A DNA stretch of 51,131 nucleotides from Bacteroidota bacterium (GTDB lineage Bacteria > Bacteroidota > Bacteroidia > JACCXN01), in assembly GCA_013696965.1 (NCBI GenBank), contig JACCXN010000025.1:1-51131 (forward strand). Direction: 5' to 3'. The translations under genes and the position numbers were made by a program. The notes under the pieces were generated by a model, which was given only the letters and a program-made list of their open reading frames with translations, was not told the origin of the DNA and did no database searches. Below, one piece after another: positions 1 to 51,131 of this stretch. Every line of letters starts with the position of its first letter. Positions within the stretch are counted from its first letter, which is position 1.

Positions 1-12
1 CCGACAAATATC

Positions 13-54
13 CTTTTAAACTTCAAAGGGGGTACCCCCTTTGAAGTTTAAAAG
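13..54. repeat. Perfect 42-bp palindrome
   Basis: Two 21-bp arms meet at GGTACC with no mismatch. As RNA either strand could form a stem of about 19 bp with a minimal loop. It lies 58 bp beyond the stop codon of the minus-strand LpxR-like gene, so it could act as a bidirectional transcription barrier. There is no T-run on the minus-strand side, so an intrinsic terminator is not certain. It could also be a remnant of a mobile element end. Confidence 0.75.
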
Positions 55-78
55 CTGTGCACTCTTGTTTCCATTTTC

Positions 79-120
79 TGTGTATTCTTATTTACCAAAA
101 GTTGTGTATTGCTATTTACC
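79..120. repeat. Two 18-bp near-identical direct repeats
   Basis: The copies at 79-96 and 103-120 both read TGTGTATT-NN-TATTTACC and differ at only two adjacent bases, giving a period of 24 bp. The second copy contains the stop codon of the LpxR-like gene. A short tandem duplication at a gene end fits local decay of the 3' end, but its cause is not visible. Confidence 0.6.
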
Positions 121-663
121 GATTACACCCATTGGATTGAAAGGCGATTTTGTATTAAATTCATTCATGCCTTTATGGATTTTGGTTTGCAGATCTCTTG
201 CTGGACCATCAATTCCTAATATTCCGAGATATAAACCTTTTTGTACTAATTTTTTTTCTGCTTCAATCATTAAGGAGTTTTTTATTCCAAGCATTACTAA
301 AGTTGAGTAAGGCCTGTCGCCAATAATTGGCTTCGGGTCTCTTAATTCATTAGGAGTAAAAGCACCAAGTTGTAAAGAAAATTCTGCTGGATAAAAAAAA
401 TTTGAACCATTTTGTGAAAAATTTGAAAACAAACAATTAGTAATTTTTTGTGATGGCTTTAAAAATAATGTTACGCCTGCTCCTTGTGTGTAATTTCTGT
501 CCGAATTTAATATAGGAAATCCCATATATTCAAGTAGAAAGTCTTGCTCAAAATCAAGTCTAAAACCTTGAATTAAATGTGATTTTTTTTCTTTAGGAAC
601 TTCTTGTGAAAAGGAAGTATAAGAAAAAAGCACAATAAAAAGTGAGTGAATTTGAAGTTGCAT
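112..663 (-). CDS. LpxR-like (DUF2219) lipid A deacylase, C-terminally truncated
   Basis: This 183-aa protein has a signal peptide ending near FSQ. It then shows the pattern of the outer-membrane lipid A 3'-O-deacylase LpxR family: an acidic strand ending EQD, the SDRNYTQG turn, FTPNE, DRPYSTL and the GILGIDGPA...IHKG segment. Family members are about 300 aa or more, so the C-terminal half of the barrel is absent. The EQD replaces the usual E-N-D, which changes a residue tied to catalysis in LpxR. The histidine of IHKG is kept. In the frame shifted by one, the next codons would read G-C-N-R-stop-I-A, which resembles a decayed form of the family's GWxxQIA segment. A frameshifted pseudogene is therefore likely. 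If made, it would sit in the outer membrane. Confidence 0.6.
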   Translation of the reverse strand: MQLQIHSLFIVLFSYTSFSQEVPKEKKSHLIQGFRLDFEQDFLLEYMGFPILNSDRNYTQGAGVTLFLKPSQKITNCLFSNFSQNGSNFFYPAEFSLQLGAFTPNELRDPKPIIGDRPYSTLVMLGIKNSLMIEAEKKLVQKGLYLGILGIDGPARDLQTKIHKGMNEFNTKSPFNPMGVIGK

Positions 664-693
664 ATGAAAAAATACAAAAAGCTAAAGTAAAAA

Positions 694-2082
694 TTAGTGT
701 GGTTTATTTATCGGAAGGTTTAATGTGCCTGTTAACCTAAGATATTCATCAACCGATCTTTCCTTTTTTGCTATTTCGATTCCATTATGAAAAAGTGATA
801 TTTTATGAATTCTTAAAATATTACTATAGAAATATTTGGGTCTGGATATTATAAGTGCAGATTGAAGATTGTCTAAATCCCAGCAATTAAGTTCTCCATG
901 CGAACCACCCATATTGATATGATAATAGTAATTGTCAGATTGATAAACAGTAAACTTCATTTTTGAAATTTTACTAGTAAGCAGAGAAACGGGACTTTTC
1001 TTACCATTCTTATCAGTAAACTGAATGTAAAGATCGTTTTTTGAGCGTGCAAAGTGTCCTTTATCAGTCTTAATTCTAACAACATACGTTGCTCCTCCAT
1101 CAATCCCAATATCGAGATTCCATTTATTACTAAAAACATTAGGATCGTTGGTTGTTAAATATTCATAAGCCAACTCCAGTGAAGCATTAAATGCTGAATC
1201 GATCCTGTTACCCCTCTCATTTAACTTGATTTTTTCCATAGTCACTTCCATTGAAAAAGGATCGAAACCAATGAACTTAGGCACCTTCACACCTAAGGCT
1301 CTATGATAGGTTTTGGCAAGTTGAATTAGGCTAAAAGTGGTGTCTGTCTCGTAATGTTGATAATAAATCCTTTTAAAGTTTATTTCAACATCACCTATCA
1401 ACCCAGTTAATTTATCTTTTGAGAGTTTAGCTTCAGTTTTGTTTTGATAAATGGCTGGAATGCCAAAGAATTCTTCCCAAAAATAATTTATATTCACATC
1501 CCAACCTGAAAGGCAATACTTCTTTGCATATTTTTTAAATAAATAGGCATCTGAATACTTTTCAAGTTCACCATGAAGATGCCTTCCGCTTTCATTGGAA
1601 ATATAAAAGCCGGCCTCCGGCTCAACAAAAATGCTGTGTGCACCAAAATCACCAGCAATATGAGTAATCCAGCCCCCTACAAATGCAGCAAAACGTTCAT
1701 CTTTACTTGATTTAGCCTCTTGAATTAACTTTAATGCAAATGAACCAACCTGGTTGTAATGAGAAATTTCAGCTAATTGAAAAGAATTTTTAATGTGCCT
1801 TTTCCACCCCCATCCTGTTTGGCTAAAATCTGGGTTATATCCTAAATCAGGTCCAACGGCTCCCCATGCTGCAATGTGGGGATACTTAAGCATTGCTCCC
1901 TTGAAAAAATTGTCTTCAGGTAAATTTGCAGCTACCTCATTTTTCAAAATCACATGTCCTATAGGTCGAAATGCAAAACTTATTGTTGAAAAATTTAATA
2001 AACCAAAAAAACAAATAAAGTTGAGGATAAAACCAGAGCAATATTCAAATTTTAAAACTCGGTTTGTATAACAGTACCACAT
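694..2082 (-). CDS. Secreted zinc-dependent phospholipase C-like protein
   Basis: The 462-aa protein has a hydrophobic N-terminus (about residues 12-38) typical of a signal peptide. Residues 40-230 show the ordered His/Asp/Glu ligands of the zinc-dependent phospholipase C / S1-P1 nuclease fold: GHVILKNEV, YPHIAAWGAVGPDLGY, a following RHIKN, SHYN, the HIAGDFGAH core, and HLHGELEKYSDA. Members of that family hydrolyse phospholipids or are putative membrane-associated hydrolases. The C-terminal 200 residues look beta-rich and may be a lipid-binding PLAT/C2-like domain (DIGIDGGATYVVRIKTDKG), as in clostridial alpha-toxin; this last point is a guess from pattern only. The gene stands alone, 30 bp upstream of the truncated LpxR-like gene and on the same strand. 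The fold is fairly sure; the substrate is unknown. Confidence 0.7.
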   Translation of the reverse strand: MWYCYTNRVLKFEYCSGFILNFICFFGLLNFSTISFAFRPIGHVILKNEVAANLPEDNFFKGAMLKYPHIAAWGAVGPDLGYNPDFSQTGWGWKRHIKNSFQLAEISHYNQVGSFALKLIQEAKSSKDERFAAFVGGWITHIAGDFGAHSIFVEPEAGFYISNESGRHLHGELEKYSDAYLFKKYAKKYCLSGWDVNINYFWEEFFGIPAIYQNKTEAKLSKDKLTGLIGDVEINFKRIYYQHYETDTTFSLIQLAKTYHRALGVKVPKFIGFDPFSMEVTMEKIKLNERGNRIDSAFNASLELAYEYLTTNDPNVFSNKWNLDIGIDGGATYVVRIKTDKGHFARSKNDLYIQFTDKNGKKSPVSLLTSKISKMKFTVYQSDNYYYHINMGGSHGELNCWDLDNLQSALIISRPKYFYSNILRIHKISLFHNGIEIAKKERSVDEYLRLTGTLNLPINKPH

Positions 2083-2670
2083 ATTTTTTAATATTAGTTT
2101 TTAAATAACCATTCAGCAGTGGAAAAATATTTCTTGGTCAAATCTAAATCTAGTATTTCAAAAAAGCAACACGTAAAATTACCTGATTTTTATAATTAAT
2201 AAATTACAAAATAGACATCAAAGGCATCCGAATCCTAAGTTAATATCATTAATTATGGTTTTATGTTTTTTAATTATTGAGTACATTAGGAGATGATTAA
2301 AATAAGGTCTAATTTTTCCATGATTTCAGAAACAAAAGTACCAGAAACAGAATCATTAAAACCTGATTCACATTCTGTTGGATGAAATTTTAATGGGGAT
2401 AAACGATAAATAACGGGCAAGAAAATTATTGGGAGAATTCCATTATCAACGATAATCCACTTCGTTCTAATGCATTTTTTTTTGATGAACATAAGGCTTT
2501 TCAAACCGGTAATATTTAACAGGGTTTGTAGAAATATTTATACAAAAAAAGTTTTACTAAATTCTATATTCTCGTTTACAACCATTTAAATTAAACAGTT
2601 TTAAACAAATTATATTACCTCGATTCTCACACTGAAATTAATGGAATTATTAATTCATTGTTAAATATAA
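2083..2670. other. Gene-free AT-rich spacer of 588 bp
   Basis: No convincing gene is seen. A 72-codon minus-strand frame at 2286-2504 has no signal peptide, domain or neighbour that supports it. The plus strand across the same part has several stops. The spacer must hold the promoter of the phospholipase-like gene on the minus strand, but I see no full TTG-N20-TAnnTTTG promoter. Confidence 0.6.
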
Positions 2671-3180
2671 TTAATACCTATAAATAAATTCAATCAATTC
2701 ACTTTTATATCTTTCTAATTCAAAAGCATTCAATACCAGAAAATAGTGTTCCTTGTCAATAACATAAGGATAAGCAAATTTAGCCAATTCAAATCTATTT
2801 GTATCAAACGAAAGTAAGGCAAGAATTTCTAACAATTGAAATGAAAAAACACCATTTTCTTGAATATAATGAGTAGATATTTTAATTCTTCTATCATCAA
2901 AAGGAGAATTATAAACCGTAAATAATAGCAGATCAAAAGCTGAAGGAATAATGTTTTGAATTGGGATAAATACTTCTAAAGGAGTTAATTGTGAAAATAG
3001 GTATGCAGATCCTATTTGTATTGGATGTTGATTAAATATTTTATACCATGCATATTTTTCTACAATATTATTTTCATGTATTCTATTATTTCTTCTGGGA
3101 CTTATTGGTAATTCTGGTTCTTGTTGCGCATTTGCTCTAAATGCAGAAAACAACAGAAAAAAGTAAATTAATTGTTTCAT
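2671..3180 (-). CDS. Secreted DUF4476-domain protein
   Basis: The frame is open from 3243, but I place the start at the internal ATG at 3180, because the protein then begins MKQLIYFFLLFSAFRANAQQ, a clean signal peptide. The ATG is preceded by ATAAAAAA, as is usual in this phylum. The last 70 residues (KISTHYIQENGVFSF...LLSFDTNRFELAKFAYPYVIDKEHYF) match the helical DUF4476 pattern in which short helices carry repeated Phe/Tyr and Asp positions. That domain is common in secreted Bacteroidetes proteins and has no known function. The mature protein is about 150 aa. The gene is monocistronic and divergent from the helical-repeat gene at 3441. Confidence 0.65.
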   Translation of the reverse strand: MKQLIYFFLLFSAFRANAQQEPELPISPRRNNRIHENNIVEKYAWYKIFNQHPIQIGSAYLFSQLTPLEVFIPIQNIIPSAFDLLLFTVYNSPFDDRRIKISTHYIQENGVFSFQLLEILALLSFDTNRFELAKFAYPYVIDKEHYFLVLNAFELERYKSELIEFIYRY

Positions 3181-3440
3181 TTTTTTATAAAAATGTACAA
3201 CAGTTATGCCAATGGTACTCTTAGTAGTATTTGCATTTTTCACCGTGTTTTTTCATAATATGGATTCATTTTTTAAAATTCAATATTCATAATTTGATAG
3301 ATTAAAAGGTGATCAAAATATATTCTTTCGTTCATTAATGGGAAAAAAGGATGTCCCCAAATCATCTAAATAGTCTATAGAAAGCGTATTAAATACCTAT
3401 TTCTTTATCAATTATAATTATTGAAAAGAAAACAATCAAC

Positions 3441-4961
3441 ATGCTTCATAAAGAACTTTTTGAACTAATTAAAGATTTGAATCCAGTTGAGATTGAACTT
3501 ATCAATCGCACTATTAAGAATAGCTCTTATATTGAAACAAATGAAATGCGGTTGTTTGATTTTTTGCTCAATCAAGCAATCCTTCCCCAATTAAGGGATG
3601 TTTGTAAAGCTGTATATAGAAAAAGCTCTCCTAAATCCTATGATTCATTTAAGAAGCTTGTATATAGATCAAAGCACAAGGTTTTAGAAGCAATAATGTT
3701 GTGTAACGATAGTTTTGTGAATTTTCAAAAGGAATTGGATGAATATACTCCCAAGGATCCTGAAATAATAAAGGTAGTTATTTTAAGAAAGGCCATTGTA
3801 ATACAATCGTTTTTAGAAAAGAGAAGTCCTAATTTCATGAAACACTTGCTTGATGATATAATTCAACAATCTGCAAAAAATGAATTTTATTATTTAACAG
3901 TGGAATATCTCGTAATTAAAATGAATTTAATAAATTCCAATGAAGGTGAGGGAACATTCAATAAAATAAAAGAGCAAATTGCTTTTTATGAAGGTTGTAG
4001 AGATGCTGTAAACAAGGCAAAAGAGAATTATATAAAATTCACAATTTTTAATTGTCCTTTTCAAAATCCAACAAAACATAAGGAAGAGGTCGTTAATAAT
4101 ATACAAACATTAAAAGAAAATTTGAAAATAATTAAATCTGATAATATTAAATATTACTTGTGTTTTTATGAATTAATTTTGAATCTAATAAATGAAGATT
4201 ATTTAACTGTCAAAGAAAAAAGCATTGAGTTACTTCAATTTATTTCAGAAAAACATACTGTAAAATCAAAAGAGAAATTATTGACAATAACTTCCTACTT
4301 AATTAAATCAGAAGTACACCTTAAAAACTATGATCAGGCTTTGATTTTACTGAATAAATCACAAATACATCTTGAAAGCGGCAGCATATTTCAAATAAAA
4401 TTCAAGGAATATGAATTTTTAACTAATATTTATTTAAAACATTATGAGCAAGCAGAGGAAGTACTTCTTTTAAAATTTAAAAACACTTCTGCATATAACT
4501 TATTAGAAAAGGAAAAATTAAGCATTTACAAGGCTAACTTAAATTTCATTAGATGTGAGTACAAAGAAGTAAATGACAAGCTTTATTTGCGAAAAGAAAC
4601 TTTGAAAGATGTGACGGGACAGGAGTATAACTGCCGGATTCTTAAACTATTTATTAATTTGTTCCAGGGAAAAGAAGATGAAGTAATTAGAGATTTTGAT
4701 TGTTTAAAAAAGCAGGTAAAAAGAAATTCCATCCTTAATAAAGGTTATAGTTGCCGTAATTTGATTATTTTTAAAATAATGCAACATATTTGTAAAAAAA
4801 ATTACAATGTGCATTCTAATGATATTAAGCTAAATAATTTAATGGATAGCTTGAAGGCCTCTCCCTGGCAACCTTTCGGTTCTGAACTAATTCCTGTGGA
4901 GGAGATAATGACTTCCCTACTTTTAAAAGTAGAATCTGCCCGTATTCAAGAGCTTAATTAA
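3441..4961 (+). CDS. Helical-repeat (TPR-like) protein of unknown function
   Basis: The 506-aa cytoplasmic protein has no signal peptide or membrane segment. It is almost wholly helical with TPR-like pairs, for example SYLIKSEVHLKNYDQALILLNKSQ and EYEFLTNIYLKHYEQAEEVL. The N-terminal 100 residues (LFELIKDLNPVEIELINRTI...LRLFDFLLNQ) recall a multi-copy Bacteroidetes family of hypothetical proteins whose N-termini begin with an L-I-K-x-L-x-x-x-E-x-x-x pattern and which are followed by TPR-like repeats; this copy is divergent. No catalytic motif is visible. It converges with the gspF-like gene (64 bp between stops). Function unknown; a scaffold or regulator is possible. Confidence 0.7.
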   Translation: MLHKELFELIKDLNPVEIELINRTIKNSSYIETNEMRLFDFLLNQAILPQLRDVCKAVYRKSSPKSYDSFKKLVYRSKHKVLEAIMLCNDSFVNFQKELDEYTPKDPEIIKVVILRKAIVIQSFLEKRSPNFMKHLLDDIIQQSAKNEFYYLTVEYLVIKMNLINSNEGEGTFNKIKEQIAFYEGCRDAVNKAKENYIKFTIFNCPFQNPTKHKEEVVNNIQTLKENLKIIKSDNIKYYLCFYELILNLINEDYLTVKEKSIELLQFISEKHTVKSKEKLLTITSYLIKSEVHLKNYDQALILLNKSQIHLESGSIFQIKFKEYEFLTNIYLKHYEQAEEVLLLKFKNTSAYNLLEKEKLSIYKANLNFIRCEYKEVNDKLYLRKETLKDVTGQEYNCRILKLFINLFQGKEDEVIRDFDCLKKQVKRNSILNKGYSCRNLIIFKIMQHICKKNYNVHSNDIKLNNLMDSLKASPWQPFGSELIPVEEIMTSLLLKVESARIQELN

Positions 4962-5025
4962 CTGTTTTAATTATATCTGAAGTAGTTAATTAGATGCTTT
5001 TTGAAATATGCTTAGATCCTAAATT

Positions 5026-6177
5026 TTATCCAAATGAAGTGCTTAATTGAAACAGTGGCAAGTACATTGCTACCAGGATAATTGTAACCAATAATCCCAG
5101 GAAGATAATCATTATTGGTTCTATCAAACTTCCAATAAGGCTTGTTTGATGCTCTACTTCATCTGTATATTGCTTTGCAAGTTTCCCGAACACAAGATCT
5201 AACTGATTAACTTCTTCAGCAACCTTTATCAATGCGATCAGTCGTTTATTGTATACAGGGTAACGGGATAAACTCAATGATAAGGGTTCTCCTTTAAGTA
5301 CATTGCTTTCTACTATTCCTAATGAATATTCAATAGGGTAAAAACCTACCATCTTTTTTACCAATTGTATGGCCTGCAACAAGGGTGTTTTAGCACTAAT
5401 CAACAAATTCATTGAATGGCAGAAACGTGCTAAATATATTTTTTGAATTATATTTCCAAAAATGGGCGTTTTCATAATGAAATCAGCACTTAATCTTCTA
5501 AACCAATCCTTCTGTTTTTGCAGGAAAAAAAATATGCTGATTCCCAAAACACAAAAAATGAAGTACCAGGCATATAGTGAAAAGGCTTTTGAAATTTTAA
5601 TTATAAGTTTTGTAATATAGGGAAGGTCTCCTCCAAAACGAAGGAATACATCAGCAAACATTGGAACTATGAATTTCAGCATGAAAAATATTGCTCCAAA
5701 TGCTACCAAAAGAACAATAGTAGGGTAGGACAGTGCATTAAGAACAAGCCTTTTCTGTTTTATCTTTTTGGAAAAAAAAACAGCAAGTTCATCTAGTACC
5801 GTAGTTAATCTCCCGCTCTCTTCACCTATCATTATACTGTAATATTCATAGGTTGAAAATTTCCCTGTTAGTTTAATGGCTTCTGACAAGCTGACTCCAT
5901 TAATAACCGATTCTCTGATTTTTCTGTATAATTCTTTTTCAACTTTTTTTACCTGTTCCTCTTCTATTAGTTCCAGCGTAGTTTTAATGTCCACTCCGGC
6001 AGTGAATAAAATATTTAATTCAGAATAAAACCGTTCCTTCTTCTTATCATTGAGCTGTGATCCGAAAATTGAAATATCTTTATTTAAAAAATCAAAAATA
6101 GAAGTTTCATCAATCTTCTTTTTCTCAACGTTGTTTTTCTTGTTAAGAGGATATTTACTTAAGTTAATAGTTGCCAT
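5026..6177 (-). CDS. gspF: Type II secretion inner-membrane platform protein GspF/PilC
   Basis: The 383-aa protein carries two GspF domains (about 50-172 and 250-375). Each has the family's helical core: ELNILFTAGVDIKTTLELI with IMIGEESGRLTTVLDELAVFF in the first, and LARFCHSMNLLISAKTPLLQAI with VAEEVNQLDLVF in the second. Membrane segments lie near 150-172, 200-220 and 350-375. GspF sits in the inner membrane and links the ATPase to pseudopilus assembly. It is the last gene of the secretion operon, and its start abuts the stop of the pseudopilin upstream (6177/6178), which suggests translational coupling. Length and topology are normal. Confidence 0.92.
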   Translation of the reverse strand: MATINLSKYPLNKKNNVEKKKIDETSIFDFLNKDISIFGSQLNDKKKERFYSELNILFTAGVDIKTTLELIEEEQVKKVEKELYRKIRESVINGVSLSEAIKLTGKFSTYEYYSIMIGEESGRLTTVLDELAVFFSKKIKQKRLVLNALSYPTIVLLVAFGAIFFMLKFIVPMFADVFLRFGGDLPYITKLIIKISKAFSLYAWYFIFCVLGISIFFFLQKQKDWFRRLSADFIMKTPIFGNIIQKIYLARFCHSMNLLISAKTPLLQAIQLVKKMVGFYPIEYSLGIVESNVLKGEPLSLSLSRYPVYNKRLIALIKVAEEVNQLDLVFGKLAKQYTDEVEHQTSLIGSLIEPIMIIFLGLLVTIILVAMYLPLFQLSTSFG

Positions 6178-6666
6178 TTATTTTTGTTCTGATTCGTTTT
6201 CAATTAAAACATCTGCAGCATATTGCTTTTTAAATTGAAAAACCTGTTGTTGTTTAAAAATTTCTGCTTCAAAATAGAGTTCATCAACAATGTCGTTGTT
6301 ATTTAAAATTACTTGGTTTAGAAACCTTGTATCTATATTAATCGGGCTAATGGCAAAAGTATCTTTAACAGCATTGCTGTTTCTTGTAATAAAGTTTTCG
6401 CCAAATCCATACAGGATTAAATTGTTTTCTTGATAAAAGAAGAGCTCGTTATTTCCTTTTTTAATGGTTTGCGATGTTGTGAAATCTTTATTTAACAGCA
6501 TTTTTAATAAGGCTACCTGTGAATTTTGTATACCTGTTTTTTTATACATATAGAATTGGTTCCCAACAATACTGTATGAAGAATAAACAATACCTACAAC
6601 AATTGAAGTAAGTATCATTACCACTACCAATTCAATAATTGTGAATGCTTTTACTTTTTTTATCAT
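6178..6666 (-). CDS. Minor pseudopilin (GspJ/GspH-like)
   Basis: The 162-aa protein opens with a class III prepilin leader: MIKKVKA then FTIIELVVVMILTSIVVGIVYSS. There is a Phe at +1 and the glutamate at +5, but Ala in place of the usual Gly at -1. The hydrophobic stretch forms the N-terminal helix of the pilus core. The rest is a short globular part (...LLNKDFTTSQTIKKGNNELFFYQENNLILYGFG) that suggests GspJ or GspH. Position after the GspI-like gene favours GspJ. It overlaps the upstream gene by 4 bp. The exact subunit name is uncertain. Confidence 0.8.
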   Translation of the reverse strand: MIKKVKAFTIIELVVVMILTSIVVGIVYSSYSIVGNQFYMYKKTGIQNSQVALLKMLLNKDFTTSQTIKKGNNELFFYQENNLILYGFGENFITRNSNAVKDTFAISPINIDTRFLNQVILNNNDIVDELYFEAEIFKQQQVFQFKKQYAADVLIENESEQK

Positions 6667-7013
6667 TTTAATAATATGAGTTCCCGTCTTTCAGCAATTA
6701 TTTTTCCGTTTACATCAAAAGCTTCAAACAATACTAAATTTAATCCAGGAATATTCTCATACGGATTTATTGTTTTGTTTATGAATAAACCATCCACTTC
6801 AGTTTTTTCATCTATGTACGAGTTTTCTTTGCTTGTTTTGAGGGCAGATTCATTTAGAATCAAACTGGCTTTTAGTTTTTGTACCTGATTATCAGAATGA
6901 GTTACATTGATAAAAATAACCATTGCAATTCCAAAGGTGATCATCACAATTATCAATGCTACAATCACTTCAATTAAGGTACTTGCTTTAATTTTTTTTG
7001 TTAGTAAAGCCAT
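6663..7013 (-). CDS. Minor pseudopilin (GspI-like)
   Basis: The 116-aa protein has the leader MALLTKKIKA followed by STLIEVIVALIIVMITFGIAMVIF. The glutamate at +5 is kept, -1 is Ala and +1 is Ser instead of Phe. The small size and the STLIEVIVAL start are typical of GspI, the minor pseudopilin at the pilus tip that pairs with GspJ and GspK. It overlaps its upstream neighbour by 13 bp and its downstream neighbour by 4 bp, so the three are almost certainly co-translated. Confidence 0.8.
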   Translation of the reverse strand: MALLTKKIKASTLIEVIVALIIVMITFGIAMVIFINVTHSDNQVQKLKASLILNESALKTSKENSYIDEKTEVDGLFINKTINPYENIPGLNLVLFEAFDVNGKIIAERRELILLK

Positions 7014-8263
7014 TTTACAATTTGTTTGCTTTGTGAATGGTTAATTAGACTTACCCCTGCAAAATGTTGTGATAATCCAGTATGATCAATTGTAGCATTC
7101 AAAAGATGGTTTTCATATACAGATGAAGGAGTACTGAGTATAAATTTGGTACAGGTAAGACTGCCGTATATTTTGCCTTTCAAATCCACATATCCCTTTG
7201 CATAAACCTGGCCATGAACAATAACATTTTTATCAATTGTAAGGGTTAATTGCTTTTTGTGGTTGATGTTTTCCTGATATCCAAGTAAAACTCCTGATAA
7301 TAATGTTTCTTCCCCAATTCTCAGCCCAATGTTTTCAGGGGATTTGTCAGTTCTAATTAATGCTATTACTGAGGGATAATTAAGTGAGCATTTTTTACCA
7401 ATAAGAATGGAATCAGTGGCAAATACTTGTATGTTTCCGGAGAACCCCTCTTCAATTTCTACACTTGGAGCATAAATCAAAATATCCTTGAGTTGAGCAT
7501 CTGAAGCTATATAAACTGAATGGGCAGAAACAATCCTTAAGTTACCACTGTAATATTTCTTTGAAAGGTTAATTTTACCATTGCTGTATAAAAGCATTGT
7601 TTTGTGTGTGAAGGAATGAATTATAGAATCTTTGACTTCATGATCTTCCATAATAAGTATACTGTCATTTTCTTCATATTTATTTGAAAAGTAACCCAAA
7701 TTAGCCAAAAGCAGTTCTTTATTGGCATCTGGTATTGACTTGGCACTTTCTTTTACTTCCCCGTTTATTAAACGATCGCCTGTGAAATTCTGCCCTTCTA
7801 TATAGGCCCTTTTTACACCTGACTTGGGTAAGTAACATGTCCCTTTTATTATCGTTAAGCCACAAAGAGATAATGGCTTGTCTTGGTCTGCAAGGTACAA
7901 TGCTACCTTGGGATCTTCAGTAATATTGGCTCCTACCTGGGCCGATTTTGTGATTTCAAATTCCTTGAAAAATGCTTTCGAAACAACAATTTCAAAAGCC
8001 CCCCATTGCTTTCTTAAAAGAAATACTGAATCCGTTCCATTCCCATACAAATCAATTATTTTGTGTTCATTTAAATCAAGAAATGAACTGTTGGCCAATA
8101 CTAAATTAATGCCTGATGAAGCATTGAGAATAGCCTGTTCCTGCAATTGTAAGGTTTGAAACTGCAATCTGTTGTAGTATGAAAACAAAATCAATGAACT
8201 ACTAATTAAAGCCATAATCAGGGCAACTACAATTGCATAAAAAAGAGCACTTGCTTTTAACAT
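7001..8263 (-). CDS. GspK-like tip pseudopilin with a beta-solenoid-like body
   Basis: The 420-aa protein starts MLKA then SALFYAIVVALIMALISSSLILFSYY, a prepilin-like hydrophobic helix without the glutamate at +5. Lack of Glu5 is a hallmark of GspK, the large subunit that starts the pseudopilus tip. Residues 240-390 read like a beta-solenoid or bactofilin-like fold, with short repeating strands such as NIQVFATDSILIGKK and HGQVYAKGYVDLKGKIYGSL. That differs from the alpha-domain of proteobacterial GspK. So the assignment rests on the N-terminus, size and position next to the GspI- and GspJ-like genes, not on the globular part. It might instead be a PilX-like or unrelated pilus-associated subunit. 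Confidence 0.65.
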   Translation of the reverse strand: MLKASALFYAIVVALIMALISSSLILFSYYNRLQFQTLQLQEQAILNASSGINLVLANSSFLDLNEHKIIDLYGNGTDSVFLLRKQWGAFEIVVSKAFFKEFEITKSAQVGANITEDPKVALYLADQDKPLSLCGLTIIKGTCYLPKSGVKRAYIEGQNFTGDRLINGEVKESAKSIPDANKELLLANLGYFSNKYEENDSILIMEDHEVKDSIIHSFTHKTMLLYSNGKINLSKKYYSGNLRIVSAHSVYIASDAQLKDILIYAPSVEIEEGFSGNIQVFATDSILIGKKCSLNYPSVIALIRTDKSPENIGLRIGEETLLSGVLLGYQENINHKKQLTLTIDKNVIVHGQVYAKGYVDLKGKIYGSLTCTKFILSTPSSVYENHLLNATIDHTGLSQHFAGVSLINHSQSKQIVKWLY

Positions 8264-8272
8264 ATGGGCCTA

Positions 8273-9316
8273 TTATTTTTTCTTAGCTTTTGGCATATCC
8301 TGCTTTTGCTTGTTATCTTCTGGCTTTTTAGCTTTGATTATTTCTTGTTTTTGTTGTGAAATCTGATTCTCCTTTTTCTTAGGCTTTTCAATTTTATCAT
8401 TTGATTTCTTTTCAGGGTTAACAATCTTATCATTTGATTTCTTTTCAGGCTTTACAATTTTTTTTGATGATTTGTTTTCAGATTTTTTGAAGCTTATTTT
8501 TTTAAACTGTTCCTTCAATCTGGATTTCTTTTTATCCTCTTTACCTTTTGTATTCCCAGTTTTACCCTTTAAATCACTCGTGTTCTTTTTTTCCTTTTCT
8601 TTTATTTCTTTTGGCATTACTTCTTTTCCATTTTTAAATTTTTTTTCATTTAAAAGTTCACCTTTCTCATAATTTTTAACTGATCCATGGTGCTTCCCAT
8701 TTTTAAAATTTTCTTCTAATACCAATTCATTTATGGAATTATAAGAAATATAGGACCCATGTTTGAATCCTTTTTTAAAATGAATAATCTCCTTTAATTT
8801 CCCGTTTTCATACCAGAATTTCCACTCCCCACTTTTCAATCCATTTTTAAATTTTCCTTTCTCCAAAAAGTAATTGGTATTTCCTTCATCTAAAAGATCC
8901 CTATTTAGGTTATAAGTAATATTTTTACCGTTTTTAAATCCATTGTTCCAATTAATTGTCTCCTTTAATTTTCCGTTTTCAGTCCAGGCCCTCCATTCTC
9001 CATTTTTTAAGCCTTTGTTAAATTTGCCCTTCTCCATTAAATTATTGCTGAAATAAAAGGAAGTATATTTTCCGTGTAGTGGCTTTCCATCAACTCCTCC
9101 TTCTGTATTTATTATTTTATTTGATTTGTACCAGTAGTATACTAATCCTGTTTCAGGTATAACTACTTTTTGCTTTGTTGGCAATTCAATTTTTACAATT
9201 GCATGGGTTGAATTAACCGTCATTTCATATTTTTTACGTTTTGAAGGATCCTTTTGAGCAATTGCAAACAATGAAAAAAGAATTGCAAAAAGGGATAAAA
9301 GGGCTTTTTTACTCAT
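8273..9316 (-). CDS. Secreted MORN-repeat protein with lysine-rich tail
   Basis: The 347-aa protein has a signal peptide (MSKKALLSLFAILFSLFAIAQ). Residues 80-235 contain at least five MORN-type repeats of the GxW/GxYxxYxxNGxL kind, e.g. GKFNKGLKNGEWRAWTENGK, FKNGLKSGEWKFWYENGK and FKNGKHHGSVKNYEKGE. From about residue 235 the chain is low-complexity and very lysine-rich, including a repeated KKSNDKIV/EKP unit; the matching DNA near 8395-8450 is a short direct repeat. MORN repeats mediate protein or lipid contacts. The basic tail could bind acidic lipid or wall polymer. It sits inside the secretion operon, 10 bp before the GspK-like gene, yet is not a known core component. Its role in secretion is inferred from location only. 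Confidence 0.7.
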   Translation of the reverse strand: MSKKALLSLFAILFSLFAIAQKDPSKRKKYEMTVNSTHAIVKIELPTKQKVVIPETGLVYYWYKSNKIINTEGGVDGKPLHGKYTSFYFSNNLMEKGKFNKGLKNGEWRAWTENGKLKETINWNNGFKNGKNITYNLNRDLLDEGNTNYFLEKGKFKNGLKSGEWKFWYENGKLKEIIHFKKGFKHGSYISYNSINELVLEENFKNGKHHGSVKNYEKGELLNEKKFKNGKEVMPKEIKEKEKKNTSDLKGKTGNTKGKEDKKKSRLKEQFKKISFKKSENKSSKKIVKPEKKSNDKIVNPEKKSNDKIEKPKKKENQISQQKQEIIKAKKPEDNKQKQDMPKAKKK

Positions 9317-9436
9317 GATATAAATTAATTTTCAAATAAATATTTCTTATTTTATGCTTAAAAATCATACTATTAACAATTATTAAAAATATTGCAACAC
9401 TTAAATTTCCTAAGTTTAGGCAATCTTCATACTTTC

Positions 9437-9922
9437 CTACTTGCTCACTACCCTTTTCTCTTTTTCGAAAGATACTTCAATGGATTCCATATTCACTTTT
9501 AATAGTTGAATACCTGAAACTGTATCTCCTACTTTCATGATATTTTCCTGGCCATTAATATTAACCATTGCAAATTGTTTTCCTGACTTTTGATTTTTGA
9601 TGATACCGCCATAAGTTAAAGTAGGCCATTTCAATTGTATGATTACTTTTTCAGTTTTAATAACAGGAGTGGCTGTTGGTGGAACTTTGATCTTATTTCC
9701 CACTTGTGCATAAACAACCTTGTTTAAAAATGGGTCACGGTAGTTGGCAAAAATGCTGAATGAATCAGGTACAGAATTGCTTGTTTGCTTTAATGGGAGG
9801 ATATGTTCATTAACAGAAAGTACTGGTTCAGAACTTGAAACAAATACTAACCGGTAAAATATTATTCCCCAAATAATAGATACAAGTACTAAAAGCAAAT
9901 AAGTCATTTTTTTATTTTTCAA
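9437..9922 (-). CDS. GspC/PilP-like inner-membrane component
   Basis: The 161-aa protein has an N-terminal membrane anchor (residues 6-28), then a periplasmic linker containing YRDPF, the motif seen in PilP. A small beta-domain follows (LTYGGIIKNQKSGKQFAMVNINGQ, MKVGDTVSGIQLLKVNMESIEV) that matches the homology region of GspC/PilP. In known machines this part connects the inner-membrane platform to the secretin's periplasmic domains. It has no PDZ or coiled coil, so it is a short form. It follows the FN3 lipoprotein by 11 bp. Confidence 0.7.
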   Translation of the reverse strand: MKNKKMTYLLLVLVSIIWGIIFYRLVFVSSSEPVLSVNEHILPLKQTSNSVPDSFSIFANYRDPFLNKVVYAQVGNKIKVPPTATPVIKTEKVIIQLKWPTLTYGGIIKNQKSGKQFAMVNINGQENIMKVGDTVSGIQLLKVNMESIEVSFEKEKRVVSK

Positions 9923-9933
9923 TTTAGTATAAA

Positions 9934-10881
9934 TTATTGAACAATGAATTTTTTTGTAATGCTATATGGACTTATGTTTCCTGCAGCATCTTGTGAACGG
10001 ACTCTCCAAAAATAGGGACCTGTGGTAAGTGAGTCAATAGGATAACTTGTGTTTGAAGTTTTTATCGAATTTATAAGTGTAATTAGGGAATCAGAATAAA
10101 CGAAAAGGCTGTCAGAAATTGGACTTCCTGTTGAATTTCCCCTATGCCAGTATAAAGTAAATGGTGCTGATACCGAATCCTGATTTTCAGGTTTTAATAA
10201 AAGTGGAGTATTGGGAATCGTAACATCAACTTCTAAATTATAGGGATTTGAAAAATTAGAAGATCCAGTAGCATTCACTGCCTTAACTCTCCATTGATAA
10301 ATATAATCCTGGGGAAAACTAAAATTAATTGAGTTTGTGGTAATTGTAGTGTCAAAAATTATATTTGAAGAAAATAAAAAATTAGTAATTGCAACTTGGA
10401 TAGTATAGGAAGTTGCAATGGATAAACTTTGCCATTTAAGTGTTTGATTTAGGATGTTTGTATAAAGGTTATTTATAGGTTCCTGCAGTGCAATTATCTG
10501 GTTTGTTAAATCAGAAGTTGTATCTATTGTTAATGTGTATGTAGTGTATGCAGTATTGCTTGAACCATTTATGGCCTTAACCCTCCATTGATAGCTTCCT
10601 GGATTTAAAGTATAGGTGTATAAATTATCAGTTATAGTAGTATCCAATATTATTTGATTTATGTTTGAAAAAGCTGGTGAAACAATTTGCAGATGATAAT
10701 TGCTTGCTCCCTTAATTTCTTCCCACCAAAAAGATTGGGTAAAAGTTGTAGTTTGATAATTATTAGTTGGAGCCAACAATGAAACTGGTTCCTTTGCAAG
10801 ATTTTTTTCAAAGATATCTCCACAGGAATAGGTAAGGAGGCTTATTAAGAAAGCTGTGAAATATAGATTTTTTGAATTCAT
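9934..10881 (-). CDS. Lipoprotein with three fibronectin type III-like domains
   Basis: The 315-aa protein starts with a signal peptide ending in the lipobox LTYSC (cysteine near residue 20). Three FN3-like modules follow. Each opens with a P-x-N phrase (LLAPTNNYQ, ALQEPINNLY, LLKPENQD) and ends in a YQWRVKA or YFWRVRSQDAAGN strand. The lipid anchor would place it on the periplasmic or outer face of the outer membrane. It lies in the middle of the secretion operon, between the GspM- and GspC-like genes, where other systems may carry a pilotin or accessory factor. It could help the secretin or be a surface adaptor. There is no sequence likeness to known pilotins, so that role is only inferred. 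Confidence 0.7.
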   Translation of the reverse strand: MNSKNLYFTAFLISLLTYSCGDIFEKNLAKEPVSLLAPTNNYQTTTFTQSFWWEEIKGASNYHLQIVSPAFSNINQIILDTTITDNLYTYTLNPGSYQWRVKAINGSSNTAYTTYTLTIDTTSDLTNQIIALQEPINNLYTNILNQTLKWQSLSIATSYTIQVAITNFLFSSNIIFDTTITTNSINFSFPQDYIYQWRVKAVNATGSSNFSNPYNLEVDVTIPNTPLLLKPENQDSVSAPFTLYWHRGNSTGSPISDSLFVYSDSLITLINSIKTSNTSYPIDSLTTGPYFWRVRSQDAAGNISPYSITKKFIVQ

Positions 10882-10982
10882 TTTATTAATGCGTTTATTA
10901 TTAAATTATAATTAGGGTTCACAATCATTTACTTCTTTTAATTATTTGGCAATTCATTCTATTTTATTAGTTAGGGTTCCCC

Positions 10983-11513
10983 TTATTTTTTCTTGATATT
11001 TTGGATATAAATACTAGCGGTTAAAGTCAATTGTTTTGTCTTATAATCTTTTTTCGAATTGAATAACAAGGATGATACTTTTCCTGTTTTATTCTTTTGT
11101 TCCAGCATGTAAACCAACTTCAATAAATTAGTAAAGCTTCCCTCCACAACAACCAGATTGGTTTCCACTGAAAAATCCCGCTCATTTAATATGATTTGTG
11201 TAGGAAACTCGCGCAAAATAACACTTGTCTGATTACAATAGTTACTGATGTTTTCCAGAAGGCCCTGTTGGTAGTTTTTGTTTAGTTCAGAATTGCTTTC
11301 AAAAACACCATCTATTTCATTCATTTGTTTTTGCAAGAGATTCAATTGTTCTGAGGCATTATTTGAAAATTCCAATTGTTCTTTTAATTCATTGCACTGA
11401 AAATATAAGTCAACTGTTTTCCCTATGGCCAAAAAATAAACTATAAGTGCGAAAAGGGCTATACCTGAAATTAGAACCAGGTTCTTTTTCTTATATGTGA
11501 GTTGTTTCAACAT
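10983..11513 (-). CDS. GspM/PilO-like inner-membrane assembly protein
   Basis: The 176-aa protein has a short cytoplasmic start rich in Lys, a membrane helix (about 13-31) and a coiled coil (CNELKEQLEFSNNASEQL.. to about 85). A ferredoxin-like domain follows, with strands such as FSVETNLVVVEGSFTNLLKLVYMLEQK. This is the standard layout of PilO and GspM, which pair with PilN/GspL in the inner membrane. It starts 3 bp after the GspL-like gene. Identification is by topology and position. Confidence 0.72.
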   Translation of the reverse strand: MLKQLTYKKKNLVLISGIALFALIVYFLAIGKTVDLYFQCNELKEQLEFSNNASEQLNLLQKQMNEIDGVFESNSELNKNYQQGLLENISNYCNQTSVILREFPTQIILNERDFSVETNLVVVEGSFTNLLKLVYMLEQKNKTGKVSSLLFNSKKDYKTKQLTLTASIYIQNIKKK

Positions 11514-11516
11514 TTG

Positions 11517-12743
11517 TCAGGAAATAGTTATTATTATTTCAAACTCCCCGGGTTCTTTGTAATTTTCCTGTTTATAGTTTATTACAGAAACATCATTTAC
11601 CCATTTCATTTGCTTTATGGTTCTGATCCATTCGTTCAATTCAGTGCTTTTTTTACAGTTTCCCTTTACAACAATTGTATTCTTGAGGAAAACAAAAGGA
11701 TCATCTTTTTTTATTTTTTTTTCAGAAGGATGTAAGTACAAATGGGTAAGTTGAATTGTTTCAGGTAAATCAAAAGCAATACGATCTGCATAAAAGGAAG
11801 TTTTAGAACTTCCTTTCAAGCCTGTTTTTTCAAGAAAGTCTTGTTTTTCTTTCACTTTTGTATTCAGTTCATTTACAATTTCCAATTGTTCCTTTTTACC
11901 TGAAAAAGCTGCATTCATTTGTTGAACCTGGTCGCCATAATAATTGAACAGAAAAAAATTGAAAAATAAAATGGTTAGAAAAACTACCAAAGCAGATATC
12001 CCTGTAAATTGAAAAAGTTTTTTCTGTACCAATTCTTCTCTACTTTCTTTTACAAGTGGAACCATAAAGGATGTTTTTCCTTGAAAAGAAAAGAAGTATT
12101 GAAAAGCTGAGGCAAAAGCAAGGATTGCTTGTTGGTTTAATTCTTCTCCAGCTATTGAAATTTTTTTTGATGAAAATTGTTCACTGTTTTCCTGGAAATC
12201 TTCTATCCATTCATTAAAAATCATTAGTTTGTAGTTCCCAAGAAGTAAATGATCCTTTGAAAGGTTCAAAAGAGGAATTATTCCATTTATGCAAAAGGGC
12301 CCAAATGAAATTCCAGAAAAATAGTATCCTTTATTTATAAAAGCATCCAACAGCCCGTCAATTGTGTTTTTTCTAGCAATTGATGCAAATACTGTATCTC
12401 CCGATAGCTCTGTTCTCTGAACATAAAAGTCATTAATTTTAGCATTTGGCAATATCTTATCTAAAAGTTTATTCTCATCCTCTCCATCTTTTAAAACAAC
12501 TTTTTTATGAATGATTCCTTTTCCACTTATTACAATATGAATAGGAAAATTCATGTCCACTACTTTTATCAATTCTTCAATACCTATAATCTGTGTAAGA
12601 GCCGCATGAACATTAAGGCCTGATTTTGATTTTTTTAAAATTGTCACATTAAAATGCAATCCTCCTTCAGGCAAAAACACTGCTTCCACACCTGCAATGT
12701 TTTTGCTTTTTAAGATAGAACTGTATTTTATTTGTTTAAACAT
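11517..12743 (-). CDS. GspL-like (PilM-PilN fused) assembly protein
   Basis: The 408-aa protein combines a cytoplasmic PilM-like actin-fold half (about 1-235), one membrane helix (about 247-270, LFFNFFLFNYYG), a short coiled coil and a C-terminal ferredoxin-like PilN-type domain (about 320-408, ending KGNCKKSTELNEWIRTIKQMKWVNDVSV). This is the architecture of GspL, which recruits GspE to the membrane and pairs with GspM. The N-half is divergent and no clear nucleotide-binding motif is seen. Its start abuts the secretin stop (12743/12744). Confidence 0.72.
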   Translation of the reverse strand: MFKQIKYSSILKSKNIAGVEAVFLPEGGLHFNVTILKKSKSGLNVHAALTQIIGIEELIKVVDMNFPIHIVISGKGIIHKKVVLKDGEDENKLLDKILPNAKINDFYVQRTELSGDTVFASIARKNTIDGLLDAFINKGYYFSGISFGPFCINGIIPLLNLSKDHLLLGNYKLMIFNEWIEDFQENSEQFSSKKISIAGEELNQQAILAFASAFQYFFSFQGKTSFMVPLVKESREELVQKKLFQFTGISALVVFLTILFFNFFLFNYYGDQVQQMNAAFSGKKEQLEIVNELNTKVKEKQDFLEKTGLKGSSKTSFYADRIAFDLPETIQLTHLYLHPSEKKIKKDDPFVFLKNTIVVKGNCKKSTELNEWIRTIKQMKWVNDVSVINYKQENYKEPGEFEIIITIS

Positions 12744-14663
12744 TTAATAGATAATGGTTGGTTTAATAAAAATGTTCAATTTGCTTTTACTTTTGCTGTT
12801 AATCCGGGAACTAAAAATCCACTTAAGCACAGGTATTCTAGAAAGCAAAGGCAATCCAGAACCTGTATCACTGGTAGATTCTTCTTCCAGTCCTCCCAGG
12901 ATGATCATTTCTTCATTTTTAACCCTAATTAAGGATTGAAAATCTCTTTTTACTGTTCCCGGAGGGGCATTAGGGTTAATCCTGGCCGTAAAATCAGATT
13001 GTTGGACTCTTATATCTAATGTAATTTGATCATCACCTGAAACAATGGGTTTTATTGTTAAAGAAAGGTCTGCATTCACGGATTTATATTGCTGAGAAAT
13101 TATGTTTTGAGGATTTTGGGAGCCAATAACATTATTTGAAATCTCCAGATAATATTCTGTTTTCCCAATGCTCATTTTAGCTTCATTGCCATTTAATGTT
13201 GCAAGCTTTGGAGTTGAACGAGTATTTAATATGCCTTGTTCCTCCAGTGCTTTAATACTAAGATAGAAATTAGGGGTTACTTTCCCTAAATTAAAAACAC
13301 CAAAACCGTTAAAAATCGAAATTAAATTATTTATGGAAGAGGCACTAAAAGTAAAATCAATACCAGGAGAAATTTTTCCTCCACTTGTTACAGGTGCATC
13401 TTTTAAACCTGCATTTATACCTGTTGATACTGTTCGGTTTTTTTTAAAATCTACAAGTATTACTTCTATCATTATTACTGGTACAACCCGGTCTATATCT
13501 CGTATAAATGTTTCTATTTCTACAATTCTTGGCAGAGACCCGCTTAATATAAAACTGTTTAGATCTGGAAACGTTTTAATTTCTACTCCCTTCTTTAAAT
13601 CGACTGGAATAAAATCAATTACTTTATCGATGGTCCTGTTTTGCAATTGTACAACTTTTGTTGCGCGTAGCCCCTCTAAATTTCTGTCACCCATAAGGTA
13701 AATTTCCCCCTCCTTTCTAAAGGTGAAATCAGTTCCATTTAAAAGATAGCTTAAAAACTGATCATAACTAACATTCTTAATTTTTAAAGTTGCATTGCCT
13801 TTTGGTTCTGAAAATAGAAAGTAATTCTTTCCTGTTTCAAATGACACTCCACTAATAATATCTAAAATAGGAATATTTACTGCATCTACAGTTAATAAAT
13901 TGTTATCAACTTTAATATTAAAATCGGCCCCTCCAGTGTTTATTGACTGATAGTTTCCTTTTTTATTGTTTTTTTCTGATTTGCCAACAGGAACATTTGT
14001 TTCAGCATCTTTTTTTTCTATAAGATAGGAATTATCTTCTGTTTTAGTAATTTTTAAATCATTTGCAAATGCAAACTTTTCAAGAGAATTTTCGAAGGAA
14101 ATATTCTGAATAAAACCATTTACCACTTTTTGACCTAAATAAGGAGCATGTACTACATTTTTTTGTGATAACCTTGTAATTTCTTTAGTCACCAAATATA
14201 GGCTGTCATCCTTTAAATCAAGTCCCAATATGTCACTAGCCGAATTATAGGTTATTGCAAGTCTTTTTGGTACGTAAATTACAGGTTCAGGAAGGGGAAT
14301 AGAGTACTGGGAAAAGGACATAATTGATCCAATAAAATTTATTTCTAAGTCATACTTTTCTACTAAAAACAAGATTATATCCATTACAGTGACATTCGAA
14401 AAATTATTGGTAATACTTAATTTTAGTCCTGGATCAATGCTTATGTTTAAGTTGTTAGAGACTCCCAATCCACGGATGAATTCCTGTAAGGAAACATTGG
14501 TAACAGAAAGATCTACTTTTTCAATTAAACCAGGATTTGATTTTGCCAATTCCATTAGCTTAATTTCTATTGCTGATAACCGCTCCTGTTTTTGGGCTGT
14601 TAATGAATTAATGGAAATAAAAAAGATAAAAATTCCAAGTAATAATTTAATTATTGTTTTCAA
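12744..14663 (-). CDS. gspD: Type II secretion secretin GspD
   Basis: The 639-aa outer-membrane channel protein has a signal peptide (1-23). N0/STN-like small domains lie near 50-118, 150-216 and 248-325, and an N1-like KH domain near 335-392. The secretin barrel region starts at VPVIMIEVILVDFKK (about 394). Signature stretches follow: ILNTRSTPKLATLNG, and near the end VKNEEMIILGGL with GLPLLSRIPVLKWIFSS. No C-terminal S-domain for a pilotin is seen. The repeated STN-like domains resemble those of type IV pilus or TonB-type signalling N-termini. It follows gspE by 7 bp and is clearly part of the same operon. Confidence 0.93.
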   Translation of the reverse strand: MKTIIKLLLGIFIFFISINSLTAQKQERLSAIEIKLMELAKSNPGLIEKVDLSVTNVSLQEFIRGLGVSNNLNISIDPGLKLSITNNFSNVTVMDIILFLVEKYDLEINFIGSIMSFSQYSIPLPEPVIYVPKRLAITYNSASDILGLDLKDDSLYLVTKEITRLSQKNVVHAPYLGQKVVNGFIQNISFENSLEKFAFANDLKITKTEDNSYLIEKKDAETNVPVGKSEKNNKKGNYQSINTGGADFNIKVDNNLLTVDAVNIPILDIISGVSFETGKNYFLFSEPKGNATLKIKNVSYDQFLSYLLNGTDFTFRKEGEIYLMGDRNLEGLRATKVVQLQNRTIDKVIDFIPVDLKKGVEIKTFPDLNSFILSGSLPRIVEIETFIRDIDRVVPVIMIEVILVDFKKNRTVSTGINAGLKDAPVTSGGKISPGIDFTFSASSINNLISIFNGFGVFNLGKVTPNFYLSIKALEEQGILNTRSTPKLATLNGNEAKMSIGKTEYYLEISNNVIGSQNPQNIISQQYKSVNADLSLTIKPIVSGDDQITLDIRVQQSDFTARINPNAPPGTVKRDFQSLIRVKNEEMIILGGLEEESTSDTGSGLPLLSRIPVLKWIFSSRINSKSKSKLNIFIKPTIIY

Positions 14664-14670
14664 AAGTCAG

Positions 14671-16110
14671 TTAATAATTGTTTAATAATATAGGATATAC
14701 TTCCTCTACGGATGTTTCTCCATTTTCAAGCATTTCAAAAGCATTATCCGTAAGGGTTTTAATTTTCTTTTCTAATAAAAGGGAACCAATTGAGAAAATG
14801 CTATTCTTTATACTTTCGGCAAATTCATAATCGATTGGAATAACTTCATAAATTGCCCTTCTGCCTTTGTAGCCTGTGTAGTAACATGACTCACATCCAA
14901 CAGCCATATGATGCTCACTTATTAATTTCTTTGGTTTAAAATGCAATGGGAATAATTTTTCAGTAAACTGTTCTTTTTTCTTACAATCATTACATAACAA
15001 TCTTATTAGGCGTTGGGCTACAGAAGTGTTTAAAGTACTTGCAAGCAGGTATGGAGGAACTCCCATATCAATGAGCCTGGAAACTGTTCCCCAAGCAGAA
15101 TTTGTATGTATGGTAGATAATACCATATGGCCGGTTAAGGCAGCACGAATCGCGATTTGTGCAGTATCCCCATCTCTTATCTCCCCTACCATGATTACAT
15201 CTGGATCCTGACGCAAAAATGTTCTTAATGCACTAGAAAAGGTTAAGCCAATACTTTCCTTTAATTGAACCTGGTTAATCCCTTCCAATGTGTATTCTAT
15301 CGGATCCTCAATTGTCAATACATTGGTTTTTTCTTTATTTAAAATTTTTAGTGTTGCATAAAGCGTTGTTGTTTTTCCTGAACCAGTGGGTCCACTAATA
15401 AGTACAATTCCATGAGGTTTTTTGATCCCTTCAAAATAATTCTCCAGTTCATTTTTTGAAAAGCCAAGTTGATTGATATCAATATCTGTTGAATCTTTAT
15501 TTAAAAGTCTTAAAACTATTTTTTCTCCATGCAGGGTTGGCAGTACGGATACCCTGATATCAAATTTACTTCCATCGCTTTCAAAAAAAATACGTCCATC
15601 CTGTGGAAGTCGTTTTTCTGCAATATCCAGATGTGCTTTTATTTTTATTTTATTAATTAATGCAGGATAATCTAATTTTCCTATAGTATAGCGTTCAATT
15701 AACTGTCCATCGATCCGTATTCTTACGCGACACCTTTCTTCAAATGCTTCTATGTGTATATCACTGCTTCCCAATTGTTTTGCTTCTGCAATTAAATGAT
15801 TCAGAAAATCATCTGCTTTATTGGTGTCCGCTGCTTTTACTCCTTGATTACGAGTATTGTTTTTCCGGTAATACTTTACTAGTGTTTTTTGAATAATTTC
15901 TGGTGATGCTTCTACAAGTTCTATTGTTTTTCCAAACAAAATCTCAAGTTCATCCTTAATTCCCTGCTTTATTTTTGATGCATCTGCATATAAAGTTATA
16001 GAATTGCTATCAAAAGTCTTCGGTATAATGGAGTAATACCATGCTTGCTCAATAGTTATTACCTGCTGTAAGTCAGTATTGAGCGAGAAATAAGTTGATT
16101 CTTCCACCAT
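14671..16110 (-). CDS. gspE: Type II secretion ATPase GspE/PilB
   Basis: The 479-aa cytoplasmic hexameric ATPase powers pseudopilus assembly. Residues 1-90 are a short N1E-type domain. The ATPase core shows the Asp box (LTIEDPIEYTLEGINQVQ), Walker A GPTGSGKTTT (about 240-249), Walker B QDPDVIMVGEIRD (about 301-313) and the His box (TGHMVLSTIHTNSA). The zinc-binding C-x2-C...C-x2-C element (C373, C376, C406, C409) is intact, which favours an assembly rather than retraction ATPase. Only one ATPase is encoded in this cluster, as expected for secretion rather than twitching pili. It starts 2 bp after the prepilin peptidase gene. Confidence 0.95.
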   Translation of the reverse strand: MVEESTYFSLNTDLQQVITIEQAWYYSIIPKTFDSNSITLYADASKIKQGIKDELEILFGKTIELVEASPEIIQKTLVKYYRKNNTRNQGVKAADTNKADDFLNHLIAEAKQLGSSDIHIEAFEERCRVRIRIDGQLIERYTIGKLDYPALINKIKIKAHLDIAEKRLPQDGRIFFESDGSKFDIRVSVLPTLHGEKIVLRLLNKDSTDIDINQLGFSKNELENYFEGIKKPHGIVLISGPTGSGKTTTLYATLKILNKEKTNVLTIEDPIEYTLEGINQVQLKESIGLTFSSALRTFLRQDPDVIMVGEIRDGDTAQIAIRAALTGHMVLSTIHTNSAWGTVSRLIDMGVPPYLLASTLNTSVAQRLIRLLCNDCKKKEQFTEKLFPLHFKPKKLISEHHMAVGCESCYYTGYKGRRAIYEVIPIDYEFAESIKNSIFSIGSLLLEKKIKTLTDNAFEMLENGETSVEEVYPILLNNY

Positions 16111-16112
16111 GT

Positions 16113-16646
16113 TTATAGTATAAGTCTGGAAGAAAGCTCCAATGCAAAGGAATCATCGTGAAAATTAAATGGCATATTAATAATTTTCAAGACATAAAAA
16201 AACGCGAGCAGTACTGCCATTCCTCCTGCAAGAGGTATTTGTTCTGCTGTATTTTTTTTAAACAACCGGTAAAATAAATAGGCTGCTACAACGGCAATGA
16301 GGCTTAGAATGTAAACAAAAACAAAATTTAAAAATGAAAAGGAAACAGCTAAAACTATAAAAAACAAGATGTCTCCAGATCCAAGATAATTCCTCTCTAT
16401 ATTAATTATCTTACGGCTTTTAATTGAAAAGTAAACTGTAACCATCAAGAGTTGAAATAGCACAAAAACCATATTTAATAAAAAATGTTCTGCTATAAAT
16501 CCAATGGTATTTTGTTCAAGCGCAGCTAATACGAAAAGCAAAAACAGAGCAGGGAACACCATCCATGAAACAGCTTTGTATTTAAAATCCTGAAAAGCTA
16601 TTATACTTAGCAAACTTATACTCATAATGTCATAAAATAAACTCAT
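16113..16646 (-). CDS. Prepilin peptidase, peptidase domain only (A24 family)
   Basis: The 177-aa polytopic membrane protein has the two catalytic aspartates of the A24 family: D20 in AFQDFKYKAVSW and D92 in the GxGD motif (LGSGDILFF). The usual N-terminal methyltransferase domain with its tetracysteine motif is absent, so it can cleave but probably not N-methylate pseudopilins. That is comparable in size to archaeal or Tad-type prepilin peptidases. It is the second gene of the operon, 93 bp after the major pseudopilin. It should process the four pseudopilins encoded here. Confidence 0.85.
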   Translation of the reverse strand: MSLFYDIMSISLLSIIAFQDFKYKAVSWMVFPALFLLFVLAALEQNTIGFIAEHFLLNMVFVLFQLLMVTVYFSIKSRKIINIERNYLGSGDILFFIVLAVSFSFLNFVFVYILSLIAVVAAYLFYRLFKKNTAEQIPLAGGMAVLLAFFYVLKIINMPFNFHDDSFALELSSRLIL

Positions 16647-16739
16647 TCGTATTTAAGAGTCTTTGTAATTTTGATCTTTGTAATTTCCATATTATACAAG
16701 TTGATATTCCTTTGTCAAACACCATGAAAAAAATAAACA

Positions 16740-17153
16740 CTAATCCTTTGTAACCTCCTTCAGGTTTTTGTCTTGATCTACTTCCCATACATTAAATGTT
16801 CCATCACCATCAAAATCTATTACAGCGGTAGCCCTTACTTTAAAAGTTGTGGTGCCTGCTTCCACAACTTCTATCTGATAGTTGCCTGTTCCATCTTGAG
16901 TTACAAGTTTGACATGTTCAAAACCAATTTCATCGAAATTGCTGCTATATTTAGAATGAAGGTAAAAGTGGCTTTTTTGTAAAGTATGAATATGCTCCAA
17001 CTGTAATTGGGCCTCCGTACTTTTTGCTTTAGATATTAGAGGCATCAGGTTAGGTAATGCGAGTAAAACCAGTATGCCTATTATTACTAACACTACCAAT
17101 AATTCAGTTAAGGTAAATGCTGGGAGCTTTGTTAAAAGTAATTTCTTTTTCAT
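16740..17153 (-). CDS. gspG: Major pseudopilin GspG-like
   Basis: The 137-aa protein has the leader MKKKLLLTKLPA followed by FTLTELLVVLVIIGILVLLALPNLMPLI, with Phe at +1 and Glu at +5 but Ala at -1. The body has the alpha-helix then beta-hairpin layout of GspG (AQLQLEHIHTLQKSHFYLHSKY...) and an acidic loop DFDGDGTFNVWEVDQDK near the C-terminus, which could be the calcium site known in GspG. It is the first gene of the minus-strand operon, and the 93-bp gap after it may allow separate, higher expression, as is usual for the major pseudopilin. Confidence 0.88.
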   Translation of the reverse strand: MKKKLLLTKLPAFTLTELLVVLVIIGILVLLALPNLMPLISKAKSTEAQLQLEHIHTLQKSHFYLHSKYSSNFDEIGFEHVKLVTQDGTGNYQIEVVEAGTTTFKVRATAVIDFDGDGTFNVWEVDQDKNLKEVTKD

Positions 17154-17714
17154 TTGAATAGAATTAAATCAAGGTTTTCCCATGAAGTAATTCCCCAGTA
17201 AAAGAATAAACAAAAAACAGTTGTGCATCCTTCAAAGCCGTAAGAGTTATAAAATTGGGTTAAATCTTAATTAATATAGCGGCTAATTTAGATTAATTCT
17301 ACAAAAAATCATGAACCCAAATTTATTAAAAAGGGGACATGGAAGTCGGCAAAGTGTTGATATAAGTGGAAAATGGAATAGAAAGAGGATAATATATTTT
17401 ATTCTAATGTTTTAGTAGCTTATTACTATAATGCACAGTAATTACTGATGGTATAGGAGTTTTTGACTTTTTATTTTTATAAATAGATAATTCAAGATTA
17501 GCAATTTTTATTTCTGTTTAATTCGAAAAGTATCCAAAACGGTTTAAAAATCATTTTTTTAAATCTCTGGAATGCACTATTGTAAATGGTTTCAGAGAAT
17601 CTGTGTCCCTGACTGAATAATTTTGGGTCTTTTTTTTCATGTTGACTTAGCCTAGTTTTGACCTCTTGAAAAAATTTCTGAAAGGACATTCAATAATAAA
17701 TCAATAGCGAAAAT
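17154..17714. other. Divergent promoter region between secretion and surface-protein operons
   Basis: This 561-bp stretch separates the two divergent operons and must hold both promoters. For the plus strand a TAnnTTTG -7 match (TAGTTTTG) lies at 17653-17660, about 55 bp before the start at 17715, but no TTG sits 20 bp upstream. For the minus strand TAAATTTG lies at 17318-17325 with a CTTTG 24 bp further, longer than normal. Both are weak. A 63-codon minus frame (17498-17689) is rich in Phe/Lys but shows no homology that I recognise. Confidence 0.4.
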
Positions 17715-18131
17715 ATGAAAATTAAAATTCTTGCATTTGTTATCGCACATTTTTTAGCATCTGCTGTGCAAGCTCAAGGTATTCCTGATTTTTCTTTTGA
17801 AATTCAAATGACACCGAATGATATAGAAGTAAATAATTTTGATACTATCTATAATATGGAATGTATACTTATCTTACAGGATACTATTAATGTTTCTAGA
17901 ATACATGTGAAAGTTGGAACTTATAATGGAGCATCAAATATGTTTAATTATGCTTTTCTATTTGATATTAATGCTGGTTTTCCTGGAAGCCAGAGTTATT
18001 ATAGAAATGCAAATACTGTTAAACTTAATTTAGGCCAATTTAGTGCTGGTAATTATTATTATGAAACAAAACTTGAATATATTTCTGGTGCAATGTCTCA
18101 ACCCCTTATGTGGAATTCCTGGACGCAATAA
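17715..18131 (+). CDS. Small secreted protein of unknown function
   Basis: The 138-aa protein has a signal peptide (MKIKILAFVIAHFLASAVQAQG) and a mature part of about 117 residues. The mature part is beta-rich (ECILILQDTINVSRIHVKVGTYNG, TVKLNLGQFSAGNYYYETKLEY). This suggests a single Ig- or jelly-roll-like domain. I do not recognise the family. It ends 8 bp before the start of the giant DNRLRE protein and is probably the first gene of that operon, so it may be a partner or periplasmic helper of it. Confidence 0.7.
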   Translation: MKIKILAFVIAHFLASAVQAQGIPDFSFEIQMTPNDIEVNNFDTIYNMECILILQDTINVSRIHVKVGTYNGASNMFNYAFLFDINAGFPGSQSYYRNANTVKLNLGQFSAGNYYYETKLEYISGAMSQPLMWNSWTQ

Positions 18132-18139
18132 ACACAGTA

Positions 18140-21100
18140 ATGAAAAACAAATTCTTTATTTTTAATATAGTTAATTTCTTAACTATTGCTTTGTTTGGAA
18201 CTCTTTCCGCTCAAACAACAGTCACCCTTTATCCTGATTTAGATGCTACGATTCTTTCTTCTTCTCCCAATAACAATTATAGCGACAATACGCATAGTAA
18301 CGGAAAATCAATTAGAGCAAATGCTTCAACCGGAAGAGGAGGAACAGCGGTGTATTACAGAAGTTTAATTAGTTTTGATGTTTCTTCCGTCCCTTGTAAT
18401 GCTACAATCACCGATGCAAAACTAATTCTTTATGGAATTGGGCATGATCCATTAAGTGGTAATAATTCAGTTTATTTTCAAAGGGCATATAATTTTACTG
18501 AAAGTACGGTTACCTGGAATAGTCAGCCAAGTGTTACTACAACAGGTCAAATCAGTCTTTCTTCAACTACATCATCTACCCAAATTGATACACTTAATTT
18601 GACATCCTATTTGGGAGAAATTCACTCTGGTTTGTCTCCTCGCAATAGTTTATTAATGAGACTTCAAAATGAACAATATTATAATGATAGGTATTATGCT
18701 TCAAGCGATCATGATTCTGTAAACTTACGTCCAAAACTTATTATTATCTATACTTTAGGCGGAGTAAATGGAGGAGTGGATAAATTTGTATGTGTTGGAG
18801 ACAGCACTCAATTAATCGCAAGTGGAGCGGAAACATATTCGTGGAGTCCCACTGCAGGTTTAAGTAATCCCAATATATCCAATCCAAAAGCTAGTCCTAG
18901 TTCTACTACCAGTTACTTAGTAACAGCATCAGATTTAAATTTTTGCCAAACTGTTGATACAGTTTTAGTTACTGTTTTTCCTTTTCCTGTTGTAAATGCT
19001 GGTTCCGATCAAAGCATGTGTGCCGGTAGTAATGTTCAATTAGCAGCTACTGGGGCAACCACCTACTCCTGGACCCCAACTACAGGTTTAAGTAATCCTA
19101 ATATTTCTAACCCAGTGGCCAGTCCGACTTCAACCACTAATTATATTGTAACAGGTATTACCAATGGATGTCAAAAAATCGATACAGTAGTTGTCATAGT
19201 ATTATCCCTTCCAAATGTTGATGGGGGGCGAGATCGAGCAATATGTGAAGGTGACAGTGTGCTATTAGAAGCTTCTGGTGCGACAACCTACTTATGGAGT
19301 CCCACAACGGGTTTAAGTAATCCTAATATTTCCAACCCAATTGCCAGTCCGACTTCAACCACCACTTATATTGTTACAGGTATTACCAATGGATGTCAAA
19401 GGAATGATACAGTGCACGTCACTGTCATTCCTCTTCCTACAACAAATGCAGGTTCCGACCAAAGTATGTGCGCCGGTAGTAATGTCCAATTAGCAGCTAC
19501 AGGGGCAACCACATACTCCTGGGCCCCGACTACAGGTTTAAGTAATCCTAACATTTCAAACCCAGTTGCCAGCCCGACTTCTACCACCAATTATATTGTA
19601 ACAGGTATTACCAATGGATGTCAAAAAATTGATACAGTAGTTGTCACAGTATTACCCTCTCCAAATTTAAATGCTGGTTCCGATCAAAGTATATGTCTTG
19701 GAGACAGTGTTCAATTAAATGCAACTGGTTCTAATACATACTCCTGGTCCCCGACTACAGGTTTAAGTAATTCTAATATTTCTAACCCGGTTGCCAGTCC
19801 GACTTCTACAACCAATTATATTGTAACAGGTACGACCAATGGATGTCAAAAAGTCGATACAGTAGTAGTCACAGTTCTATCCCTTCCAACTGTTTATGCC
19901 GGTCCAGATCAAAGCATTTGTCCCGGAGACAGTGTTCAATTGAATGCAACTGGTGCTACTACATACGACTGGAGTCCAAATGCAGGTTTAAGTAACCCCA
20001 AAATCTCTAATCCCATTGCAAATCCAAAATCTACAACCACTTATACTGTAATTGGTTTTGATGAAAATGGATGCCAGGGAATAGATTCCGTGGTAGTTAG
20101 TGTGATTAATATTTCTGTATTTAATGTTGAAGTTTCACCTGATGTTATTATTTGTCCAGGGGATACTACCCAACTATCTGTTGGATTGCTAAATGAGCAC
20201 CATGCGCTTAAATTTGATGGGAATGATGATTATATTCAAATACTTGACGGTTATACTCAAACCCTTAAAAATACGAATGAATATACTGTTTCTTTTTGGA
20301 TTGGTGTTGATGCTTTTGGATTATCACCGGCAGCTTTATTTGATGCTGATAGTACAACAATTAGCGGAGGGTTTTCATTTGGAATAAATTCATCCAGCGA
20401 ATTATATTGGAGTGTCGGGGGTTTAACAAGAACCTATTCTTTATCAGTGCCATTGCAAGACAGCGCATGGCACCTTATTTCCATTGTAAAAGAAGGAGTT
20501 GGTGATTTCGGAAAATTATATATAGACACTATAATTCAAACAAATTTTACTGGAGCTCTAGGAAATATGCCTAATGAAAATAGTGATATTTATTTTGCCA
20601 GAGACAGAAGTGGCAATTACTTTAAAGGATATCTAGATGACATAAGAATTTACAATTCAGTTTTAGATTCCAGTCAAATAAATAAAATTGCATTTTCTGA
20701 CACATTAAAAACAGCAGGATTAATTGCTTACTGGGATTTAAATGAAGGTTCAGATACTGTGATTTTTAACAAGGTTTCAGCTGTAAATGGAACATTAAAC
20801 AACGGAACATTTTGGGTAAGTAATGAAGATGTTGACCTGCCTGTTGAAGATATCTTTTATGATAATATAAATTTTTATTGGACACCTGCACTTGGTTTAA
20901 ATACAACAATTGGAAACATTGTACATGCATCTCCCTATCAAACAACTACTTATACAGTTACAGGAGTAATGGGCAATGGATGTGAATTAAATTCTGGTTT
21001 AGTCACCGTAACAGTGAATACAAATCCTTTAACTCCTGGTTCAATTGGTAATAATCAGACAATCTGTTATTTTTCGAAAGCGGATACTTTAATAAGTTTA

Positions 21101-24088
21101 ACATCACCCACAGAGGGAACGGGTGAATACTATTACCATTGGGAAAATTCCAGGGATAATCAAAATTGGTATCCAATAGCAGGAGCATTTTCATCCTCAT
21201 ATTTTCCAGGTATTTTAGATTCATCAAAATATTTTAGGAGAGTTGTGTATTCTCCTGGATGCGGATTTTTACCAACATCTCCGGTTTTAATAACTGTTTA
21301 TGATAAACTCGCACCTGGCACCATTGGATACAATCAAACTATTTGTTACAATTCCATTCCTGATTCAATTATCAGTTTGGTTTTGCCTTCAGGTGGATTT
21401 GGCCCTTATACTTATGAATGGCAATATTCAGATAGTGGAATTGTATGGACCGACATTCCTGGAACCAATTCCAGCTCATATTTACCATCGGCCATAACTG
21501 TTAAAACATATTATAGGAGGAAGGTTTTTAACAGTTGTGATACTGTATTTGGAGCTTATGTTATAATTAATACTGCTACTCAATTAACTTCAGGAACTAT
21601 AATTTCCGATGATTCGGAAGTTTGCTATAATTCAGCTGCAGGAGCTTTAATAAGTAATCCTGTAGCTAGCGGAGGTCCTAGTTTCTACACTTATCAATGG
21701 GAATCTTCCTTAGATAATATCAATTGGTCAATTATCTCAGGCGCTACCGCTGATATTTATTACCCAGGAAGCTTAACTATACCTACATATTTCAGAAGAC
21801 AGGTTGAATCAGGGAATTGTCCCATTGAAACAAGCAACCAAGTGTACATTATAATAACACATCCTGGAATTATAGGAAGTAATCAAATAATTTGCAATGA
21901 TTCAACTCCAAGTATACTAAGTGATATTTCCCCTGCTTCAGGTACTGGTCCTTTTAATTACCAGTGGCAATATTCAACAGATAGTTTAGTATGGACAGAT
22001 TTACAAGGAGCAAATTCTGTAAATTACACTCCTTCAAATTTAACTGAAACAACTAATTATCGAAGAAATGTTAGTTCTCCAGCCTGTAATAATGTAGCTG
22101 CTAATGTTATTCAAATCACTGTAGCACCAAAAGTGACACTTCTTCCATACAATAGTATAAATGTTACAGATTCTTCCTTTGAACTTTTTGGAGGTTATCC
22201 TATAGGTGGAACTTATTCAGGCACAAGTGTAATAAATAATATTTTTTACACTAATGAGGCTGGAACGGGAACTCACTCAGTTACTTATACAGTTGAAATG
22301 AATGGTTGTTCAGCATCGGTTATTCAAGATATTGTTGTTATTTCTCAACCTTTCTATGAATATACAGCAGAACCAACAACTGGAATATCATTTAATAACT
22401 ATGGTATTTATGTAAATATATTTTCCGATTCCAGTCTTGCTTCACCATTTGATACTACAACATTAAATATTGTTGGACATCTATTAAATGAAAGGGCCGC
22501 TGAAAATAGATCCTTTGATAATAATAAAAATGGAATATTTATGAATTTAGGTCTGATTAAACTAACCAAAGATTGGAGAAACAATGCGGGAGATTTATTT
22601 ATTCCGATTGTTGGTAAAACTGAATTATATGGAAATAATCAAAAAATTGGAGGTACATCAGTAACTCAGTTCAATAATCTTACTCTTAGTGGAACTGGTA
22701 TCAAATCTATGTATATTGATGTTGATGTTAATAAGGAATTAAATCTCCAGCATCTGGAAATGGCAACAAGATCATATACTTTATTTATTAAAAATAATTC
22801 AAATGGCTCAATCCTACGCACATCTGGTTTTGTAAGCAGTGATTTTTTTGAAGGGAAATTATCAAGGGCTATAAACAATACTCAGCCTTATCTATTTCCT
22901 GTCGGCTCAAGTTTGCAAAATGCAAGATATCGCCCGGTTGTTGTTGCACATTCTACGTCTAACCCATTAATTTTTAGTGTTAGAATGATCAATAATAGTC
23001 CTGATTTACCCTTAAATCCAGCCGATTCAAATTCCACTCACCCAATTTTAGTTAAGTACCAGGATGTTCATACCATAAATGATAAATTTTATTATTGGTT
23101 AAATAATACTATTCCATCGGAAACAAGTGACATTGGATTTTATTATTTTCAAAACAACGATGATCAGTTTCAAAGTATTGCTCATTGGAGTGAGACTCCT
23201 GTGCAATCTGTAATTTTTAATTCTCCTGTTGTACCTTATTGGAAAAGCACAAATGATTACCTTGGAAATCATGCATTTATTTTTCCCTTAGAACAAAATA
23301 GATATAATAGTTTAATTGCTGCAAATGCCTATCCAAACATGGATTTTGTAGCAATAAAGGCATGGAATGATTATGCTCATCCCATATTCACATTGAACAA
23401 AGCTGGCTTTGTAATAAATACAGGTGCTGGATATGGAAATCAGGATGGTACAAATAGTAATGTAACTGGCCCATGTCCTACATCGGCCCCTTGTAATGAT
23501 GAAACCCCTTTAAATACTAGTGGGAATGCTGATGGTTCTGGTGGAGGAGTAGTAACCGGCTTACCTTTGGCAGGTACTTATTGTCAAGTTTATTTGGATG
23601 ACATTGATAATACTCGAGTAAGAATATGCTGGGAAGTTAATAGTTATGGAGCAATTAGCAATGTTCATGTTGTTGATAGTGACTCCCTGTTAGATTTAAA
23701 TTATCCCCTTTCTCCTGAATTATTTTCCATTGTAAATGGAACCACTATATTATTTAACAACGCTCCCCAAAGCACAGAAATAAATTGCGATTCTCCTATT
23801 CTGATTAAATTTAATAATGGAGTTTCAGATCCTATATTACTAAATACTAGTATTGGGGATAAGGTAGTTGTTTCTGGAGTAGTGAATGATTTAAATCTTG
23901 AACTTGAAATTTTTAGTCAAGATAATACATCTATTGTCCATCTTTCAGGAAATGCGGTGTTAAACCCATTAGGTGTTTGGGATGGAAAAATATCAGAGGT
24001 TCCTTCTCCAGGAGTTTATAAAATTCAGCTTACTCATGGCGTAGTGGGCGGTGCTAAAATTTTTAAAGGTCAATTTATTGTACAATGA
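18140..24088 (+). CDS. Giant surface protein: DNRLRE, Ig-like repeats, LamG, type-B-like C-terminus
   Basis: I start it at the ATG at 18140 (1982 aa), because MKNKFFIFNIVNFLTIALFGTLSAQ is then a proper signal peptide; the frame is open from 18110. Residues 27-200 are a DNRLRE-type module (YPDLDATIL...LISFDVSSVP...AKLILYG). About 215-657 hold six 75-aa Ig/PKD-like repeats (GLSNPNISNPxASPTSTTxY). About 687-905 form a LamG/concanavalin-like domain (LKFDGNDDYIQ...AYWDLNEG). Four longer Ig-like repeats of about 91 aa follow (NQTICYxS...YxYxWxxS). The end (VWDGKISEVPSPGVYKIQL...IFKGQFIVQ) recalls the CHU_C/gliding type-B sorting domain, so export by type IX secretion is possible. DNRLRE and LamG domains suggest glycan or matrix binding; the repeats are a stalk. 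Confidence 0.85.
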   Translation: MKNKFFIFNIVNFLTIALFGTLSAQTTVTLYPDLDATILSSSPNNNYSDNTHSNGKSIRANASTGRGGTAVYYRSLISFDVSSVPCNATITDAKLILYGIGHDPLSGNNSVYFQRAYNFTESTVTWNSQPSVTTTGQISLSSTTSSTQIDTLNLTSYLGEIHSGLSPRNSLLMRLQNEQYYNDRYYASSDHDSVNLRPKLIIIYTLGGVNGGVDKFVCVGDSTQLIASGAETYSWSPTAGLSNPNISNPKASPSSTTSYLVTASDLNFCQTVDTVLVTVFPFPVVNAGSDQSMCAGSNVQLAATGATTYSWTPTTGLSNPNISNPVASPTSTTNYIVTGITNGCQKIDTVVVIVLSLPNVDGGRDRAICEGDSVLLEASGATTYLWSPTTGLSNPNISNPIASPTSTTTYIVTGITNGCQRNDTVHVTVIPLPTTNAGSDQSMCAGSNVQLAATGATTYSWAPTTGLSNPNISNPVASPTSTTNYIVTGITNGCQKIDTVVVTVLPSPNLNAGSDQSICLGDSVQLNATGSNTYSWSPTTGLSNSNISNPVASPTSTTNYIVTGTTNGCQKVDTVVVTVLSLPTVYAGPDQSICPGDSVQLNATGATTYDWSPNAGLSNPKISNPIANPKSTTTYTVIGFDENGCQGIDSVVVSVINISVFNVEVSPDVIICPGDTTQLSVGLLNEHHALKFDGNDDYIQILDGYTQTLKNTNEYTVSFWIGVDAFGLSPAALFDADSTTISGGFSFGINSSSELYWSVGGLTRTYSLSVPLQDSAWHLISIVKEGVGDFGKLYIDTIIQTNFTGALGNMPNENSDIYFARDRSGNYFKGYLDDIRIYNSVLDSSQINKIAFSDTLKTAGLIAYWDLNEGSDTVIFNKVSAVNGTLNNGTFWVSNEDVDLPVEDIFYDNINFYWTPALGLNTTIGNIVHASPYQTTTYTVTGVMGNGCELNSGLVTVTVNTNPLTPGSIGNNQTICYFSKADTLISLTSPTEGTGEYYYHWENSRDNQNWYPIAGAFSSSYFPGILDSSKYFRRVVYSPGCGFLPTSPVLITVYDKLAPGTIGYNQTICYNSIPDSIISLVLPSGGFGPYTYEWQYSDSGIVWTDIPGTNSSSYLPSAITVKTYYRRKVFNSCDTVFGAYVIINTATQLTSGTIISDDSEVCYNSAAGALISNPVASGGPSFYTYQWESSLDNINWSIISGATADIYYPGSLTIPTYFRRQVESGNCPIETSNQVYIIITHPGIIGSNQIICNDSTPSILSDISPASGTGPFNYQWQYSTDSLVWTDLQGANSVNYTPSNLTETTNYRRNVSSPACNNVAANVIQITVAPKVTLLPYNSINVTDSSFELFGGYPIGGTYSGTSVINNIFYTNEAGTGTHSVTYTVEMNGCSASVIQDIVVISQPFYEYTAEPTTGISFNNYGIYVNIFSDSSLASPFDTTTLNIVGHLLNERAAENRSFDNNKNGIFMNLGLIKLTKDWRNNAGDLFIPIVGKTELYGNNQKIGGTSVTQFNNLTLSGTGIKSMYIDVDVNKELNLQHLEMATRSYTLFIKNNSNGSILRTSGFVSSDFFEGKLSRAINNTQPYLFPVGSSLQNARYRPVVVAHSTSNPLIFSVRMINNSPDLPLNPADSNSTHPILVKYQDVHTINDKFYYWLNNTIPSETSDIGFYYFQNNDDQFQSIAHWSETPVQSVIFNSPVVPYWKSTNDYLGNHAFIFPLEQNRYNSLIAANAYPNMDFVAIKAWNDYAHPIFTLNKAGFVINTGAGYGNQDGTNSNVTGPCPTSAPCNDETPLNTSGNADGSGGGVVTGLPLAGTYCQVYLDDIDNTRVRICWEVNSYGAISNVHVVDSDSLLDLNYPLSPELFSIVNGTTILFNNAPQSTEINCDSPILIKFNNGVSDPILLNTSIGDKVVVSGVVNDLNLELEIFSQDNTSIVHLSGNAVLNPLGVWDGKISEVPSPGVYKIQLTHGVVGGAKIFKGQFIVQ
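18786..20110 (+). repeat. Six tandem 225-bp coding repeats
   Basis: The phrase GGTTTAAGTAA recurs at 18857, 19085, 19310, 19535, 19760 and 19985, giving one interval of 228 and four of 225 bp. Copies two to five are nearly identical over long stretches, including the codons for SPTSTTNYIVTG, which suggests recent duplication or gene conversion. The first and last are more diverged. Each unit codes for one 75-aa Ig-like module of the giant surface protein. Outer limits are approximate. Confidence 0.9.
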
Positions 24089-24618
24089 TGAAAATTAAAG
24101 ATTATATAATTCTTGCAATTGCATTATGCAGTATTTCTTTAGGTATATGGGTGAAATTAACTGCACCCAAAGTTGCATATGTTCGGACTGCAGAATTAGT
24201 AAATGGTTTTGATGGAATGAAAGAGGCAAGTGAGGAATATCAAAAAAAAGCTGCTGAATGGCAAAATAACATTGATTCTTTAAAAAGAATTTTGCAAAGA
24301 GAAATTGTTATTTATTCAAAAGATTCATTGACATACTCAAAGAATGAAAGGATAGAGAAATTAAAAGGACTAAATTATTTACAACAAGCATATTTGGAAT
24401 ATTCAAAAATAGTTGCAGAAAAAGCGGAGGAGGAAGATCAAATAATGACCCAACGAGTATTGAATAAAGTGAACAGTTACATTGAACAATACGGGAAAGA
24501 AAATGATTACCTAATTATTTTAGGAACAAATTCCTCAGGAAATATAATGTATGGTGAAAAAGCCGCAGATATTACTCCCATAGTTTTAGAGAATTTAAAT
24601 AAAAATTACAGAAATTGA
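24085..24618 (+). CDS. OmpH/Skp-family periplasmic chaperone-like protein
   Basis: The 177-aa protein has an N-terminal hydrophobic helix (about 6-26) followed by KVAYVRTAELVNGFDGMKEASEEYQKKAAEW, the classic start of OmpH/Skp. A long coiled coil follows (about 45-125), then a short C-terminal part (DYLIILGTNSSGNIMYGEKAADIT) that closes the trimer body. Skp proteins hold unfolded outer-membrane or secreted proteins in the periplasm. The hydrophobic helix lacks an obvious cleavage site, so it may be a membrane-anchored form. The start overlaps the stop of the giant protein as ATGA, so it is translationally coupled to a very large exported client. Confidence 0.85.
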   Translation: MMKIKDYIILAIALCSISLGIWVKLTAPKVAYVRTAELVNGFDGMKEASEEYQKKAAEWQNNIDSLKRILQREIVIYSKDSLTYSKNERIEKLKGLNYLQQAYLEYSKIVAEKAEEEDQIMTQRVLNKVNSYIEQYGKENDYLIILGTNSSGNIMYGEKAADITPIVLENLNKNYRN

Positions 24619-25265
24619 AAAAGGCATCTTTTATTGTTGTATTTATTTTAATGCTTTTTTGCATCATTTTTTTGAATTCATGTAAAAAAGGTTTTTCTAA
24701 TGAAAAAGAATTATTCAAGTGGATGAACAATTTAGAAAATGGTTTAATAAAATCTAAAAGCATTAATGGAATTAAGGTAACAGCTAAGTATTTACCTCCT
24801 GAATTTTTAGTGTATAAAGATTTGAAAACGCATGATGAGTTCAATACTTTTTTAAAAGATAGTTTAATGGAGTGGTACAAATTCAACCATACTTTTTTAT
24901 TGAACATTGCATTGGATGAAGAGAATAAAAATGACATGGATGTAATGAGATACGGGGTGAAAAATTATGAAGAATATAAAGAAAAATTTATTTCAATGAA
25001 TTTTGATCTAACCGATTTCATCAGTTTAAAAATTAAGGATAAAAAGTTGTCACCTGTATTAATTAATCTTGAAAATGTATATGGATTATCAAAAGACAGG
25101 AATGTTCATTTAGTATTTACAACAGATGAAAAAACAAATTACACTGATTTTGAAGAATTGGACTTGGTATATAATGATGAGATTTTTGAAACAGGAATAA
25201 ATCATTTTGTATTTCAAAAAAAAGATATAGAATCTATTCCTTTAATAAAATTTTGGAAAAAATAA
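24615..25265 (+). CDS. Lipoprotein of unknown function, TTG start
   Basis: The 216-aa protein must start at the TTG at 24615, because only then does it have a full lipoprotein signal (MKKASFIVVFILMLFCIIFLNSC, with the TTG read as Met) with a LNSC lipobox. The next ATG lies inside the hydrophobic core. The stop of the OmpH-like gene overlaps this start as TTGA. The mature part is helical and charged (about 195 aa) with no motif that I recognise (e.g. ELFKWMNNLENGLIKSKSINGIKV). It sits in the operon between the chaperone-like gene and the 2036-aa protein and may be an outer-membrane partner. Confidence 0.75.
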   Translation: MKKASFIVVFILMLFCIIFLNSCKKGFSNEKELFKWMNNLENGLIKSKSINGIKVTAKYLPPEFLVYKDLKTHDEFNTFLKDSLMEWYKFNHTFLLNIALDEENKNDMDVMRYGVKNYEEYKEKFISMNFDLTDFISLKIKDKKLSPVLINLENVYGLSKDRNVHLVFTTDEKTNYTDFEELDLVYNDEIFETGINHFVFQKKDIESIPLIKFWKK

Positions 25266-25272
25266 TAGTATT

Positions 25273-28200
25273 ATGATCAAGAATAAAACACTCAGAAAAT
25301 CAATAGCACTTTTTATGTTGATTAATTTTATTAATCAACTATTTTGTCCAACATTATCATTTGCACTTAATGGTGGCCCGAACGCTCCGGAATTTTCCAG
25401 TTTTGAGCCCGTTGCCACAACTGATATGGTTAATCCTTTTTCAGGAGATTTCACTTACAATTTACCTGTAATTAAAATTCCAGGACCAGATGGAGGAGGA
25501 TATCCATTGTCATTGTCTTATCATAGCGGAGCATCATCTGAAGAGGAAGCCTCATGGGTAGGTTTTGGTTGGACCCTCAATGCAGGATCAGTTAATCGTT
25601 CCTTAAGAGGTTTTCCAGATGATTATAAAAATGATACAGTTACACAATATAATAAGGTTAGACCTAATTGGTCATCTGCAATTACTGTAGATGGGGAAAT
25701 TGAAAAAAAATCAAAAGATAAGCAAAAGAAGGACTCGCCTAAAGATTCTGTTTCCACTGTCGGTTTATCCTTAGGATTAGACCACTCATTAAGGTATAAT
25801 AATTACCAGGGATTTTCCCCTAGCACAGGATTTGATGTTAATATAGCTGGATATGGCTCAGTTGGAGCAAATGTTAGTGGCGGAGGAATAACCTTTAGTG
25901 CAAATGTGGATGTTTTAAATATATTGAATAGTTCTAAGAAAAAAAACAATTCAAATAATACATCACAAGAAACTGTAGATAGTGAAACCAAAAAAGAATC
26001 TTTCGTAAATAGGTCATATAAATCCAGTAAAGCTAAAACTGTTGGCGACTTTAAAAATGTTGGAAAGGCAGCTAGGGATTTAGCCATAAATAAAGTTAGT
26101 GTATATGGAACACATTCAATTTCAAATTTCTCCAGTAATGTAAGTGTAGCAAGATATAAAGGAGTTTCTTATGATTGGGCTTTAAATTCTAAAGTAGATA
26201 TTGGCCGTTCAAATTATGGAATTGAGTTTGGGCATTCTGGAAATTATAATATTCAGGCAAATGATCCTGAATTTATAGGACTTGCTTGTGGTTTTATGTA
26301 TAACCCTAATATTGATAATTTATTGGTTTCAGGGGGAGATAAAATTCTTTCTGATCATTTTGTTGAAAAAGGAAATCCTTATAATAAAAGGGACCATTTT
26401 CTTGGAATGCCTTTTAGTAATTCAGATTCTTATTTTATTTCAGGGGAGGGCTTAGGAGGAGGTTTTCAATTGTTTCATAAAAAATTGGGCCATTATTATC
26501 CAAATTTTTTAACCAGTGAACAAAAATTGAAAAAATTAGCACTAGAATTTACTGTTGGTTTTTCTGTTGGAAAAATTGTTGATCTTGGAATAGGCTTTAA
26601 TTTTAATGTTCCTGGAACAGGAAAACATAAAGTTGAAATAAGTGATTGGAGAGCCGCTGGGAATCCTGTATGCAAAAAAACACCTGCCGATTTCCAATTT
26701 GATCCAAGTGATAAAGGTTTTTTTAGATTTAATAATGATTTAGGAGGAAGTGTAGAATATTCTATAAATGGCAATTCAGATGCTGTAACTGCTGAAGTTT
26801 CTGAGCCAGGAATTTCTTCTTTGGTTTTGCCTTCATCGCCCAGTCCCCAGGACTTCATTACTGCGGCCTTTACCTTATTAGGGATTACTGAAATTCCAAC
26901 TATTGATTTTTATGGGTTTGGACCAGGCGATACTTTGAATTTTCCATGTGTTAATATTCCTCAAATAATTCCAGCAACCAAACATTTTTATGCAGAATTA
27001 GGAAACATGGGCCTTAGGAATATTGATTCAGAAGATTATTCTGTTGGTGGTTCTTCATTTATTGATTATAATATTTTTCCTATAACTGATGAAAACAAAC
27101 GATTTGAAAAAGACCCTGGATTAAAAATCATCAGTAAAAATTATGACCAAGCCATGAAAGATGGTATTGCCGAATTAAGCATTCATAATGAAAGCGGTTT
27201 ACGTTATGTTTATGGCTTACCTGTTTATGCAAGGAACGAAAGAAATTTTCAAATTGGTACTGAGAAAGAAGGAACTGTTGAAAACAACTACTTATATTAT
27301 TCACCAGCTGCCAATCCTGTTAACCTTAAGTTTCCATTAAAGAATAAAACCATAACTGGAGAAGCAAAAAATAAGCCCTATGCTACTGCCTATCTGCTTA
27401 CCCAAATCACAACTCCAGATTATGTAAATGTGGTTAATCCAAATGATGCTACAACAAATGGTTTAGGTCCAGAAGATTTTGGAGGCTGGACAAAATTTGG
27501 ATATAGAAATGCAGCGTTTACCAACAATCTTTTAGCTTCAGAATGGTACCAATATCGAACTCCTTATTCAGGCTTGCTTTATCAGAAAAATTCCTTATCA
27601 GATTCTCATGACGACATTGCCACCGTTTCTACGGGTGAAAAACAAGTTTATTATATGAAAGCAATTGAAACAAAAACGCATGTAGCATTCTTCATTACTA
27701 ATCAAACACTTGGTACAGAATTTAACAATTATTTACCCCTGAATATGGATCCGGCCTTAAAGGCAACTATTATTAATAGTTTGAATGGAAGTTTGGATGA
27801 TAGACTTGATGGATTAGGTGCCTTGAGATTTGATTCACAGGGTATGGATCCTGCTTCCATTAAAGGAAACAGCGCAAACATGAATAATGATCAAAAGGTA
27901 GAAAAATTAGAACGTATAGTTCTTTATGCAAAGTCGAGATTTGAAAAACCAATTCAAACCACTCATTTTGAGTACAACAATAGCTTGGTTCGAAACTTAC
28001 CAAATTCTCAAGAGGGAAATTACCCAATTAATCCTAACTCTACCAAGGACTATAATAAAAGTGGAAAATTAACTTTAAAAAAAATCTGGTTTGAATATGA
28101 AGGTGTGGTGCAAGCAAAGATTTCGCCTTATGTTTTTAAATATATCTACAGGACTGATTATACATCAGGTGCCGCAAGTGGAAATAAGTACCAACATTTG

Positions 28201-31200
28201 AATGAAATGGCAAGATATTCTATTTCTGATCAAAATCCAGATTATCAACCTGAATCTTTAGATATCTGGGGTAATTATCAATATCAGGGAGCTGGAAGAA
28301 AAGCTTTATTGAAACCTTGGGTTTCTCAAGAAAATCGTGCACTGATTCAGGATAAATTTGATCCTGCTGCGTGGCAATTAAAACAAATTCAATTACCATC
28401 AGGAGGTGAAATTAACATTCAATATGAAGAAGGTGATTATTGTTTTGTACAGGATAGAGCTGCAATGGCTATGATTAGTCTTTTACCTGGTTCAGTTGAT
28501 AGCAATAAACCAAATGAAACAAAATATCTATTGAATCTTGCTGATGTTGGCTTAAATACTTTGTCTTCTGCAGAAAAAGTCCTATTAGTAAATAAATTAA
28601 GTGTTTATTTTGGATTATTGCCAGAAAAAAACAAGGATGAAAGGGAAAAAGTTTTTTTTAAATTCCTTTATGCCCTTAAGGGAAATAATCCTTCTTTGAA
28701 TAGTTGCAAATCTGATTATATTACAGGCTATACTGAAGTTAATACCATTGGTATTGATTCAGGAGGAAACATCTTTTTTAGCTTGGGGACCAAAAACGGA
28801 GGAAAAAAGAATGTTCCTAAATGGGTTGCTCATAGTTTCCTTGCTACCCAAAGAAATGGATTATTAAATAACAATGATTGCTTTGGGGAATTAGAAAATG
28901 TGGATCAGCAAATTCTCGAACAATATCATGTTGCTGTACAAAACGGAGATGATTTTGAAGATAGTTTTGATTCCGATTTTCGTAAAGATTTTGTAAGACC
29001 GGTACTTAAAAAATTAGCAAAAAAACAATTTAGTTACCCCACTCCTAAAGTTGATGATGTTGGAACTGTTAACTATCCATTATCCTATCTTCGAATTCCT
29101 TTACTTACGACAAATAAAAAAGGAGGCGGAATACGTGTAAAAAGAGTGTTGATGTTTGATAATGGAGTAAATACAGGAGATGTAACTGTTTATGGAACGG
29201 AATATACATACACTTTAGAAGATGGGCGAAGTAGTGGAGTTGCAACCAATGAACCAGGTAGTGAAGAAAATGCCCTTAAAACATTCCTGCCTCGTTTAAA
29301 ACAAAGCTTTGCATCTAAAGTAATTTCTGGATTAGATAGAAAACAATCAGAGGGTCCTTTAGGAGAATCTTTATTACCTAGCCCTTTAGTAAGTTATTCC
29401 CGTATAACAGTTCGAAATATTCATACCGGTAAAACTGGGACGGGTTTTAAAGTTGAAGAGTATTATACTGCTAAAGATTTCGCTTTCGACAGACTTTATG
29501 ATGAAGAAAGGTCAGAAATAGAAGGTAGAGGAGTGGAACATACAGAATTAAAAGACAATAGAAAAAAAGATAAAATTAATATTCCTTTAGGTCTATTTAA
29601 TTACTCTGTTCAAAAGTTATGGCTTGCACAAGGCTTTAGGTTTATTAATACCAATATGCATGGCCAATTAAGAAAAATGTCAAACTATGGTAATAGTGGT
29701 CAACTAAGTTCCTATTCCGAATACGAATATTATTTACCTGGTGAAAGAGTCCCAATGCTTATTTATAATAAGGATACTGAAACCTATAGCATAAATTATA
29801 CAAATCCTGGAAAAGAAGAACAGATAACAAGTTATATGAATTCATTTAGTGATATAAATATGAATTTATCACTCAATTTGGACCTTGTAGTATCTATTCT
29901 AACAACAGGAGCCACTGCCACTTTTGGTCTGTTTCCTTCCTTTACATATGCCGAAAATGAATTTAACACACACACTACCACAAAAGTGTTAAGGTATCCT
30001 GCAATTCAAAAAAGTGTAACTAACTATCAGGATGGAGTAGTAAACCATAGTGAGAATTTAGCTTTTAACCCTCATTCAGGTAAACCTGTTTTAACAAAAA
30101 CAACAGATGGATTTGACAGATTGCGACTTGAGCAACAAAACGCTAATCTTATCCAAAATGGATCCTATTATAATCTTGTAATTCCCGCTTCCTGGATTTA
30201 TGATGAAATGGGGCAAAAATCTAAAATATCAAATTCAGATTCAAGAACAAACCAATTGACTGAGGTGGCTGGAAATATAACATATTATGGCAAAAGTCCA
30301 TTTTTAAACATTTCTAATCTTTCATCAATACCTCCTAACCTTCATGGAGTAGTTAGTGCTACTGCACAATCATACAAAAAGGATTGGTTTGAAATTACTG
30401 GTAATGAAACTATAGATAATGAATATGGAATCACGAATAACATGAAGCTTGAATTGAATAAGAAGTGGCATTCAAGATCAAGCTATGTATTTAGAACCAA
30501 TGTTACTTCTTCTAATGGCTTAAATGATAGAATTTATACTGGTGGTTTATTTAATAATTTTACTATGTTTAAATGGGATTCTCTTCCAACAAACTCATCT
30601 AATCCATGGTTAATTTCCAGTGAAACTACAAAATATTCTCCTCATGGTTTACCACTTGAAGAAAGGAACATTCTTGACATTTATAGTTCTAACAAGTATG
30701 GTTATGGAGGCGTTTTAGTAACTGTTGCAGCTCAAAATGCTTCATATAATTCAGTTCAGTTTGAGGATTTTGAGAATTGTTCTATACCTAATGTTATAAT
30801 TGATACAATTGCCCATTCCGGAAATAAATCCTTGGTGTACAGTGCTTTGCCAGGACATCTATTTATAAATCCTGTACAAAAAGTAATACTTAATCAACAA
30901 TTAAAAACGAAAGGCGCATCTGTTAAAATTTGGGTTCAAAGTGCATTTTACTCACCTTCCAGTGTAAATTCGAACAATAACTTAAAGGTTGAAATAAATA
31001 ATGTATTAGAAAAGCCATTTACAAAAATTGCTCAAACAGGAGAATGGACATTGTATGAGGCTAAATTATCACAAAACGATTTTAACTCAATTCCTGTAAA
31101 CAGTATTCTTTCCCTTAAACTAAATTACACTATACAAAATAGTGAAATTGTTTATATGGATGATTTTAGGTTTCAGCCTCTTAATGCACAAGCAGTATGT

Positions 31201-31383
31201 TATGTTTATGATGTCGCTAGTCTTAAATTATTAACCCAGTTTGATGATCAGCATTTTGGATTGTATTATCAATATAATGATGAAGGTAAATTAGTACGCA
31301 ATCAAATTGAAACAGAACGTGGACTAAAAACCATTCAGGAAAAACAATACCATACACCCTTAATTCCAAGAAATTTACCATAA
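25273..31383 (+). CDS. Giant RHS-type secreted protein without core or tip
   Basis: The 2036-aa protein has a signal peptide (about 1-33). The segment after it, VNPFSGDFTYNLPVIKIPGPDGG, YPLSLSYHSGASSEEEASWVGFGWTLNAG and SVNRSLRGFPDD, is the hallmark start of a large Bacteroidetes family related to RHS/YD and SpvB-like proteins. The middle is beta-rich. The C-terminus (YYQYNDEGKLVRNQIETERGLKTIQEKQY) is a YD-type repeat. No RHS core or hypervariable tip is present, so by itself it is unlikely to deliver a toxin. It may form part of a shell or filament with the other RHS-like products of the operon. Spacing to its neighbours is 7 bp and 3 bp. Confidence 0.8.
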   Translation: MIKNKTLRKSIALFMLINFINQLFCPTLSFALNGGPNAPEFSSFEPVATTDMVNPFSGDFTYNLPVIKIPGPDGGGYPLSLSYHSGASSEEEASWVGFGWTLNAGSVNRSLRGFPDDYKNDTVTQYNKVRPNWSSAITVDGEIEKKSKDKQKKDSPKDSVSTVGLSLGLDHSLRYNNYQGFSPSTGFDVNIAGYGSVGANVSGGGITFSANVDVLNILNSSKKKNNSNNTSQETVDSETKKESFVNRSYKSSKAKTVGDFKNVGKAARDLAINKVSVYGTHSISNFSSNVSVARYKGVSYDWALNSKVDIGRSNYGIEFGHSGNYNIQANDPEFIGLACGFMYNPNIDNLLVSGGDKILSDHFVEKGNPYNKRDHFLGMPFSNSDSYFISGEGLGGGFQLFHKKLGHYYPNFLTSEQKLKKLALEFTVGFSVGKIVDLGIGFNFNVPGTGKHKVEISDWRAAGNPVCKKTPADFQFDPSDKGFFRFNNDLGGSVEYSINGNSDAVTAEVSEPGISSLVLPSSPSPQDFITAAFTLLGITEIPTIDFYGFGPGDTLNFPCVNIPQIIPATKHFYAELGNMGLRNIDSEDYSVGGSSFIDYNIFPITDENKRFEKDPGLKIISKNYDQAMKDGIAELSIHNESGLRYVYGLPVYARNERNFQIGTEKEGTVENNYLYYSPAANPVNLKFPLKNKTITGEAKNKPYATAYLLTQITTPDYVNVVNPNDATTNGLGPEDFGGWTKFGYRNAAFTNNLLASEWYQYRTPYSGLLYQKNSLSDSHDDIATVSTGEKQVYYMKAIETKTHVAFFITNQTLGTEFNNYLPLNMDPALKATIINSLNGSLDDRLDGLGALRFDSQGMDPASIKGNSANMNNDQKVEKLERIVLYAKSRFEKPIQTTHFEYNNSLVRNLPNSQEGNYPINPNSTKDYNKSGKLTLKKIWFEYEGVVQAKISPYVFKYIYRTDYTSGAASGNKYQHLNEMARYSISDQNPDYQPESLDIWGNYQYQGAGRKALLKPWVSQENRALIQDKFDPAAWQLKQIQLPSGGEINIQYEEGDYCFVQDRAAMAMISLLPGSVDSNKPNETKYLLNLADVGLNTLSSAEKVLLVNKLSVYFGLLPEKNKDEREKVFFKFLYALKGNNPSLNSCKSDYITGYTEVNTIGIDSGGNIFFSLGTKNGGKKNVPKWVAHSFLATQRNGLLNNNDCFGELENVDQQILEQYHVAVQNGDDFEDSFDSDFRKDFVRPVLKKLAKKQFSYPTPKVDDVGTVNYPLSYLRIPLLTTNKKGGGIRVKRVLMFDNGVNTGDVTVYGTEYTYTLEDGRSSGVATNEPGSEENALKTFLPRLKQSFASKVISGLDRKQSEGPLGESLLPSPLVSYSRITVRNIHTGKTGTGFKVEEYYTAKDFAFDRLYDEERSEIEGRGVEHTELKDNRKKDKINIPLGLFNYSVQKLWLAQGFRFINTNMHGQLRKMSNYGNSGQLSSYSEYEYYLPGERVPMLIYNKDTETYSINYTNPGKEEQITSYMNSFSDINMNLSLNLDLVVSILTTGATATFGLFPSFTYAENEFNTHTTTKVLRYPAIQKSVTNYQDGVVNHSENLAFNPHSGKPVLTKTTDGFDRLRLEQQNANLIQNGSYYNLVIPASWIYDEMGQKSKISNSDSRTNQLTEVAGNITYYGKSPFLNISNLSSIPPNLHGVVSATAQSYKKDWFEITGNETIDNEYGITNNMKLELNKKWHSRSSYVFRTNVTSSNGLNDRIYTGGLFNNFTMFKWDSLPTNSSNPWLISSETTKYSPHGLPLEERNILDIYSSNKYGYGGVLVTVAAQNASYNSVQFEDFENCSIPNVIIDTIAHSGNKSLVYSALPGHLFINPVQKVILNQQLKTKGASVKIWVQSAFYSPSSVNSNNNLKVEINNVLEKPFTKIAQTGEWTLYEAKLSQNDFNSIPVNSILSLKLNYTIQNSEIVYMDDFRFQPLNAQAVCYVYDVASLKLLTQFDDQHFGLYYQYNDEGKLVRNQIETERGLKTIQEKQYHTPLIPRNLP

Positions 31384-31386
31384 AGG

Positions 31387-32112
31387 ATGAAAATAATTAT
31401 TCTAACAATTTTTTCTTGTTTCTTTTCAAATCTCACTGCACAAAGTGTTTCAAACCTTTGTATTCAAAGAGTAAAGGAATTTAATAAAATTAATGATTCA
31501 AGGGTATTGCCTGAAAAAAGTGTCTTTTATGTCAATTACAATCAAAAAATTACAATGTGGGATAAAAATACTCCCTCGGTTAGTACAGATGTAAAGGTAT
31601 GGGCAAATAAGTATAGAATTAAATATATTACTAATGATATAGAAGTATACCAGGATAATCGAGATGTATTTATGATTATACATTCTAAAAAGAAAGTAAT
31701 CTGGGGACAATCAGAAATGAAAGAAGGAAATGAAGCAATTAATCAGATTACCAAAATCACTGCTTTAAAGGACACCTTATTTAGTTTATCCACAATAATA
31801 AAATGTGAAACTATTAAGAAAGAAAATATGGAATTACTCAGAATGATTCTAAAATTTAATGGAGAAGCCAGGGAACAATTAAGTATTGATCAAATGGAAT
31901 ATAATTACGACAATAAAACAGGTAATGTCGTAAGTGTTATTACTGATTTTGTTTCTTCTCATGAAGTGAAAAGAATGGAGGTCCATTATTTGAAAAATGA
32001 GAATGACTACAAAGGAGTTAAATTAGATAGGCCAGTGAGTGAAAAAATAGTAGGAAAGGACAATTTATTGCTTCCTTATTATAAGTATTATCAATTGATT
32101 GACAACCGGTAA
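31387..32112 (+). CDS. Secreted protein of unknown function
   Basis: The 241-aa protein starts with a signal peptide (MKIIILTIFSCFFSNLTAQ). The mature part is made of alternating strands and short charged turns (KVWANKYRIKYITNDIEVYQDNRDVFMII, MEYNYDNKTGNVVSVITDFVSSHEVKRMEVHYL). This could be an open beta-barrel like the LolA fold, but I see no diagnostic motif. It lies between two RHS-type giants, 3 and 11 bp away, so it is co-expressed with them and is probably a periplasmic or surface partner. Confidence 0.7.
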   Translation: MKIIILTIFSCFFSNLTAQSVSNLCIQRVKEFNKINDSRVLPEKSVFYVNYNQKITMWDKNTPSVSTDVKVWANKYRIKYITNDIEVYQDNRDVFMIIHSKKKVIWGQSEMKEGNEAINQITKITALKDTLFSLSTIIKCETIKKENMELLRMILKFNGEAREQLSIDQMEYNYDNKTGNVVSVITDFVSSHEVKRMEVHYLKNENDYKGVKLDRPVSEKIVGKDNLLLPYYKYYQLIDNR

Positions 32113-32123
32113 ACCTAAAGGTA

Positions 32124-35100
32124 ATGATAAAAAAAGAGATTAAAAAAATTGTTTTTGGATTTAATTTACTGTTTTATATGCTTATGAATTTTTCATTTGC
32201 ACAACAGTCCGTATTTGAGCATTCTGTTATTGGTACGGCAAATATGACTGGAGTAGACATTGTAGTAAAAACTCCTTATTATCCTGATTCAACTCAAACC
32301 CCAGGAACATCTCCAGCTTTTAACATAAAACCATTAAATACAAAGATAAAATCAGCAAAAATATATGTTTTGTTAAATCTTGGAGCTGATTATAATTTGG
32401 GAGAACATGAATTTTCTTTACCTGTAGATTTTTCTTTAATTGGTGTTAATTCGTCCAATGGAATAATAGTACCTACAATTCATAAAAATTTATTAATTAA
32501 CGAGGACACACCAGAAACTATATTTGTTTATGATTTTTCAAATGATGTTGAACAAATTAGAGAATTTGTTTTTACAGTTACACCACCCACTGGTTCATTT
32601 CCCACTAATTCCACTATAAATACTATTATACAAGATTCAGCAAGATTGAAATTTTATTATGAAATTGACTATGGGGTCGATGTTAGAACGCTCACTGGAG
32701 TGCCAGCACCATTAATAAATAATTCAAATCCAATTTTCTACACTAGAGTTCACACATTCGATTGGAGTTCCACGCCCTATAACTTTCCTAATTATGAATT
32801 TGAATTATTGCGCCTGCACAACAGTTCAGTGGCGAATTTGAGTGACCAAAATATTATTACTGCTAAATTAGATTGGAGTAAAGCATTAAAAATTGAAACG
32901 CAAAGCAGTTCAAAACAGATTAAGATTGCTGTAACAGAGGGAACAGGATTTTATATTTGGAGGGTGCGTGCAATAGGGAGCTTTTATGAAGGGAGCATTG
33001 CAAATTTCCAAAATTTTGGGCAGTGGAGTTCAGCTCCACCTACAGGAACCATTTTGAATTTAAATAAAAATGCTGATGTAACAGGTGGTAGTTCTTCTCT
33101 CTGCTATTTTACTGACCCAGATGATAATATAAACTGGATATACAACAGAGTTTTTACAGAAGGAAACAGAATAAGTGAAAATATAAGCTATGCAAATGGT
33201 CTATCACAAATTATCCAGTCTCAGGCTCGAATTCAATCTAAAGAAAGTACGATCGTTTCACAATCTATTATTGATTATAGTGGAAGGCCCGCTTTATCAA
33301 CTTTACCTGTACCTGTTATCGAATCTGAAATGTATAAGTTCAAATCAGGTTTTGTAAAAAATTCCTCAGGGGAAACATATACAGCAAAGGATTTTGAAAA
33401 TTTTGATGTTAATGGTCGTAATATCAATTCACCAGTAGATTCTTCCTTAACCACATCAGATTATTTTTATTATTCTGATAACAACACTGATCTTAATATT
33501 CCTTCCGCAAATGGTTATCCATTTTCCAGAACCTTGTTTTACAATGATGGTTCAGGAAGAGTTAAGGAACAATCTGGGCCTGGAAAAATACATTCGATGG
33601 GGTCACAAATTGATGGCAAAGGCCGAACAGTAAGAACCTATTACGGAACACCTTCTAATGATGAGTTATTGAGAGTTTTTGGCGATGAAGCACCTATTGA
33701 AACAAGCGTGTTTAAAACAATAACTGTAGATGCAAACAATACAGAATCAGTGGTCTATACTTCAAAAGAAGGAAATGTTATTGCAACCTGCCTTGTCAAA
33801 AACAGCCCGAATAATTTAAATCCTTTATCCTCTGAACCTGAAAATTATGAAGGATACACGGTTAATAATCAAACAACTGTAAATGTACCTGCAGAAAATG
33901 GCTTTATAAGCACAAAAAGGCTTTCTTTTTCTTCGATAACAAAAGTTGATATTTCATACCGTATGGAATGTGAAAACCTTCCTTTATGTCCCGTTTCAGA
34001 CTCTGATTGCAATTATATTGTTGAACTGTTTATTCACAATATCAGTGAAAATTATTCTTATACAAGCGGACAAATGTCTTTACCATCCTGTGATGGATTG
34101 TACCGCACTATCAGTTCAATTAATTGGTATCCAATTTCAGGTGCTCCAACTTTAGCTTTAGAATCCTCAAGTGGGAAACCTCTTTTAGAACCAGGAAATT
34201 ATATTATAGAAAAAAGGATATTCACTTCAACCGATGCACAGGCTTCAATCGCAGGATCAAGTATGGAAAAAGTACAAAAAGCAATTAAACCCTTGGTTAA
34301 TTTAGTATTAGGGATGCTTGAAATTGTTAATGATGAAAATGGACTAATTGGTTTTTACGAAAATATCAATACTTTAAGTGCTAATATTGCTACAGATAAG
34401 CAATCTCCGAATCCTGGGCTTTATTATACAATTCCAGGTTTGGACAGTATGCTTAGAAGCCCTGATGATTCAATTAGTTTTGATCAGCCCTATGATCCTT
34501 TAGCTTTAACCCCGACAAGACCCAATTTTCTAAACATTAAAGCAGGTTGTTGCAACAGCATGAAAATTCCTGTAAGATATACCCCATTAATTAGCTGTTT
34601 TGAACCCTCTGAATTAGTTACCTACTATAACGATAATTGGCAAGAACTTGATAATGGATATCTTTTGGATTTTGAAGGCTATGCCAAAGCAAGGCTAGGA
34701 TTGAGTTTAAATAGTATGGATACAATGTTTAAAGGATACAATCTATTAGATAATGAATTCAACTTCATGATTTACCATATGCTTGTTGATGAGTATAATA
34801 TTGAGGATCGTAATGACTCTACATTAATTGTCAATAAGCGCCAATATGATTGTGAGAGACTTTGGGCTTGCTGGATAAATGTTGTAAGTCAATTTGAAAG
34901 TGCTCAATTGTTAAACATGGATCCCCAAACTGATAACCACAATGTAGCTAAAGGCGCAGATGATTCTATGGATGAAGGAGGTTCTACAGAAGATAGTCCT
35001 GAAAGCACTGTTAACAATGAATCCGATAAAAATGCTAAAGAGTCCCCTGGAATTGCTCAATGGTTATTGGATTGGATAACCGCAAAAAAATTAAGGAAGG

Positions 35101-36206
35101 AATTACGAAAAGATCGTTCAGGCGCAGGTGATTCCGAATCGCCTCAAAATGCCTTTGTTGCAAATTTGCCAAAATTATTCCTTGAATGCGCAGGTTATCA
35201 ATTTGCTCAAATTCTTGATACAAATGGCATTCCTACCTTTTATCCGGATGATGCAATTCATTATGTTAAAAATAAACCGGTAACTGTAAATTCTGGTTTA
35301 GTTAATTTTGGAAAACCTACCTTTCCTTATATTATTGATCCAAAATATGCTTTTAAATATTTTGTTTATACTCAAGCAGATATTGTAAATCCTTCTGCTT
35401 CAACAAACGGAAATTTTCCTGCATACATTGATCTCGAATTCAGTCATTGCTTTGTTGAACCACCCTCTGATTTATGTATTAAACCAGCTTGTGCATCACG
35501 TACCCATTTGAATTGGTCGGGAGCAGAAAGACATAATTTTTACCTGGATAATGTAGGTTATATGCCTGTTCCTCAAACAGAATTTGAAGATTTAAGTTAC
35601 GATTGCCCTACTCCACAAAATTATTTAGGAATTTTTGATACTTTATTTATAAACTGCAATACAACTTGCGAAAGCCGCAGAGATGGTTTTAGAAATGGGA
35701 TCATAAAAATGTTTCTGGAAAATTGTTACCAAATTGGAGGATGTGCTACTGACACTAATAATATAGTAACAGATACTGATATAGAAAAAATTGTAGATGC
35801 AATTGTTGGTGATTGTATTGGACAATGCGATACTATTAAAATCCGTGTAAGTGCTACTGTGGGATCTTATTCTCCATTGGAGGAAGACTTTAACAATCCA
35901 AATTCTGCAACTACAGCATATCCTAAGGAATATTTGAGAAATTGTAAAATTTTTAGTGGCTCAGGTTATGAAGAAGTTTCCTATTGTGATGTACTTCTGC
36001 TCCCAAAATGCGAAAGAGAAAGAATAACTCAGATTCAAAGTTGGAATTTTATACCAGACCTGCCTCAAATTGATAAAAAATGTGAACATAAATCTGATGA
36101 AGCTGTATGGTGGGGAAATCTTGCAGATCCTTGCACTTTTCAATCTCCCTCAAGTCCTAATGCCCCCTTTTCCAAAGTTTATGAAGTAAATGTAATAACA
36201 CCTTAA
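32124..36206 (+). CDS. Large secreted RHS-associated protein
   Basis: The 1360-aa protein has a signal peptide (about 1-27, ending SFAQQ) and N-terminal FN3-like strands (about 200-300, GTGFYIWRVRAIG). From about residue 380 it has YD/RHS-like sequence: IDYSGRPALSTLPVPV, YPFSRTLFYNDGSGRVKEQSGPG and DGKGRTVRTYYGTPSNDELLRVFG. This is the usual N-terminal part of Bacteroidetes RHS polymers. The rest is long, cysteine-containing and mostly unrecognised (CESRRDGFRNGI.., CxxGQCDTIKI). No RHS core is present. Together with the 2036-aa and 2816-aa products it looks like a split RHS assembly. Confidence 0.75.
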   Translation: MIKKEIKKIVFGFNLLFYMLMNFSFAQQSVFEHSVIGTANMTGVDIVVKTPYYPDSTQTPGTSPAFNIKPLNTKIKSAKIYVLLNLGADYNLGEHEFSLPVDFSLIGVNSSNGIIVPTIHKNLLINEDTPETIFVYDFSNDVEQIREFVFTVTPPTGSFPTNSTINTIIQDSARLKFYYEIDYGVDVRTLTGVPAPLINNSNPIFYTRVHTFDWSSTPYNFPNYEFELLRLHNSSVANLSDQNIITAKLDWSKALKIETQSSSKQIKIAVTEGTGFYIWRVRAIGSFYEGSIANFQNFGQWSSAPPTGTILNLNKNADVTGGSSSLCYFTDPDDNINWIYNRVFTEGNRISENISYANGLSQIIQSQARIQSKESTIVSQSIIDYSGRPALSTLPVPVIESEMYKFKSGFVKNSSGETYTAKDFENFDVNGRNINSPVDSSLTTSDYFYYSDNNTDLNIPSANGYPFSRTLFYNDGSGRVKEQSGPGKIHSMGSQIDGKGRTVRTYYGTPSNDELLRVFGDEAPIETSVFKTITVDANNTESVVYTSKEGNVIATCLVKNSPNNLNPLSSEPENYEGYTVNNQTTVNVPAENGFISTKRLSFSSITKVDISYRMECENLPLCPVSDSDCNYIVELFIHNISENYSYTSGQMSLPSCDGLYRTISSINWYPISGAPTLALESSSGKPLLEPGNYIIEKRIFTSTDAQASIAGSSMEKVQKAIKPLVNLVLGMLEIVNDENGLIGFYENINTLSANIATDKQSPNPGLYYTIPGLDSMLRSPDDSISFDQPYDPLALTPTRPNFLNIKAGCCNSMKIPVRYTPLISCFEPSELVTYYNDNWQELDNGYLLDFEGYAKARLGLSLNSMDTMFKGYNLLDNEFNFMIYHMLVDEYNIEDRNDSTLIVNKRQYDCERLWACWINVVSQFESAQLLNMDPQTDNHNVAKGADDSMDEGGSTEDSPESTVNNESDKNAKESPGIAQWLLDWITAKKLRKELRKDRSGAGDSESPQNAFVANLPKLFLECAGYQFAQILDTNGIPTFYPDDAIHYVKNKPVTVNSGLVNFGKPTFPYIIDPKYAFKYFVYTQADIVNPSASTNGNFPAYIDLEFSHCFVEPPSDLCIKPACASRTHLNWSGAERHNFYLDNVGYMPVPQTEFEDLSYDCPTPQNYLGIFDTLFINCNTTCESRRDGFRNGIIKMFLENCYQIGGCATDTNNIVTDTDIEKIVDAIVGDCIGQCDTIKIRVSATVGSYSPLEEDFNNPNSATTAYPKEYLRNCKIFSGSGYEEVSYCDVLLLPKCERERITQIQSWNFIPDLPQIDKKCEHKSDEAVWWGNLADPCTFQSPSSPNAPFSKVYEVNVITP

Positions 36207-36240
36207 CCATTTAATTAACCTGTTTATAAAATTAAAAAAA

Positions 36241-37224
36241 ATGAAAAATCGCACTAAAATTAAAACAATTAATAGATATAGTTTTTTTCTTGCTCTCGCA
36301 TTTACTTTTTTTGTTTTAAATATTAAGGTATTTGGGCAGGTAAATACGACTGGGGGAGTATCTTTGGTACAGGGTGATAATCCTCCTCATGTATCTGCAA
36401 TGCTGGATATAATTTCAAGCAATAAGGGAGTTTTATTGCCTCGTTTAACTACATCTCAACGTATGGCAATAACCCCTCTTGAAGAAGGCTTGTTGGTGTA
36501 TGACCTTACTAAACAAGCTTTTTATTATGTAGATCAAGCCTCATGCTGGAGAGAAATGGAAAATCATAAGACTGGAACATTAACATGTGATGAATCATCC
36601 GGCAAGGTTCCTGTAGGTGGAATTATTTCATTTTTCCCAATGAATCCAAATGATATTACTAATCTTTTTGATGGTACTGGTTTAGGACATGCCAAGTATG
36701 ATGGTTGGGCAATTTGTAATGGCAATAATTATACTCCTGATTTACAAGGTAGTTTTATTGTTGGAGTAGGCCAAAAGCTTCCTGCTTCTAATGGAGAACT
36801 GGAAAATACAAATTATCAATTTACTAATCAGGGAGGTTTAAATAAATATACGCTTAAATCGAATGAATCTGGCTCACCTGCCCATAAACATCAAGTGACT
36901 GCTTCAATAGCACCAGGGGCAACAATGAATTATGATGGATTTACAGAAGACGATGGAAGTCATTTTCATAATATTGAGGTTAGGCAAAAGGGATCTCAAA
37001 CTGGAATTCATAATACTGGTTTTCGTAGAGGACCAATTAAACCAGGAGATGTTAAAACTGCAACAGCTGGTATTCATAAGCATGCAATTAAAATTACTGG
37101 AAATGTTAATTTATCTGGTCAAATTAATGGCGATACAGAAAACAGTTCAGGCGCAGATGCAACTGCTGCTCATGAAAACAGACCGCCTTTTTATGCATTA
37201 TACTATATCATGAGAATCAAATAA
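36241..37224 (+). CDS. Secreted phage tail-collar-like (microcystin-dependent-protein-like) protein
   Basis: The 327-aa protein has a signal peptide (ending near VFGQ), then a segment common in Bacteroidetes surface proteins (ALLDI-type: SAMLDIISSNKGVLLPRLTTSQRMAI). The C-terminal 200 residues resemble the tail-collar/short-tail-fibre domain: VPVGGIISFFPMN, YDGWAICNGNNYTPDLQGSFIVGVG, three HxH motifs (HKH, HFH, HKH) and the closing HENRPPFYALYYIMRIK. In phage fibres such HxH motifs bind metal and knit a trimer that touches the host surface. Between two RHS-type genes it could be a receptor-binding fibre. It starts 34 bp after the previous stop. Confidence 0.85.
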   Translation: MKNRTKIKTINRYSFFLALAFTFFVLNIKVFGQVNTTGGVSLVQGDNPPHVSAMLDIISSNKGVLLPRLTTSQRMAITPLEEGLLVYDLTKQAFYYVDQASCWREMENHKTGTLTCDESSGKVPVGGIISFFPMNPNDITNLFDGTGLGHAKYDGWAICNGNNYTPDLQGSFIVGVGQKLPASNGELENTNYQFTNQGGLNKYTLKSNESGSPAHKHQVTASIAPGATMNYDGFTEDDGSHFHNIEVRQKGSQTGIHNTGFRRGPIKPGDVKTATAGIHKHAIKITGNVNLSGQINGDTENSSGADATAAHENRPPFYALYYIMRIK

Positions 37225-37250
37225 TAAATACATTAGTTTTAGTATTTATT
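37223..37250 (+). terminator. AT-rich hairpin after the collar gene
   Basis: A 9-bp inverted repeat (AATAAATAC / GTATTTATT) with a 10-nt loop starts at the stop codon of the collar gene and is followed by TTCAATTTG. The stem is all A/T but for one C-G pair, so it is weak. It may partly end transcription before the 2816-aa RHS gene, or it may be chance. Confidence 0.3.
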
Positions 37251-37307
37251 TCAATTTGTATACACTTTTTTACAGAATTAGTCTAATACGCACACAGTGA
37301 AAAACGC

Positions 37308-40300
37308 ATGATTAAAAATAAAATTACAATGAATAAAAAAGCTCCTATTCGTTTTTTTCTCGATTTAAAGGTACCTGTAACGACACTTGTTTTTCTATGC
37401 GTATTAAGCCTTGGTTTAAATGCCCAAAACGTATTAACTGTAACCAAGACAACAGATTTTGATCCCTATTTATATTCAGTGAATCCCAATGATACTGCAT
37501 TGACAGGAACCTTGCAATGGGCTATTCGCAAATCAAATGACACAAGCGGAGTAAGTACCATTAATTTTAATATTCTCGGCACAGCTCCGCATATTATAGC
37601 ATTAGATTATCAGTTACCAACAATTACTAAACAAGTAACTATTGACGGTAGCACCCAAACAGGATACCTTTTAAATGAACCATCTGTTATTGTTGATGGG
37701 CAATCATTAATATCTGATGGATTTAATTTTCATTCTCATGATAGCAGTATTATAAAGGGATTATATATAAGAAACTTTTCTTATAATGCAGTTTCTTTTT
37801 ATTATGCTAACTATTTTGAAATCCTATTCAATACAATAAATCAAAGTGGTCAGAATGATGTTTATTTATCCCAATCATCTGATGGAAAGATAAAAGGAAA
37901 TATAATAGGGACAGACTATATAAATAACCCAAATTTATCTTTGTATGGCTCAGGTATACATATTGATTACAGCAGCAACAGGGTATTGGTGGGTGGTTCA
38001 GGAGTAAATGAATTCAATATAATAGCTTATCATAATTATAATTCAGGAATTAAGGTTAACGGGAACAATATTCTTCTCACTAGAAATTTAATTTATGAGA
38101 ACTCAAATGCTATACGTCTAGCAAATGAAGGTCCCAAGGCAAAACCGGTAATAAGTTCTGTAGATCTTTCAGGATTAGTCATCGGAACATCAGAAGCAGG
38201 AGACAGCATAGAAATATTTGGAGGAACAGGGCCAGAAAATGCGAATCACTATTTTACTACGGTTATTTCCGATAGTTCTGGCAATTGGAGTGCATTGATT
38301 GGAGCAATAACGCATTCATTCATAACAGCAACAGCAAGGGATTACTATAACAGTACTTCCGAACTTGCTCATTTCAGTTTTGCACCAATGTTTATTTCTC
38401 AAGGCCCTGATAGTTCATGGATCTGTCCAGGCGAAACTAAAACACTAAGTGTAACTGGGGGAAACCTAGCCCCTGCTTCTTTTTGGAGTTGGTATGCAGA
38501 TAGTTGTGGAGGAACGCCAATAGATACAGGGTTTAGCATTCAGGTATCCCCCAACATTTCAACTATCTATTATGTAAGGTCAGAAGGAAGTTTTATTTCG
38601 AGTTGTGAATCCATAATTATATATGCAAGAGAAGCATTTCATATTTCTTCTACTACAGCAGTTATTTGCAAAGGAGATAGTGCTATATTAACTGTTAGTC
38701 CTTATCAAGAGGGCGTTTTTTGGAACCCAGATATTGGATTAAGCAACAGCACAGGAGAAACAGTAACAGCTAGCCCAGACAGCACTACAACTTATTTCGT
38801 GGGGATGACTCGTGGACCTTGTCCTGACCAATTTACTCTTACAGTTTTACCTTGTTCCATAGGTTGTTTAGAAGATGTAACTATTTGTGCAGGAAGTTCT
38901 GTCATTTTAACTGCTTGCGGAGGAGATAACGACAACTACATTTGGACACCTGCTTTTGGATTAAGTGCAAACACCGGATCCAGTGTAACAGCTAGTCCTT
39001 CAGTAACTACAACCTATACGGTAAGTTCAATTATTTTGGGAGATACTGTATATAAAAGCGTAACTGTAACAGTAATTGCAAGCCCTGTAACCACTATTAC
39101 CGCATTATCAAATTGTGATACTACTCTTGTTGAATTTTTTGGAAGTGGCAGCAGCGGAAACGGAATCGGACTTAATTATTTCTGGAATTTCGGGGACGGA
39201 CACACCTCAAGTCTTCAAAACACTAGCCACAACTATGCTGACCCTGGAATGTATTTAGTAACCCTAACTGTTAATAACGGAAACTGCGTGTACGTATGTT
39301 CCCTTTATGTAAAGTCAGGAAATCCACAGGCTTTTTTCAACATTACTGATGTATGTGTGGGTAGTCCACTTTTTGTGACCAATGTAACAGTAGGGGCAAC
39401 TAGTTATTTATGGGATTTTGGAGATGGCACTTCTTCCCTAGCTGAATATCCGCAATATGTTTATCCTACAACAGGGACTTATTATGTAAGCCTAACCACC
39501 ACTTTTGAAAATTGTACAAGTTTAATAACAAAACAAATTAGCGTAAAAGCTCCCATTGTTAGTGCCTCTTTTACCATGCAACCAAGTCCAGCCTGTATAG
39601 GCAGTCCGGTAGTTTTTACCAATACCAGCAGCAACGATGCAACTGAATTTTTATGGAACTTTGGAAACGGTTATGAATCCAATGCAATTGATACTACCTT
39701 TACTTATTTTGCATTTTCCCCTAACCAAGGTTATCAAGTTAAACTGAAGGCAAGCAATGGTGGATGTTATAAGGAAGTTAACAAGTATATAACAATAAAA
39801 GGTCCCCCTTTAGTTAGTATTTCAGGGTCAGAAACAGTTTGTGAAGGTTCATCATCCAACCTTTATGCGGTAATATCTAACATTTCCACACCTTCCAATC
39901 AATATAGTTATCAATGGAGTTATTCTGATGGAGGTACACCAGTAAATATTGCTAGTGAATACGGAGGAACCCAATCTATATTGCCTGTTACTTTAAGCGG
40001 TAATTATACAGTTGTAGTAACAGATTCCTGTGGTCAGCAAGGCGTTGCCATACATACCATTGCAATTTTAAACCTGCCCCAAGTTTCACTAAACCTTTTA
40101 GACGGTATTAAATGCCCGGGAACAGCAAATGGTTCAGCTGAGGTTTTGGGTATAAGTGGCGGAGATATAATTAGTTGGAGTCCTTCTGGAGAGACAACGG
40201 CAATTGCAAACGCTTTAGTAGAAGGTGTAAATCAGGTTAGTGTGAGTAATGGGAGCTGCAGTAAAATTTTAATAATTGAAGTTCCATATACAGGTCCATC

Positions 40301-43300
40301 CTTATCAATAACCACTACGCCTTCTGGCTGTTCTCCTAGTTCCACCTCGGGATCGGCAACAGCTCAATTAAGTTCAGGAGCAAATCAGTATGTATGGAAA
40401 AATGCATCAGGAATCCAAATAGGAACCAACAATTCAACAATTACTGGTTTAAGTGCAGGAGTTTACAGCATTTCCGTAACAGATAATAGCAGTTGTGTCA
40501 TTACCAATTACTTCCACATATCCCCAGCCATTCTTTCAGTTAATGTATCAAACACTGAAAGTTGTTTTGATGAATCGGCTGATGTAATACCACAAGTTTT
40601 CATTAGTGGCGGATCTACCTTTAGTGGTAGTTTTAGCTGGTTTTCAATTATTAATGGAATTGAAAGTAGTATATCATCAGGAACCGGACTTTTATCAGGT
40701 ACATACCGGGTAACTGCCTCTGACAACAATTTTCAATGCCAGGCATCAACGGATTTTACAGTAGTTCAGGGAGATACATTGAAAATTGTACTTATTCCAT
40801 CTAACCCGACCTGCAATGGTTCTGAGAACGGATCTATACATGCGGCCGTTATTGGCGGTAGCGGTGATTATTACTATGAATGGATTCGTGGAGGAAGTTT
40901 AGTATCCACAGGACAATCAGCTGATCATTTAAGTTCGGGAAATTATACTCTTACAGTTACAGACATTAAAGGTTGTACAAAATCAGAATCTACAATTTTA
41001 ATTGATCCTTTGCCATTTAGTGTGAGTTTTGAAGCCAATGCAACCCCATGTGAACTAGCTGCCACTGCCGACAATGGCATTACACCATTTGTTTTCCACT
41101 GGATTAGAGTTAAAGATGAATCAGGTGTAAACATACTACCAAATGAGGAAAGTATAACAGAAACAAGTTTTCAAACAGCCTTCGGTACAAATCTTCCACT
41201 TGGAAGTTATATAGTGCAAGTAGTGGATTCAATGGGATGTATTGCAGAAGATACAGATACCCTTTCAAATGGCACACGTCCTTCACGTACCTTTAAAATT
41301 CGGTATGTATGGGAGCGGCCATTTTATGGAGAAGAACCGGAAGAATTGGCCCAAAACACACAAATACCTGAATTAATTGAAGAAATAAAAGATGACCTTA
41401 AAAAGCAGCTTGCCAAATGCCTTGATATAATGGAAGCAAGTGTAAAGCAAACCATTCAAAGTTCTTGTTTGGAAAAAGACAATTTCAAGGATGAAGTTAA
41501 TATAATATATGGACTGCCTTATTATCATTATACACTTTATTATTACGACAGGGCAGGCAACCTTACAAAGACTGTGCCTCCGGAGGGTGTTAATTTCTTG
41601 AACAGTACAGAAATAGCAAACCTTTTGAAGTCCCGTACCAATCCAACTTACACACCATCTATTTTTCGCCCAGAACACACTCATACAACCACCTATGATT
41701 ATAATAGCCTTGCTCAATTGGTATTGCAAACCACTCCTGATGGAGGAACCTCAAGGTTTAAATACAATGATATCGCACAATTGCGTTATTCGCAAAATGC
41801 AAAACAAAAGGCAGATTCATCCTTTTCTTATACTAAGTATGATTATTTAAGCCGGATACAAGAAGTTGGAGAAAGCGGATTGAATAATCATTTTTTAAAC
41901 CTTGACGCAAACGATCAGGTATTTCCACTTACCAACAATAAAGAGGTAACCACCACAGTATACACTGATGCAGGTTCGGTTCATTACAACGGTAAGCAGC
42001 AGAGGTTTTTAAATAACAGGGTAAGCCATTCTTTTACAGATAAAGACGGTGATGTTTTAACACTGGATGACCGTGCAGAGACTTTTTACAGCTATGATCC
42101 TCATGGAAATGTGGAATGGCTTGTGCAGGACATACCAGGCTTTGGTAAGAACTACATGGCCTATGATTATGACCTTATAAGCGGAAATGTGCTGAAGGTG
42201 CGTTTTAATGAAAACCGCCTGGATCGTTTTTTTCATAAATACAGTTATGATGAGGACAACCGCATAAAACAGGTGCAAACCTCCCGCAATGGAATATTAT
42301 GGGACAGGGACGGAACCTATGATTACTATGACCATGGCCCTCTAAGACGCACCACAATTGGAGAAGATAAGTTACAAGGAATAGATTACACCTATACCAT
42401 TTCAGGCTGGTTAAAGGGTATCAATACCCCCTTGCTTGATCCATACAAAGATCCGGGGAAAGATGGTTACGTGGGATCAGATTATATGAAAGATGCTTTT
42501 GGGATGAGCTTAGGTTATTTCAATGGTGATTTTATCCGCTCCAACATGGGGAACATCTCACCTTTAAATACTGCAAATAATTATGCGGGCCCCAATAATG
42601 CCCTTTTTAATGGTAACATTTCGTCATGGACCACAAATACTGATTTAACCAATGTATATTCTGGGCCAACAGCTTATGCTTTTGGAAATGAGTTAAAAGG
42701 GGAAGTATTTACTTATGATCAACTCAACCGATTGGTGAAAACAGATTTTAGGAATTCTTCAGATCAAGGTCTTAATTGGAATAATCCAAATAGTTATGGC
42801 ACTGAATATACTTACGATGGCAATGGCAATATCCTTAGTTTAAAGAGAAACGACCAGACAACAAACCTAATGGATGATTTAGGTTATACTTATACAGCAG
42901 GCACCAATAAACTGGTTACAGTTGTAGATGGAGAATTCAATACCATAAACTCCGGAACATTTCATGGAACTCACAGTTATGCTTATGATCCAATTGGGAA
43001 CTTAATCAGCGAAACAGGTCCTGAAATTATAGAAGGAATTCCTGTTACAGTGAGTAATTCCATTAGTTGGAATGTTTATGGCAAAATAGACAGCATAAGA
43101 AAAAATCAGGCTGGTTCCCATATTCAAACCATTAAATTTAAATATGACGCCTCTGGTAATCGTATAAGTAAGGAAGTAATACCACAGCCCTATAATATTA
43201 CTACTTTAAGTACTACTTATTATGTAAGAGATGCATCAGGGAATGTAATGGGAACTTATGAGCGAAAGAACCGTTCGGTTAACGGAGGCTATGAAGCCGA

Positions 43301-45758
43301 TTACTTTATGCGTGAACAGCCCATCTATGGAAGCAGTCGTATAGGTCAGTCAATAAACTCAAGTGATACAGAATTTAAAATAGGTACTGCTAGTTTTACA
43401 TCCAATGCAGCCAACAATGTTGATTTTATAGCAGCAGGCATCATGCAGAATAGCGAACTCTTAAACTGGATAAGTCCTGCCATAAAAAAATATTCGATTG
43501 ACTCCCAAACAGAAACCTGTAATTGCCAGATCAAAAGGGCAAATTTTACTGGAACTGCGAATGTATATAGCGATACTGTTAATATTGCTGAATTTATGGG
43601 ACAGGCAGGCAATGCAGTGAGTGTTGCGGAAGATATAAATGGAAATTTACAGTTTTACACTGTAGTTGCCAAAAACTACCTGGGAAATGAAAATGTTTGT
43701 TTAATTTACGATAAAAATGGTGATTTAATGAAAAACAGCAATGGAATAATTGCTAACTTTAACGCCAAACCGATAGTAATGAAACGTCCTGGCAATAACA
43801 ACGAATATTATTTGTTTACGGTAGGAAACGATGGAAATCCATTTATCCATAGTATAAATATGAATTCAGTTGGATATGGCCTAAGCAATCCTATGGGAGA
43901 AGTAGTTCAGAAGAACACACCACTTGATAACAGTGGTAATTACGGCTCTCATCTTACTGCATTGGAAGATGCCTTGACAGGAATAAATTACATGTATACA
44001 ACTAGGTACATAGCACCGGTAACAGCCGCAGATGACGGCACTACAGAACTTGTTGCTTTTGAATTTTTACCAGGAACAATAATTCCTTCCAAAGAAGTAA
44101 TGGTTTCCATTCCAGGAAGAGACGCAACGGGTAACGGTGAATTACATATATCTGCAAATGGTAAAAAGATAGCCTACTACAGTAGGAAGAAGAAAATCGG
44201 AGGATTTGATCACCGGGCAACTGAAATTAATATATTTACCTTTGATCCCAGCAATCGCAATGCTATTGTTCCCGCAGAAACACGCATAATAGCAGATAAC
44301 GGGGCAGGAACCATTGGGAAATCAGGGATGGATTTTTCTCCGCTGTCAGAGGACGTTTACTTTGCTCAACATGGTATTTACATGCAAGATTACGGTTCGG
44401 GCAAGTTGTCAGAGAAAAATATATTCCAATTTAATATTAACACAACAAATCCTATTACTGGTAGATGGTTAGCTTCAACCTATACTGATTCCATCCAGTA
44501 TGGAGAAGTGAGAAGAGCCAGGGATGGGTCAATGTATATACCGGGTATTGGCAACGACAATTATTTCACAACAATCAATAACAATGGAACAAAAGGATTA
44601 GACCAAACTTTAGGTTACAAACTTACTGGTAATCTTCCTGCCCAATTATTTAAAGTAGGTTCCACTGAAACTCCTTCACCTATAGTGCGTACAGTTGGTA
44701 AAAAGCAGTATGAATTAATCGACCATTTAGGGAACGTGCTGGTAGTTGTGTCTGACCGCAAAATTCCTGTTGATGACAACAATGACGGAACCATTGATTA
44801 TTATACTGCCGATATTTTAGTGACACGGGATTTTTATCCGGGCGGAATGGAAATGCCCGGGCGCTCTTTCAATAGCCCAGATTACCGCTACTCATACGGG
44901 GGGCACGAAAATGATAATGAAGTTAAAGGCACAGGAAATCATATAAGTTTTGGGGATTATGGATATGACCCAAGATTAGTAAGAAGATGGCAAGTCGACC
45001 CAATGAGCAAATTGATGCCTGGTTGGTCACCCTATTCTTATGCTAAAGGAAACCCTATTTTATACATTGACCAAGATGGTCAATACCCTTTTACTTTCTT
45101 TGTTAGGTCTTATGAAAGCAGTGGTGTTTTTGGACGTCCGTTCACTTCAATAGGGGATAACAGAACTGCGAGCACTTCTGAGTCAGCTTCTGCACGTATT
45201 CATTTTAAAATGCATATTGAAACAGATGGTAATAAATTGGAAAAATATAATGCCTTTAGTAGCCCATCAATTCAATTACATTATCCAATAGCACCTTTCT
45301 TAAATCCTAAAGTTGATGTAGCAAGTCCAAAAGCAATTGCTGGTGCTGATAAAAGTGGAATGTATGGTTTTAAAGCTTCGGCTGCGGAACCAATTATGGG
45401 TAAATTACCAATAGTAGGTGGCTTAACACCCGATATTGATATTAAAGGGTTAATGAATATTACGGAAAAAGATGGGATTTTAAGTATTAAAGGACAAATA
45501 AGTGGTGATGGCTTTCCAGATGCAGAAACATTCATTAAAGACAACTCCGGACAATCATTGATGTTAGGAACATATAACCACGGGTCAATGGGTAATCCAG
45601 CGTGGTCTTTGCCAGGTGATGGAAATAAACAAATGATTGGTGTAAATGTGCAGGTTGAACTAACAAAAGATGGGAACTTTAGTAAAGCCTGGTCAATAGA
45701 TGGTAAGGGGAATAAAACAGCATTAGACATTATAGCACCAGAAACAGAGAAAAAATAA
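37308..45758 (+). CDS. Giant RHS protein with beta-helix, PKD/SprB repeats, beta-propeller and variable tip
   Basis: The 2816-aa protein has a signal peptide (ending GLNAQ; the ATG at 37329 is an alternative start). In order it holds: a right-handed beta-helix (about 40-340); Ig-like repeats (about 370-600); three PKD domains (WNFGDG near 624, WDFGDG near 700, WNFGNG near 781); SprB-like repeats (about 934 and 1164, PTCNGSENGS...YYYEW); RHS/YD repeats from about 1412 (YYDRAGNLTKTVPPEG); a propeller-like insert (about 2011-2458); then HLGNVLVVVSD and the RHS core (ENDNEVKGTGN, YDPRLVRRWQVDPMS, GNPILYIDQDG, ending at 45080). The last 225 residues are a separate tip. RHS shells enclose and release such tips. 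A lipoprotein gene overlaps its stop by 1 bp. Confidence 0.9.
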   Translation: MIKNKITMNKKAPIRFFLDLKVPVTTLVFLCVLSLGLNAQNVLTVTKTTDFDPYLYSVNPNDTALTGTLQWAIRKSNDTSGVSTINFNILGTAPHIIALDYQLPTITKQVTIDGSTQTGYLLNEPSVIVDGQSLISDGFNFHSHDSSIIKGLYIRNFSYNAVSFYYANYFEILFNTINQSGQNDVYLSQSSDGKIKGNIIGTDYINNPNLSLYGSGIHIDYSSNRVLVGGSGVNEFNIIAYHNYNSGIKVNGNNILLTRNLIYENSNAIRLANEGPKAKPVISSVDLSGLVIGTSEAGDSIEIFGGTGPENANHYFTTVISDSSGNWSALIGAITHSFITATARDYYNSTSELAHFSFAPMFISQGPDSSWICPGETKTLSVTGGNLAPASFWSWYADSCGGTPIDTGFSIQVSPNISTIYYVRSEGSFISSCESIIIYAREAFHISSTTAVICKGDSAILTVSPYQEGVFWNPDIGLSNSTGETVTASPDSTTTYFVGMTRGPCPDQFTLTVLPCSIGCLEDVTICAGSSVILTACGGDNDNYIWTPAFGLSANTGSSVTASPSVTTTYTVSSIILGDTVYKSVTVTVIASPVTTITALSNCDTTLVEFFGSGSSGNGIGLNYFWNFGDGHTSSLQNTSHNYADPGMYLVTLTVNNGNCVYVCSLYVKSGNPQAFFNITDVCVGSPLFVTNVTVGATSYLWDFGDGTSSLAEYPQYVYPTTGTYYVSLTTTFENCTSLITKQISVKAPIVSASFTMQPSPACIGSPVVFTNTSSNDATEFLWNFGNGYESNAIDTTFTYFAFSPNQGYQVKLKASNGGCYKEVNKYITIKGPPLVSISGSETVCEGSSSNLYAVISNISTPSNQYSYQWSYSDGGTPVNIASEYGGTQSILPVTLSGNYTVVVTDSCGQQGVAIHTIAILNLPQVSLNLLDGIKCPGTANGSAEVLGISGGDIISWSPSGETTAIANALVEGVNQVSVSNGSCSKILIIEVPYTGPSLSITTTPSGCSPSSTSGSATAQLSSGANQYVWKNASGIQIGTNNSTITGLSAGVYSISVTDNSSCVITNYFHISPAILSVNVSNTESCFDESADVIPQVFISGGSTFSGSFSWFSIINGIESSISSGTGLLSGTYRVTASDNNFQCQASTDFTVVQGDTLKIVLIPSNPTCNGSENGSIHAAVIGGSGDYYYEWIRGGSLVSTGQSADHLSSGNYTLTVTDIKGCTKSESTILIDPLPFSVSFEANATPCELAATADNGITPFVFHWIRVKDESGVNILPNEESITETSFQTAFGTNLPLGSYIVQVVDSMGCIAEDTDTLSNGTRPSRTFKIRYVWERPFYGEEPEELAQNTQIPELIEEIKDDLKKQLAKCLDIMEASVKQTIQSSCLEKDNFKDEVNIIYGLPYYHYTLYYYDRAGNLTKTVPPEGVNFLNSTEIANLLKSRTNPTYTPSIFRPEHTHTTTYDYNSLAQLVLQTTPDGGTSRFKYNDIAQLRYSQNAKQKADSSFSYTKYDYLSRIQEVGESGLNNHFLNLDANDQVFPLTNNKEVTTTVYTDAGSVHYNGKQQRFLNNRVSHSFTDKDGDVLTLDDRAETFYSYDPHGNVEWLVQDIPGFGKNYMAYDYDLISGNVLKVRFNENRLDRFFHKYSYDEDNRIKQVQTSRNGILWDRDGTYDYYDHGPLRRTTIGEDKLQGIDYTYTISGWLKGINTPLLDPYKDPGKDGYVGSDYMKDAFGMSLGYFNGDFIRSNMGNISPLNTANNYAGPNNALFNGNISSWTTNTDLTNVYSGPTAYAFGNELKGEVFTYDQLNRLVKTDFRNSSDQGLNWNNPNSYGTEYTYDGNGNILSLKRNDQTTNLMDDLGYTYTAGTNKLVTVVDGEFNTINSGTFHGTHSYAYDPIGNLISETGPEIIEGIPVTVSNSISWNVYGKIDSIRKNQAGSHIQTIKFKYDASGNRISKEVIPQPYNITTLSTTYYVRDASGNVMGTYERKNRSVNGGYEADYFMREQPIYGSSRIGQSINSSDTEFKIGTASFTSNAANNVDFIAAGIMQNSELLNWISPAIKKYSIDSQTETCNCQIKRANFTGTANVYSDTVNIAEFMGQAGNAVSVAEDINGNLQFYTVVAKNYLGNENVCLIYDKNGDLMKNSNGIIANFNAKPIVMKRPGNNNEYYLFTVGNDGNPFIHSINMNSVGYGLSNPMGEVVQKNTPLDNSGNYGSHLTALEDALTGINYMYTTRYIAPVTAADDGTTELVAFEFLPGTIIPSKEVMVSIPGRDATGNGELHISANGKKIAYYSRKKKIGGFDHRATEINIFTFDPSNRNAIVPAETRIIADNGAGTIGKSGMDFSPLSEDVYFAQHGIYMQDYGSGKLSEKNIFQFNINTTNPITGRWLASTYTDSIQYGEVRRARDGSMYIPGIGNDNYFTTINNNGTKGLDQTLGYKLTGNLPAQLFKVGSTETPSPIVRTVGKKQYELIDHLGNVLVVVSDRKIPVDDNNDGTIDYYTADILVTRDFYPGGMEMPGRSFNSPDYRYSYGGHENDNEVKGTGNHISFGDYGYDPRLVRRWQVDPMSKLMPGWSPYSYAKGNPILYIDQDGQYPFTFFVRSYESSGVFGRPFTSIGDNRTASTSESASARIHFKMHIETDGNKLEKYNAFSSPSIQLHYPIAPFLNPKVDVASPKAIAGADKSGMYGFKASAAEPIMGKLPIVGGLTPDIDIKGLMNITEKDGILSIKGQISGDGFPDAETFIKDNSGQSLMLGTYNHGSMGNPAWSLPGDGNKQMIGVNVQVELTKDGNFSKAWSIDGKGNKTALDIIAPETEKK

Positions 45759-46216
45759 TGAAACAGTTTAAAATATTTGTTCTTTTATTCTTTCTTTTTG
45801 GCTGTAGCAGGAATGAAAAAGTAATGGTTTATTTAATTCCTGAAGGATATGAAGGGCCTTTGGTGTTGATTGAAGACCCACAAGCAGAAGACACGCTTGA
45901 AATAAAAGAAGACACTATTGTTTTTGATTTTAGAGAATCAGTAATATTGAGGCTGAAAGGCAAGTTTATAGAAGGTTCAAATCTTTTGTCAAATCTTAAA
46001 TATTATTATGTGGACAATGTTGGAAATAAAACAGAAATACCGATTGCTTTAGGGAACTATACTCAAAAAGACAGTAATACTGTTTACCTTCATTTAAAGC
46101 ATACTCAAATAAGAGAAAACTCTAAATGTGATATTGTATCTACTCCAGAAAATTTTAGTGTAAACATTAGAAAACAAAATCATCTTTGCGATAGCCTTTT
46201 TGCAATATATCCATAG
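45758..46216 (+). CDS. Lipoprotein, candidate immunity protein for the RHS tip
   Basis: The 152-aa protein begins MKQFKIFVLLFFLFGCSRNE with lipobox LFGC, so it is lipid-anchored. The segment VMVYLIPEGYEGPLVLIEDP is like the YLIPxGYxG opening of a family of small uncharacterised Bacteroidetes lipoproteins (I think DUF6843). The start overlaps the RHS stop as TAATG, so the two are translationally coupled. A small gene fixed directly behind an RHS tip is the usual place of an immunity gene. A lipid-anchored immunity protein would imply that the tip acts in the periplasm or at the envelope. That role is inferred from position only. Confidence 0.7.
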   Translation: MKQFKIFVLLFFLFGCSRNEKVMVYLIPEGYEGPLVLIEDPQAEDTLEIKEDTIVFDFRESVILRLKGKFIEGSNLLSNLKYYYVDNVGNKTEIPIALGNYTQKDSNTVYLHLKHTQIRENSKCDIVSTPENFSVNIRKQNHLCDSLFAIYP

Positions 46217-46224
46217 CGTACCAC

Positions 46225-46256
46225 CGCCCAGGCTTAACAGCTTGGGCGTTTATTTT
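46225..46256 (+). terminator. Strong rho-independent terminator of the surface-protein operon
   Basis: A 10-bp stem (CGCCCAGGCT / AGCTTGGGCG, one G-T wobble) closes on a TAAC loop and runs straight into TTTATTTT. It lies 8 bp after the lipoprotein stop and overlaps the end of the convergent XRE gene. It marks the boundary between the RHS operon and the mobile module. Confidence 0.85.
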
Positions 46257-46591
46257 CTATACGCTTTACTTGTTTTATAATCTCTCAAATAAGCATCCAT
46301 CACATTAAAGAGTTCCGTTTGTTTAGCAGTTGGCAGCTTTGAAATATCTTCCAACCGTTCCAACATATTAGCATCCTTCACAAGCAAAGAAGATTTACCT
46401 ACCAAGAAATCTAAACTTACTTCCAATGCTTCGGCAATGTTAGTGGCAATCTCAACGGAAGGCATCATATCCCCACGTTCATAACGCCCCACAATAGGCC
46501 CAGATGTGCCTATCTTCTCTGCGAGTTCTTCACGGGAAAGCCCTTTTTCTTTACGGGCTTGCATCATTCTATCACCAAATTTTACACTCAT
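46250..46591 (-). CDS. XRE-family helix-turn-helix repressor
   Basis: The 113-aa protein has a classic Cro/CI-type DNA-binding domain at residues 4-65 (MQARKEKGLSREELAEKIGT, then the recognition-helix region SGPIVGRYERGDMMPSVEIATNIAEALEVSLDFLVG). A helical tail of about 45 residues probably serves for dimerisation. It is divergent from the ATPase gene over a 141-bp region that holds two promoters and two copies of AAACGTAACAAG, so it probably represses both promoters, including its own. It converges with the RHS-associated lipoprotein gene, with the terminator between. Confidence 0.9.
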   Translation of the reverse strand: MSVKFGDRMMQARKEKGLSREELAEKIGTSGPIVGRYERGDMMPSVEIATNIAEALEVSLDFLVGKSSLLVKDANMLERLEDISKLPTAKQTELFNVMDAYLRDYKTSKAYRK

Positions 46592-46626
46592 ACGTGCCTA
46601 AAAGTTGTTTATCTGTAATGTTTTGG

Positions 46627-46657
46627 CAAAAATAAGACAAGTAAACGTAACAAGCAA
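46627..46657 (-). promoter_or_regulatory. Promoter of the XRE repressor gene
   Basis: On the minus strand TTG (46655-46657) and TATTTTTG (46627-46634) are separated by exactly 20 bp, which matches the Bacteroidetes -33/-7 consensus (TTG-N20-TAnnTTTG). It predicts a leader of about 30 nt before the ATG at 46591. Confidence 0.6.
46643..46654 (+). promoter_or_regulatory. Operator-like direct repeat, copy 1
   Basis: AAACGTAACAAG lies between the -33 and -7 boxes of the repressor gene's own promoter. The identical 12 bases recur 64 bp to the right. This placement suits binding and autorepression by the XRE protein. Confidence 0.45.
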
Positions 46658-46669
46658 TTAGTAAAAGTG

Positions 46670-46700
46670 TTGTTTTTTTGGAATGGATAGTTTACTTTTG
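46670..46700 (+). promoter_or_regulatory. Promoter of the ATPase-recombinase operon
   Basis: TTG (46670-46672) and TACTTTTG (46693-46700) are separated by 20 bp, the same geometry as the divergent promoter. The start of transcription would be near 46706 and the leader about 27 nt before the ATG at 46733. Confidence 0.6.
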
Positions 46701-46706
46701 TCACCG

Positions 46707-46718
46707 AAACGTAACAAG
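46707..46718 (+). promoter_or_regulatory. Operator-like direct repeat, copy 2
   Basis: A perfect second copy of AAACGTAACAAG lies directly over the predicted transcription start of the ATPase operon, where a bound repressor would block RNA polymerase. Confidence 0.45.
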
Positions 46719-46732
46719 AAAAATATTTTACA

Positions 46733-48349
46733 ATGGCAAACACTCTGAACACACAGAACTCCGACCACATTACAATGAAATATGAGCAGCTTTTATTTTC
46801 TGTGCTTGGCGGGATAAGGCTTGAAGGACTGGACAGGTTAAGAGTAACGGTAAAAATAGAATTTAAGCAGCAAGCCATCAGGCACAATTTAGACTTATAC
46901 AACGATACCCAAGCAGACAAATTAATCAGGAAGACCGCAGAAAGGTTAGAGATAGGCACAAGCTACATCAGCAAAGCAATAGGACAGTTAATCAATGAGC
47001 TTGAAAATTACAGGTTGGAAGAAATACAGAAACAGGCAGTAAAGCAGGAAACCCGCAAAGTCCTTACAGCAGAAGAAAAACAGGCAGCCATAGAATTTTT
47101 AAAGCAACCTGAATTACTAAAGCGAACTAATGAAATAATAGGAAAAGCAGGGGTAATAGGGGAAGAATTAAACAGGCTGTTAATGTTCCTGATTTTTACA
47201 AGCAGAAAAACATACCGCCCTTTGCACATTGTAAGCTTTGGAAGTTCAGGCGTAGGAAAAAGCCACCTTCAGGAAAAAGTAGGGGAACTGATACCGCAGG
47301 AAGAAAAAATAGAAATTACATCACTTACCGGAAATGCCTTTTACTACTTTGACAAAGACGAGTTAGGCCACAAGCTTGTATTAATAGAAGATTTAGACGG
47401 AGCTCTTGCGGCTCTCTATCCCATCAGGGAGCTACAGAGCAAGCAGAAAATCAGCAAGACCGTAACCATCAAAGACAAAAAAGGAAATGCCAAAACCATA
47501 CACCTTGTAGTTTACGGGCCTGTATGTATTGCAGGCTGTACCACACAGGAAAGAATTTATGAAGACAATGCAAACCGTTCCTTCCTGATTTACCTTGATG
47601 AATCAGAAGAACAGGACGAAAAAGTAATGCAGTATCAAAGATTATTGAGTGCCGGAAAAATCAACAGCTATGAAGAAAAGAAGGTAAAAGAATTTATGCA
47701 GAATGTTCAAAGAGTTTTGCAGCCTGTAACCATCAGAAACCCCTATGCAGAATATTTAAAAATCCCAAAAGAAGTATTTAAGCCGAGAAGGACAAACGCC
47801 CACTACATAGCATTTATAGAAGCAATCACATTTTACAATCAATACCAGAGAGAACAAAAAGCAGATGAAGAAACGGGGGAACTTTACATACAAACCACAT
47901 TGGAAGACATTGCAGAAGCAAACGCCCTGATGAAGCATATTTTATTAAGAAAATCAGATGAATTAAATGGGGCTTGCAGAGCCTTTTTTGAAAACCTGAA
48001 ACAACACCTGAAAGCACACAACCAACAGAAATTTACAAACAAAGAAATCCGGTCAGCCTTCCGCATCAATCACAACACGCAAAAAATGTTTATGGTAGAA
48101 TTACAGCAATACGGCTACATCCGCAAAACAGAAGGGGACAAAAAGAAAGGATTTAATTATGAAGTAATCAGCTTTGAAGAATATGAGCAATTGGAAACCC
48201 GCATAAATACAGTATTAGACCAGATATTGCAGCAACTGAAAGGAACAGAAGTTGAGAAGTTGGAAGAAGTTGTAAAGAAAAACCAACCACTTAAAACCGC
48301 ACCAACAAAAGGAAAGAAAGCAAAAACAAAAGAAGTTGCAGAAAAATAA
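46733..48349 (+). CDS. AAA+ type ATPase of a mobile element
   Basis: The 538-aa protein has Walker A GSSGVGKS (170-177), Walker B-like KLVLIEDLD (214-222), a sensor-1-like strand (VCIAGCTT, about 264-271) and a likely arginine finger in NRSFLIYLD (282). This is the pattern of AAA+ helicase-like or loader ATPases. The C-terminal part (about 430-490, KFTNKEIRSAFRINHNTQKMFMVELQQYGYIRK) is a winged helix. The tail is Lys-rich. Related long proteins with a primase/zinc-finger N-terminus come to mind, but here that part is absent, so it is not a complete primase. It leads the operon, 23 bp before the first recombinase. It may load or remodel the recombinases, or help the element replicate. Confidence 0.7.
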   Translation: MANTLNTQNSDHITMKYEQLLFSVLGGIRLEGLDRLRVTVKIEFKQQAIRHNLDLYNDTQADKLIRKTAERLEIGTSYISKAIGQLINELENYRLEEIQKQAVKQETRKVLTAEEKQAAIEFLKQPELLKRTNEIIGKAGVIGEELNRLLMFLIFTSRKTYRPLHIVSFGSSGVGKSHLQEKVGELIPQEEKIEITSLTGNAFYYFDKDELGHKLVLIEDLDGALAALYPIRELQSKQKISKTVTIKDKKGNAKTIHLVVYGPVCIAGCTTQERIYEDNANRSFLIYLDESEEQDEKVMQYQRLLSAGKINSYEEKKVKEFMQNVQRVLQPVTIRNPYAEYLKIPKEVFKPRRTNAHYIAFIEAITFYNQYQREQKADEETGELYIQTTLEDIAEANALMKHILLRKSDELNGACRAFFENLKQHLKAHNQQKFTNKEIRSAFRINHNTQKMFMVELQQYGYIRKTEGDKKKGFNYEVISFEEYEQLETRINTVLDQILQQLKGTEVEKLEEVVKKNQPLKTAPTKGKKAKTKEVAEK

Positions 48350-48372
48350 AAAGAGACCCACACAGAAAAAAA

Positions 48373-49377
48373 ATGAAACACCTACACCTGAAAAGCAGCA
48401 ACTTTAAACATTTAGAACAAGGTTTTAAAGAATGGTTAGACATATTGGGCTATGCAGAAACCACAGTAAATACCTTGCCTGTTCACGTTCGGGAATTACT
48501 GAACTACCTTGAAACCATCAAGCAAATAACCCACATCACACAGGTAAAGCCGAGACACATAAGCGAATTTATAAAATACCTGAAAACCCGCAGGAACAAT
48601 ATGTATGGCGGTTCATTAAGCGCAAGCCACATCAATAAAAGTATACAATCAATAAACACTTTTGCCCGCTACCTGAACCAGACCGGAAAATCTGTAATAG
48701 ACATCATTACAAAGCGAATGACAAACGATGTAGATGAAAGAACCATACTAACCGGAAAAGAAATAAAAACCCTTTACGAAGCCAGTTTTGAACCGCACCC
48801 GACTTTTAACAGCAAAGCAATGGGACAAAGGGACAGGGCAATCATTGCTATTTTTTACGGTTGCGGACTGCGAAAAGATGAAGGAACAAAATTAGACATT
48901 ACCGATATAGATTTAATCAAAGGGCTTGTTTTTGTAAGGAAAGGCAAAGGGAACAAACAAAGATACGTGCCAATAGCACAGAAACATTTAGAAGATTTAC
49001 GCAGCTATATTGAAGAAGGGCGCTATTGGTATTTACAGGACAACCGCACAGCCTGGCACGTAAAAAAAGGAATGAAAAAAGAGAATGCAGACAGTTTAGC
49101 CCTTTTACTGAATGTGGAAGGCAAGCGAATGAAAAGCTTTGATGCCCGTTTTAAATACCTGAAAGAAAAAACAGAAATAGAAAAACAGTTTTCCACCCAC
49201 AGCCTGCGCCACTCCATAGCCACGCACCTTTTACAAAGCGGAATGCCAATAGAAGAAATAGCAAAATTTTTAGGTCACAGCAGTTTGGAAAGCACACAAA
49301 TTTACACCCATATAGTAAACACATTAAAAAAACAAGAAGATGAACCAACAGAATTTTTACTACTTCCTGAAAGATGA
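48373..49377 (+). CDS. Tyrosine recombinase with full catalytic set
   Basis: The 334-aa protein has an N-terminal SAM-like core-binding domain (about 8-115) and a C-terminal catalytic domain with all expected residues: R167 (GCGLRKDEG), K192 (RKGKGNK), H276 and R279 (THSLRHS), H302 (LGHSS) and the nucleophile Y311 (TQIYTH). About 55 residues between the Lys motif and the HxxR motif form an unusually long insert (EEGRYWYLQDNRTAWHVKKG...). It is close in kind to XerC/D-type and transposon integrases. The second recombinase overlaps its last 38 bp in another frame. It should be able to cleave and join DNA; its site is unknown. Confidence 0.92.
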   Translation: MKHLHLKSSNFKHLEQGFKEWLDILGYAETTVNTLPVHVRELLNYLETIKQITHITQVKPRHISEFIKYLKTRRNNMYGGSLSASHINKSIQSINTFARYLNQTGKSVIDIITKRMTNDVDERTILTGKEIKTLYEASFEPHPTFNSKAMGQRDRAIIAIFYGCGLRKDEGTKLDITDIDLIKGLVFVRKGKGNKQRYVPIAQKHLEDLRSYIEEGRYWYLQDNRTAWHVKKGMKKENADSLALLLNVEGKRMKSFDARFKYLKEKTEIEKQFSTHSLRHSIATHLLQSGMPIEEIAKFLGHSSLESTQIYTHIVNTLKKQEDEPTEFLLLPER

Positions 49378-50209
49378 AAAGCTTGCAGAAAGCAGCATAC
49401 AGGAACACATTAAAAATATTGAACGTTTTGAGAAATGGGCAGAGCAGGAAGGAATGACAGGAACAGAGCAGATAACCTACACAGAAATATTAGGCTTTGT
49501 TCAGCACTTAAAAAGCAAATCCGTAGGCATATCATCCATTAACAACCGCTTAAACAGCATTAGAAAGTATTACGAGCATTTAAAAGCGGAAGGAACAATA
49601 GAAGCCAATCCCGCAAGAAGAGTGCATATAAAAGGGAATATAAAAAAAGTCATCCATCAGCCTTTGAGTTATACAGAGCTTGAACAGCTTTACCAGGAAT
49701 ATGCAAAACCCAAAGAACACTACAGGGAAGAAAAAGGAAAGAAGGCACACAAGAGAAATACAGTAATATTAAGCCTGATGATATGGCAGGCCATCCACAG
49801 CGGGGAACTAAATAAAATTGAAATAAGCCACGTAAAATTAAATGAAGGGGTAATCTATATCCCATCCACAAGAAGAAGCAACAGCAGGGAAATAAAGCTT
49901 GAAAGCAAGCAAATAATTTTACTGCACCAATACATCAGCGAAAACAATTTTATAAATGAAAAACTTTTTGATTGCCATCCTGCAAACACAATGATGTATT
50001 TAGTGAACGAACTGAAAGGAATTAATCAGGTAGTAAAAAATGCGGGGCATATAAGAGCAAGTATAATCCTGCATTGGATAAAAATGTATAGCAAAAGACA
50101 GGTTCAGTATATGGTAGGACACAAGCACATCAGCAGCACCGAGCATTATGAAATACAGGAACTAACAGGATTAACCGACTTACTTACAAAACATCACCCG
50201 TTTAGTTAA
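49340..50209 (+). CDS. Second tyrosine recombinase with degenerate active site
   Basis: The 289-aa protein has the same two-domain layout. The Arg-I position is H153 (WQAIHSGEL instead of GLRxxEL) and the HxxR motif has Gly in place of His (G236..R239, NAGHIRAS). R239, H261 (VGHKHISS) and Tyr270 (TEHYEI) are kept. I recall similar non-canonical members with a xIRxSxIxxW segment as common in Bacteroidetes mobile elements, so this is a family trait, not random decay. It overlaps the first recombinase by 38 bp, which implies fixed stoichiometry. It may work as a directionality or structural partner in a heterotetramer, or as an alternative active form. Confidence 0.88.
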   Translation: MNQQNFYYFLKDEKLAESSIQEHIKNIERFEKWAEQEGMTGTEQITYTEILGFVQHLKSKSVGISSINNRLNSIRKYYEHLKAEGTIEANPARRVHIKGNIKKVIHQPLSYTELEQLYQEYAKPKEHYREEKGKKAHKRNTVILSLMIWQAIHSGELNKIEISHVKLNEGVIYIPSTRRSNSREIKLESKQIILLHQYISENNFINEKLFDCHPANTMMYLVNELKGINQVVKNAGHIRASIILHWIKMYSKRQVQYMVGHKHISSTEHYEIQELTGLTDLLTKHHPFS

Positions 50210-50217
50210 ATAAAAAT

Positions 50218-50225
50218 TATTTTTG
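50218..50225 (+). promoter_or_regulatory. Possible -7 box for the ORF6N gene
   Basis: TATTTTTG matches the TAnnTTTG consensus just after the second recombinase stop. No TTG lies 20 bp upstream, so it is a half-match. Transcription from it would begin just before the 25-bp palindrome. Confidence 0.35.
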
Positions 50226-50234
50226 CAAACCAAT

Positions 50235-50259
50235 AAGGTATCACAAATTGTGATACCTT
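50235..50259 (+). promoter_or_regulatory. 25-bp perfect palindrome in the ORF6N leader (operator or RNA hairpin)
   Basis: Two 12-bp arms (AAGGTATCACAA and its complement) surround a single A. The palindrome lies 18 bp before the ATG and just after a possible -7 box, a typical place for an operator. From GGTATC onward, 26 of 30 bases (50237-50266) match the coding sequence of the same gene at 50490-50519, which keeps the outer GGTATC/GATACC halves. The protein or a related factor may bind both. Confidence 0.65.
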
Positions 50260-50277
50260 CCAAACATCAATGATACT

Positions 50278-50823
50278 ATGGCAAAGAAAGAAACAGTATT
50301 ACTAATACCGCAGGAACAGATAATCAGTAAAATACTTGTATTACGGGAAGAAAAAGTAATGCTTGATGTTCATCTTGCTGAAATTTACGGAGTAGAAAAC
50401 AGGGCATTAAAACAAGCAGTACGTAGAAATATGGATTTGTTCCCTGATGATTTTATGTTCGTGTTAACAGAAAAAGAAGTGGAAATAGTGGTATCGCAAA
50501 ACGTGATACCTTCCAGACAATATTTAGGAGGTTCCAGCCCATTTGCTTTTACAGAAACAGGAGTGGCAATGTTATCAAGTGTATTGAAAAGTAAAAGAGC
50601 CAGAGAAATGAACATTGCCATAATGAGGGCTTTTGTAGCCCTTCGTAAAATGCTATTAAGCAATACAGAATTACGTTTGGAAATTGAATACATAAAAAAG
50701 AAAGTGGATAACCACGGAAAAAATATTGAACTTGTTTTTCAATACCTTGATGAATTACTGGAAAAGAAAGAAAATCCCAAGCCCCGGAAACAGATAGGAT
50801 TTAAAACAAAAAAAGGAGAATAG
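50278..50823 (+). CDS. ORF6N (KilA-N-related) domain protein
   Basis: The 181-aa protein matches the ORF6N pattern: ISKILVLREEKVMLDVHLAEIYGVENRALKQAVRRNMDLFPDDFMF, then VVSQNVIPSRQYLGG and FAFTETGVAMLSSVLKS, then MNIAIMRAFVALRKML and a coiled-coil tail with a basic end. ORF6N domains are DNA-binding modules of phages and mobile elements and are often passenger genes in Bacteroidetes. The gene is 68 bp behind the recombinase pair and 10 bp before the first hairpin. It has its own leader with a palindrome. Its target is unknown; autoregulation is likely from the repeated site. Confidence 0.92.
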   Translation: MAKKETVLLIPQEQIISKILVLREEKVMLDVHLAEIYGVENRALKQAVRRNMDLFPDDFMFVLTEKEVEIVVSQNVIPSRQYLGGSSPFAFTETGVAMLSSVLKSKRAREMNIAIMRAFVALRKMLLSNTELRLEIEYIKKKVDNHGKNIELVFQYLDELLEKKENPKPRKQIGFKTKKGE

Positions 50824-50833
50824 CCAAACCCAC

Positions 50834-50896
50834 ATTGCAGAATTTACACCTGTTTAAATTAAGGTAGAAAGTGTTTTGCGGTGTAAACCCTGCAAT
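50834..50896. repeat. Hairpin unit 1: 17-nt arms, 29-nt loop
   Basis: Arms 50834-50850 and 50880-50896 pair at 15 of 17 positions; the two mismatches are in the middle of the stem (positions 8 and 9). The loop contains ATTAAGG, AGAAA and GTGTTTT. The unit begins 10 bp after the ORF6N stop and is preceded by CCCAC. Confidence 0.8.
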
Positions 50897-50913
50897 CTCC
50901 CACAAAAGCCCAC

Positions 50914-50973
50914 AGGCAGCCTATACAATGATTAGATTAAGGAAGAAAAGTGTTTGCATTGTATAAGCTGCCT
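50914..50973. repeat. Hairpin unit 2: 17-nt arms, 26-nt loop
   Basis: Arms 50914-50930 and 50957-50973 pair at 16 of 17 positions, with the mismatch again at position 8. The arm sequence is unrelated to unit 1, but the loop repeats ATTAAGG, AGAAA and GTGTTT in the same order. It too is preceded by CCCAC, with starts 80 bp apart. Confidence 0.8.
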
Positions 50974-50986
50974 TTTGCTTACCCAC

Positions 50987-51003
50987 GCTATCACACGGGC
51001 CAT
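50987..51003. repeat. Possible left arm of a third hairpin unit, cut by the insertion sequence
   Basis: Another CCCAC ends at 50986, 73 bp after the one before unit 2. The following 17 bases fill the place of a left arm and stop directly before the inferred IS end. No loop or right arm is in the window, so this rests on spacing and the flank alone. Confidence 0.35.
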
Positions 51004-51004
51004 A

Positions 51005-51131
51005 TGACTCGTCCTGAAATAGGTTTACAGAAAAAACTGTAAATTTATTCGCACAAAATGAAAAGAAAACAAATCACAAAAGAAGAATTAGTTGCCGAAT
51101 ATTTAACTGGCAAAATAAGCTACAGAGCTTT
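51005..51131 (+). mobile_element. Left end of an IS3-like insertion sequence (runs off the window)
   Basis: The stretch begins TGACTCGTCCTGAAATAGG, which looks like a terminal inverted repeat of an IS3-type element, and leads within 53 bp to the start of a transposase-like reading frame. A small hairpin (TTTACAG / CTGTAAA, 51024-51043) lies between. The right end is outside, so the terminal repeat and target duplication cannot be checked. Confidence 0.6.
51058..51131 (+). CDS. IS3-like transposase OrfA, N-terminal fragment (cut by the window end)
   Basis: Only the first 24 codons are present: MKRKQITKEELVAEYLTGKI followed by SYRA. The LVAEYLTGKISYRA stretch is like the first helix-turn-helix helices of IS3-family OrfA proteins, in which a y-L-x-G-x-x-S-x-R pattern is common. 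The gene continues past 51131, so this is a window limit and not a broken gene. Confidence 0.55.
   Translation, partial: MKRKQITKEELVAEYLTGKISYRA

What the first reader, a model, noticed from the sequence alone, without database searches (positions are those of the whole stretch)
50824..51004. Tandem hairpins with unrelated stems and a conserved loop behind a recombinase pair
Two units (50834-50896 and 50914-50973) each have 17-nt arms that pair almost perfectly. The arms share no sequence between units, while the loops share ATTAAGG..AGAAA..GTGTTT and both units follow CCCAC. Stem pairing kept while stem sequence changes means that the fold matters. Both stems have their mismatch at position 8. 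Usual repeats conserve the stem, not the loop. Directly downstream of two tyrosine recombinases and an ORF6N gene, this could be an array of folded recombination sites (like integron attC sites in principle, but without the RYYYAAC/GTTRRRY boxes). It could also be a family of structured RNAs.
Basis: partly seen in the sequence, partly recalled or inferred. Interest (0 to 1): 0.8.

Follow-up and report, generated by a model that had tools for sequence, protein, structure and literature searches.

The report
Folded recombination sites behind recombinase pair
The two hairpins are real and belong to a widespread, apparently undescribed family of self-folding DNA landmarks in Bacteroidota whose best-conserved member looks like a folded chromosome-type (Xer/dif-like) recombination site; these landmarks border swappable toxin-tip and anti-phage defence genes, so they probably mark where such genes are inserted.

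Summary
Observation confirmed. Both hairpins exist at the stated places, with conserved loops, CCCAC flanks, different stems and a mismatch at position 8. They are the first pieces (type A) of a larger non-coding element, A-B-C. An IS starting at 51005 cuts the window's copy. The rest lies on contig C27, joined to the window by a matching ATA target duplication. Hairpin C is two inverted Xer/dif-like sites that fold into one, with compensatory changes. C occurs in 59 of 395 class genomes and is strongly linked to this module (Fisher p=5e-12): a primase/helicase-like protein plus two Xer-like recombinases, TR1 with all catalytic residues and TR2 usually lacking two. Most module loci lie among RHS toxin-tip fragments. 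Elsewhere B+C sits at the border of variable cargo, including Argonaute-type defence genes. In two lineages C-type hairpins lie at chromosomal dif with breakpoints in the C spacer. So C is probably a folded recombination site that works like integron attC or CTXphi attP(+), without being an integron. A structured RNA is not excluded. No earlier description was found.

The parts
50829..50901 (+). A-type hairpin 1 (arms 50834-50850 / 50880-50896, flanks CCCAC/CTCCC)
50909..50978 (+). A-type hairpin 2 (arms 50914-50930 / 50957-50973, flank CCCAC)
51002..51131 (+). IS left end from 51005 (TGACTCGTCCTGAAATAGG...), preceded by ATA at 51002-51004; the same ATA follows the IS right end on contig C27 (L191, just after position 127), not on its competitor C63 (TAT). 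Hairpins A3, B and C of this locus are therefore inferred to be on C27 (about 145-466), followed by an orphan RHS tip from 1405
48373..49377 (+). TR1: Xer-like tyrosine recombinase with all six catalytic residues (R167 K192 H276 R279 H302 Y311), kept in 42-43 of 43 relatives
49340..50209 (+). TR2: degenerate tyrosine recombinase, overlapping TR1; first catalytic Arg kept in 7 of 44, HxxR His in 2 of 44, second Arg 43 and Tyr 41 of 44
46733..48349 (+). P-loop ATPase/helicase-like protein, no Pfam family; relatives (L092, L093) carry an N-terminal DnaG-type CHC2 + TOPRIM primase
50278..50823 (+). ORF6N gene, present in some relatives of the module only
46250..46591 (-). HTH (Cro/CI-type) gene, often divergent from the module in relatives
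37308..45758 (+). RHS-repeat gene; its 44722-44845 is 100% identical over 124 bp to the orphan RHS tip on contig C27

Best explanation
The two hairpins are the A part of a composite, strand-folding non-coding element, A-B-C. Its C part is a folded Xer-type recombination site: two inverted dif-like half copies (arm pattern ACATAA-N5..7-TTATA) anneal into one double-stranded-looking site with a mismatched or bulged spacer and a variable tip. At the RHS loci I propose that the linked Xer-like pair, one catalytically complete (TR1) and one degenerate (TR2), binds the folded C. It would exchange one strand in the spacer of the 5' arm, and the primase/helicase would resolve the product by replication. 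The result would be insertion or exchange of cargo next to the element: RHS toxin-tip cassettes here, defence genes elsewhere, where host XerC/XerD would do the job. A and B would be accessory structures for strand choice, protein loading or keeping ssDNA folded. Shown by comparison: the element, its covariation, the linkage to the module, its place at cargo borders, dif junctions with breakpoints in the C spacer, TR2 degeneracy. Inferred: that TR1/TR2 act on C, that single-stranded DNA is the substrate, and what A and B do.
For: C alignment: 93.8% of cells paired, 29 double changes, covariation score 0.311 against 0.081 shuffled (0 of 500), all slid controls at or below 0.072. The spacer differs between loci but largely matches within a hairpin, 6/6 or mostly 7/5. 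Model R1 hits 59 of 395 class genomes at E<=1e-3, where about 0.4 are expected; 20 of 29 genomes with the module protein have C against 39 of 366 without, p=5e-12; by my count about 20 of 43 module loci have C within 7 kb. Junctions: at dif in G214 (9.2-kb insert, compared with G016) and in G314 (three tandem copies), sequence upstream of the spacer is dif or dif-like at one end and C-type at the other, and downstream of it is shared. Neither insert encodes a TR1/TR2-like protein; G214 cargo includes pAgo and a Cas4-like nuclease. The B+C border is constant near -256 to -262 of C with unrelated upstream cargo. A sits at about -209 to -231 of C in about ten of 35 loci. TR1 intact, TR2 degenerate.
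Against: No experiment. The dif junctions are in genomes whose inserts lack TR1/TR2, so they speak for host Xer, not for TR1/TR2. Module loci of the other recombinase subgroup (e.g. L099, L127, L130) have no C. Two different C spacers occur within single loci (L084, L086), so C is not matched to one fixed partner spacer. RHS tips can also be swapped by ordinary homologous recombination (124 bp identity). A has no dif-like motif.
Confidence: 0.6

Rival explanations
1. A-B-C is a structured RNA (a small RNA or guide used by the linked proteins); the stems covary because the RNA must fold.
For: Conserved loops with covarying stems are the classic RNA sign. B is a long multi-part hairpin with conserved internal loops, mean z about -3. 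The region is non-coding in the RHS loci.
Against: C carries an Xer-site arm pattern and lies at dif junctions, which an RNA does not explain. No Rfam match at gathering score in nine element-bearing loci apart from a Flavo-1 hit elsewhere in L202; only a weak sub-threshold hit in the window. The element occurs in either orientation to the module. No G-U pair on the A-B-C strand in A stems or C, though the opposite strand could be the one transcribed.
Confidence: 0.2
2. The A hairpins themselves are attC-like cassette sites.
For: Two in tandem, different stems, a conserved interruption at position 8, next to recombinases.
Against: No cassette between the two units (17 nt). Where B and C are present, A is found at a fixed distance of about -210 to -230 from C. 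The first A hairpin also survives as a truncated relic next to a decayed ORF6N tail (C94). No junction maps to A; RYYYAAC/GTTRRRY absent.
Confidence: 0.08
3. The element is a replication or transfer origin (sso, oriT or primase loading site) of a mobile element, and cargo borders are where the element ends.
For: The partner protein is primase/helicase-like. Long hairpins on a C-rich strand fit a single-strand origin.
Against: Does not explain the dif-like arms of C or the breakpoints in the C spacer. B+C also occurs in genomes without the primase module.
Confidence: 0.09
4. Ordinary terminators or intergenic palindromes with no role in recombination.
For: Hairpins after a 3' gene end are common; the wider region is rich in hairpins.
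Against: 26-29 nt conserved loops, stem replacement with kept pairing, conserved order A-B-C across many genera.
Confidence: 0.03

Closest known systems
CTXphi attP(+) folded Xer site
   Same: Two inverted dif-like sites anneal on one strand into a folded site recombined with chromosomal dif by host Xer enzymes (PMC4246890); C is also an inverted dif-like pair and C-type hairpins lie at dif in G016, G214 and G314.
   Different: Not a phage; cargo is defence genes or RHS tips; C belongs to a larger A-B-C element; a dedicated recombinase pair is linked in many loci.
Integron attC sites
   Same: Folded site, unpaired or bulged central spacer, variable terminal structure (features in PMC2727003), next to cargo.
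   Different: No R-box pair (0 of 15); TR1 is far below the integron-integrase cut-off (120 vs 265 bits); two recombinases plus a primase/helicase.
rAID systems and polyimmunity loci of Bacteroidota
   Same: Tyrosine recombinase, arrays of toxin-immunity-type genes, conserved intergenic motifs (PMC12247911); polyimmunity loci next to XerC/D noted in PMC3482391.
   Different: rAID is described with one recombinase and immunity genes; whether its intergenic motif is C-like could not be tested here.
Bacteroidetes microvirus proviruses at dif
   Same: Integrate at dif-like sites without an integrase; some have an extra dif-like sequence near one end, compared there with CTXphi-like inverted sites (PMC3091885).
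   Different: ssDNA viruses; no A/B structures and no RHS/defence cargo described.
Strand-biased circularizing integrative elements (SE) and gamma-mobile-trio elements
   Same: Two or more tyrosine recombinases; single-strand intermediates proposed for SE (PMC9345347). Gamma-mobile-trio elements carry defence cargo (own knowledge).
   Different: No A-B-C element described; in SE both recombinases keep the R-H-R-Y motif (PMC9345347), whereas TR2 does not; TR1 scores far below the GmtY/GmtZ cut-offs.

Membership tests
Integron (attC/IntI) | RYYYAAC / GTTRRRY box pair | tested here: not met
   0 of 15 C hairpins, none in A1/A2
Integron (attC/IntI) | IntI-type integrase | tested here: not met
   TR1 120 bits against TIGR02249 cut-off 265; TR2 no hit
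Integron (attC/IntI) | site folds with extrahelical bases/unpaired spacer and variable tip | tested here: met
   spacers mostly 7/5 or 6/6 with mismatch, variable apical part
Integron (attC/IntI) | recombination of one strand only | not testable with these tools
   needs biochemistry
Xer-exploiting element (IMEX, CTXphi type) | folded pair of inverted dif-like sites | tested here: met
Xer-exploiting element (IMEX, CTXphi type) | integration at dif without own recombinase | tested here: inconclusive
   fits G214 and G314; other loci, including the window's, are not shown to be at dif and many carry their own recombinases
rAID | one tyrosine recombinase followed by co-oriented orphan immunity genes | tested here: not met
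   two recombinases, primase/helicase, RHS tips
rAID | its conserved intergenic motif | not tested
   motif sequence not available in the paper read
Known Rfam RNA family | score above gathering threshold | tested here: not met
   window, one weak sub-threshold hit; nine element-bearing loci

The most novel reading that the evidence does not exclude
A Bacteroidota-wide, integron-like platform that is not an integron: folded dif-like sites in a composite A-B-C element, worked either by host XerC/XerD or by a dedicated pair of one active and one degenerate Xer recombinase with a primase/helicase that completes single-strand exchange by replication, used to load and reshuffle RHS toxin tips and anti-phage defence cargo.
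Probability: 0.4. Interest if true: 0.92.

Novelty: new variant of a known kind. Interest (0 to 1): 0.78.

Why it matters
How polymorphic-toxin tips and defence genes are gained and swapped in Bacteroidota is largely open. Recombinases next to immunity-gene clusters were noted before (PMC3482391, PMC12247911), but the mechanism was left open there. This element gives a concrete, searchable site (covariance model, coordinates), natural junctions at dif, and a recombinase pair in which one partner seems built to bind but not cut. Such a pair would be expected if only one strand exchange is wanted, as with folded single-strand sites. It also makes the question 'is single-strand folding used for gene capture outside integrons and CTXphi?' directly testable.

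Tried and rejected
1) Exact loop-motif search in the genome: 29 hits with up to 3 mismatches against 37 for the reversed control, so the loop motif alone is uninformative. 2) Rfam: nothing relevant. 3) Plasmid and phage collections with a B+C sequence: no match; one viral contig matched a C consensus and was not followed. 4) 'The bottom strand is the folded strand because it folds more stably' (24 of 24 for B with DNA parameters): rejected for B, because composition alone predicts a difference at least as large; a small excess remains for C (p=0.008), and off-pairs in A and C are A-C 9 times and G-T never on the A-B-C strand, so bottom-strand folding is a hint only. 5) Seeking A in a fixed window misses loci without B (L085, L094). 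6) G219:C72 looked like a cassette array with its own recombinase; that gene passes the XerD cut-off and may be the host's. 7) Contig C63 as the window's neighbour: rejected by its target duplication. 8) IS200-like transposase for the ~142-aa ORF near B+C: it is DUF6943.

Full report
What is in the sequence. The window is contig C25 of a 3.86-Mb genome. At its 3' end lie, in order: an RHS-repeat gene, a DUF6843 gene, a divergent HTH gene, a P-loop ATPase gene, two overlapping tyrosine recombinase genes (TR1, TR2), an ORF6N gene, the two hairpins, and the first 127 bases of an IS. They fold better than nearly all shuffles and are the only two of that quality in 51 kb, where shuffles give 0.33. 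The arms keep some similarity at a 1-nt offset (9 of 16, not significant).

The window's copy is interrupted. The finding ends exactly where an IS begins (51005). Contig C27 begins with the right end of the same kind of IS. The three bases flanking the IS agree (ATA left, ATA right), while the other contig that starts with the identical IS end has TAT. C27 continues with a third A-type hairpin, a long hairpin B, a hairpin C and an orphan RHS tip. The tip shares exactly 124 bp at 100% identity with the window's own RHS gene (44722-44845) and nothing else in the window. The adjacency is inferred, not sequenced.

The module. Relatives of the ATPase were found in 16 of 119 and 29 of 395 genomes of the same class and at 21 loci in named contigs, nearly all Bacteroidota: Chitinophaga, Arachidicoccus, Dokdonia, Kordia, Polaribacter, Lacinutrix and others. 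In several the protein starts with a DnaG-type CHC2 and TOPRIM primase. TR1 and TR2 almost always follow. Most loci are flanked by RHS fragments matching only the end of the RHS core, i.e. orphan tips; one has four in a row. In 43 TR1 proteins all six catalytic residues are kept in all but at most one truncated member. In 44 TR2 proteins the first arginine is kept in 7 and the HxxR histidine in 2, while the second arginine (43) and the tyrosine (41) are kept. TR1 is closest to XerD/XerC structures and models, and far below the integron-integrase cut-off.

The element. Between TR2/ORF6N and the next RHS tip many loci share a stretch of about 350-400 nt, in either orientation to the module, sometimes twice in inverted orientation. 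It has three parts. A: a hairpin with unrelated stems from locus to locus. Over 13 A hairpins own arms pair 94%, swapped arms 29% (p about 1e-5), arm identity 28%. B: a long nested hairpin. C: two inverted dif-like arms, ACATAA-spacer-TTATA, closing a variable tip. The C spacer differs between loci but largely matches within each hairpin, mostly 7/5 or 6/6. Counted pairs give 29 double changes and a covariation score four times the shuffled mean. Where present, A sits about 210-230 nt upstream of C in about ten of 35 loci.

Distribution. A covariance model of C finds it in 59 of 395 class genomes; 20 of these are among the 29 with the module protein (p=5e-12). By my count from the two tables about 20 of 43 module loci have C within 7 kb. 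In a phylum-wide sample it is also found, more weakly, in a few genomes outside the class. So the element is linked to the module but not confined to it.

Cargo borders and dif. In five genomes without the module near the site B+C marks a sharp border. The homologous backbone begins near -256 to -262 from C in most pairwise comparisons (some start nearer, at -189 to -234), whereas the upstream genes are unrelated: prokaryotic Argonaute (two genomes), McrBC next to one of them, an SF1 helicase of a PADLOC candidate family, a nucleotidyltransferase-phosphatase; a DUF6943 gene follows about 1 kb downstream. A motif with the expected look of chromosomal dif (TATAATTTATATTATGTNAA or close) was found in the genomes checked; that it is dif rests on its match to the general dif pattern, not on a test. 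In G016 and G214 a C-type hairpin has this motif as its 5' arm. In G214 a 9.2-kb insert with Argonaute and Cas4-like nuclease genes separates it from a second hairpin whose 5' arm is C-type and whose loop resembles that of G016 (86% over 99 nt). In G314, another family, three tandem copies show the same: dif or dif-like or C-type sequence up to the spacer, then shared sequence. No TR1/TR2-like protein is encoded there. This is what a crossover in the spacer of the 5' arm of C would leave.

How it may work. C resembles the folded attP(+) of CTXphi, where two inverted dif-like sites on one strand make a site for host Xer enzymes (PMC4246890), and shares structural features with integron attC (PMC2727003). 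For elements at dif the host Xer enzymes are the likely agents. For the RHS loci the linked TR1/TR2 pair is the likely agent. A partner that lacks catalytic residues would suit a reaction in which only one strand is to be exchanged, and a primase/helicase would suit replicative completion. These steps are inference. The roles of A and B are unknown to me beyond being conserved as folds.

Limits. RNA is not excluded. Strand bias in folding energy is explained by composition for B; only a weak hint of bottom-strand selection remains for C and A. About half of the module loci, including a whole recombinase subgroup, show no C. Searches of the held papers found no description of this element, but most subscription papers are not held.

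Verdict. Real, conserved and interesting. A new variant of folded Xer-type or attC-like sites, tied to toxin-tip and defence cargo; not a member of the integron family by two tested features.

Noticed in passing
44722-44845; L191 1418-1541: 124 bp at 100% identity between the window's RHS gene and an orphan RHS tip on contig C27, with sharp edges: a likely recent tip exchange by recombination.
   Followed up: partly
L084 1-5700: Four RHS C-terminal tip cassettes in a row, three sharing 88-94% identical core DNA, each with a different tip and a following small gene.
   Followed up: partly
49340-50209: TR2 family: conserved tyrosine recombinase that has usually lost two catalytic residues yet stays paired with an intact one in most loci.
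   Followed up: yes
50235-50257 and 50490-50512: Inverted repeat GGTATCACAAATTGTGATACC just upstream of ORF6N, with a near copy inside the ORF6N coding sequence; possible operator.
   Followed up: no
L046 about 4420-4490 (G000 C94:31419-31489): Relic of an ORF6N 3' end followed by the left half of hairpin A1, broken off in the loop after ATTA.
   Followed up: partly
L190 9684-11885: Six C-type hairpins on one strand within 2.2 kb in G219, near a XerD-class recombinase gene and AbiE-like genes: looks like a cassette array.
   Followed up: partly
L092 542-15370: 7.3-kb tandem duplication of the whole recombinase module with boundaries in RHS core repeats (99.5% identical; could be an assembly artefact).
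   Followed up: no
L084 12258-13316; L207 4720-5401; L086 13836-14285: Pairs of C hairpins facing each other (+ then -) around 0.3-0.9 kb, a recurrent layout with unknown meaning.
   Followed up: no
L202 6185-6610; L203 6231-6656; L201 3599-4027; L197 3108-3545: DUF6943 (PF22105) gene about 1 kb downstream of B+C in several loci without the module; a constant neighbour of unknown function.
   Followed up: partly
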